Assembly (NCBI GenBank): GCA_002696275.1
Contig: NZRO01000025.1
Location: 65,977-108,669, forward strand
Origin: Flavobacteriales bacterium
GTDB lineage: Bacteria; Bacteroidota; Bacteroidia; Flavobacteriales; BACL11
Direction: 5' to 3'
DNA length: 42,693 nt
The stretch's first letter is position 1, and each line of letters opens with the position of its first letter. Both the position numbers and the translations under genes were made by a program. Positions 1-42,693 of this stretch are shown piece by piece. The notes under the pieces were generated by a model, which saw only the letters and a list, made by a program, of their open reading frames with translations, searched no databases and was not told where the DNA came from.

Positions 1-356
1 TCTGACAATCTATCTGATTTGTCTTTAAAAGAATGAGCCAATAGTAACCTCTGATAAGGAGCAAAACAATTTAAATACCACATAAGTTCTGTTACTTCTG
101 GAATATCCGACTGTCTATAAAATAAATTTTTTTCAGTATCAAATCCAAAAGCAATCCAAGCTGCAGCAGTGGAATATGTATTATTTCTTAACACATCTGC
201 ATTTCTTACAGTAGTAAATGAATGTAAATCGGCTATAAAAAATAGACTTTCACTATCTTTTTGTTTAGATAATTCAATTGCAGGAATAATAGCTCCTAAT
301 AAATTTCCTAGGTGTGGAGTTCCTGTACTTTGTATTCCTGTAAGTATTCTGGCCAT
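1..356 (-). CDS. trpS: Tryptophanyl-tRNA synthetase (N-terminal part)
   Basis: Charges tRNA-Trp with tryptophan in the cytoplasm. Reading the minus strand from ATG at 356 gives MARILTGIQSTGTPHLGNLL, the typical start of class I TrpRS. HLGN at residues 15-18 is its version of the HIGH ATP-binding motif, and an ADLHSFT stretch that also belongs to the family follows. Only about 118 residues are present; the gene runs off the left edge, so the KMSKS half is not visible. It is divergent from the acyltransferase gene, with 48 bp between the two start codons. A one-mismatch -7 element (TATTTTTA, minus strand) lies about 20 nt upstream. The family call is secure. Confidence 0.93.
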   Translation of the reverse strand, partial: MARILTGIQSTGTPHLGNLLGAIIPAIELSKQKDSESLFFIADLHSFTTVRNADVLRNNTYSTAAAWIAFGFDTEKNLFYRQSDIPEVTELMWYLNCFAPYQRLLLAHSFKDKSDRLS

Positions 357-370
357 TTATTTTTTAATTT

Positions 371-400
371 TTTGCTGTAAAAATAGGATTTTTATCTTTG
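371..400 (+). promoter_or_regulatory. Bacteroidota-type promoter of the acyltransferase-gatC-metG operon
   Basis: TTTG at 371-374, an 18 nt spacer and TATCTTTG at 393-400 match the Bacteroidota -33/-7 consensus (TTTG, TAnnTTTG). The element ends only 4 nt before the ATG at 405, so transcription probably starts at or next to the start codon. Confidence 0.7.
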
Positions 401-404
401 CCTG

Positions 405-1142
405 ATGAAATGGATAAGATATCTTTTTAGCTCTGTTTGGAGATTATGGTTTTTAATTTCGTTTATAATTGCATTTATTATTTTCATTCCAGCTTTATTT
501 TTCTTTACAGCTATTGTTAAAAATAACTTGGCTGTAAATTATCTTACAAAATATTGGTCTGGAATGTTTATGATCATGTCAGGCGTGTTTTGGAAGGTGG
601 AATTTGAAGAAAAGTTAGACCCTAAAAGAAAATATATATTTTGTCCAAATCACGCTTCTACTTTAGATATTCCATTAATAACTGCCGCGATACCGTTACC
701 ATTGCTATTTATGGGAAAAAAAGAACTAGTTTCTATACCATTATTTGGATATTTCTATAGAAAGAATTCAATAATTGTTGATAGAAGTAAAATTAGAGAT
801 AGTTATGCTGCATTTATAAAAGCGGGAGAAAAACTAGATAAAGGATTAAATGTTTGTATTTTCCCAGAAGGGGGTATTCCTCCATCAAAGATATTTTTAA
901 AGAAATTTAAAAATGGTCCGTTTAAACTAGCTGTAGAAAAGGATATCTTTGTCGTTCCTATTACGCTAGCGGATAATAAAAAGAACTTTCCTCAAGAATA
1001 TTATAAAGGATATCCTGGTATTGTTAGAGTAAAAATACACAAACCAATAAAAGCAAATACAGAAGATAAAAATGCTATAGAAAATTTGAATACTTCCACA
1101 TACAATACTATTTTTGAACAATTAAAAATTTATGAAAGTTAA
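405..1142 (+). CDS. 1-acyl-sn-glycerol-3-phosphate acyltransferase family protein
   Basis: Probably acylates lysophosphatidic acid (or a related lysolipid) in membrane phospholipid synthesis at the inner membrane. Of its 245 residues, the first ~45 include a hydrophobic anchor. The PlsC-family catalytic motif HX4D is seen as HASTLD (H83-D88), and the substrate-binding FPEGG motif is at 153-157. It is first in a likely operon: its last 11 bp overlap gatC, which is followed immediately by metG. The start is fixed by the -7 element 4 nt upstream, so the mRNA may be leaderless. PlsC is the best match, but the exact acceptor lipid cannot be told from sequence. Confidence 0.88.
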   Translation: MKWIRYLFSSVWRLWFLISFIIAFIIFIPALFFFTAIVKNNLAVNYLTKYWSGMFMIMSGVFWKVEFEEKLDPKRKYIFCPNHASTLDIPLITAAIPLPLLFMGKKELVSIPLFGYFYRKNSIIVDRSKIRDSYAAFIKAGEKLDKGLNVCIFPEGGIPPSKIFLKKFKNGPFKLAVEKDIFVVPITLADNKKNFPQEYYKGYPGIVRVKIHKPIKANTEDKNAIENLNTSTYNTIFEQLKIYES

Positions 1143-1422
1143 TAATAAACTTATACAAGAAATTGCCAAGCTTTCCAAGCTTAAATTTGATGATTCTTCA
1201 ACTAAGAAAATGAAAGAGGATTTCAAAAAAATGCTTGCTTTTGTAGATAAATTAAATGAAATAGACACAGAAGGGGTAGAGCCTTTAATTTATATAAGTG
1301 ATGAGGAAAATGTATTGCGATCAGATGAAGTTTCCATGTTTACTTCTCAACAAGACGCTCTTAAAAATGCTCCTCAAAAAGATTCGGATTACTTTAAAGT
1401 CCCAACGGTTTTAAAAAAATAA
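1132..1422 (+). CDS. gatC: Asp-tRNA(Asn)/Glu-tRNA(Gln) amidotransferase subunit C
   Basis: Small stabilising subunit of the GatCAB amidotransferase, which converts misacylated Glu-tRNA(Gln) or Asp-tRNA(Asn) to the correct aminoacyl-tRNA. The 96-residue protein has the family pattern: a helical N-terminal part (IQEIAKLSKLKF), then the 'EPL' segment and the LRSDEV stretch near residues 64-69, and a C-terminal FKVPTVLKK tail. It overlaps the acyltransferase by 11 bp and abuts metG with no gap, which suggests translational coupling. gatA and gatB are not in the window. Confidence 0.92.
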   Translation: MKVNNKLIQEIAKLSKLKFDDSSTKKMKEDFKKMLAFVDKLNEIDTEGVEPLIYISDEENVLRSDEVSMFTSQQDALKNAPQKDSDYFKVPTVLKK

Positions 1423-3117
1423 ATGACTAAAAAAAAATTTACGGTAACCTCCGCTCTTCCATATGCAAATGGACCCTTACACATTGGACATATTGCAGGG
1501 GCCTATCTTCCTGCAGATATATTTGTGAGATATCAGAAGTTGAAAGGGAATGACGTTGTTTTTATTTGCGGTTCAGATGAACACGGAGCAGCCATAACAT
1601 TAAGAGCTAAAAAAGATGGTGTTAACCCTAAGGAAATAGTAGATAAATATCATAAAATTAATAAACAAGCCTTTAAAGATTTTGGAATAAATTTTAGTAT
1701 ATACCACAGGACAAGTTCAGATTTACATCATGAAACAGCTAAAGATTTTTTTTTAGAATTAAACAGCAACAATGGATTTACTAAAAAAGTTAATAAGCAA
1801 TTTTTTGACGAAGAAAATAATCAATTTCTTGCTGACAGATATATTATAGGGACTTGTCCAAAATGTGGTCATGATCACGCGTATGGTGATCAGTGTGAAA
1901 AATGTGGTACTGCTTTGAGTCCAGATGAATTAATTAACCCTAAATCTACACTAAGCGGCAAAAGACCTATAAAAAAAGAGACTACACATTGGTATCTTCC
2001 AATGCAAGATCATGAAAATTGGCTGAAAGATTGGATAGTAAAAGGAATTCTTGATGGAGAGAATCATCATGATCCTAAAAATTGGAAAAATCAAGTTTTA
2101 GGACAATGTAAATCATGGATTGATGGAGGGCTGAAAGAAAGAGCTATGACTAGAGATTTAGATTGGGGAGTAGAAGTTCCTGTAAATGGAGAAAACGGAA
2201 AGGTTCTTTATGTGTGGATGGACGCTCCAATTGGATATATCTCCGCAACAAAACAATGGGCTGCTGACAACAATAAAAACTGGGAGGATTATTGGAAAAA
2301 CAACTCTTCTGAATTAATACATTTTATTGGTAAAGACAATATAGTTTTTCATTGTATTATATTTCCTATATTATTAAAACTAAATAAAAATTTTAACCTA
2401 CCAACAAATGTTCCTGCAAATGAATTTTTAAATCTAGAAGGGGAAAAGTTATCCACTTCTAGAAATTGGGCTATTTGGCTTCATGAATATCTAGAAGAAT
2501 TTAAAGGTCAGGAAGATGCTCTAAGATATACTTTATGCGCCACAGCTCCTGAAAACAAAGACACCGACTTTACTTGGGCAGATTTTCAAGCAAGAAACAA
2601 CAATGAACTAGTAGCAATTTTTGGAAACTTCATTAATCGTGTTGTAGTTTTAACCAACAAATATTGGGATGGAATTGTTCCTGAGAAATCAAATTTGGAA
2701 AAATATGACAAGGAAGTGATAGACAGCTTGTCAAAATATCCAGATTTAATTGGAGAGAAAATAGAGAAATATAAATTCAAAGAAGCACTTCAGGAACTTA
2801 TGAAGTTAGCAAGGTTAGGCAATAAATATTTGGCAGATACGGAACCCTGGAAACTTAAAAAAATAAATGAAAAAAGAACTGAAACTATAATAAACATTTC
2901 TCTACAAATTGCGGCTTCTTTATCTATTCTATCAGAGCCGTTCCTTCCTTTTACTTCTAAAAAATTAAAGGGCATATTAAATGTTTCGGATTTAACTTGG
3001 CAATCCGCCTCAACTGAAAACTTAAATGCTGGATCGAAAATAAATAAATCTACTTTACTCTTTTCAAAAATTGAAGATGAAATTATTGCGAATCAGATAC
3101 TAAAACTTAAATCCTAA
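1423..3117 (+). CDS. metG: Methionyl-tRNA synthetase, short form
   Basis: Charges initiator and elongator tRNA-Met. Visible class I features are HIGH at residues 20-23, a zinc knuckle with Cys 145, 148, 158 and 161 (CPKC...CEKC), and a KMSKS equivalent read as KLSTS near residue 341. An alpha-helical anticodon-binding domain fills the C-terminal third. At 564 residues it lacks the C-terminal Trbp111-like tRNA-binding domain found in many Bacteroidota enzymes of about 680-700 residues. No remnant fits in the 40 bp before the next gene. It starts directly after the gatC stop codon, so it is probably co-transcribed with gatC. Confidence 0.95.
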   Translation: MTKKKFTVTSALPYANGPLHIGHIAGAYLPADIFVRYQKLKGNDVVFICGSDEHGAAITLRAKKDGVNPKEIVDKYHKINKQAFKDFGINFSIYHRTSSDLHHETAKDFFLELNSNNGFTKKVNKQFFDEENNQFLADRYIIGTCPKCGHDHAYGDQCEKCGTALSPDELINPKSTLSGKRPIKKETTHWYLPMQDHENWLKDWIVKGILDGENHHDPKNWKNQVLGQCKSWIDGGLKERAMTRDLDWGVEVPVNGENGKVLYVWMDAPIGYISATKQWAADNNKNWEDYWKNNSSELIHFIGKDNIVFHCIIFPILLKLNKNFNLPTNVPANEFLNLEGEKLSTSRNWAIWLHEYLEEFKGQEDALRYTLCATAPENKDTDFTWADFQARNNNELVAIFGNFINRVVVLTNKYWDGIVPEKSNLEKYDKEVIDSLSKYPDLIGEKIEKYKFKEALQELMKLARLGNKYLADTEPWKLKKINEKRTETIINISLQIAASLSILSEPFLPFTSKKLKGILNVSDLTWQSASTENLNAGSKINKSTLLFSKIEDEIIANQILKLKS

Positions 3118-3157
3118 TTTTTATTATGATAACAAATTACTATATACTATCTTTAAA

Positions 3158-4276
3158 ATGTCAAAAATTATGAGAAAATTACTTTTGATACTTACCATTT
3201 TTTTCTGTTATTCACAGTTATTTTCCCAATGTGATGGAAGATATGAAACAGAGATATTTACTAATGTAAATAAAACAACTGTAAACTACTCGGACGTGTT
3301 TATTGACTTAGAACACGAAATGGACATCTATATGCCGGAAGGTGATACAGAAACAAATAGGCCGGTGATTATATACATGCATGGAGGATCCTTTTATTTA
3401 GGAGATAAAAGTATGACTGATTGTGTTGATTTTTGTGAATCTTTTGCTAAAAGAGGTTATGTGTGCGCATCAATTAATTACAGATTATCTAATATATTTT
3501 CATTTTTATTAAGTCAAGATGTTCAATTAGAAACAGTTTTAAAAGCAGTTTCGGACGCTAATGCAGCTGTAAGATTTTTCAGAAAGGATGTGGTTGAAAA
3601 TGGAAATACTTATGGAGTTGATCCTGAAACAATTTTTGCAGGAGGCTATTCAGCTGGATCTGTTATAGCAATCCACCAAGGTTTTGTAAGTGACATTTCT
3701 GAATTACCTCAAAATATTCAAAATCTAACTGTTTCAATTGGAGGAACAATTGAAGGGAATTCAGGAAATGATGGCTATTCTTCTGAAATTTCTGGGATAA
3801 TTAGTTTAGCTGGTGGAATACATGACCCCAGTTGGATTAATTCACATGAAACACCTATTGTTAGTGTGCAAGGAACTAACGATAATACCATTGATTATTA
3901 TTGTGCTCCCGCATTAAATAATCCTGCTGTTGTTAATTTATGCGGAGCGGGAGAAATTCATCCTCAGGCTGATTTAGTTGGACTTCATAATGACAAACTA
4001 ATTTTTAATGGAGAAGGTCATGGTTGGGCCGCTAGTGGAAATTCAAATCAGTTGTTTTTAGATGCTTTAGATTTTTATAGTAACTTTTTATATCCACTAC
4101 TCCCATGCAACAATATTTCAAATACTGAAACTCATAACTCTACAAAAAAAAGAAAATTAATTAAGGTGGTTGATGTTCTTGGGAGAGAAGTAAAAAATAA
4201 CCATTCTAAAATTCTATTTTATATTTATGATAATGGAGTCGTTGAAAAGAAATTAAATAATGAAATCATTTGGTAG
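3158..4276 (+). CDS. Secreted alpha/beta-hydrolase (esterase/lipase-like) with T9SS-type tail
   Basis: Predicted secreted carboxylester hydrolase; the substrate is unknown. The 372-residue protein begins with a signal peptide (KLLLILTIFF core, cleavage near LFSQ/C). An oxyanion-hole HGG motif (YMHGGSFY, about residue 74) follows, then the nucleophile elbow GGYSAGS at 162-168, and a late His in GEGHGW that could complete the triad. The last ~40 residues (KVVDVLGREV, then FYIYDNGVVEKK) resemble the C-terminal sorting tails of Bacteroidota type IX-secreted proteins. A one-mismatch -7 element, TATCTTTA (3148-3155), would place transcription start past the first ATG, so the ATG at 3170 may be the real start. 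It stands alone between metG and the pseudouridine synthase. Confidence 0.8.
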   Translation: MSKIMRKLLLILTIFFCYSQLFSQCDGRYETEIFTNVNKTTVNYSDVFIDLEHEMDIYMPEGDTETNRPVIIYMHGGSFYLGDKSMTDCVDFCESFAKRGYVCASINYRLSNIFSFLLSQDVQLETVLKAVSDANAAVRFFRKDVVENGNTYGVDPETIFAGGYSAGSVIAIHQGFVSDISELPQNIQNLTVSIGGTIEGNSGNDGYSSEISGIISLAGGIHDPSWINSHETPIVSVQGTNDNTIDYYCAPALNNPAVVNLCGAGEIHPQADLVGLHNDKLIFNGEGHGWAASGNSNQLFLDALDFYSNFLYPLLPCNNISNTETHNSTKKRKLIKVVDVLGREVKNNHSKILFYIYDNGVVEKKLNNEIIW

Positions 4277-4297
4277 TATTATATTTAGATAAATTTG
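4269..4297 (+). promoter_or_regulatory. Promoter of the pseudouridine synthase-like gene
   Basis: TTTG at 4269-4272, a 17 nt spacer and TAAATTTG at 4290-4297. The element ends 4 nt before the TTG start codon at 4302. It overlaps the 3' end of the esterase gene. Confidence 0.55.
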
Positions 4298-4301
4298 TAG
4301 G

Positions 4302-5045
4302 TTGAAAAAAAAGAAGTCATACTCAAAAGAAAACAAAAATACTTTAAGACTGAACCAATATTTGGCACATGCAGGTATTTGCAGCAGAAGAGAAGCTGAT
4401 TTGTTTATTAAAGCTGGAATTGTTGAAGTAAATGGTAAACACATTACCCAAATGGGATATAGAGTTAAAGAGTTTGATGTAGTAAAATTTAATGGACGCA
4501 CATTAAAATCAGAAAAAAAACAATATCTATTGTTAAACAAACCTAGAAATTATTCTTGTAGACTTGAAAATTACGGAAAAAGAGATTCTGTTTTTGAACT
4601 AATTAAAAATGTTTGCAAAGAAAAAGTTCTTCCTGTTGGAAAATTAAACAAAAATACAAGTGGATTACTTTTATTTACTAATGATGAGAAGTTATCTACA
4701 AAACTTTCTCATCCTAAAAAAGAATTTAAAAAAATCTACCACATAACTTTAAATAACCCATTAAAGTCATCAGATTTTAAAAGAATAAAAGAAGGATTAA
4801 TCATTGATGGAGAGAAAATAAATATTGACCTAATATCTTATGTTTTAGATAAAGCAAAAGATGAAATTGGATTGGAATTAAAATCCAATAAAAGAAATAT
4901 AGTTTCTAAAATATTCGAACAACTAAATTACAAAGTGCTTAGGTTAGATTTAGTGTTTTTTGGAGGACTCACAAAAAAAGATATACCAAGAAAAAAATCT
5001 CGTTTTCTTACAGAGAATGAAATAAATTTGCTGAAAAGACTATAG
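4302..5045 (+). CDS. RsuA/RluB-family pseudouridine synthase homologue, probably inactive
   Basis: The fold is that of rRNA pseudouridine synthases (uridine to pseudouridine in ribosomal RNA). An N-terminal S4 RNA-binding domain (LRLNQYLAHAGICSRREA, roughly residues 13-75) precedes the catalytic domain, and the LTKKDIPR segment near the C-terminus is typical of RluB. The key motif GRLDxxTxGLLL reads GKLNKNTSGLLLF, so the catalytic Asp is Asn116. The conserved NRxVRRxF motif reads RNIVSKIF, losing both arginines. The Tyr in KIYHIT is kept. Length (247 residues) and frame are intact, so the protein is probably expressed but catalytically dead, perhaps an RNA-binding ribosome factor. The start is TTG, since no ATG lies before the S4 domain; the AT-rich, lysine-rich leader is usual here. 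Confidence 0.8.
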   Translation: MKKKKSYSKENKNTLRLNQYLAHAGICSRREADLFIKAGIVEVNGKHITQMGYRVKEFDVVKFNGRTLKSEKKQYLLLNKPRNYSCRLENYGKRDSVFELIKNVCKEKVLPVGKLNKNTSGLLLFTNDEKLSTKLSHPKKEFKKIYHITLNNPLKSSDFKRIKEGLIIDGEKINIDLISYVLDKAKDEIGLELKSNKRNIVSKIFEQLNYKVLRLDLVFFGGLTKKDIPRKKSRFLTENEINLLKRL

Positions 5046-5106
5046 ATTTATATAATTCTTCCTCTACTTTCGTTATTTATTAGTATTATCGTAATTTTAG
5101 CTGGTA

Positions 5107-7593
5107 ATGAATAAGTTAAAATATATATTAAAATTTCTCTCTATAATACTGTTGACGTTCTTATTGATAGGAATTAGTGTTAATTATCTTTTTGGTGATA
5201 AAATCGAAGAAGTAATTCTTAAGAATATTAACTCAAAACTCAAAAATGAAATTATAAATACAGATATTGAGTTTTCAATCCTATCAAAATTTCCATATGC
5301 TTCAATTACTATATCAGATTTATTAATTCATGACTCTCATACAAATAAGGACACGCTTCTATACTCCAAATTATCGGTTATAAAACTAAATGTAATCGAT
5401 GTTTTCTCAGGTGACTATACTATTAAAAACATAGAAATTCAAGATGCCAACTTAAATATTTTATTTAACAAAAATGGTTTGTCTAATTTTGAAATCTTAT
5501 CAGATACTGTGAGTAATAATTCTGAAATAAATTTTGATAAAATTAAACTTAATAACTTTAATCTAAAATACGAAGATAAATACAAAAATCATCTTATTTC
5601 TGCTAATATATCCTCAGAACTTAATTATTTTGAGCAGAACCTAACTAAAAATATTTCTATTAATGGAAATTTATATACGAAACATGTAATAATTTCAGAT
5701 GATAACTATATAAATAATAAAAATATTGTTATAAATTCAGATATAGAAGCTTCAAAAAATGACTGGAAAATTAATGCTTCTAAACTAGAAATTGAAACTA
5801 TAATTTTTAATAATCTGTTGTTTAATAAAGATGCTGAAAATTGGGATCTACAAACAAAATCAACAGGAGAAATTTCTGAGATAATTAAAAATACCCCTGA
5901 AAAATTTCAATACCTATTTAACGATCACGAACTATCGGGAATAATATCAGCAGATATTCAAATTCAAGAAAAAAAAAGGTTTAAAAATCCATATTGTAAC
6001 ATAGATTTTGAAATAAAAGATGCGAATTATAAAAGCAAAACACAACCTTTCTTTTTATCTGATATAAATACAAAAGCTAACTTTAATAACGGTGCATTTA
6101 GAAATTTTTCTAGTTCAGTATTTAAATTTGAAAATTTTGAATCTAGAAAACAAAAAGGCGTAATTAAAGGAGAATTTACATTGTCTAACTTAAATAAATA
6201 TTTTCTAAATGCTAATTTATTTTCATCATGGAAACTGCAGGAACTAAATGATTTTATAATTGAACCTCCTATTAAAAACTTGAAAGGTGAAGTTTTTGGA
6301 AACCTCTACTACAATGGAAATATTAGTTTTGACGAGAAATTTCCTAAATATTTTGCATTATCTAAGCATATTGCAAATTTAAACTTTAAAAATGTTTCTT
6401 TTAATTATCAAAACTCTCCATTAAATTTCTCATCGGAAGAAATGAATTGGAAAATTGAAAATCACAATATATTTTTGGATAATGAAAATCTATATATAAA
6501 TAATACAGATCTAAATTTTGAAGGAGAGGTGCAAGATCTGCTATTATATCTTTTAAATCAGAAAGATAAAATTTTAATTAATGGGGATGTAACTTCCGAA
6601 ATTATGAATTTTAAAGATGTAATTGCTATTTCAGAAATAGAAGGTGATGAAGAAGAGGTCTTTACTTCCGTATTGCCAAAGTGGATAGATACTAAAATAG
6701 AATTAAATGTCGATTCCTTTTATTATGATAAGTTTATTGCAAAAAAACTATCTGGAAAAGTTGAGTATAATAGCAATAATCTGAAATTAAAGTCTGAAAA
6801 ACTGGTAATGAACACATTAGATGGGGAGATAAAAGCTGATTTTCAATATTATGAAAACAAATTACATGATTTAGTTTTAAAATCAAATCTGAATTTATAT
6901 AAAATTGACATCTCAAAAGGGTTTAATAGTTTTAATAATTTTAATCAAAAATACATTACTGATAAAAATATAAAAGGTACTGCAACTTCAAACATGTACA
7001 TACAGGCAATGTGGGACAAAAACTACAAATTTTACAGCTCTTCTTTAAATGTAAATACTCAACTAAAAATTGAAGAAGGAGAGTTAATTGAATTTGAGCC
7101 AATGTATAACTTATCGGATTATGTTAATTTAGAAGAATTGCAAAATGTAAAATTTGCTACACTAGAAAATAAAATAAGAATAGAAAACAAGAAAATAATT
7201 ATTCCTGAAATGGACATTAATTCATCTGCATTGAGTGTTCATGTTTCTGGGCGTCTTAGTTTTGATAATATTATGGACTTTAAAGTAAGGTTATTACTTT
7301 CTGATTTATTAAGCAAGAAGTCTAGAAAAAAAAGTAATATCAATATAGAAAACTTTAGCATTGATGAAAGTGGGAAAACTACAATTCAGATGAGAATGAA
7401 GGGACCTATAGATGATCCAAAAATATCTTTAGACAAAGTTAAAATAAGAAAAGATGTATTTAATGAAATAAGAAAAGAAAAAAATAAAGTAAAAGAAATT
7501 TTTGAAGAGAAAATATTAGAAAAAACCAATGATTCAGAATTAGAGGATAATAAAAAATCTGAATTTGAAATAGAATGGGACGATGAAAATTAA
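5107..7593 (+). CDS. AsmA-like membrane-anchored envelope protein
   Basis: Probable inner-membrane-anchored periplasmic protein of the AsmA/TamB-like superfamily, which is linked to lipid transport and outer-membrane upkeep. The 828-residue sequence has one N-terminal membrane helix (about residues 7-30, FLSIILLTFLLIGISVNYLF). Long beta-rich repeats follow, then a C-terminal AsmA-like region with a SALSVHVSGRLSF stretch near 705-720 and KGPIDDPKISLD near 765-780. The last ~45 residues are highly charged. A one-mismatch -7 element (TAATTTTA, 5092-5099) precedes the ATG. It overlaps the histidine kinase gene by 11 bp. The family call rests on architecture and short motifs, so the exact role is inferred. 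Confidence 0.75.
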   Translation: MNKLKYILKFLSIILLTFLLIGISVNYLFGDKIEEVILKNINSKLKNEIINTDIEFSILSKFPYASITISDLLIHDSHTNKDTLLYSKLSVIKLNVIDVFSGDYTIKNIEIQDANLNILFNKNGLSNFEILSDTVSNNSEINFDKIKLNNFNLKYEDKYKNHLISANISSELNYFEQNLTKNISINGNLYTKHVIISDDNYINNKNIVINSDIEASKNDWKINASKLEIETIIFNNLLFNKDAENWDLQTKSTGEISEIIKNTPEKFQYLFNDHELSGIISADIQIQEKKRFKNPYCNIDFEIKDANYKSKTQPFFLSDINTKANFNNGAFRNFSSSVFKFENFESRKQKGVIKGEFTLSNLNKYFLNANLFSSWKLQELNDFIIEPPIKNLKGEVFGNLYYNGNISFDEKFPKYFALSKHIANLNFKNVSFNYQNSPLNFSSEEMNWKIENHNIFLDNENLYINNTDLNFEGEVQDLLLYLLNQKDKILINGDVTSEIMNFKDVIAISEIEGDEEEVFTSVLPKWIDTKIELNVDSFYYDKFIAKKLSGKVEYNSNNLKLKSEKLVMNTLDGEIKADFQYYENKLHDLVLKSNLNLYKIDISKGFNSFNNFNQKYITDKNIKGTATSNMYIQAMWDKNYKFYSSSLNVNTQLKIEEGELIEFEPMYNLSDYVNLEELQNVKFATLENKIRIENKKIIIPEMDINSSALSVHVSGRLSFDNIMDFKVRLLLSDLLSKKSRKKSNINIENFSIDESGKTTIQMRMKGPIDDPKISLDKVKIRKDVFNEIRKEKNKVKEIFEEKILEKTNDSELEDNKKSEFEIEWDDEN

Positions 7594-8890
7594 AAAAATG
7601 AATTTTTATAAACGAAAACAAAAATGGAAGTATGCGCTTTTTACGGTAGCTATAATAATTTCATCACTATCCATTTATCTAACACGCACTTTAGAGAAAT
7701 CCTTGGAAGAGTCTATCAACTCTTTATCTCAATCTATTGAGACTTTAAAACAAAATGAAGAAACTCTTAAAAGAGAGGAGGCCGAAAATATGGCAAACTT
7801 TGCAAAAGCCATACAGCACCTAAACAATATGGACCCTGAAATTGAAGGTGACTTTTCTTTTTCAATGGAAATTGTAAAACAAAATGTTCGTATTCCTCTG
7901 ATACTTATTGATGAATGTCAGGACATACTTCAAACCAGAAACCTGAATATACCATTAGAAATTGAAAGAGATCCAGAAAAAAAGAAAAGTTTTATTATAA
8001 ATGAGTTAGAGACAATGGAAAGGTTAGGTGATTCAATATTTATAGATGTTTTTGGAGAGAAGCAAAGGTTATATTATAAAAATTCAGACATATTAAATCA
8101 AACAAGTATGATGCATGAATTTACTTTAGAAAAACAAAAATTTACTAAAGAAATTTTAAATGAAATGAAATGGTATCCATTTTATCAACTATCATTTATA
8201 TTGCTGTTCGTTCTTTTTGCTTATTTTATTTTTAATGCCGCAAGGAAGTCTGAACAAAACCAAGTTTGGGCAGGCATGGCTAAAGAAACCGCTCATCAAA
8301 TTGGAACTCCTCTCTCTTCTTTAATAGCTTGGGTAGAGTTACTAAAGCAAGATAATAATAATGAAGTTATGACTAAAGAAATGGAGAAAGATCTTAAAAG
8401 ACTTCAAACTATTACAGAGCGATTTTCAAAAATTGGATCAAAAGCTGAATTAATTGAAGAAAATCTGGAGGATATTATTTCAGAATCGATCTCTTATATG
8501 GAGAAGAGATTTTCAAAAAATATTCAGTTTGATCAACAATCAAACCTAATAGAAAAAAAGTTGAAAATAAATAAAGTTCTTATTATATGGGTTATAGAAA
8601 ATATATGTAAAAATGCTGCTGACGCAATGAAAGGTGAAGGGGTGATCAGTATTAATTGTACAGAACATGACAAAAATGTTCAGATTTTGATTTCAGATAC
8701 CGGTAGTGGAATTGATAAATCAATTGTAAAATCTATATTTATGCCTGGTATAACCTCTAAGAAGAGAGGATGGGGGCTTGGTCTGTCTTTAGTAAAAAGG
8801 ATTATTGAGGATTATCATAAAGGAAAAATTTTTGTTGAAAAATCAAGTAAAGATGAGGGAACTACATTTTGTATCATCCTTCCTAAATAA
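7583..8890 (+). CDS. Sensor histidine kinase (orphan)
   Basis: Membrane sensor kinase that should autophosphorylate on His and pass phosphate to a response regulator not encoded nearby. The 435-residue protein has TM1 at about 16-32, a periplasmic sensor region to about 200, TM2 at about 205-225 and a HisKA segment with the phosphoacceptor H238 in AHQIGTPLSSL. The HATPase part shows an N box (NICKNAADAM, about 340-349), a G1 box (DTGSGI) and a G2 box (GWGLGLSL). There is no HAMP or receiver domain. The HQIGTP form of the H box is common in Bacteroidota. It overlaps the AsmA-like gene by 11 bp, suggesting co-expression and a role in envelope sensing. An ATG at 7598 is an alternative start. Confidence 0.9.
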   Translation: MKIKKMNFYKRKQKWKYALFTVAIIISSLSIYLTRTLEKSLEESINSLSQSIETLKQNEETLKREEAENMANFAKAIQHLNNMDPEIEGDFSFSMEIVKQNVRIPLILIDECQDILQTRNLNIPLEIERDPEKKKSFIINELETMERLGDSIFIDVFGEKQRLYYKNSDILNQTSMMHEFTLEKQKFTKEILNEMKWYPFYQLSFILLFVLFAYFIFNAARKSEQNQVWAGMAKETAHQIGTPLSSLIAWVELLKQDNNNEVMTKEMEKDLKRLQTITERFSKIGSKAELIEENLEDIISESISYMEKRFSKNIQFDQQSNLIEKKLKINKVLIIWVIENICKNAADAMKGEGVISINCTEHDKNVQILISDTGSGIDKSIVKSIFMPGITSKKRGWGLGLSLVKRIIEDYHKGKIFVEKSSKDEGTTFCIILPK

Positions 8891-8892
8891 TT

Positions 8893-9738
8893 TTATAGAG
8901 AGCAGTTTCCTAAATTATTTTTATTTAGATAGTTTTGGTGATACTCCTCTGCTCTAAAAAAAACAGGAGCTTTCTCGATTTTAGTAACTATTGGATTACT
9001 CCACTTTTCTTTAATAAGTTCAATAGAATTTAAAGCCAAATTCCTCTGAACATCTGTAGTATAAAAAATTATAGACCTATATTGTGTCCCTATATCTAAT
9101 CCCTGTCTATTTAGAGTGGTTGGATTATGATTTTTCCAAAAAATATCTAATAAACTTTCATATGAAATGACATTTTCATCAAAATATATTTCAACAACCT
9201 CAGCATGATTGGTTTCTCCTGAACATACTTCTTTATAATTTGGGTGGATAGTATCCCCCCCCATATATCCCGATTGACACATATAAACTCCTTTTCTCTC
9301 TCTAAATACCCTCTCAACATTCCAAAAGCATCCAGCCCCAAAATATGCTTTTGATAAATTATTATATTTCTTGAATTGAATACTTAAAGAATTTACACAA
9401 TGTCGAGTATCCTTTTCAGTAATTTGCTCTCCATGAAATACATGTCCTAAATGCCCGTTACAATTGCTACAACAAATTTCAGTACGCACTCTTCCACCAC
9501 TAAGGTCTTCATGTCTTGATATAGCTCCCGGAATTTCATCATCAAAAGAGGGCCATCCACAACCAGAATTAAATTTAGTTTTTGATTCATATAAAGGATT
9601 TTTACATGCTCTACAAATAAAAACACCTGCTTCAAAGTGATTATTATATATACCTGTAAAAGGAGCCTCTGTTCCCTTGTTTACGATAATATCTCTTTCT
9701 TCCTTGTTTAAATCTGAAAAAAAATCTTTACTACTCAT
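8893..9738 (-). CDS. msrBA: Fused peptide methionine sulfoxide reductase MsrB-MsrA
   Basis: Repairs oxidised methionine in proteins: MsrB reduces the R-sulfoxide and MsrA the S-sulfoxide. Residues 1-124 are MsrB, with zinc cysteines 42/45 (CRAC) and 90/93 (CSNC) and catalytic Cys114 in RHCVNSLSI. Residues ~130-281 are MsrA, with catalytic Cys137 in GCFW and a Cys two residues from the C-terminus (NCSL) that may serve in recycling. The B-then-A order is the reverse of the better-known MsrA-MsrB fusions. No signal peptide is seen, so it is probably cytoplasmic. It lies 10 bp after the deacetylase gene on the same strand and ends 2 bp from the convergent kinase gene. Confidence 0.94.
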   Translation of the reverse strand: MSSKDFFSDLNKEERDIIVNKGTEAPFTGIYNNHFEAGVFICRACKNPLYESKTKFNSGCGWPSFDDEIPGAISRHEDLSGGRVRTEICCSNCNGHLGHVFHGEQITEKDTRHCVNSLSIQFKKYNNLSKAYFGAGCFWNVERVFRERKGVYMCQSGYMGGDTIHPNYKEVCSGETNHAEVVEIYFDENVISYESLLDIFWKNHNPTTLNRQGLDIGTQYRSIIFYTTDVQRNLALNSIELIKEKWSNPIVTKIEKAPVFFRAEEYHQNYLNKNNLGNCSL

Positions 9739-9748
9739 TATTTAATCT

Positions 9749-10618
9749 TTAAAATACATTTCCTTCCTTATCAATATTGACTATTGGAGCCCTTTCCCAA
9801 TCAATTAATTTATCCGCCTGTCTAATATCAATAAAGTTAAACTCTTTAATTAACTTCTTAAATTTAGTAAATGCCCCAGATAGATTATAATAGGACTTAA
9901 ACTTTCTTTTTAATGACAGCCCTTCCAACATAGGTTGATTTGGATCAAAATCTCTTGGATGAAAATAAGTCATAGTATAATCTGATTTTTTGACTAAAAT
10001 CCTAATTAATGAGTATGGGAAAAATCTAAAATACCCTCCACCAGTTGTAGTAAACCTATTTCCTAGAAAACTACTCATACTCATAGGGAATTCTTTTATT
10101 TCATGTTTATTAAATTTTAATTTAACAGGTCGTGATTCTGTGAAATTTATAAAACCCCCGTCGTCTCTTACCGCAGGAAAAATAGATGCGTCATATTTAA
10201 TTCCTAATTCCTTAAGTACATCAAAAACCCAAACATTTTCCTTTCTCACAGAGAATCCTGGAGCTCTATAGGACACAACTTTCTCAGAAGTAATATCTTC
10301 TAATCTTTTTATACATGTTTCTAAATCTGTTTTATATTCTTTTGGAGATTGCTGATATGCAACTTTATGCATATCTGAATGCGCTGCTATCTCAAACCCG
10401 TAATCATGAATTTTTTTTATGATTTGTGGATGTTTTTCAGCTATATATCCTAAAATAAAAAATGTTGCTTTTACATTATTTTCTAACAGTACCTCAAGTA
10501 TTTTATCTGTTCCTATATGTATTCTATCTTCATATGCATTCCATTTTTCAAGAATATCTGAAGGATATTTATGAAGGATATGATACCAGTCCTCTATGTC
10601 AAAAGTTAGAATATTCAT
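9749..10618 (-). CDS. Polysaccharide deacetylase, NodB fold with DUF3473
   Basis: Likely removes N- or O-acetyl groups from an exopolysaccharide or surface glycan. NodB motifs are visible over 289 residues: FDIEDW with D7/D10 near the N-terminus, metal-binding H80 and H84 in HSDMH, and RAPGFS near 117-123. The C-terminal part (FPMSMS, GGGYFRFFP, YFHPRDFDP) is the DUF3473 extension typical of the exopolysaccharide-associated subfamily. There is no signal peptide, so it may act on the cytoplasmic side or on lipid-linked sugars. No glycan cluster is next to it; the downstream partner is msrBA, 10 bp away. Confidence 0.88.
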   Translation of the reverse strand: MNILTFDIEDWYHILHKYPSDILEKWNAYEDRIHIGTDKILEVLLENNVKATFFILGYIAEKHPQIIKKIHDYGFEIAAHSDMHKVAYQQSPKEYKTDLETCIKRLEDITSEKVVSYRAPGFSVRKENVWVFDVLKELGIKYDASIFPAVRDDGGFINFTESRPVKLKFNKHEIKEFPMSMSSFLGNRFTTTGGGYFRFFPYSLIRILVKKSDYTMTYFHPRDFDPNQPMLEGLSLKRKFKSYYNLSGAFTKFKKLIKEFNFIDIRQADKLIDWERAPIVNIDKEGNVF

Positions 10619-10640
10619 TTAAAGGTTTTGGGAACTTTCA

Positions 10641-10648
10641 CAAAAATA
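10641..10648 (-). promoter_or_regulatory. -7 element upstream of the deacetylase-msrBA operon
   Basis: TATTTTTG read on the minus strand matches TAnnTTTG. It ends 22 nt before the ATG at 10618. No clear -33 partner is seen. Confidence 0.45.
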
Positions 10649-10704
10649 CAAAAATTTCTAAAAAATTTAAACGAGTTAAAAATGGTAATTTATTTCGATC
10701 TTAA

Positions 10705-10712
10705 TAGATTTG
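10705..10712 (+). promoter_or_regulatory. -7 element upstream of hemW
   Basis: TAGATTTG matches TAnnTTTG and ends 17 nt before the TTG start of hemW. The -33 region is not recognisable. Confidence 0.45.
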
Positions 10713-10729
10713 CATAAATATTTTTCTAA

Positions 10730-11860
10730 TTGTCTGCTATATACATACATATTCCTTATTGTAAACAAAAGTGTACTTATTGTAATTTCTATTTTAAAAC
10801 AAATCTGAAAGATAAAAATAAACTAATTGAATCACTAATCAAAGAAATCTCTCTCACAAAAGATTATCTCAAAAACAATAAATTAAAAAGCTTATATTTA
10901 GGAGGTGGGACCCCATCTGTAATGAATAAGGAAAGTTTAGGTTTAATTTTTAGGAAAGTCCAAGAATATTATCAAATTACTTCAGAAACTGAAACAACTA
11001 TTGAATGTAATCCAGAAGACTTATCAATAGAAAAGTTAAACGAGTTGAAGGATTTAGGCTTTAACAGATTAAGTATTGGTATACAATCTTTTAAAGATCA
11101 AGATTTAATTTTTATGAATAGAAATCATAATAGATATCAAGCCATAAATAGTGTGAAAAATGCAAAAAAAGTTGGATTTAAAAATATCTCTATAGACCTG
11201 ATATTTTCTTTACCAAATCAAAGCCTAAAGGATTGGAACCAAAACTTAAAGATAGCATTTGAATTAGATATTCAACATATTTCCTCATATTCACTTACTA
11301 TAGAAGAAAAAACAAAACTAAAATATCTAATTGATAAGAAAAAGGTAACTGAATTAGTGGATATCGATTCTTCGAATCATTTTAAATTATTAGTAAATGA
11401 ATGTGGAAAAAGAGGATTTATTCAGTATGAAATTTCAAACTTTGGAAAAAAGAATTACTTTTCTACTCACAATTCAAACTATTGGATTGGCTCAGAATAC
11501 CTAGGTATTGGTCCATCTGCTCATTCTTACAATGGAAAAAGTAGAAGTTGGAACATTTCTAACAATTCAAAATATATAAATTCAATAAATGATAATATTA
11601 TACCGTCTACTGTAGAAAAATTAACAAATTCTGAAAAATTTAATGATTATATGATGACTTCATTGCGAACAATGTGGGGTTCTGATTTGGTATTTATAAA
11701 GAAAAAATTTGGACATAATATTTATTATAATTTAAATCATCAAATTCAAAAGTGGATTAAATCTAAAGATATTTATCAAGAAAAAAATAAAATATATCTA
11801 ACGACTAAAGGAAAATTTATATCAGATTCTATTTGTTCCGATTTGTTTATAGTGGATTAA
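10730..11860 (+). CDS. hemW: Radical SAM heme chaperone HemW-like protein
   Basis: Radical SAM protein formerly annotated as oxygen-independent coproporphyrinogen oxidase; in the family HemW acts as a heme chaperone for cytochromes. The Cys11-X3-Cys15-X2-Cys18 cluster motif (CKQKCTYCNF) binds the 4Fe-4S centre. GGGTPSVM (SAM-binding), ECNPEDL and the GIQSF segment follow in the family order. At 376 residues it is full length. The reading frame starts at TTG (10730), directly before SAIYIHIPYC, and no ATG is better placed. It ends at the intergenic region that holds the shared terminator with the porP gene. Confidence 0.9.
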   Translation: MSAIYIHIPYCKQKCTYCNFYFKTNLKDKNKLIESLIKEISLTKDYLKNNKLKSLYLGGGTPSVMNKESLGLIFRKVQEYYQITSETETTIECNPEDLSIEKLNELKDLGFNRLSIGIQSFKDQDLIFMNRNHNRYQAINSVKNAKKVGFKNISIDLIFSLPNQSLKDWNQNLKIAFELDIQHISSYSLTIEEKTKLKYLIDKKKVTELVDIDSSNHFKLLVNECGKRGFIQYEISNFGKKNYFSTHNSNYWIGSEYLGIGPSAHSYNGKSRSWNISNNSKYINSINDNIIPSTVEKLTNSEKFNDYMMTSLRTMWGSDLVFIKKKFGHNIYYNLNHQIQKWIKSKDIYQEKNKIYLTTKGKFISDSICSDLFIVD

Positions 11861-11937
11861 CTATTTTCAACAAAAAACTGTTTATAACTTGATTTACAAC
11901 AACTTACAAAAAAAGACTTTTGTAATACCTTTGTAAT

Positions 11938-12026
11938 AGTCGTAATACTTGTTTTGGGTTGTACATTTCTTTCTCAGATTTTCGTACAGCATAAAAAAAG
12001 CCCTTCTGGAAGAAAGGGCTTTTTTA
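11938..12026 (+). ncRNA. Possible small RNA
   Basis: A perfect -7 element, TACCTTTG (11926-11933), lies in the hemW-porP gap and points into an ~85-90 nt non-coding segment. That segment contains a hairpin (GTTGTAC 11958-11964 with GTACAGC 11984-11990, 7 pairs including one wobble, 19 nt pyrimidine-rich loop). A GC-stemmed hairpin with a T tract follows directly (11993-12026). Promoter, hairpin and terminator in order suggest an independent transcript. No -33 box is clear, and I recognise no known RNA family, so the segment could equally be the 3' UTR of hemW. Confidence 0.3.
11993..12026. terminator. Bidirectional rho-independent terminator
   Basis: GCCCTT (12000-12005) pairs with AAGGGC (12014-12019), flanked by an A tract on the left and a T tract on the right, so the stem extends and works in both directions. 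It sits between the convergent hemW (+) and porP/sprF-like (-) genes. Confidence 0.85.
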
Positions 12027-12044
12027 TTTATATATATTGTATGT

Positions 12045-12956
12045 TTATCTCATTATTTGATTTTCAGTAGAAGGACGGAAAGTAATTCCAAACATAAACT
12101 CGTGGGAACCTGAAGTATAAGAATTGATATCTGAGTTAGGGATATCATAAGAATATCCAACCATATATTTATCTTGTATATAAAATCCTAGTAATGCAGA
12201 AATATCCCCATTGTTTCTATAGTCCATACCCATCCAGAATTTATCATTATATATTGTTTTTAAACCTATATCAACCTGAGATTGATCAGATACTGATTTA
12301 TACAATACAGAAGGTTGAATCCCCCAATAATGACTTACCTTAATATTATATAAACCCATTATATTCATATGACGAGCTAAACTAGCGTCTAATGTAACTG
12401 TATCTGTTCCTGTTAAAGTTAACTCACTGTTTAATAATTGTGGAATAGAAGCTCCTATATACCACTTATCTTCATTGTAAATATTTAATCCAAAAGTTGC
12501 ATCTGGAACTATATTTACAATTTCACCTCCATTCATTAAGGGATCATCAGGGTTAGCTAAATTCCAATTTACTTTATCAATTTTAAATTGAGAAAATCCT
12601 CCCGACAGAGCTAACGAGAGTTTTATATTTTGGGATATATTTAGATGATAAGCATAAGTTAATGCAGCTCCAGCCCTACTAGTAGGACCTACTTGATCAT
12701 TAAAGACAGTCCCCCCTAATCCAACATGGTCGGAAGTTCTTCCATAGATACTTAATAAGGTAGTTTTTGGAGCATCCTCAATTCCTACCCACTGGTTTCT
12801 AACAGATGTCTTTATTTGATAATAATCATTCATACCCGCTATTGCAGGGTTTACTGCAAAATCGTTAATCATAAATTGTGACAATTGAGGAGTTTGTTGA
12901 GCATACAACATACTTCCTATAAAAATTGATACAAATAATAGACTTAATTTTTTCAT
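12045..12956 (-). CDS. PorP/SprF family type IX secretion partner protein
   Basis: Outer-membrane beta-barrel-like protein of the PorP/SprF family, which helps export or anchor a specific type IX-secreted surface protein encoded beside it. The 303 residues start with a signal peptide (MKKLSLLFVSIFIGSMLYA). The family signature QTPQLSQFMINDFAVNPAIAG follows, then VRNQWVGIEDAP, and alternating beta strands to a C-terminal strand ending in FMFGITFRP. It starts 12 bp after the stop of the SprB-repeat gene, so the two form an operon. The specific partner is inferred from this pairing. Confidence 0.92.
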   Translation of the reverse strand: MKKLSLLFVSIFIGSMLYAQQTPQLSQFMINDFAVNPAIAGMNDYYQIKTSVRNQWVGIEDAPKTTLLSIYGRTSDHVGLGGTVFNDQVGPTSRAGAALTYAYHLNISQNIKLSLALSGGFSQFKIDKVNWNLANPDDPLMNGGEIVNIVPDATFGLNIYNEDKWYIGASIPQLLNSELTLTGTDTVTLDASLARHMNIMGLYNIKVSHYWGIQPSVLYKSVSDQSQVDIGLKTIYNDKFWMGMDYRNNGDISALLGFYIQDKYMVGYSYDIPNSDINSYTSGSHEFMFGITFRPSTENQIMR

Positions 12957-12968
12957 CTTAATTTAAAT

Positions 12969-15900
12969 TTATCTTACAATAGTAACAGCTCCTGTTTGTA
13001 AATCTGAGCCATCATTTTGGTTAATAGTATAATAATATGTACCTACTGGTAATGGGTTCCCTTCTGAAGTACCATCCCATTTATTATTGTTATAATTTTC
13101 TCCAGTCGAGCTATAGATTAAAGTACCCCATCTATTAAATATCTTTATTTCAGCATAAGGATATCTTTCTATATCAAGTATTTCCCACTCATCATTTATT
13201 CCGTCGCCATTAGGTGAAATTGCATCATAAGGAACCGCTCCTACAACTACATAAATAGAGTCAACACCTTGACATCCTATATTATCTGTTACTGTAACAT
13301 AATACCAAGTTGAAACATCAGGGTAATCTGTTATACTAAATCCTGTTGCTGTGTCATTATCCCAAGTCCACTGAAAGTTATTATATAAATTAGAAGAGGA
13401 AATAGTTGTTTGATCTCCTTTCACAAGCGGATTTGGATCAGCAGTAGGATTAATATCTAACTGCTCCACCTCAAAAGTTGCTTCAATATTAAATGGATCT
13501 AATGGACAATTTACCTCATCAGTAATAGTAAGCTGGTAGTTTGTTATTGGATCTTGAGGGGTAACTGTGATAGAAGCAGTTGTTCCTATTATAACATTAT
13601 CATTCATGTTTGTCCACATATAAGAATGATTTGGTTTATCTTCTATCTGAATAAATACTGATTTTCCTAAACATATTGTTGAGTCTAAATAATCATCATT
13701 ATTTGGTAAAAACACATTCATGTGGCCATTAATATGAGTTTGATCAGTAATTGTACATCCATTATCATCTGTCACAACAACAGTATAAGATGTATTAGGA
13801 GTAAGATTTGTTGCTGAAGATGTTGTTTGGCCTCCAGGAGTCCATAAATAAGTATAGTTTGGAGTTCCTCCTAAAACATAAGCGGTTGCACTTCCTTCGG
13901 TTAAACATGTTTTATCTGTAGAATCTGTAAAAATACTTAAAGGGTTAGTTGGTTGTGCAACATATACCATGTTCGAATTTGCTGTACAATTATTTACATC
14001 TGTTACAACAACCTGATAAATTCCAGTGTCTAAGTCTGAATATGTTCCGGTTCCAGTACTTGTGCCAAAATCATAGTTTGTAGTAGCATTACCAATATTT
14101 GGAGTCCATGAATAAGTATATTGATTATTTACATTTACAGAACCTCCATTAACTGTAACAGTAATCTCACCCGTTGATTCTCCAAAGCATAAAACATCTG
14201 AAATATCAACATCAAAAATATTTGCTTGTAACAAATCTGGTTGTGAGAGAGTATAATCTGTTGTGTCCATACATCCTAAAACATCTGTGGCAACAACAAC
14301 ATATGTTGCTGCAGACAGATTATTAATTGATGTTGACGATGAAGATTGACCTGTATTCCAAGTATATATTACATTGCCTGTATTTCCACCAGTCGTAGAA
14401 ACAGACAGAGACCCGTTACTACCACCATAACATGATATATCACCTGACTGTAAAATCGATATTTCAAATTCTTCTGGTTGAGTTAAATCATATGTTTCTG
14501 TTGTAGTACATCCTAAAGCGTCCGTAATAATGCAGGTAAATGTTGAGATGTTTGTAATTTCATCCACACACAAACCTATAGCTGTTTGTGTTGTTTGAGA
14601 TAATACATCATTCCATTGAAAGTTATATATTGAATTTCCAGATCCATTAATATTCGGGACTCCACCTGAAACATTAATTGTAATCTCTCCGTCACAATAA
14701 TTCCAGCATGTAGGGTTTTGTGTCGCGCCAATATTAGTAGATAGGACACTATTTCCATTTACAATAGCAGTTGTAGTAGAAGAACAGTTGTTTTCATCTG
14801 TTACAGTAATATCATAATTACCAACTCCTACATTACTAATAGAATAAGTTGTATCTCCAGTGTTCCACAGATATGAGTAAGTTGTAGCAGATCCTACACC
14901 GCCTGAACCATTCCAAGTAATCGCTCCATTTGTCCATCCAGAACAGGTAATATGATCAATGACAAAATTATGAGAAATCACTGTTGGTTCTTGGTATGTT
15001 AAAACCTCTTGATAGATACAACCATTGACATCAGTAATTTCAAAAGTATATAATCCAGCCACAAGGCCTGTTATATAATTAGAGGTTCCATTATAAAATA
15101 TATTATTAGAGGAATCATATATTGTTTTAACATAAGGTCCATTTCCTCCATTTATTGAAATAGTAGCTGTCCCAGAATTATCTCCATTACACTTTATTTC
15201 ATATCCGTTCCACAATGAGGTAGTAATAGATACATCTAATACATCTGGCTCTTCTATTATAATTATATCTTGAGCTGAACAATTATTAGAATCTACAACC
15301 TGTACAGTATAAGTTCCAGGACCATACGAATGGAAATATGCCATATTTGTATGGTAGGCCCCTCCATTTACAGAATATAAATAAGGAGATACACCTCCGA
15401 AAGCATCAATCGCCAGAATTTGACCATCATTTGCTCCATTACAAGTAATATGAGAAAAAATAGTTGTATCTATATACAAAGAATCTGGTTGAGTAATAAT
15501 AACAGTATCTCTATCTATACAGCCTTTAGAATCTCTAACATACATTATATATTGATTAGGAGAAAGATTAATAAATGAAATTCCATTCTGAGTAAATACT
15601 CCATTAGTATTAGAATAAACATAAGGCAGTTGACCACCAGTTGCTAAAACGGTAATAGAAGCATTATTCGCATTATTACAAGTAATTTCAGATATAATTA
15701 ATGAATCTATTTCTATAGATTGTGAAGGTTCTAAAATTTCTACTGAATCAATAAATAAACAAGAAAATGAATCAGTAACTGTTAAAGTATGATAACCAGC
15801 GGTAAATGTATTAACAAAGTTTACTGTACTTCCGTTAGACCATAATAAATTATACGGTCCAACACCGCCGGAAATAATCGCGGTAGCTTGACCGTCTGAG

Positions 15901-18900
15901 CCACCTAAACAGGTTACAGAATCTCTTAAAAACTGTACCGAAATAGCAGAAGGTTCTGTAACTGTAAAATCTTGTGATGTAACACATCCGTTATCATCTG
16001 TAACTGTTGCAGTATAAACACCTGCAATTAAAGTTGAATTAGAACCTCCACTCCAGGTATAATTGTAGTTAGGAGTTCCACCAGAAACTGTAGCAATAGC
16101 AGAACCATCAGACCCTCCATTACAACTTACATTTGTTACTGTAATATTAGAGATAGTTAAGCTATCTGGTTGTGTAATGTTTTCATTGGAAGAAGTTGTA
16201 GTACATCCCATTGAATCTGTAACTACAACATTGTAAGTTGAAGGCATTAAATTTATTGCGGGATTGGAAGTTTGTCCATTATTCCATAAGTAAGAATATG
16301 GAATTGTTCCGCCAATAACATTTGCCGTAATTTGTCCATCTGAACTATCATAACATAATACATTTTGAATTGTTAAAGAGTTAATTACTAATTCATCTGG
16401 TTCATTTACAAAAATTGAATCTGAGTCAGTACATCCTTCAGAGTCTACAACTGTAATAAAATAAGAAGCTTCTCCTGAGGGCCCAAAAGGAGTCCCTAAT
16501 GGGACAAATGTATTTCCTCCATCAGAAGAGAATTGATATGGAGCGGTTCCAGAGGTTGCTGATGTAATCAGCATACCGTCATTTGCTCCATAGCAAGAAA
16601 CATTTTGAACTGTTACATTAAGTATAGGGTTAGTTCCTGGATTAATAACCGCTGTGTCTGTAATCATACATCCATTTGCATCCGTTATATCTACAATATA
16701 AGTTCCCGGAAACAATAAAGATATATTATCTGTGTTAGCTCCAGTTGACCATAAGTAGCTATAGCCTGGTGTACCTCCAGAAACAAATACCTGAGCCTCT
16801 CCATTTGCAGCGGTCTGACTTCCAGAACATGATGAATTACTTATTATATTTGTATTAGATGTTAAAGCAAAAGGCTCATTAACAATGACCGAAACTTGTA
16901 GTGGGTTAGATGTACAGTTATTCACATCTGTTACACTTACCGTATATGTTCCAGCTGTTAAATTATTAATTATAGATGTATTCTGACCTGTATTCCATGT
17001 ATAAAAATAAGGAGCGGTACCACCAGAAACAGAATCTACCAAGACAACACCATCAGATCCTCCATTACAACTTACATCTATAGATGTAGCAGAGTAATAA
17101 ATAACATCTGGCTCAGTAATAGTTACTGAAACAAAATCAGCACATCCATTAGCGTCTTCGGCAAATACATTGTACGTTCCTGCATATAAACCACTAAATA
17201 TATTATTGTATTGAGGAATTGGGAATACACCAGGTATATAATACTGATATGTTCCTAGTCCTGTTCCTCCAGCCGCGATTACGGTAATAGTATCTGACTG
17301 AAATCCATTACACAATACATCTAGAGTTGAATTTGACACATCTAAAGAAACAGTTACAATAGCAGAAGCAGGAACTTCAACAGAATCTGTTACGGTACAA
17401 CCTGTAGCGTCTGAAACAGTTACAGAATAATATCCTGGACTTAGACCCGTAATTGAATTAGTTATTGACCCAGTTTCCCATAAGATATTATATGGAGGGG
17501 TTCCACTAGGAATTACTGTAGCAGATCCATCTGCTCCTCCATTACATGGTGGAATACTATCAAAACTTAATGTGATATCTGCTTCTGGAACAAAAACATC
17601 TTCTGTAAATTCACATCCATTTGCGTCTGTCACTCTTACTTCATACAATCCTGTAGATAAATTTGTTGCTATTGCTGTAGTTTGTGCAGACAAATCATCC
17701 CATAAATATACATATGGATTAGTGCCTCCTTGAGTTACAGAAATAGACGCTTGTCCGTTTACTAAATTACAGGTTTCTGTTATTGAATCAACAGTGTACA
17801 CAAAAGGTAATGGTTCAGTTAGAGTAATATTTGTTGAAGCTGTACATCCATTATCATCCGTAGCGTTCAAGGTATAAGTTCCAAAACTTATATCGCCGCA
17901 CATACCTGTCCACGACTGCGAAGTCTGAGTAGAGTAACCCGTCATATCATAAATAATTGGAGAAATGCCATTAGTATTAAGAACACTAACTGAGCCATCA
18001 CAAATTCCAGGGCAGGATATTAAATTATCCATTGTGTAATTAATTGTAAATGGCAATGGCTCCGTCAAGTTTACTAATATTGTACTAATACAACCATTCG
18101 CATCTTGTACAGAAATATTATATGCACCAGATGATAATCCAGTATAAGACATAGAGTTAGTATAATTTACTCCATCAATTGAATAAGTATATGGAGCTTG
18201 TCCTCCAGATGGAGCATTAAATGTTATTTCACCATCACTAAACCCAGCACAACTTATATTAAATCCATTATAATCAGAGGTTGTATAAGAGAACGAAACC
18301 TCTGTTGGTGTAGATATAAATTTATTTGCTGTGAAAGTACATCCATTAGCATCTTGAACTGTTATAGAGTATGTTGTATTTCCACATAGGGATGAAAATG
18401 TACTTGAATTTTGATAAGCTCCACCATCAATTGAATATGTGTAAGGAGCGGTTCCAGTCAAAATATTATCGACCTGAAAATCTAATACTCCATCACAAAC
18501 TCCAAAACATGAAACTTGACTCGTAATTGAAATAACTCCAGATAGATCTGGTGGGTTGTTTAGTGTTATCGTCTCTGAGGTATCACAACCATTAGCATCT
18601 CTGTAATAAATTGTATATGTTCCTGCTGAAAGATTAGAGAAAATTGCAGAATTTCCATAAGTTATTCCGTCTAAAGAATAAGTATATGTCGGGGAACCAC
18701 CAGAAACGGAAGCGGCAATTTCTCCATCTGCAGCTCCAAAACAACTAATATCTTGCCCATTATAATTAGAAGAAACTGATGCATTAGGAACCAAAGCGGT
18801 TGGTTCATTGACTGTTGTAGATGTTGGAGATGATCCATCAACAGTACACCCATTCACATCTGTAACATTTATATTATAATTTCCAGCACATAGATTAGAA

Positions 18901-19433
18901 TAAATTGAGTCAAATGCATCTATTATTGTAGCATTACCTCCTCCAAAAGCAATTGAGTATGGGGGTGTTCCCCCAAAAACATTTACAGCTATTTGTGCGT
19001 CACAATCTCCATAGCAATCTAATGATGCATTTTGTGTAGCTGTATTCGACAACTGTAATGGTTGCGATATATTTATAGAAGTAAAATCATAAATTGAATT
19101 AGGATCAGCGCCATCTGGGTTAGTAATGTAATAAGATACTGAATCAACTAACCTAACGGTGTAAGTTTGAGCTCCAAGACCCGGAACATTTATATTAGTT
19201 ACTGTAGTATTATTGGTAGATGTTATTGGAATAAATGTTCCAAAAATATCATAACCAACAACAACCTTCAATAATGTTGGTGGAGATGTTTGATTTACCT
19301 GAATGTTTATTGAAGCAAAATCACCAAAACATAATATTGGTGAAGTAACAGAAACATTCTGAATAGTTTGAGATTGTAAACTAATCGAGTAAATCGACAA
19401 TAAAAAAGTAAATCCTAGAAGTAATTTTTTCAT
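12969..19433 (-). CDS. Giant SprB-repeat surface protein with gliding-motility C-terminal domain
   Basis: Large cell-surface adhesin-like protein exported by the type IX system. Of its 2154 residues, the first ~22 form a signal peptide (MKKLLLGFTFLLSIYSISLQ). An N-terminal domain follows, then by my count about 22 SprB-type repeats of 70-95 residues. Each runs roughly as I/VSCNGGSDG...SGGTPxYxYxW...LxAGTYTVTVTDxNGC...EP. Two unlike Ig/PKD-like segments come next (about residues 1900-2070). The end carries SPNGDGINDEW and the FNRWG/LPVGTYYY pattern of the CHU_C-type gliding-associated domain, used as a type B sorting signal. The repeats are clearly diverged from one another. SprB itself drives gliding in Flavobacterium; here either gliding or adhesion is possible. 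The PorP/SprF-like partner follows by 12 bp. Confidence 0.93.
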   Translation of the reverse strand: MKKLLLGFTFLLSIYSISLQSQTIQNVSVTSPILCFGDFASINIQVNQTSPPTLLKVVVGYDIFGTFIPITSTNNTTVTNINVPGLGAQTYTVRLVDSVSYYITNPDGADPNSIYDFTSINISQPLQLSNTATQNASLDCYGDCDAQIAVNVFGGTPPYSIAFGGGNATIIDAFDSIYSNLCAGNYNINVTDVNGCTVDGSSPTSTTVNEPTALVPNASVSSNYNGQDISCFGAADGEIAASVSGGSPTYTYSLDGITYGNSAIFSNLSAGTYTIYYRDANGCDTSETITLNNPPDLSGVISITSQVSCFGVCDGVLDFQVDNILTGTAPYTYSIDGGAYQNSSTFSSLCGNTTYSITVQDANGCTFTANKFISTPTEVSFSYTTSDYNGFNISCAGFSDGEITFNAPSGGQAPYTYSIDGVNYTNSMSYTGLSSGAYNISVQDANGCISTILVNLTEPLPFTINYTMDNLISCPGICDGSVSVLNTNGISPIIYDMTGYSTQTSQSWTGMCGDISFGTYTLNATDDNGCTASTNITLTEPLPFVYTVDSITETCNLVNGQASISVTQGGTNPYVYLWDDLSAQTTAIATNLSTGLYEVRVTDANGCEFTEDVFVPEADITLSFDSIPPCNGGADGSATVIPSGTPPYNILWETGSITNSITGLSPGYYSVTVSDATGCTVTDSVEVPASAIVTVSLDVSNSTLDVLCNGFQSDTITVIAAGGTGLGTYQYYIPGVFPIPQYNNIFSGLYAGTYNVFAEDANGCADFVSVTITEPDVIYYSATSIDVSCNGGSDGVVLVDSVSGGTAPYFYTWNTGQNTSIINNLTAGTYTVSVTDVNNCTSNPLQVSVIVNEPFALTSNTNIISNSSCSGSQTAANGEAQVFVSGGTPGYSYLWSTGANTDNISLLFPGTYIVDITDANGCMITDTAVINPGTNPILNVTVQNVSCYGANDGMLITSATSGTAPYQFSSDGGNTFVPLGTPFGPSGEASYFITVVDSEGCTDSDSIFVNEPDELVINSLTIQNVLCYDSSDGQITANVIGGTIPYSYLWNNGQTSNPAINLMPSTYNVVVTDSMGCTTTSSNENITQPDSLTISNITVTNVSCNGGSDGSAIATVSGGTPNYNYTWSGGSNSTLIAGVYTATVTDDNGCVTSQDFTVTEPSAISVQFLRDSVTCLGGSDGQATAIISGGVGPYNLLWSNGSTVNFVNTFTAGYHTLTVTDSFSCLFIDSVEILEPSQSIEIDSLIISEITCNNANNASITVLATGGQLPYVYSNTNGVFTQNGISFINLSPNQYIMYVRDSKGCIDRDTVIITQPDSLYIDTTIFSHITCNGANDGQILAIDAFGGVSPYLYSVNGGAYHTNMAYFHSYGPGTYTVQVVDSNNCSAQDIIIIEEPDVLDVSITTSLWNGYEIKCNGDNSGTATISINGGNGPYVKTIYDSSNNIFYNGTSNYITGLVAGLYTFEITDVNGCIYQEVLTYQEPTVISHNFVIDHITCSGWTNGAITWNGSGGVGSATTYSYLWNTGDTTYSISNVGVGNYDITVTDENNCSSTTTAIVNGNSVLSTNIGATQNPTCWNYCDGEITINVSGGVPNINGSGNSIYNFQWNDVLSQTTQTAIGLCVDEITNISTFTCIITDALGCTTTETYDLTQPEEFEISILQSGDISCYGGSNGSLSVSTTGGNTGNVIYTWNTGQSSSSTSINNLSAATYVVVATDVLGCMDTTDYTLSQPDLLQANIFDVDISDVLCFGESTGEITVTVNGGSVNVNNQYTYSWTPNIGNATTNYDFGTSTGTGTYSDLDTGIYQVVVTDVNNCTANSNMVYVAQPTNPLSIFTDSTDKTCLTEGSATAYVLGGTPNYTYLWTPGGQTTSSATNLTPNTSYTVVVTDDNGCTITDQTHINGHMNVFLPNNDDYLDSTICLGKSVFIQIEDKPNHSYMWTNMNDNVIIGTTASITVTPQDPITNYQLTITDEVNCPLDPFNIEATFEVEQLDINPTADPNPLVKGDQTTISSSNLYNNFQWTWDNDTATGFSITDYPDVSTWYYVTVTDNIGCQGVDSIYVVVGAVPYDAISPNGDGINDEWEILDIERYPYAEIKIFNRWGTLIYSSTGENYNNNKWDGTSEGNPLPVGTYYYTINQNDGSDLQTGAVTIVR

Positions 19434-19524
19434 TTCTTAGTACTATTTAGTGTAAATATTTTAATGGTGCAAGATACAAAAATTATTAAAACATGTTCTA
19501 AATATCTTTTTATAAAAATTCCAT

Positions 19525-19550
19525 ATAAAAAAGGAGGGGGTTTCCCTCCT
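19525..19550 (-). terminator. Rho-independent terminator of the bacilliredoxin gene
   Basis: On the minus strand AGGAGGG pairs with CCCTCCT (19532-19538 with 19544-19550, 5 nt loop), followed by a run of six T. It lies 52 bp after the bacilliredoxin stop. The rest of 19434-19601 is AT-rich and holds the weak promoter region of the SprB-repeat gene (GCAAGATA at 19469-19476 is a poor -7 match on the minus strand). Confidence 0.8.
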
Positions 19551-19601
19551 ATATCAAATGTAAATTTTCTGATTCGATTTTACTTAAATATCAAGGTTTT
19601 T

Positions 19602-20015
19602 CTAGCAAACTTGAGTAAAAGCATCTTTTAAATTATCCGCAATCATTTGGGCAGATCTTCCTTCAATGTGATGTCTTTCAATAAAGTGAACTAATTCACC
19701 ATCTTTAAACAAAGCTATAGATGGAGATGAAGGAGGAAAGGGATTCATATACTCTCTGGCCTTTGCTGTCGCGGCAACATCTTGTCCGGCAAACACTGTG
19801 GCAAATACATCAGGCTTAGGACTGAATTTAGAGGATAATTTTACAGCGGGCCTTGCGTTTCCTGCTGCACAACCACAAACAGAATTCACCATTATTAAAA
19901 CCGTTCCTTCTTTTTTATTTAGAATTTTCTCTACCTCTTCTGGGGTTTTCATTTCTATAAAACCAACTGAAGTTAGATCTTCTCTCATTGGCCTACACAT
20001 TTCTTCTGGATACAT
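19602..20015 (-). CDS. BrxA/BrxB family bacilliredoxin
   Basis: Thioredoxin-fold protein of the YphP/YqiW (BrxA/BrxB, DUF1094) family that reduces mixed disulfides between low-molecular-weight thiols and proteins. The 137-residue length matches, the N-terminus MYPEEMCRPMREDL is characteristic, and the active site CGC is at residues 47-49 (NSVCGCAAGNARPA). The family is known in Firmicutes and Bacteroidota. It has its own promoter and terminator, so it appears to be a single-gene transcript between tadA and the SprB-repeat gene. Confidence 0.93.
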   Translation of the reverse strand: MYPEEMCRPMREDLTSVGFIEMKTPEEVEKILNKKEGTVLIMVNSVCGCAAGNARPAVKLSSKFSPKPDVFATVFAGQDVAATAKAREYMNPFPPSSPSIALFKDGELVHFIERHHIEGRSAQMIADNLKDAFTQVC

Positions 20016-20036
20016 AATTTTAATGTTAATTTTTTA

Positions 20037-20044
20037 CAAAAATA
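20037..20044 (-). promoter_or_regulatory. -7 element of the bacilliredoxin gene
   Basis: TATTTTTG on the minus strand ends 21 nt before the ATG at 20015. It lies between the tadA stop and this gene, so bacilliredoxin can be transcribed separately. Confidence 0.5.
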
Positions 20045-20048
20045 CGAT

Positions 20049-20498
20049 TTATTGTCTTTTCTTTTTAAAGAAATCTTTTAATAATTTAGCACATTCCTCA
20101 TCTAGTATTCCCTTGACAACTTCAGTTTTTGGGTGAATAATTGTCTCTTTTATGCTTGAAAATCCTCTTTTTTTATCTGAAGCTCCAAAGACAATTTTCT
20201 TCAGATGTGTCCAATAAGAGGCTCCCGCGCACATTACACATGGTTCTAAAGTTACATATAAAGTGCATTCTTTTAGATACTTTCCTCCTAAATAGTCTGC
20301 CGCTGAAGTGAAAACTTGCATCTCCGCATGTGCAGTTACATCATTAAGCGCTTCTGTATAATTATGCGCTCTCGCAATAATTTGATTGTCACACACCACT
20401 ACGGCTCCTACTGGAACCTCATCTATATACATTGCTTTTTCCGCTTCTTTCAAAGCTTCCTTCATAAAATATTCATCTGTGAAAGGATTTATTTCCAT
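20049..20498 (-). CDS. tadA: tRNA-specific adenosine deaminase
   Basis: Deaminates A34 of tRNA-Arg(ACG) to inosine, allowing wobble decoding. The 149-residue protein has the zinc-binding and catalytic motifs of the cytidine deaminase fold: HAE at 57-59 (catalytic Glu59) and PCVMC with Cys87 and Cys90. The GASD/KKRGFSS tail region agrees with TadA rather than a free-base deaminase, though guanine deaminase-like relatives are close. The -7 element ends exactly 4 nt before the ATG, so the transcript may be leaderless. The gene is divergent from aspS with 54 bp between starts. Confidence 0.88.
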   Translation of the reverse strand: MEINPFTDEYFMKEALKEAEKAMYIDEVPVGAVVVCDNQIIARAHNYTEALNDVTAHAEMQVFTSAADYLGGKYLKECTLYVTLEPCVMCAGASYWTHLKKIVFGASDKKRGFSSIKETIIHPKTEVVKGILDEECAKLLKDFFKKKRQ

Positions 20499-20532
20499 TT
20501 TGCAAATATAAAGTAGCTATTTTGTATTTTTG
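20499..20532 (+). promoter_or_regulatory. Promoter of aspS-DUF420-ctaA
   Basis: TTTG at 20499-20502 and TATTTTTG at 20525-20532, with a 22 nt spacer that is slightly long. The element ends 20 nt before the aspS ATG. It overlaps the divergent tadA promoter. Confidence 0.55.
20503..20510 (-). promoter_or_regulatory. -7 element of tadA
   Basis: TATATTTG on the minus strand, followed by CAAA and then the ATG at 20498. The 4 nt gap puts transcription start at or beside the start codon. Confidence 0.6.
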
Positions 20533-20552
20533 CATACTAAATACAAAATAAA

Positions 20553-22295
20553 ATGTTAAGAACTAATACCTGTGGAGAATTAAGTATAAATAACGTTGGG
20601 GAAGAAGTAATGCTTAGTGGTTGGGTGCAGAGGAATAGAGATTTAGGGGGAATGACCTTTATTGATTTAAGGGACAGAGATGGAATCACACAACTTGCAT
20701 TCAATATGGATGAAAACTCTAATCTATGCGAACAAGCAAGAAAACTAGGAAGAGAGTTTGTTATAAAGGTAAGAGGAATTGTTATTGAACGTAGTTCTAA
20801 AAATAAAAACATCTCTACAGGAGAAATTGAAATTAAAGTTTCTGATTTAGACATATTAAATCCATCTAAAGTTCCTCCTTTTACTATTGAAGACCAAACT
20901 GATGGCGGGGATGAATTACGAATGAAGTATCGATATTTAGATATAAGAAGAAATCCAATAAAAGAGAACTTAATACTACGTGCAAGAGTTTCTTCTGAAA
21001 CAAGAAAATATTTAGACAAACAAGGGTTTTGTGAAATAGAAACACCATATCTAATAAAATCTACACCTGAAGGAGCAAGAGATTTTATTGTCCCAAGCAG
21101 AATGAATGAAGGGCAATTTTATGCCCTACCACAATCTCCTCAAACATTTAAACAATTGTTAATGGTTGCCGGAATGGACAAATATTATCAAATCGTAAAA
21201 TGTTTTAGAGATGAGGATTTACGAGCGGATAGACAGCCTGAATTCACGCAGATTGATTGTGAAATGTCTTTTGTCGATCAAGAAGAAATATTAAACACAT
21301 TTGAGGGTTTAACTCGTCATCTTTTAAAGGAAGTTAAGGGTGTTGAATTAAATGAATTTCCAAGAATAACATACGATGAAGCTATGAAGATGTACGGTTC
21401 AGACAAACCTGATATTCGTTTCGGAATGAAATTTGTAGAATTGAATTATATATGTAAGGAAAAAAATTTTCAGGTATTTGATAGCGCTGAATTGGTCGTT
21501 GGAATTAATGTGAAGGGAGGGGCAACTTTTAGCAGAAAACAAATTGATAAACTAACTGATTTTGTAAAGACTCCACAGGTAGGAGCGAAAGGATTAGTAT
21601 ATTGTAAATGTAATGAAGACGGCTCCTTCAAGTCCTCTGTAGATAAATTTTTCACACAAGAAGATTTAAATAATTGGGCCGATACATGTAAAGCTTCATC
21701 TGGGGATCTGATTTTAATTTTAGCAGGTGAAAAAGACAAAACTAGAAAAGCTCTTTCTAGTTTAAGATTACATTTAGCAGAAGAGTTAGGATTGAGAAAT
21801 CCAGAAGAATTCTCTCCTGTATGGGTATTAGATTTCCCATTGTTAGAATGGGATGAAGAATCAAACAGATATCATGCGATGCATCATCCATTTACATCTC
21901 CTAAACCAGAAGATATTGAAAAATTAAATACCGATCCAGCGTCTGTTAGAGCGAATGCTTATGACTTGGTTCTGAATGGAAATGAAATTGGAGGGGGGAG
22001 TATTAGAATACACAATAGAGATTTACAAAAATTGATGTTTAAACATTTAGGATTTTCAGATGAAGATGCGAAAGAACAATTTGGATTCCTAATGGAGGCG
22101 TTTGAGTATGGAGCTCCTCCTCATGGAGGTGTCGCTTTCGGATTTGATAGGCTCTGCGCTATTATGGGAGGACAAGAAAATATTAGAGATTTTATTGCTT
22201 TCCCGAAAAATAATTCGGGTAGAGATGTAATGATAGACTCCCCATCTATAATCGACAATGAACAATTAAATGAACTAAATATAAAACTCAAATAA
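20553..22295 (+). CDS. aspS: Aspartyl-tRNA synthetase
   Basis: Class II synthetase that charges tRNA-Asp. Its 580 residues are the usual bacterial length. An N-terminal OB-fold anticodon domain ([20 protein letters not shown]) leads into the catalytic core with [31 protein letters not shown] (motif 2) and the GAD insertion. The C-terminal motif 3, [14 protein letters not shown], includes the ATP-binding Arg. Because gatC is present in this genome, the enzyme could also make Asp-tRNA(Asn), but this cannot be decided here. It heads an operon with DUF420 and ctaA at 1 bp gaps. Confidence 0.97.
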
Positions 22296-22296
22296 A

Positions 22297-22830
22297 ATGA
22301 AAAAGAAAGACTCTTTTTTTGTTCCGTTAATTATTGCACTTTCTGTTATTGTGCCAATAGCTGTAGCCGCCTTAATGATTTTTCCGGATTACCTCCATAT
22401 TGAATCAAATAATATTGACTTTAGTTCACTTCCATTTTTTCATGCTATTTTAAACGGGTGTACTGGAGTACTTCTATTTACAGGCTATGTATTAATTAAA
22501 AATAAAAACACAAAAGCGCATAAATTTTCAATGATGTCAGCTTTTGTATTATCATCCATATTTTTGATATCCTATGTTGTTTCAAAGCTAACCAATGCTC
22601 CAACACCATTTGGAGGAGAAGGATCTATAAGATATATATATTTTTTTGTTCTAATAAGTCATATTATTCTTTCGGTTCCAGTTTTACCACTAGCTCTGTT
22701 TTCAATTTACAGGGGGCTAACTGGAGAAATTTCAAAGCATAAAAATATAGTTAAATGGACCTTCCCCATTTGGATGTATGTTGCAGTGACAGGGGTGATG
22801 GTATATTTATTCATGATTCCATATTACTAA
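22297..22830 (+). CDS. DUF420 membrane protein, cytochrome oxidase-associated
   Basis: Integral membrane protein of 177 residues with about five hydrophobic segments. It fits the DUF420 (YozB/CtaM-like) family, in which the Bacillus/Staphylococcus members are needed for an active heme A-type terminal oxidase. Characteristic positions are a His in FFHAILNGCTG (about residue 50) and another in THxIL-type context (LISHIILS, about 121). It sits 1 bp after aspS and 1 bp before ctaA, so its context supports a role in oxidase assembly. The function in this phylum is an inference. Confidence 0.82.
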   Translation: MKKKDSFFVPLIIALSVIVPIAVAALMIFPDYLHIESNNIDFSSLPFFHAILNGCTGVLLFTGYVLIKNKNTKAHKFSMMSAFVLSSIFLISYVVSKLTNAPTPFGGEGSIRYIYFFVLISHIILSVPVLPLALFSIYRGLTGEISKHKNIVKWTFPIWMYVAVTGVMVYLFMIPYY

Positions 22831-22831
22831 A

Positions 22832-23839
22832 ATGAAAGAAAACAAATCTGTAATATTGTGGCTTCTGTCCGGTTGTTTTCTTATACTTTCGATGGTTGTT
22901 ATAGGGGGTATAACTAGATTAACTGACTCCGGACTTTCTATGGTAGACTGGAGCTTAGTTAAGGGAGCAATTCCACCTCTAAATCAAACAGACTGGATTG
23001 AACTATTTAATAAATATAAACAAACACCTGAGTTTCAAAAAATTAATTCTGATTACACTTTAAAGGACTTTAAATTTATATTTTTTTGGGAATACTTACA
23101 CAGAATGATTGGTAGATTACTAGGGGTTGTATTTATTTTGCCTTTTTTATATTTTTTAATAAAGAAGCGTTTAAACAAAAAACTTATACAGCAGTCATTA
23201 GTTTTATTTAGTTTGGGAGCTCTTCAAGCTACAATTGGATGGTGGATGGTTAAAAGTGGATTAGTAGGCAGACCTGATGTAAGTCACTACAGACTGGCTG
23301 TACATCTAACCACAGCTTTTTTAACATGCTCATATACTCTATGGGTTGCGCTACCACTAATTTTAAAAAAGAAAAATATTGGTAATCATAAAGTATTAAG
23401 ATATTTAATGTTTTTAAGTTTAATTGTTATTATACAAATAATCTATGGGGCATTTGTAGCTGGATTAAAGGCCGGGGAAGCCTTCCCAACATGGCCAAAA
23501 ATGGGAGAAGAATTTATTCCTAGAGAAGTATTTTCTTCTAACCCTCAGTGGAATTTTTTAAATGGAATGTTTGGTGTACAGTTTATACATAGAATCTTAG
23601 CCATATTCATTGTAATAATATCTATATTTATCTACTATAAAACCAAATTTTTAAAACTAGAATATATCCAGAAAATTAGTTTAAAAATAATTTTCTCATT
23701 AATTTTTATACAATTTGTTTTAGGTGTTTTTACTTTAATATATTCTGTTCCAATATCATTAGCAATACTTCACCAACTAGGCGCATTTTTCCTATTGTTA
23801 TCAATAGTTTACGCGCTGTTTGTTTTTAAAATTGACTAA
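22832..23839 (+). CDS. ctaA: Heme A synthase (COX15/CtaA family)
   Basis: Oxidises the C8 methyl of heme O to give heme A for aa3 oxidase, in the inner membrane. The 335-residue protein has about eight membrane helices in two similar halves. Conserved heme-ligand regions are EYLHRMIGRLLG (about residue 90), the His in YRLAVHLTTAF, FIHRILAIF and ILHQLGAFF near the C-terminus. GGITRLTDSGLSMVDW at the start is the COX15 signature. Its 3' end overlaps the 3' end of the convergent ctaB gene by 14 bp. Confidence 0.94.
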   Translation: MKENKSVILWLLSGCFLILSMVVIGGITRLTDSGLSMVDWSLVKGAIPPLNQTDWIELFNKYKQTPEFQKINSDYTLKDFKFIFFWEYLHRMIGRLLGVVFILPFLYFLIKKRLNKKLIQQSLVLFSLGALQATIGWWMVKSGLVGRPDVSHYRLAVHLTTAFLTCSYTLWVALPLILKKKNIGNHKVLRYLMFLSLIVIIQIIYGAFVAGLKAGEAFPTWPKMGEEFIPREVFSSNPQWNFLNGMFGVQFIHRILAIFIVIISIFIYYKTKFLKLEYIQKISLKIIFSLIFIQFVLGVFTLIYSVPISLAILHQLGAFFLLLSIVYALFVFKID

Positions 23840-24725
23840 AAAAATATTTATCAACAACATAAATAATTTGAAGAACAGGTAAATAAATAAGCGATGACAT
23901 CATTAATTTCTTAGCAATTGTATCATCTGTTTTAGTATACAAATTTACTGATTTTAACGTGAACCATATTCCCAAGATGACGACAAGAAAAAAGGAGACT
24001 ATCGACAACTGAAAACCGTCAACAAGAACAAAATATGGAATAACTGATATAACAACCATTAATGTTGAGGTAATTAATGAAATCATAGCGGGGTATCTTC
24101 CCTTAACACCACCAAACATCATCTTAAAACCTGCTTGTTTATATTCTTCATCTCTTATCCATGAAATAGCTATAAAATGAGGAAATTGCCAGAAAAACTG
24201 AATAGCAAATAATATTCCAGCTGCTAATCCAAAATTATCAGTTGCAGCAACATATCCTAATAAGAATGGAATTGCTCCAGGTATAGCTCCAACAAAAATA
24301 GATAAAGTGGAAATTCTTTTTAAAGGAGTATAAGATAAAACATACATTAATATTGAAACTAATCCAAAAAAAGTTGATTTGGACATTATGCCATAAAAAC
24401 CATTACTAGAGTGAATTAAATTTAATAAGTAAAGTCCTAAGACCCCAATAATTGCAGAAAAGAATGTAGCCTGAAAAAGGGTTAAATTATTTTTTGGCAA
24501 TGGTCTATTTAAGGTTCTTAGCATTAACTTATCATAATCCTTTTCTAGAATTTGATTAAATCCATTTGCAGAACCGGTCACAAGAATTCCTCCAATAATC
24601 AATAAAATAAATTCAATTAAAATAAAGTTGTCAACTCCAATCAGATATCCCATCGCTGCTGAGAAAACAACAGTAACTGACAACCTAAATTTCAACAATT
24701 GAAAATAAAAGGAAATCTTTTGCAT
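23826..24725 (-). CDS. ctaB: Protoheme IX farnesyltransferase (heme O synthase)
   Basis: Adds a farnesyl group to heme B to give heme O, the substrate of CtaA. The 299-residue membrane protein belongs to the UbiA prenyltransferase superfamily. The first Asp-rich motif is NQILEKDYDKLMLRTLNRPL (near residue 57), with a second in SWIRDEEYKQAGFKM (near 190). Around eight to nine membrane helices are visible. It is last in the cox block on the minus strand, 2 bp after the CAMC protein gene, and converges with ctaA. Confidence 0.95.
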   Translation of the reverse strand: MQKISFYFQLLKFRLSVTVVFSAAMGYLIGVDNFILIEFILLIIGGILVTGSANGFNQILEKDYDKLMLRTLNRPLPKNNLTLFQATFFSAIIGVLGLYLLNLIHSSNGFYGIMSKSTFFGLVSILMYVLSYTPLKRISTLSIFVGAIPGAIPFLLGYVAATDNFGLAAGILFAIQFFWQFPHFIAISWIRDEEYKQAGFKMMFGGVKGRYPAMISLITSTLMVVISVIPYFVLVDGFQLSIVSFFLVVILGIWFTLKSVNLYTKTDDTIAKKLMMSSLIYLPVLQIIYVVDKYFFSQF

Positions 24726-24727
24726 AA

Positions 24728-24976
24728 CTATGAAACCTGTGATTGTTTCTGTTTTCTTTTTTGTAAAAAATAAAATATTCCAAATAACAAAACAACTAAA
24801 TATGGAGCAGACATTAAATACAATATTCCATCATTCAATCCTGAACCAATATCGTCTCCAGATTCTAAGTTTGATTCAACTACAGCTTTACACATCGCAC
24901 ACTGAGATTTAATATACGCTGAATAAAAAATAAATACTAATGATAGAAATAATTTATTGCTTTTCAAGTCTTTCAA
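24728..24976 (-). CDS. Small CAMC-motif membrane protein in the cox operon
   Basis: Uncharacterised protein of 82 residues. It shows a signal peptide (LFLSLVFIFYSAYIKS), then a Cys pair CAMC at residues 26-29 at the mature N-terminus. The middle (GSGLNDGILYLMSAPYL) leads into one membrane helix (about 50-70) and a basic tail. I recall similar short CxMC proteins beside cox genes in other Bacteroidota, so the family is probably conserved. It lies between sco (23 bp overlap) and ctaB (2 bp gap). A copper- or thiol-related role in oxidase assembly is inferred only from the Cys pair and context. The start is TTG, at 24976 or the in-frame TTG at 24967. Confidence 0.75.
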   Translation of the reverse strand: MKDLKSNKLFLSLVFIFYSAYIKSQCAMCKAVVESNLESGDDIGSGLNDGILYLMSAPYLVVLLFGIFYFLQKRKQKQSQVS

Positions 24977-25736
24977 TTTTTGGATTATTATGATACTCTG
25001 CTAAAAGGGTTTTAACATCTTTTATTAAATCTTTAATAATATGATCTTTCGTGCCGTCATAGGTGCCTACTGGGTTTCCTTCATAAGTAAAGTTCTTTCC
25101 TGTAGTAGGACATGTCATTAAAGATTTTTTTGAAACATCTCCACATTCTCTACAAACAAAATTGGAATATCCAGATCTAACTCTTCCTTCTTTATCTACT
25201 AATATCAACTGACCAGAATGAGAATATCCTCCTGGCTGTGTACTATCTTCAGAAGCATGAGCAAAGTATGAATTTGCAATACTATATATTGAATCTTTAC
25301 TTCCAGTAAGAAAATTCCAGTTTTCATCATTTATTCTCATGGATTTAATATACTCTCTTAAGACCTCCGGCGTGTCATTTTCAGGGTCAACTGTAAATGA
25401 CAAAAACTTAACACCGGGATAAATGTTTAGCTTTTTCTGAATATATTTCATATTATAGGTCATTACAGGACAAATTGTTGGGCACCTTGTGAAGAAAAAG
25501 TCAGCTATATAAATATAATTATCATAATCTGCATTGGTAATTGTATCATTGCTCTGATTCAAAAATGCAAAATCAGGAATTTGATGGCCTTCAGATCCAA
25601 TAACAGCTAGTTTTACGAAATTGTTAGTTCCTTTAGATACATATTTATATACCAGAAAAGGCACTATTAACAATAACAATAATAAAGCAGTAGCAGATAA
25701 TGACCCACCAGGTAAGTTTTGGGTTATTTTTTTCAT
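24954..25736 (-). CDS. SCO1/SenC family copper chaperone
   Basis: Membrane-anchored thioredoxin-fold protein that delivers copper to, or reduces, the CuA site of cytochrome oxidase subunit II. Of its 260 residues, about 15-32 form the membrane anchor. The copper site is Cys85 and Cys89 (RCPTICPVM) with His173 in YSHSGQL, and FTVDPENDTPEVL is family-typical. Residues ~191-224 form an insertion between RSGY and YDGT that carries three more cysteines (C195, C198, C209), unlike the compact SCO pattern. It lies 4 bp after coxD and overlaps the CAMC gene. Confidence 0.92.
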   Translation of the reverse strand: MKKITQNLPGGSLSATALLLLLLIVPFLVYKYVSKGTNNFVKLAVIGSEGHQIPDFAFLNQSNDTITNADYDNYIYIADFFFTRCPTICPVMTYNMKYIQKKLNIYPGVKFLSFTVDPENDTPEVLREYIKSMRINDENWNFLTGSKDSIYSIANSYFAHASEDSTQPGGYSHSGQLILVDKEGRVRSGYSNFVCRECGDVSKKSLMTCPTTGKNFTYEGNPVGTYDGTKDHIIKDLIKDVKTLLAEYHNNPKIERLEKQ

Positions 25737-25740
25737 GTAA

Positions 25741-26058
25741 TTATATCATTATTGAAGCATATAACCCTTCAGTTAATAAAATAAATAACATATATGGAAT
25801 GAGGATAAGAGCGGGTAATAAGATAACTAATTTTAAGCCCTTTTTCTCTTGACCTAAGTGCATAAACTCCATCACAATATAAGCAGCTTTAATTAATGTT
25901 AGTATAATAAATATATGATTAATAAGTTTAGTCCCGAAATAAACTTCCATCATAAATGGAGGTTTAATTATTCCTAAAGCAACCTCAATAGCTGTAACAA
26001 TTAATAAAATCCAAAAAACTTTCCAGATCCACCAATTAGAGTTAGAATGATTTCCCAT
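25741..26058 (-). CDS. Cytochrome c oxidase subunit IV-type protein
   Basis: Small oxidase subunit of 105 residues with three hydrophobic segments (about 12-28, 40-62 and 75-98). It matches the prokaryotic COX4-like subunit family (FIILTLIKAAYIVMEFMHLG is typical). It is thought to help stabilise the oxidase complex in the inner membrane. It lies 15 bp after the larger subunit III gene and 4 bp before sco. Confidence 0.88.
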   Translation of the reverse strand: MGNHSNSNWWIWKVFWILLIVTAIEVALGIIKPPFMMEVYFGTKLINHIFIILTLIKAAYIVMEFMHLGQEKKGLKLVILLPALILIPYMLFILLTEGLYASIMI

Positions 26059-26073
26059 AATTAAATTTTTTAA

Positions 26074-26976
26074 TTAAACTAAATAAAAGAAGGTAAAAAC
26101 AAATACCCAAACCAAGTCTACAAAATGCCAATAAAGGCCAACCTTTTCAACCATTTCATAGTGACCTCTTCTCTCATATGTTCCTTTTATGACATTTATT
26201 AAAATGATTATCAGTAAAATTACCCCACTAAATACATGAAAGCCGTGAAAGCCAGTAATGAAATAAAAATAATCAGCAAAAAGACGATGTCCATATTCAT
26301 TACGCGTGAGATTAGCTCCAAGAATTACTTCAGTCGCGTTCTCATTTAAATAGTTTATTGACTGTTCATTTGTTAAAAATTCTCGGTTCGCTTTTCTTAT
26401 ATGATACTCAGGGTTTTCTTCTAAAGAAGTGATTATTTGGTTTACTGTAAATTCATATTCGTTGCCATCATAACTATCCACACCCATCATATCATAAATT
26501 GATGATAACTCGTTATCCTTAGCAAGATGGACGACAGATTCTGTTTTGGTGTCAATTCCTCCTTTGTCTCCATGGATAAAATGACCCCATTCCCATGCTT
26601 GCGATAACAGAAAAATTGAACCTCCAACAATAGTAAGAGAAAGCCACAAAATTACTTTGTTTTTCTGCATCTTATGTCCATAATTTACAGCTAATACCAT
26701 TGTTACAGAACTCATAATTAGTATAAAGGTCATTAGAGCAACAAATAATAATGGATGATCGCCTTCTAAAAAAGGAAAATGACTAAAAACATCCTCAGGA
26801 TTAGGCCATATTTCTGGATATTTAAATCTACTCCATCCGTATGCTGCTAAAAATCCTGAAAAAGTTAAAGCATCTGTAATCAAGAAAAACCACATCATTA
26901 ATTTTCCATAGCTTGCATTAAAAGGCTTATCTCCTCCTGACCAAGCTTTAGGTGTATTCTCTTTATGTTCTGACAT
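26074..26976 (-). CDS. Cytochrome c oxidase subunit III, larger paralogue
   Basis: Integral membrane subunit III of the aa3 oxidase, 300 residues. Family motifs are KLMMWFFLITDALTFSGFL near the N-terminus, the QAWEWGHFI segment near 127-135, FHGFHVFSG (about 243-251) and the C-terminal YWHFVDLVWVFVF. Roughly residues 136-233 form a soluble insertion without membrane segments, rich in charged residues and absent from the 184-residue paralogue next to it. It is 10 bp after that paralogue. I assign it as coxC-type; which paralogue is the core subunit is not clear. Confidence 0.9.
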   Translation of the reverse strand: MSEHKENTPKAWSGGDKPFNASYGKLMMWFFLITDALTFSGFLAAYGWSRFKYPEIWPNPEDVFSHFPFLEGDHPLLFVALMTFILIMSSVTMVLAVNYGHKMQKNKVILWLSLTIVGGSIFLLSQAWEWGHFIHGDKGGIDTKTESVVHLAKDNELSSIYDMMGVDSYDGNEYEFTVNQIITSLEENPEYHIRKANREFLTNEQSINYLNENATEVILGANLTRNEYGHRLFADYFYFITGFHGFHVFSGVILLIIILINVIKGTYERRGHYEMVEKVGLYWHFVDLVWVFVFTFFYLV

Positions 26977-26986
26977 AACTTATTTG

Positions 26987-27541
26987 TTAAATAATATATA
27001 ATAAAAAGGCAAAAAGATATATCCATAATATATCTAAAAAATGCCAGTATATTGATGTTAATTCAATTCCTAAATAATTCTCTTTAGAATACTTTAAATT
27101 GACCGATTTAGTGTATGTAACAAATATAGATATCAATCCACCTATCACATGTATTAAATGGGCAAATGTAATAACATATAAAAACGAACTCGCCGGAGAA
27201 CTTCCTTCGCCTACAAAGAATTTCCCTTGCTCAACTAATGAAGACCATCCCTTAAATTGAAAGATTGCGAAAGTAACTCCACAAACAAATGATAAGAAGA
27301 TATAATCAGCTGGATTTTTTCCGCTCTTAACTGTTTTTTTAGAAATAATTAAGAATATACTGCCCAGAATAATTACTAAGGTACTATACCAAAAATACTT
27401 TGGCATAGATATATCTTGCCAACCAGACTCTGATGATCTAACAATCACAGCTGATGTTAAACCTGCAAAAAACAATGTAATGGACGCCATTCCAATCCAC
27501 AACAATTGTTTATACGTTGTATTTTTAAGATTTAAATCCAT
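26987..27541 (-). CDS. Cytochrome c oxidase subunit III-like protein, short paralogue
   Basis: Heme-copper oxidase subunit III family member of 184 residues with five predicted membrane helices. The C-terminal half has FAHLIHVIGGL and IYWHFLDILWIYLFAF, the subunit III signature. The start codon directly follows the coxA stop codon, indicating tight coupling. Bacteroidota commonly carry two such genes in tandem. Confidence 0.9.
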   Translation of the reverse strand: MDLNLKNTTYKQLLWIGMASITLFFAGLTSAVIVRSSESGWQDISMPKYFWYSTLVIILGSIFLIISKKTVKSGKNPADYIFLSFVCGVTFAIFQFKGWSSLVEQGKFFVGEGSSPASSFLYVITFAHLIHVIGGLISIFVTYTKSVNLKYSKENYLGIELTSIYWHFLDILWIYLFAFLLYII

Positions 27542-29293
27542 CTAATGTTCTTCTTCTCCTTCTTTGAGGGATTCTGTTTGAGGTACAAAATCTATATCAT
27601 ATCCAGGTTTGGAATAATCATAGGCCCACCTCTTAACCGTCGGAATTTCTCCTGGCCAATTTCCATGAATTCTTTCTATTGGTGTTGTCCATTCAAGAGT
27701 TGTAGACCCCCATGGATTTTTTGAAGCTTTAGTTCCGTAAAAAATACTATAGAAAAAATTAAAAATAAACAAGACTTGTACAATTCCCCCAACTATTGCA
27801 AAAAATGTTATTATCTCATTAATGTTTGTTAATCCTTCAAACATTGGAAAAGCAGTGTTTGAATAATATCTACGTGGTAATCCTGCCAATCCCAAGAAAT
27901 GCATTGGAAAAAAGACACCATATGCGGATATGAAAGTAACCCAAAAATGAATGTATCCTAACTTTTTATTCATCATTTTACCATACATTTTAGGGAACCA
28001 ATGATATACACCAGCGAACATTCCATATATTGCGGATAACCCCATTACGATATGAAAATGACCAACAACAAAATATGTGTCATGAACATTAATATCCAAT
28101 GCTGAATCTCCTAAAACAATTCCTGTTAGTCCTCCAGTTATAAATGTAGAAACAAATCCAATTGCGAACAACATTGCGGGAGTAAATCGAATACTCCCTC
28201 TCCATAGAGTTGCTAAATAATTAAAAACCTTAACAGCAGAAGGAATTGCTATGAGTAATGTTGTAAACGTGAATACCGAGCCTAAGAACGGGTCCATCCC
28301 AGTAATAAACATATGGTGACCCCAAACTATAAATGATAAAAATGCTATTGCCATTAATGAAATTACCATTGCTTTATATCCAAAAATTGGTTTCCTCGAA
28401 TTTACAGATATTACCTCAGAAACAATTCCTAATGCAGGTAGTAGAATGATATAAACTTCTGGATGCCCTAAAAACCAAAACAGATGTTCGAATAAAATTG
28501 GAGAACCTCCAGTATGATGTAGTGCTTCTCCAGCAATCACAATATCTGATAAATAAAATGATGTTCCAAAAGTTCTGTCGAATACTAGTAACAATGAAGC
28601 AGATAGTAATACCGGGAATGATAAAACACCAAGTATTGCAACTATAAACAAAGCCCACATTACTAAAGGAAGTCTAGTCATACTCATTCCTTTGGTTCTA
28701 AGATTTAATATTGTGACAATATAATTTAAACCTCCCAACAACGAAGATACAATAAATAATGTCATAGCAATTAACCACAAGTCCTGTCCCAAACCAGATC
28801 CTGGGATAGCCTGTGGTAATGCAGAAAGTGGGGGGTAAATAGTCCATCCCGCTGCAGCCGGACCAGTCTCAACAAAAAGTGACGTTAGTAAGACTACAGT
28901 TGCGGCAAAAAAGAACCAATATGAAAGCATGTTAATAAAACCTGAAGCCATATCTCTAGCTCCGATTTGTAGTGGGATTAAAAAATTTGCAAATGTTCCG
29001 GTTAAACCCGCGGTCAACACCCAAAAGATTAAGATGGTTCCATGCATAGTAACTAATGCCAAATACATATTTGGATCTAAAACACCACCAGGCGCCCACT
29101 TCTCACCTAAAAACCACTCAAGAACAGCAAAAGATTCCCCTGGATTAGAAAGTTGAAGACGAAATAAAATAGACATAAGCATACCTACAACACCCATAAA
29201 CATTCCAGTGATTAAGAACTGCTTCGCAATCATTTTATGATCTAAGCTAAAAATATATTTTGATAAAAATGTTTCGTTGTGATGATCTGACAT
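27542..29293 (-). CDS. coxA: Cytochrome c oxidase subunit I
   Basis: Catalytic subunit that reduces O2 to water and pumps protons. The 583 residues have about twelve or more helices. Metal ligands are visible: H84 in MHGTILIF for the low-spin heme, H277 and Y281 in GHPEVY (cross-linked CuB ligand pair), HH at 326-327 for CuB, and H412/H414 in VGHFH for the two hemes. The D-channel Glu279 is present, so it belongs to the A family of heme-copper oxidases. It lies 7 bp after coxB. The mature enzyme would need heme A from CtaB/CtaA, both encoded nearby. Confidence 0.97.
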   Translation of the reverse strand: MSDHHNETFLSKYIFSLDHKMIAKQFLITGMFMGVVGMLMSILFRLQLSNPGESFAVLEWFLGEKWAPGGVLDPNMYLALVTMHGTILIFWVLTAGLTGTFANFLIPLQIGARDMASGFINMLSYWFFFAATVVLLTSLFVETGPAAAGWTIYPPLSALPQAIPGSGLGQDLWLIAMTLFIVSSLLGGLNYIVTILNLRTKGMSMTRLPLVMWALFIVAILGVLSFPVLLSASLLLVFDRTFGTSFYLSDIVIAGEALHHTGGSPILFEHLFWFLGHPEVYIILLPALGIVSEVISVNSRKPIFGYKAMVISLMAIAFLSFIVWGHHMFITGMDPFLGSVFTFTTLLIAIPSAVKVFNYLATLWRGSIRFTPAMLFAIGFVSTFITGGLTGIVLGDSALDINVHDTYFVVGHFHIVMGLSAIYGMFAGVYHWFPKMYGKMMNKKLGYIHFWVTFISAYGVFFPMHFLGLAGLPRRYYSNTAFPMFEGLTNINEIITFFAIVGGIVQVLFIFNFFYSIFYGTKASKNPWGSTTLEWTTPIERIHGNWPGEIPTVKRWAYDYSKPGYDIDFVPQTESLKEGEEEH

Positions 29294-29300
29294 TCTAGTA

Positions 29301-30281
29301 TTATTTTTGTGTTAGTAATTTTTCTGATAATGTGTTTTGTTTTAACAACCACGCGTCGTACTCTTCTTGAGTTTCAACAACAACCTTCATTTGCATATTG
29401 TAATGAGCTACGCCACATATTTTATTACATAATAACACATATTCAAAGTCATCTCCCTCTAACATTTTCATCTCTTTTGTAGTTTTTGTTGGGGTGAATG
29501 TAAATTGTGTTGTCATACCAGGAACACAATTCATCTGAACACGAAAGTGTGGCATAAATGCAGAGTGAATTATATCTTGAGAACGCAGTTTTAATAACAC
29601 TGGTTTCCCCTCTACTAAATGTAATTCTCTAGTGACTTTATCGTCTAACGAATTTTCATCATCTATATCTATTCCCAAAGCGTTAGCGCCTCCAACTAGT
29701 TTGTAATCGTATGAACCCAACTTCTGATCTTCACCAGGATACCTAGCGGACCATCCAAATTGTTTGCCGTATACCTCTATTACAGAAGCCTCGGATGTGT
29801 CAGCATTGGTGATACGATCCCACACATTTAAACCATACAAAATCACACCAGTTAAAATTATAGCAGGAACAATTGTCCATATAAATTCTAATTTATTATT
29901 GTGAGTATAATAGTATGCTTTATGTTTGTCAGAGCTCTTTTTGTACTTATGTAAAAAGTAAAAAAGAAACAAGTGTAATAAGAAAAAAACCGAAATGATT
30001 AAAATCATTGTAAACCTCATCAGTTCATCAATTATCACCCCGTGTTCAGAGCTAGCTGAAGGAAGGAGTAATGGATTCCAAGCAAAATATTGCCATACAC
30101 ATGAAGTGAGAAATGTCAACCCAACTATCAGCATTAAAAAAGATTGTCTTTTGTTGTCACTTTCAGTTACTATGTTAAAGTCTTTTTTACGAATATCTCC
30201 CAACAGTTGCCCAACCCTAACTAGTTGCACAAGAGTTACCACAAGTAAAAAGCTAATTACAACAATAAATACATTTGTCAT
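29301..30281 (-). CDS. coxB: Cytochrome c oxidase subunit II
   Basis: Accepts electrons from cytochrome c through the CuA centre. From the ATG at 30281 it has 326 residues. The CuA ligands are C285, C289, H293 and M296 (CNKICGVAHYNM), plus His in HSAFMPHFRVQM. There are four hydrophobic segments, two more than the classic two-helix subunit II; no c-type heme motif (CXXCH) is present. An ATG 33 bp further upstream (30314) is open, but the -7 element at 30302-30309 would put transcription start downstream of it, so 30281 is preferred. It heads the cox block. Confidence 0.93.
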   Translation of the reverse strand: MTNVFIVVISFLLVVTLVQLVRVGQLLGDIRKKDFNIVTESDNKRQSFLMLIVGLTFLTSCVWQYFAWNPLLLPSASSEHGVIIDELMRFTMILIISVFFLLHLFLFYFLHKYKKSSDKHKAYYYTHNNKLEFIWTIVPAIILTGVILYGLNVWDRITNADTSEASVIEVYGKQFGWSARYPGEDQKLGSYDYKLVGGANALGIDIDDENSLDDKVTRELHLVEGKPVLLKLRSQDIIHSAFMPHFRVQMNCVPGMTTQFTFTPTKTTKEMKMLEGDDFEYVLLCNKICGVAHYNMQMKVVVETQEEYDAWLLKQNTLSEKLLTQK

Positions 30282-30301
30282 TCTATTGAATTTTAGTTCG
30301 G

Positions 30302-30309
30302 CAAAATTA
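30302..30309 (-). promoter_or_regulatory. -7 element of the cox operon
   Basis: TAATTTTG on the minus strand ends 20 nt before the ATG at 30281, the same distance as for aspS. No good -33 partner is seen. The 30310-30433 stretch is AT-rich and holds nothing else I can identify. Confidence 0.5.
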
Positions 30310-30433
30310 AACAAACAAAGTCAATTCTGATGCTATTTTAATGACTATTTTCAAGAAAAAGCACATTTTAAATCAGTCGAAAAAAATAATTTTTATTTTG
30401 TCTAATTTAATTTGATTTATTTTGAAATAACCT

Positions 30434-30877
30434 CTACAAATTATCTTGTAAATTCCACTCAGCAAATGATGTTGCAGTTTCTGACAAAGTTACTTTTAAA
30501 AGGTCTATATTTTTAGGTAAATTTTCTTGTAAAATTTGTGCAAAATCTGTCACTAAATTTTCAGATGTGGGCTGATAAGGTAAGAAGAAAACTTTCTCAA
30601 ATGCTGAAAAATTTAGGTTAGCGTGTGGTGAATTTGCATTCAACACTAAAGAATGGTCATATTTGTCTACAATTAAAGGTTTGACTATTTTCTTTAAACT
30701 ACCAAAATCTAAAACCATTCCATCCTTTTCAAACCCCTTTTCATGTCTTACGTGACCTCTGACTGTGATCCATAATCTGTACGAATGTCCGTGTATATTT
30801 GCGCATAACCCATCGTAACCGAAAAGTGCATGAGCCATCTCAAATTTAAACTCTTTTGTTATTCTAACTAATTCCAT
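30434..30877 (-). CDS. queD: 6-carboxytetrahydropterin synthase (QueD/PTPS family)
   Basis: Makes 6-carboxytetrahydropterin from dihydroneopterin triphosphate, an early step to queuosine. The 147-residue protein has zinc ligands H16, H29 and H31 (EMAHAL, NIHGHSY) and catalytic Cys25 (GLCANIHGH). YDHSLVLN and the ETATSFAEW C-terminus are also family-typical. It lies 1 bp after leuS on the same strand. Another queuosine gene, queA, is at 36.4 kb. A pyruvoyl-tetrahydropterin synthase relative is possible, but the Cys/His spacing favours QueD. Confidence 0.88.
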   Translation of the reverse strand: MELVRITKEFKFEMAHALFGYDGLCANIHGHSYRLWITVRGHVRHEKGFEKDGMVLDFGSLKKIVKPLIVDKYDHSLVLNANSPHANLNFSAFEKVFFLPYQPTSENLVTDFAQILQENLPKNIDLLKVTLSETATSFAEWNLQDNL

Positions 30878-30878
30878 A

Positions 30879-33647
30879 TTATATTACAATATTTATAATT
30901 CTTTTTGGCACTACTATTATTTTTTTCGGAGATTTACCATCTAAATAATGAGCGGTTTTCTCATGTTTCATAACCTCATCTTCTATCTGATCTTTTGTCA
31001 TTTCTACAGGAAGCGACATTTTAAATCTCATTTTACCATTAAAGGACACAGGATAATTTACCTCGTCTTCTACTAAGTAACTCTCAATAAAAGAGGGAAA
31101 TTCGGCAAAGGTAACGGATGTATCGTTGCCTAATTTCTGCCAAATTTCCTCAGTAATATGAGGAGCGTAAGGAGAAAGCAATATAGTAAAATTAGATATA
31201 ATTTCTCTAGAATTACATTTTTGCTCTGTTAATTCATTTACACAAATCATAAATGAGCTTACTACTGTGTTGAAAGAATATCTTTCAATTTCTTCTTCTA
31301 CTTTTTTAATAGTTTTGTGTAGAGTTTTATAACTTTGTTTTGTTGGGCTTTCTTCTGAAACAACAAAATTATTATCTGAATCATGTGTTAGTCTCCAAAA
31401 TTTACGCAAAAAATTATGTACACCATTGATCCCTTTTGTGTCCCAAGGTTTAAATTGTTCTATTGGGCCCAAGAACATTTCATACAAACGTAACGTGTCC
31501 GCGCCAAATTTTCCGACCAACTTTTCTGGTGTCTGAACGTTATACTTTGATTTTGACATTTTTTCTATTTCATGCCCACATATATATTTTCCTTCATCAT
31601 TTAAGATAAAGTCTGCATCCGCATATTCTGCTCTCCAATTTTTAAATGCGTCTAAATCTAAAATATCATTGTCTACAAAATTAATATCTACATGTAATCG
31701 TGTTGTTTTATACCCCTTCTTCTTATCAAAACTCACATAAGTATTTGTATCTTTTATTCTATATACAAAACTAGACCTTCCTAGTATCATGCCCTGATTT
31801 ATCATTTTTTTAAAAGGTTCGTCAAATCCGATCAAACCTCTATCAAACAAAAATTTAGTCCAAAATCTAGAGTATAACAAATGTCCAACAGCATGCTCTG
31901 CTCCGCCTATATATAAATCTACTTGTCCCCAATAATCTGATTTTTCTTTTGCGCAGAATTCTCCATCATTTTTTGGGTCCATATATCTTAAAAAGTACCA
32001 CGAACTTCCGGCCCAGCCAGGCATGACATTGGTTTCCATTCTATCTCCTTCAAATACATTCCAGTCTTCTTTTCTTGCCCTAGCAAGCGGAGGGTCCCCT
32101 TTTGAAGTTGGTAAATATTTGTTAACTTGAGGTAAGGTAACATGTTTATCATCATCTAAAATAAAAGGTGTGTCATACTTATAATATACTGGAAAAGGTT
32201 CCCCCCAATATCTTTGTCTACTAAAGATTGCGTCTCTCAATCTGTAGTTGGTTTTAGCTCTCCCTATTCCTAATTCTTCAATTTTATGTATAGCTACATC
32301 TATTGCTTTTTTTGATTTTAATCCGTTCAAAAAATCTGAGTTTACAATAATTACATCTTTTTCTTGATTTGCTTTTTCGCTAACATCAATATTTTCAAAA
32401 ATGTTAATAATGTCTAATCCAAAATGAGTTGCAAAATCCCAGTCTCTTTGGTCTCCACAAGGAACAGCCATGACCGCTCCAGATCCATAAGTCGCTAACA
32501 CATACTCTCCTGTCCAGATTTGCACTTTCTCTTTGGTAAATGGATGGATCGCATAAGATCCTGTGAAAACTCCGCTAATACTTTTATCTGCCTGTCTTTC
32601 CCTTTCCGACTTTAATTTTGTTTTATTTACATAATCTACTACTTTTTGCTTTTGATCTTCACTTGTAATTTCGTCTATCAAATCATGTTCTGGAGCTAAC
32701 ACAATGAAATTAACTCCAAAGATGGTGTCTGGTCGAGTAGTGAACACCTCTATTGTTTTATCAGAATTTTCCAAATTAAAATGTACGGAAACTCCATTTG
32801 ACTTGCCTATCCAATTCTTTTGAATCTCTTTTATCGAATCTGTCCAGTCTAAGGTTTCAAGGCCTGAAATTAACCGATCTGCATAAGCTGTAATCCTAAG
32901 AGACCATTGTTTCATTAGTTTCTGTTCCACAGGGTATCCTCCTCTTTCAGAAAGCCCGTCTTTTATCTCATCATTTGCGAGAACAGTTCCTAAACCTTCG
33001 CACCAATTTACCCAAGTATCTGACAAAAACGCTAATCTATATTTTTGTAAAACATTTTCCTTTTCTGTTTCGTTAAAACTGTTCCAGTCTGAAGCTGTAA
33101 ATGAAGTAGTATTTTCATCGCATACTGCTTGGGAATTTATATTTCCTTGCTTCTCAAAAAATGAAATCAAGTGAGAAATCGGCATAGCTTTATTTTCAGA
33201 CCCACAATAAAAAGAGTTAAATAATTGCTTAAAAATCCACTGAGTCCATTTATAATAATTAGGGTCTGAAGTTTGTACTTCTCTACTCCAATCGTATGAA
33301 AACCCAAGCTGATCTAATTGTTTTCTGTATCTTTCTGTATTATCTTTTGTTGCAACCTCAGGATGTATGCCTGTCAGTATAGCATATTGTTCGGTTGGTA
33401 GGCCAAAAGAATCGTAACCCATTGGATGTAAAACATTATACCCTTTTAATCTTTTATATCTCGCGTAGATATCTGAAGCTATGTAGCCTAATGGATGCCC
33501 TACATGCAGTCCAGATCCTGAAGGATATGGAAACATGTCTAAAACATAATACTTTTCTTTATCAGAATCTTCTTTTACATTGTAAGTCTTATTATCTCTC
33601 CAATAGGTCCTCCACTTTTTTTCAATTTCAGAAAAATTATATTCCAT
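30879..33647 (-). CDS. leuS: Leucyl-tRNA synthetase
   Basis: Charges tRNA-Leu. The 922-residue class I enzyme shows HVGH near residue 48, KMSKS at 696-700, and the CP1 editing domain with TTRPDTIFG and AVPCGDQRDWDFA. In the latter the conserved Asp that controls editing is kept although the preceding residues differ from the common AHD. The anticodon-binding and C-terminal domains are complete. A -7 element (TAACTTTG, 33667-33674 minus) ends 19 nt before the ATG. It is co-transcribed with queD. Confidence 0.97.
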   Translation of the reverse strand: MEYNFSEIEKKWRTYWRDNKTYNVKEDSDKEKYYVLDMFPYPSGSGLHVGHPLGYIASDIYARYKRLKGYNVLHPMGYDSFGLPTEQYAILTGIHPEVATKDNTERYRKQLDQLGFSYDWSREVQTSDPNYYKWTQWIFKQLFNSFYCGSENKAMPISHLISFFEKQGNINSQAVCDENTTSFTASDWNSFNETEKENVLQKYRLAFLSDTWVNWCEGLGTVLANDEIKDGLSERGGYPVEQKLMKQWSLRITAYADRLISGLETLDWTDSIKEIQKNWIGKSNGVSVHFNLENSDKTIEVFTTRPDTIFGVNFIVLAPEHDLIDEITSEDQKQKVVDYVNKTKLKSERERQADKSISGVFTGSYAIHPFTKEKVQIWTGEYVLATYGSGAVMAVPCGDQRDWDFATHFGLDIINIFENIDVSEKANQEKDVIIVNSDFLNGLKSKKAIDVAIHKIEELGIGRAKTNYRLRDAIFSRQRYWGEPFPVYYKYDTPFILDDDKHVTLPQVNKYLPTSKGDPPLARARKEDWNVFEGDRMETNVMPGWAGSSWYFLRYMDPKNDGEFCAKEKSDYWGQVDLYIGGAEHAVGHLLYSRFWTKFLFDRGLIGFDEPFKKMINQGMILGRSSFVYRIKDTNTYVSFDKKKGYKTTRLHVDINFVDNDILDLDAFKNWRAEYADADFILNDEGKYICGHEIEKMSKSKYNVQTPEKLVGKFGADTLRLYEMFLGPIEQFKPWDTKGINGVHNFLRKFWRLTHDSDNNFVVSEESPTKQSYKTLHKTIKKVEEEIERYSFNTVVSSFMICVNELTEQKCNSREIISNFTILLSPYAPHITEEIWQKLGNDTSVTFAEFPSFIESYLVEDEVNYPVSFNGKMRFKMSLPVEMTKDQIEDEVMKHEKTAHYLDGKSPKKIIVVPKRIINIVI

Positions 33648-33666
33648 TAAAATATTTTTTAATTTG

Positions 33667-33674
33667 CAAAGTTA
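33667..33674 (-). promoter_or_regulatory. -7 element of leuS-queD
   Basis: TAACTTTG on the minus strand fits TAnnTTTG and ends 19 nt before the leuS ATG. It lies in the 75 bp divergent gap with ftsX. Confidence 0.5.
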
Positions 33675-33722
33675 AGGAATAACATCAATTACTAAATTGT
33701 ATTTTTTATTTTAGCAAAAATT

Positions 33723-34622
33723 ATGCCAAAATTTATTTCAAATAACAACACACCCCATGCAGCCCCAACAATTATAAGTTTATCTTTGGTTTTATTTGTA
33801 GTTGGTTTGCTGGCTTTTGTTTTAATAAATGCTGATAAGGTGTCAAATAAAATGAAGGAAAGTATTGTTTTTACTATAATGTTGAAAAATAATGCGGATA
33901 GTATTGATTATGAGAGAGTCCTTAATCAGAGGGAAGAATTTAAAAATTACTTGGAAAATACTCCATTCTTTAAAAAAGTGACATTTAAACATAAAGACAG
34001 CGCTTTTTCAGAACTTAAAGAAGAATTAGGAGAAGACTTTTCTTCTGTACTAGAAAGCAATCCATTATTAGACTCCTATGATGCTTATGTAAATGCAGAA
34101 TTTGTTTCCTCAAATGGGTTAGAAGAAATAGAAGAGTTTATTCATAATTACAAAGGATCTTCATTAGTTCAAGATATATTCTATCAAAAAAATCTAGTAG
34201 CGAAACTCAATGAAAATGTAAATAAAGTGAGTCTATTCCTTCTTTCTTTTTGTGTGATATTTTTTCTAATTTCCTTTACTCTAATTAATAACACTATACG
34301 ACTTGCTATTTATTCAAAACGATTATTAATACGAACAATGAGATTAGTTGGAGCAACAAATTTTTTCATACAAAAACCCTATTTATTAAGTAGTATCTAT
34401 CAAGGGTTTTTTAGTTCAACACTCGCTATTTTTATGTTGATTGCAAGTCTTGAAACCCTAAGAAAACAAATCCCCGGCTTAATACAAACAGAAAATGATT
34501 ATGTAGAATTGGGCTTTATGTTTGGACTATTACTTATTTTTGGAATTATTATTTCTTGGATATCTACATTTTTTGCCGTAAGGAGATATTTAAGTTTAAA
34601 TGAAAATGAACTTTATAATTAA
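33723..34622 (+). CDS. ftsX: Cell division ABC transporter permease FtsX
   Basis: Inner-membrane partner of FtsE that controls cell-wall hydrolases at division. The 299 residues have the FtsX layout: one N-terminal helix (about 18-37), an extracellular domain to about 165, then three helices (about 170-195, 225-245 and 262-285). MRLVGATNFFIQKPYL between helices 2 and 3 is a good family signature. ftsE is not adjacent. It starts a compact operon with DUF3098, uppP and truB. A one-mismatch -7 element (TATTTTAG, 33707-33714) precedes it by 8 nt. Confidence 0.9.
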   Translation: MPKFISNNNTPHAAPTIISLSLVLFVVGLLAFVLINADKVSNKMKESIVFTIMLKNNADSIDYERVLNQREEFKNYLENTPFFKKVTFKHKDSAFSELKEELGEDFSSVLESNPLLDSYDAYVNAEFVSSNGLEEIEEFIHNYKGSSLVQDIFYQKNLVAKLNENVNKVSLFLLSFCVIFFLISFTLINNTIRLAIYSKRLLIRTMRLVGATNFFIQKPYLLSSIYQGFFSSTLAIFMLIASLETLRKQIPGLIQTENDYVELGFMFGLLLIFGIIISWISTFFAVRRYLSLNENELYN

Positions 34623-34626
34623 AACT

Positions 34627-34866
34627 ATGAAAGAATATAACAATAATTCAAAATTTGCCTTTTCTAAAAAAAACTATATCCTTTTAGGTGTTGGTGTTTT
34701 ATTTATAGTTATTGGGTTATTTTTAATGCAGGGGGGAGGGTCAGAAAACCCTTCTGATTTTAACGAGGAAATATTTAGTTTTCAAAGAATAACACTCGCT
34801 CCATTAATAATTGTATCAGGATTTATCATCAATGTGTTCGCAATACTTTATTCTGCAAAGAAATAG
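34627..34866 (+). CDS. DUF3098 small membrane protein
   Basis: Uncharacterised two-helix membrane protein of 79 residues, matching the Bacteroidota DUF3098 family. A FAFSKKNYILLGVGVLFIVIG first helix, an FSFQRITLAPLI link and a second helix VSGFIINVFAILY are visible. The ATG at 34627, 4 bp after the ftsX stop, fits better than the one at 34600, which would add nine residues inside ftsX. Position between ftsX and uppP suggests an envelope or division role, but none is known to me. Confidence 0.85.
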   Translation: MKEYNNNSKFAFSKKNYILLGVGVLFIVIGLFLMQGGGSENPSDFNEEIFSFQRITLAPLIIVSGFIINVFAILYSAKK

Positions 34867-34872
34867 TATTAA

Positions 34873-35667
34873 ATGGATATTTTACACGCTATAATTCTAG
34901 GTATAGTTCAAGGGCTTACTGAATTTTTACCAGTAAGTAGTAGTGGACATTTAGAGATTGCTAAAGTTTTACTTAATGATGAAAGTATTGGAAAGCAAAG
35001 CATGTTAATGACAGTGGTTCTTCATGGAGCTACAGCTTTAAGTACTATTTACATATTTTGGAAAGATATAAAAGATATTATTAAAGGTTTATTTTCTGCA
35101 GATAAAAACAAGGTTTCATTCTCGTTAAAAATAATTCTGTCCATGATTCCCTCGGTAATTGTTGGAGTAGTTTGGGAAAAACAAATAGAGACCTTATTTG
35201 GAGACAATCTGGAGCTTGTTGGCGCTATGCTAATTATAACCGCCCTATTATTATACTGTGCAGATAAAGCAAAATCAACTGATAAAAATGTAAGTTTCGT
35301 TCATTCTATAATAATTGGAATTTCACAAGCTATAGCTATTTTTCCAGGAATATCAAGATCTGGAGCAACTATCTCCACCTCCGTTATGTTGGGGGTTGAT
35401 AAAGAGAAATCAGCTCGTTTTTCGTTTCTTATGGTTGTGCCGTTAATTTTAGGAAAAATTCTAAAAGATATTTTATCAGGTGACATATCATTCACATCAA
35501 CTGAAAGTCTACCTCTGTTTTTTGGTTTTATTTCTGCGTTTTTTGTGGGATTATTTGCGTGTAAGTTGATGATAAAAATTGTAAAAAAAAGTAAGCTAAA
35601 ATACTTTGCGTTGTATTGTATCGTTGTTGGTGGTTCTATTATTTACTATTCCGTTTATAATGCTTAA
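34873..35667 (+). CDS. uppP: Undecaprenyl-diphosphatase
   Basis: Dephosphorylates undecaprenyl pyrophosphate to recycle the lipid carrier for peptidoglycan and glycan synthesis. The 264-residue membrane protein has both BacA/UppP motifs: GIVQGLTEFLPVSSSGH (about residues 9-25) and ISQAIAIFPGISRSGATIS (about 149-167) with the catalytic Glu, Ser and Arg residues. Six to eight helices are visible. It is 6 bp after DUF3098 and overlaps truB by 8 bp. Confidence 0.96.
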   Translation: MDILHAIILGIVQGLTEFLPVSSSGHLEIAKVLLNDESIGKQSMLMTVVLHGATALSTIYIFWKDIKDIIKGLFSADKNKVSFSLKIILSMIPSVIVGVVWEKQIETLFGDNLELVGAMLIITALLLYCADKAKSTDKNVSFVHSIIIGISQAIAIFPGISRSGATISTSVMLGVDKEKSARFSFLMVVPLILGKILKDILSGDISFTSTESLPLFFGFISAFFVGLFACKLMIKIVKKSKLKYFALYCIVVGGSIIYYSVYNA

Positions 35668-36373
35668 TGCTAATATAAACATAAGTTCAGAAACTAATTT
35701 TCATGAAGGGCAAGTTTTACTGTTTAACAAACCCTTAAGATGGTCCTCTTTTGACGTAGTTAAAAAAGTGAGAAACATCATTAAATCCTCGGGAAATATT
35801 AAAAAAATAAAGGTAGGACACGCTGGCACTCTTGATCCATTAGCAGATGGATTACTGATAATCTGCACTGGAAAATTTACAAAAAGAATAAAAGAGATTC
35901 AAGAACAAAAAAAAATCTATACTGGAGAAATAACTTTAGGAAAAACTACTGCTTCCTACGACAGGGAAACCGAAGTAAATGAAACTTTTGAAATATCGCA
36001 CATTACTAATGGGTTATTACTTGAAACATGTAAAAGATTTGAGGGGAAAATCATGCAGAAACCTCCTATTTTTTCAGCTCTAAAAAGAGAGGGAAAAAGA
36101 CTTTATCAACATGCTAGAGAGGGTGCTATAGTAGAAATAAAACCTAGAGAAGTTGAAATAGAAAAATTTGAAATCACCAATATAAATATTCCCAAGCTAA
36201 AATTCAGAGTTTCCTGTGGGAAAGGAACTTATATAAGATCTTTAGCTCATGATTTTGGTAGAGAACTAAAATCTGGAGCTTATTTAACCTGTTTAAGAAG
36301 AGAACAGATTGGTAATTTTAAGTTAGATGAAGCTTATAGTATTGACAAATTTCAAGAAAAAATTCTAAAATAA
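35660..36373 (+). CDS. truB: tRNA pseudouridine-55 synthase
   Basis: Converts U55 in the T loop of tRNAs to pseudouridine. The catalytic Asp59 is in HAGTLDPLADG, so unlike the RluB-like protein at 4.3-5.0 kb this enzyme looks active. KPLRWSSFDVV, KPPIFSALKREGKRLY and CGKGTYIRSLAHD are further TruB motifs. The ATG at 35660 gives 237 residues with an 8 bp overlap with uppP. An earlier ATG at 35606 would add 18 hydrophobic residues that are just uppP read in another frame. Confidence 0.95.
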   Translation: MLNANINISSETNFHEGQVLLFNKPLRWSSFDVVKKVRNIIKSSGNIKKIKVGHAGTLDPLADGLLIICTGKFTKRIKEIQEQKKIYTGEITLGKTTASYDRETEVNETFEISHITNGLLLETCKRFEGKIMQKPPIFSALKREGKRLYQHAREGAIVEIKPREVEIEKFEITNINIPKLKFRVSCGKGTYIRSLAHDFGRELKSGAYLTCLRREQIGNFKLDEAYSIDKFQEKILK

Positions 36374-36381
36374 CAAATTGC

Positions 36382-36412
36382 TTGACTTCTGCTTTTTGAC
36401 GCTGTATATTTG
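36382..36412 (+). promoter_or_regulatory. Promoter of queA-ispD
   Basis: TTG at 36382-36384, a 20 nt spacer and TATATTTG at 36405-36412 form one of the best -33/-7 matches in the window. The element ends 24 nt before the queA ATG. Confidence 0.65.
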
Positions 36413-36436
36413 CTGATTATTTTTAAATCCTAAAAA

Positions 36437-37495
36437 ATGAAATATAAATTATCTCACTTCAACTATGATTTGCCAAAAAAATTTATTCCACAGAACCCTA
36501 GCGAACAAAGGGATGAGTCGAAACTAATGGTCATTTATAAAAGCACTGGTAAAATAGAACACAAAAAATTTAAAGATTTACTAGAATACTTTAATGAAGA
36601 TGATGTTATGATTTTTAACAACACAAAAGTATTTCCCGCAAGAATGTATGGAAACAAGGAAAAAACTGGGGCAAGAATCGAAGTGTTTCTACTTAGAGAG
36701 TTAAATAGAGATAATAGATTATGGGATGTTCTTGTTGATCCCGCTAGAAAAATTAGAATTGGGAACAAACTATATTTTGGAGAGAATGATGAGTTGATAG
36801 CTGAAGTAATTGATAACACTACATCTAGAGGTAGAACCTTAAGATTTCTTTTTGATGGAACTCATGAAGAATTTCAAGAGACGCTTGATTTATTAGGACA
36901 AACACCACTTCCTAAATTTATTGACAGAGATCCTACTAGTAATGATGACGACAGGTATCAAACTATCTACGCAAAAGTAAAAGGGTCGGTTGCAGCTCCC
37001 ACGGCAGGTCTTCATTTTAGCAAACAACTAATGAAAAGAATGGAGATAAAAGGGGTAAACCTTGCTGAAGTCACGTTGCATGTTGGATTAGGAACATTTA
37101 GATCTATTGATGTTGAAGATCTATCTAAACATAAAATGGATTCGGAGGAAATAAACATATCAAGGGAAGCTTCAAATATAATAAATAGAGCTAAAGAATA
37201 TGAAAAGAAAATTTGTGCTGTAGGGACAACAGTAAATAGAACTATTGAAAGTTCTAACACAACAAATAATATGGTTATTCCGTTTACAGGTTGGACTAAT
37301 AAGTTTATATTTCCTCCTTATAATTTTAAAATTGCGAATTGTATGATATCAAACTTTCATTTACCAAAATCTACACTATTAATGCATGTTTGCTCATTTG
37401 GAGGTTACGAGTTAATAATGAAGGCTTACAAAGAAGCGATTAAGAAAAAATATAAATTCCATACTTTTGGAGACGCAATGTTAATCTTGCCTTAA
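36437..37495 (+). CDS. queA: S-adenosylmethionine:tRNA ribosyltransferase-isomerase
   Basis: Transfers and rearranges the ribose of S-adenosylmethionine onto preQ1 in tRNA, giving epoxyqueuosine at position 34. The 352-residue protein has the family start ([20 protein letters not shown]), [29 protein letters not shown] and [13 protein letters not shown]. The C-terminal [16 protein letters not shown] is also typical. ispD follows 1 bp later. Together with queD it shows that the genome probably makes queuosine. Confidence 0.96.
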
Positions 37496-37496
37496 C

Positions 37497-38150
37497 ATGA
37501 AGAAAGTAGCAGTAATTGTTGCCGGAGGAAGGGGGCTCCGAATGAATTCTAAAATACCCAAACAGTTTTTACAACTAAAAAACAAGCCAATTTTAATTCA
37601 TACTATTGAGAATTTTATTCATTTTGACGAGAGAGTTTTGGTGTTGCCAGAATCTCAAATTGGATATTGGAATGATTTATGCGTAACAAATAATTTCAAA
37701 ATATCACACAAAATTGTGGGGGGAGGCAGTACAAGGTTTCAATCTGTAAAAAATGCATTGGAGAAGGTAGACGACAATTCTATTGTAGCAATACACGATG
37801 GAGTTCGTCCTCTTATTTCCGAAAATTTAATAAACTCTTTAATTAAAGAAGTTGAAGCGGGAATTGGAGTAATTCCTGTTCTTCCTCTAACAGATTCTAT
37901 TAGAAAGGTAGAAGGGGAATATTCAAAAAACATGGACAGGAATAATGTGTTTACAGTTCAAACTCCTCAATGTTTTTTAAGTTCTGAAATAAAGGAGGCT
38001 TATTCTCAAGAATATTCAAATTCATTTACGGATGACGCCTCAGTTTTCGAAAATAATAAAGGGGTGATCAAAACTATTATCGGTGATGAAAAAAATCTAA
38101 AAATTACGACCGAAGAAGATTTAAAAATTTCCTCATGTCTTTTGCGCTAA
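37497..38150 (+). CDS. ispD: 2-C-methyl-D-erythritol 4-phosphate cytidylyltransferase
   Basis: Third step of the MEP isoprenoid pathway, joining CTP to methylerythritol phosphate. The nucleotidyltransferase N-terminus VAVIVAGGRGLRMNSKIPKQF (about residues 4-24) carries the CTP-binding glycine loop and Lys. IHDGVRPLIS (about 98-107), TVQTPQCF and FTDDASVFE complete the signature. At 217 residues it is full length. It is coupled to queA. The isoprenoid products would feed the polyprenyl synthase at 40.5 kb. The next 61 bp (38151-38211) hold no clear terminator. Confidence 0.95.
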   Translation: MKKVAVIVAGGRGLRMNSKIPKQFLQLKNKPILIHTIENFIHFDERVLVLPESQIGYWNDLCVTNNFKISHKIVGGGSTRFQSVKNALEKVDDNSIVAIHDGVRPLISENLINSLIKEVEAGIGVIPVLPLTDSIRKVEGEYSKNMDRNNVFTVQTPQCFLSSEIKEAYSQEYSNSFTDDASVFENNKGVIKTIIGDEKNLKITTEEDLKISSCLLR

Positions 38151-38211
38151 ATACTGTCTAAAATAACACATGCAATATAATTCATTAAACCTTTCTCGAA
38201 AGAATAAAAAA

Positions 38212-39324
38212 TTACATTATTCTTTTAACTTCATGAAAGTTATTTATTAAATTCACCCCAGGAGTTTTTCCTTTCTCAAAAGTTCCTAAATGCTTAAAAC
38301 CTAAAGCTTCAGCTCCATTTTTACATGCGATTTTTAAAAGTGTATTTAAATCAAAATCTGTGTTTTCTTTAAGAACCTTGAGTTCCTCTAAAATGCAAAG
38401 GGAACTATTAGAAGCTAAACTATCCGTGCCAATGCAAAGTTTCTCTGCGTCAAAAATTGAGTAATCTGGTAAGCTGTTTTCGATATATAAATTCGCTTTA
38501 GGACAAGTGCACCAATAAACAGAGTAATTATTTTCTTTAGTCCATTCTACATCATCTATACTAGTAAATGTATTATGTACTAAAATTATTTTTGATTTTT
38601 TTGACATTTGTAGTAAAGAAGTTTGTAGCGCTGAAATTCCACTTTGATTTACCCTGCCAATTTTTTTTAAAAAATCATATAAATCCCCGTTCTTAATTCT
38701 AAATAATTCATCTTCAGATTTGGTTTCCTGATTATGAAGACACACTATTTCTCCCTTATTCTGTTCTTTTATTAATGAAAATAATTTTTGAGAAACCGAA
38801 TAAGTAGCGTGTGGCGCTATAGAATTTGGTTTAGGGCAATTTTTTAATAACTCTATTCCTTTATTAAAAGTGATTTCTGCTTCATGATTATTTAACGAGA
38901 ACAATTCCACAAATGTGTGGTACACTATTTCACTTTTTTTTTTAATAAAAAAAGAATGGTCTGTATTTGATATATCACCTACAGCAACTATACCATTTTT
39001 TCGCATTGTAGTATCTGCATCTATTATTGCTTTTTTTATATCTGATAATTCTACATTTCTTTTCTCTATCAGATTGGAAATAAAATCAGGAAGTCCTTTT
39101 TTCTTCGGGAGTAGGCCTTTTAGATGAGAAAGTTCTAAATGACAATGCGAATTTACAAAGCCAGGACATAAGATGCCCTCAAATATTTCTAATTTATCTT
39201 TTGGAGATTTTTTCCTACAGTTAAAAATGTTAACTATGCTTCCTTTTTCAGATATTTGTATCACCCCTTCTTTTATTGGGTTTATATGTAAGGGGAATAT
39301 ATAATTTGCTGATAAATACCTCAT
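38212..39324 (-). CDS. Amidohydrolase family metal-dependent hydrolase (deaminase-like)
   Basis: Cytoplasmic zinc or iron hydrolase of the chlorohydrolase/S-adenosylhomocysteine deaminase-type amidohydrolase group. Visible metal ligands and motifs are SHCHLELSHL (HxH, about residue 60), CLHNQET (His and Glu), APHATYSVS and the C-terminal GTDSLASN with the catalytic Asp. The substrate is unknown; deaminases acting on guanine, adenosine analogues or aminofutalosine belong here. The open frame extends to 39567, but that would overlap rlmN by 200 bp. A -7 element ends exactly 4 nt before the ATG at 39324, giving 370 residues starting MRYLSANYIF. Confidence 0.85.
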   Translation of the reverse strand: MRYLSANYIFPLHINPIKEGVIQISEKGSIVNIFNCRKKSPKDKLEIFEGILCPGFVNSHCHLELSHLKGLLPKKKGLPDFISNLIEKRNVELSDIKKAIIDADTTMRKNGIVAVGDISNTDHSFFIKKKSEIVYHTFVELFSLNNHEAEITFNKGIELLKNCPKPNSIAPHATYSVSQKLFSLIKEQNKGEIVCLHNQETKSEDELFRIKNGDLYDFLKKIGRVNQSGISALQTSLLQMSKKSKIILVHNTFTSIDDVEWTKENNYSVYWCTCPKANLYIENSLPDYSIFDAEKLCIGTDSLASNSSLCILEELKVLKENTDFDLNTLLKIACKNGAEALGFKHLGTFEKGKTPGVNLINNFHEVKRIM

Positions 39325-39328
39325 CTTA

Positions 39329-39336
39329 CAAAAGTA
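39329..39336 (-). promoter_or_regulatory. -7 element of the amidohydrolase gene
   Basis: TACTTTTG on the minus strand, then TAAG, then the ATG at 39324. The spacing equals that of tadA and the acyltransferase gene, and it decides the start codon. Confidence 0.55.
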
Positions 39337-39351
39337 AGGAAATTGAATTAC

Positions 39352-39359
39352 TATCTTTG
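39352..39359 (+). promoter_or_regulatory. -7 element of rlmN
   Basis: TATCTTTG ends 8 nt before the rlmN ATG at 39368, predicting a leader of only a few nucleotides. It is 15 bp from the divergent amidohydrolase -7 element. Confidence 0.55.
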
Positions 39360-39367
39360 CTGAAAAT

Positions 39368-40402
39368 ATGAAGAAAGATGTTAGAAATATTTCACAAGAG
39401 GAATTAGAACAATTTTTCGCTAATAATAACTTACAAAAGTTTAGATTAAAACAATTGAATGAATGGTTATGGAAAAAAGGAGCCAGTTCATTTGATGAGA
39501 TGAGCTCATTGTCAAAAGACTTGCGTGAATTGTTAAAAGGTTCCTTTGTTTTAAAATCTACCGTCATTGATCAAGAGTTCTTATCAAATGACGGGACTAT
39601 TAAGTACAGTATGAGACTTCATGACAATAAGTTTATTGAAGGGGTTTTAATTCCATCCAAAAAAAGAGTTACCGCATGTATTTCGTCTCAAATTGGTTGT
39701 AGTTTGGCATGCACTTTTTGTGCAACTGGAACATTAAAACTGAGTAGAAATCTTACTCCTGGTGAGATATTTGATCAAGTATATAAACTCAATCAAGAAT
39801 CTAAAAAAAAACATGGAAGAACTTTAACAAATATTGTTTTTATGGGTATGGGAGAACCATTACTTAATTATAATAATCTATTAAAAGCTATTGAAAAGAT
39901 TACTTCTGAAAACGGCATGGGTATTTCTCCAAAAAGAATTACTGTTTCTACAGCTGGACTCGCTAAGCAAGTAAAGAAACTTGCAGATGATGAAGTAAAA
40001 TTTAATCTAGCAATTTCATTACATTCTGCAGTAGATGAAATAAGATCAGATATAATGCCAATTAATAATTCTATTAATTTAGATGATTTGAAAGAGTCTG
40101 TTATCTACTTTTATGAAAAAACCAAAAGTAGAATAACTTATGAATATATTTTATTTAAAGATGTAAATGATGATTTAGATTCAGCTAGAATATTAGCTAA
40201 ATTTTGCAGTATCACTCCTTGTAAAGTAAATTTGATTGAATATAATAAAGTGGATGGTTTAAATTTTGAAAAATCTTCAAAAGAAAACACTGAAAATTTT
40301 ATTCAATTTTTAGAGGGAAGAAATATAATTGTAAACTTGAGAAGAAGTAAAGGAAAAGATATTGATGCCGCATGCGGACAATTAATAAATAAGCTAAGCT
40401 AA
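39368..40402 (+). CDS. rlmN: Dual-specificity RNA methyltransferase RlmN
   Basis: Radical SAM enzyme that methylates C2 of A2503 in 23S rRNA and A37 in some tRNAs. The 344-residue protein has the cluster motif C111-X3-C115-X2-C118 (CSLACTFCATG), the GMGEPLLNYNN segment, RITVSTAG and NLAISLH. The second-cysteine region near the C-terminus, AACGQL, holds the methyl-accepting Cys (about 337). It is divergent from the amidohydrolase gene with 43 bp between starts. Confidence 0.95.
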   Translation: MKKDVRNISQEELEQFFANNNLQKFRLKQLNEWLWKKGASSFDEMSSLSKDLRELLKGSFVLKSTVIDQEFLSNDGTIKYSMRLHDNKFIEGVLIPSKKRVTACISSQIGCSLACTFCATGTLKLSRNLTPGEIFDQVYKLNQESKKKHGRTLTNIVFMGMGEPLLNYNNLLKAIEKITSENGMGISPKRITVSTAGLAKQVKKLADDEVKFNLAISLHSAVDEIRSDIMPINNSINLDDLKESVIYFYEKTKSRITYEYILFKDVNDDLDSARILAKFCSITPCKVNLIEYNKVDGLNFEKSSKENTENFIQFLEGRNIIVNLRRSKGKDIDAACGQLINKLS

Positions 40403-40481
40403 TTTTTAAACAATTTTAATTTCAACAAATTTTCTGAGGTAAATATTTGTATATTCGCTTTGTCTATTTAATCCAGCATAA

Positions 40482-41456
40482 GTGAGTATAATTTCCGAGA
40501 TAAAACATCCTATTAAACAAGAAATGCAACTTTTTGAAAAAAAGTTTAAAAACTCTTTACAAAGCAAGGTGCCTCTTTTAGACAAAATAATGCACTATAT
40601 CATAAAACGGAAAGGAAAACAAATGAGACCTATGTTTGTGTTTTTGACCGCTAAAATGTTTGGTGAAATTACTGACAAAAGCTATAGAGCGGCAGCTTTA
40701 ATTGAACTTTTACACACCGCAACTCTAGTTCATGATGATGTTGTAGATGAAGCAAACTTTAGAAGGGGTTTCTTTTCGATAAATGCCCTTTGGAAAAACA
40801 AGATCGCTGTATTAGTTGGTGATTTTCTTCTATCTAAAGGACTTCTTTTATCTGTTGAAAATGAAGATTATGACCTTTTAAAAATAGTAAGTTCAGCTGT
40901 TAAGGATATGAGCGAGGGAGAGCTACTTCAAATCGAAAAAGCAAGAAAATTAGATATTGAAGAAAAAATATATTTTGATATTATCCGAAAAAAAACTGCT
41001 GTATTAATTTCTAGCTGTTGCTCATGTGGAGCAAGTTCGATGAACCAAGATAAAGATGAAATTGAAAAATTAAAACTTTTCGGGGAAAAAGTGGGAATTG
41101 CCTTTCAGATAAAAGATGACTTATTTGATTATACCCAAAGTTCACTAATTGGAAAGCCAACTGCAATTGATATAAGAGAACAAAAAATGACTCTACCTCT
41201 AATTTATACCCTTAATAAAGTTGACACTAGCATCAAAAACAAAATTATTAATACTGTGAAGAACTATCACAAGGATGATAAAAAAGTGGCAGAACTTATT
41301 AAATTAGTTATTGAAAATGGAGGGTTAGAATATTCTGAAAAAATAATGATTAATTATCAAAAAGAAGCTTTGGAAATTTTATTAGAATTTCCCAAAAACC
41401 AATATAGAGACGCTTTGGAAAAATTAGTAGATTATGTAATAAATAGAAAGAGATGA
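40482..41456 (+). CDS. Long-chain polyprenyl diphosphate synthase
   Basis: Class I trans-prenyltransferase that extends allylic diphosphates with isopentenyl diphosphate, probably for the menaquinone side chain. The 324 residues contain the first Asp-rich motif DDVVD (85-89, in LVHDDVVDEANFRRG) and the second, KDDLFDY, near residue 215. GKQMRPMFVFLTAK (about 45-58) binds diphosphate. The frame begins with GTG at 40482. A weak -7 element (TATATTCG, 40450-40457) lies 24 nt before it. The stop overlaps the dnaG start (ATGA). Chain length cannot be set from sequence. Confidence 0.9.
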   Translation: MSIISEIKHPIKQEMQLFEKKFKNSLQSKVPLLDKIMHYIIKRKGKQMRPMFVFLTAKMFGEITDKSYRAAALIELLHTATLVHDDVVDEANFRRGFFSINALWKNKIAVLVGDFLLSKGLLLSVENEDYDLLKIVSSAVKDMSEGELLQIEKARKLDIEEKIYFDIIRKKTAVLISSCCSCGASSMNQDKDEIEKLKLFGEKVGIAFQIKDDLFDYTQSSLIGKPTAIDIREQKMTLPLIYTLNKVDTSIKNKIINTVKNYHKDDKKVAELIKLVIENGGLEYSEKIMINYQKEALEILLEFPKNQYRDALEKLVDYVINRKR

Positions 41457-42693
41457 TTCCTAAAGAAACCGTTGATAAAATTTTTGACAGTATTAAAATT
41501 GAAGAAGTAATTACTGATTATCTTCCTGATTTAAAAAAAAGAGGAACTAATTATTGGGCATGTTGTCCTTTTCATAATGAAAAAACTCCATCATTTTCAG
41601 TTTCTCCAACAAAAGGTATATATAAGTGTTTCGGGTGCGGCGCTGGTGGAAATGCAGTGAATTTTGTTATGGAAATAGGGAGTCTTTCTTATCCAGAAGC
41701 ACTAAAAGAACTTGCTTTAAAATACAATATTGAGATTAAAGAAAAGGAACTCACTCCTGAACAGATAGATAAAGAAAATAAAAGAGATGGGATATATTTA
41801 ATTAGTTCATATGCAAACAAATTTTTTCAAGAACAACTTTGGGAAACAGAGGAAGGGAAAATAATTGGTCTAAGTTATTTTAAACAAAGAGGATATTCTG
41901 AAGAAACCATCAAAAAGTTTCAACTTGGATTTAGCCCTAAACAAAAAGACGCCCTTAGCAAACAAGCTATCAAGAATTTATATCAAAAGGAATTTTTAGA
42001 AGAGTCTGGACTTTCATTTTTTAATGAAAGAGGTTGCGCGGATAGATTTAAAGAAAGAGTGATTTTTCCAATTCATAATTACTCTGGTAAAGTATTAGGA
42101 TTTGGAGGTAGAGCTTTAGATCCAAAAAATAAAGCTAAATATTTGAACTCTCCTGAGAACCCTATATATAATAAAAGTAAAGTTTTATATGGTCTATATT
42201 TTGCTAAATTAGCAATAGGCAGAAGAGATAATTGTTTTATAGTTGAAGGATATACTGATGTTATTTCTATGTATCAAGCTGGGGTTGAAAATGTTGTTTC
42301 TGCATCTGGAACAGCGCTCAGTACAGAGCAAATAAATTTAATTGGGAGATTAACAAAAAATATAACATTATTATTCGACGGAGATGAAGCTGGTCTAAGA
42401 GCGTCCTTCAAAAGTATTGATCTGATTTTAAGAGAGGGCATGAATGTTAAAGTTGTAATGTTTCCTGAAGGAGAAGACCCTGATTCGTATTCCAAAATGT
42501 TGTCCCAAGAGGATTTTATAAATTATTTATCTGAAAACTCTAAAGATTTTATTCAATATAAATCTGAATTGTTAAATAAAAACAGTAAGAACGACCCCGC
42601 TAAAAGAGTGAAGCATATAAAAGATATTGCTCGTTCAATCTCTGTAATTCCAGATAGACTATTAAGATCAGAATATTGTAAAGTTAGTAGTTC
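41453..42693 (+). CDS. dnaG: DNA primase (N-terminal part)
   Basis: Makes RNA primers for DNA replication. About 413 residues are present before the right edge cuts the gene. The N-terminal CHC2 zinc domain has C38, H41, C59 and C62 (CPFH...CFGC). FGGRAL (near 223) marks the RNA polymerase core. The TOPRIM domain has VEGYTDV (metal-binding Glu, about 265) and FDGDEAG (about 309). The helicase-binding C-terminus is missing because of the window end. ATG at 41453 overlaps the polyprenyl synthase stop (ATGA), so the two are likely co-transcribed. Confidence 0.96.
   Translation, partial: MIPKETVDKIFDSIKIEEVITDYLPDLKKRGTNYWACCPFHNEKTPSFSVSPTKGIYKCFGCGAGGNAVNFVMEIGSLSYPEALKELALKYNIEIKEKELTPEQIDKENKRDGIYLISSYANKFFQEQLWETEEGKIIGLSYFKQRGYSEETIKKFQLGFSPKQKDALSKQAIKNLYQKEFLEESGLSFFNERGCADRFKERVIFPIHNYSGKVLGFGGRALDPKNKAKYLNSPENPIYNKSKVLYGLYFAKLAIGRRDNCFIVEGYTDVISMYQAGVENVVSASGTALSTEQINLIGRLTKNITLLFDGDEAGLRASFKSIDLILREGMNVKVVMFPEGEDPDSYSKMLSQEDFINYLSENSKDFIQYKSELLNKNSKNDPAKRVKHIKDIARSISVIPDRLLRSEYCKVSS

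Follow-up and report, generated by a model that had tools for sequence, protein, structure and literature searches.

The window analysed here is a stretch of 42,693 nucleotides from the genome of a Flavobacteriales bacterium (G000), and it carries an RsuA/RluB-like gene in a single open frame whose length and residues match those described in the initial annotation (Table 1). The product has the domain arrangement of the RsuA/RluB family, an N-terminal S4 domain (PF01479, 43.6 bits) and a pseudouridine synthase catalytic domain (PseudoU_synth_2, PF00849, 56.9 bits), both above the Pfam cut-offs, which bears out the earlier claim that S4 domain, frame and length are intact. The start codon is TTG and the first in-frame methionine is residue 51; the N-terminus is short and lysine-rich and its true start is unsure, whereas in the genus relatives read longer basic stretches are open upstream of the start. 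The AlphaFold2 model (mean pLDDT 88.3) finds its nearest solved folds in RluF (3dh3), RsuA (1ksk/1vio) and RluB (4lgt), and it matches 3dh3 and 4lgt along nearly the full length; the nearest solved chains by sequence are likewise RluF, RsuA-type and RluB.

Table 1. Features of the window, with the basis of each assignment
Feature	Coordinates	Strand	Basis
RsuA/RluB-like protein of 247 aa, catalytic residues lost, start codon TTG	4302..5045	+	ORF, Pfam, alignment, AlphaFold2
S4 RNA-binding domain, residues 16-61	4347..4484	+	Pfam PF01479
Arg29, counterpart of RluB Arg17 (RNA-loop anchor), kept; R in 155 of 156 orthologues, 1 gap	4386..4388	+	alignment; role from part of PMC3919597
Lys114 replacing RluB base-flipping Arg108	4641..4643	+	alignment; R108A data from part of PMC3919597
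Asn116 (codon AAC) replacing RluB catalytic Asp110	4647..4649	+	alignment
Tyr146, counterpart of RluB Tyr140, kept; Tyr in 146 of 156 orthologues	4737..4739	+	alignment
Motif III remnant RNIVSK (198-203) replacing RluB N193-R194-x-V-R197-R198	4893..4910	+	alignment
Lys231, a basic residue that the degenerate clade has gained	4992..4994	+	orthologue alignment
Fused methionine sulfoxide reductase, SelR (MsrB) then PMSR (MsrA) domain	8893..9738	-
PorP/SprF protein adjoining the 2154-aa SprB-repeat protein	12045..12956	-
SprB-repeat protein of 2154 aa carrying a CHU_C type IX secretion signal	12969..19433	-

RluF (the 23S U2604 synthase) is the best match to the window protein in both sequence and fold, but with 100 bits the protein stays far below the cut-off of the NCBIfam RluF model (318), which a separate RluF-type gene of the same genome passes. 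Against TIGR00093 (pseudouridine synthase) it scores 80.2 bits, below the cut-off of 109.3, and three intact orthologues scanned score 135.6-152.9. The E. coli 23S U2605 synthase RluB (4LGT, 4LAB, 9CL9) shares the S4 and catalytic domains, the predicted fold (TM about 0.75) and the counterparts of Arg17 and Tyr140, but its NCBIfam model, with a cut-off of 290, gives the window protein 75 bits; since three intact Bacteroidota orthologues scanned also miss that cut-off (111-128 bits), RluB is used here as a working name only.

Recurrent loss of the catalytic core

In E. coli RluB, as set out in the part of PMC3919597 used here for this enzyme and its homologues, the S4 domain lies at the loop of the 23S stem-loop and the cleft on its stem, U2605 is flipped out with Arg108 filling its position in the stem, and Asp110 is catalytic; the roles of Arg17, Tyr140 and Arg194 are taken from the same source. 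RluB positions were counted across onto the window protein on a pairwise alignment. With the E. coli RluF and RluB chains aligned, Asn116 of the GKLN motif falls on the catalytic Asp, as the initial annotation had proposed, and in the alignment no other Asp replaces it. The annotation argued for loss of catalysis from changes in motifs II and III and overlooked the replacement of Arg108 by Lys114. Its two lost motif III arginines are confirmed as Arg197 to Ser202 and Arg198 to Lys203, with the refinement that Arg194 has become Asn199 and that an arginine of the window protein, Arg198, occupies the site of RluB Asn193. According to the same part of PMC3919597, RluB R108A retains 0.6% of activity, Lys or Met at the Arg108 site inactivates RluA, TruA, TruB, RluA and RsuA lose all activity when the Asp is mutated, and RluB Y140F keeps about 3%. 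The window protein lacks the counterparts of Asp110, Arg108 and Arg194 and keeps that of Tyr140, together with the TND segment (126-128). Glu141 (RluB Glu135, which contacts A2602) is also kept, but it carries no weight because the site is variable (Glu in 16 of 132 proteins outside the family). From these residues we strongly infer that the window protein is catalytically inactive.

The change extends well beyond the window genome. The window's family is represented here by 52 genomes, of which 42 gave a readable orthologue; one 51-residue piece (G034) was dropped and the remaining nine, most of them incomplete bins, showed no orthologue. The catalytic Asp is absent in 27 of these 42 proteins (N 21, D 15, G 3, and L, K and M once each), the Arg108 site reads K 31, R 7, Q 2, T 1 and S 1, and the Arg194 site K 21, N 9, R 6, E 3, Q 2 and G 1. 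At least one of the three residues is missing in 38 of the 42, and all three are kept only in genus g9 (four genomes). The Arg17 site, in turn, is R in 42/42 and the Tyr140 site Y in 40/42. Within the window's genus four species, the window's included, carry the Asn form and one (G005) the Asp form, with both Arg108 and Arg194 lost. A sequencing error is therefore unlikely, as the annotation also held, because the Asn recurs in three of the four other species of the genus that yielded the gene. One genome, G064 (96% complete), shows no RluB-type match, its match being RluF, which suggests that loss of the RluB-type gene may be tolerated. Three further loci (L052, L053 and L054, genera g12 and g15) are 35-37% identical to the window protein with the surroundings of motif II largely erased, and may be closer to being lost or to taking on a new role.

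Outside the family, Asp and Arg197 (column 202) are kept in 78 of 78 named Bacteroidota comparators, a sample that is not neutral because it consists of the best 80 matches less two family members. From a sample of the order, in which 143 of 146 genomes had a match, all matches were read except those of G064 and of 14 out of 26 genomes in genus g35 (family f16); adding the remaining family members plus G040, G042 and G055 gives 156 orthologues. Asp is absent in 33 of them, 27 in the family and six outside, where it is replaced by Gly in four single-contig genomes (G108, G116, G147 and G167), by Ser in G143 and by Glu in G089. These six loci lie in two other families (L169, L170, L171 and L268 in G108, G116, G167 and G147, respectively; L155 in G143; L148 in G089). 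In genus g17 Arg194 is Lys in all 15 genomes read and Asp is kept.

A tree of the 156 orthologues was built by a quick method without the catalytic columns; several of its forks are weak, it is rooted at the midpoint, and G016, G008 and G009 sit on long branches. On this tree Asp changes seven times. The family without g9 forms a single clade (SH-aLRT 96) in which no member retains the full core of Arg108, Asp110 and Arg194, and g9 falls apart from it. If Asp is never regained, four losses lie in this clade, one of them inside the window's genus; the parsimony alternative under the midpoint root has five losses and two regains overall, with G005 as a regain. The comparison with relatives called for in the annotation thus returns a loss that is clade-wide and repeated.

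The RluF paralogue and the rRNA target

The window's genome (1.79 Mb, 93.6% complete, 52 contigs, 3% contamination) contains four PseudoU_synth_2 matches: the window gene, the RluF-type gene L003 (325.5 bits against the cut-off of 318, motifs intact) and two genes judged by eye to be of RluA type, with motifs HRID and HRLD. The second intact copy that the annotation suggested looking for was not found among these matches as an RluB-type gene; the intact relative is the RluF-type paralogue. On contig C49 of this genome a frame for a Dam-like DNA adenine methyltransferase (L002, 1378-2226, minus strand) lies directly upstream of an RluD-like gene, both judged by eye.

RluF was searched for in the family and in the order sample; G040, G042 and G055, outside those searches, have an intact RluB and no RluF-like second match. 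Asp is absent in 29 of 110 genomes with RluF and in none of 39 without it, four low-completeness bins of the family apart (G004, G008, G018 and G074, 76-89% complete), which are Asp-less without a visible RluF; congeners of G004 and G074 carry RluF. Counting any change in the Arg108/Asp110/Arg194 core, 62 of 68 genomes have RluF, and the other six are the four bins and two f16 genomes with Lys at Arg194. The reverse pattern is seen in g9, where RluB is intact and RluF was not found, two of the four genomes being 94-95% complete. The family RluF proteins themselves keep Arg, Asp, Tyr and NRxxRR in 50 of 51 loci read (37 genomes, some read twice), the last having an unread letter at Asp.

By genus, Asp loss occurs in 14 of 38 RluF genera and in 0 of 17 without RluF (Fisher test, p = 0.003, which ignores kinship). 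With independent pairs the association is not significant, the informative pairs being too few, and since parsimony already places RluF on 74% of branches, the fall of Asp losses on RluF-bearing branches is alone unremarkable. The association of RluF presence with RluB Asp loss is therefore a lead and not a proof. A takeover of U2605 by RluF through an altered bulge-binding loop was considered and set aside, as the loop shows no switch in the affected lineages (21 family against 20 other RluF proteins).

Loss of the rRNA target was also considered, and the one piece of 23S rRNA recovered gives no sign of it. The window's genome yielded no 23S rRNA, and a 17-base 23S pattern matched exactly in one of the 52 family genomes (G002, of the window's genus and with the Asn form), the other 51 having no exact match; the G002 piece keeps the stem-loop letters GAGACAGTTCGG, located by E. 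coli numbering.

Constraint on the degenerate proteins

Pairwise dN/dS was obtained by NG86 or YN00, leaving out values with method failure or undefined dS; dS exceeds 1 in many pairs, for which the values are rough. Where both sides are Asp-less it is 0.03-0.21 in g11, 0.12-0.15 in g10, 0.08-0.16 in g1, 0.18 in g13, 0.14 for g3/g7 and, for family f3, 0.04-0.08. Where just one of the two proteins has Asp, the values are 0.15-0.17 in g1 and 0.38 for G016-G028 (G016 Asp-less), and a g15 pair with Asp present and both Arg lost gives 0.34. For comparison, the intact RluB of g9 ranges over 0.05-0.18 and RluF mostly over 0.02-0.11, with 0.19 for G016-G028. The low values in Asp-less pairs indicate that the protein is kept.

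Column conservation was compared between 35 family proteins (without g9, g12 and g15) and 86 intact proteins. Its mean in degenerate and intact proteins, respectively, is 0.79 and 0.73 in the S4 domain (residues 14-61), 0.75 and 0.72 in the C-terminus, 0.73 and 0.86 in motif II, and 0.60 and 0.77 in motif III. Conserved residues specific to the lineage include Lys231, Arg246 and Cys105-Lys106-Glu107; site 231 is Lys in 34 of the 38 family proteins outside g9 and Gly in 117 of 118 others (one gap). The mean net charge of the aligned core is +18.1 in the 33 Asp-less proteins against +14.3 in the 86 intact ones, the intact g9 proteins reaching +25 to +27. Together, dN/dS and S4 conservation support retention as a working protein, and the reading as a pseudogene is rejected on open frames, low dN/dS and the conserved S4 domain.

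A putative ribosome assembly factor

The initial annotation proposed that catalysis was lost and that the protein became an RNA-binding ribosome factor. The loss is well supported, as it affects three residues needed in studied relatives and is recurrent; the ribosomal role fits these data, and since selection still maintains the protein, it is probably a ribosome-binding helper rather than an enzyme. The explanation towards which we lean, by a modest margin over even chances, is that the family's RluB-type orthologue became a lineage-wide pseudoenzyme, permitted by RluF and kept as an rRNA-binding 50S assembly factor. The base-flipping and motif III arginines would have decayed first, in an ancestor that had an RluF-type synthase as well, and the catalytic Asp would have been lost afterwards, several times. 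The protein, whose predicted fold resembles those of RluB and RluF and which retains S4, anchor Arg and active-site Tyr, may still bind the 23S domain V stem-loop (around A2602-U2605) on the immature 50S, where it would make no pseudouridine and would act as a folding or quality-control factor or tune the access of RluF. We infer such binding during assembly because S4 and Tyr are kept, the flipping Arg and Asp are lost, and RluB is bound in the solved entry 9cl9 ('WT 12C IM fraction, B-b3 with RluB bound'), the particle of which we read from this title as immature 50S. A wider proposal, offered tentatively and with rather less confidence, is that in at least one whole Flavobacteriales family, and again in two others, RluB-type enzymes repeatedly turned into non-catalytic 50S assembly factors that hold or check the peptidyl-transferase stem-loop, RluF permitting the change and RluB staying catalytic where RluF is absent.

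Precedents exist in other systems. In trypanosomes the pseudouridine synthase orthologue mt-LAF3 is needed to avoid depletion of mitochondrial rRNAs and its catalysis is not required (part of PMC11469412), although the setting is a eukaryotic mitochondrion. RlmB and an RlmL domain support growth or 50S assembly in E. coli without catalysis (part of PMC11194073), but these rRNA modification enzymes are methyltransferases and are active in nature. RsuA (PMC7356742) offers a further analogy. On the other hand, the part of PMC11194073 drawn on reports no significant growth effect or rescue by E. coli RluB in a strain deleted for ten modification enzymes, which speaks against an assembly role, and in the same strain RluC D144A worsened growth. 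The open-licence literature searched on pseudouridine-synthase pseudoenzymes, RluB/RluF and non-catalytic functions showed no description of dead RluB-type bacterial proteins. For rRNA modification enzymes it is an open question whether the modified base or the binding during assembly is what counts, and engineered dead mutants are the usual means of asking. In the present case evolution seems to have introduced the dead mutation several times while the protein was kept; the resulting natural orthologues, dead or Asp-bearing and even in a single genus, together with fully intact ones in the same family, offer direct test material. Such genes should also not be labelled active synthases in annotation.

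Unlikely, though the strongest competitor, is a slow decay, with the RluB mark rendered dispensable by RluF and the gene drifting to loss under residual constraint. The absence of an RluB-type match in G064, the divergence of g12 and g15, the two highest dN/dS values (g15 pair and G016-G028) and the company of RluF in most changed-core genomes are what decay would leave behind, but the open frames, the low dN/dS of g11, g10 and g1, the strongly conserved S4 domain and the newly conserved Lys231 are at odds with it. Retention as an assembly factor also has to be weighed against a new non-ribosomal function, with mRNA, tRNA or a protein partner engaged through S4 and the dead cleft; this is improbable, for the lineage-specific residues listed above would suit it, yet the most conserved part is the S4 domain that RluB uses for its rRNA stem-loop, and none of eight window neighbours scanned indicates another RNA pathway. 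That the protein remains a synthase, through unconventional chemistry or an acidic residue in a shifted position and perhaps acting on another site, is very improbable despite the kept Tyr146, TND segment and predicted fold: in the alignment no acidic residue substitutes for Asp110 save the Glu of G089 in another family, the replacements within the family differ, Arg108 and Arg194 are lost as well, and the Asp is indispensable in the four enzymes named earlier. A sequencing, assembly or contamination artefact, which the fragmented state of the window's genome could invite, is refuted by the same or similar changes in other genomes and genera, including Asp-less orthologues in the single-contig genomes of another family.
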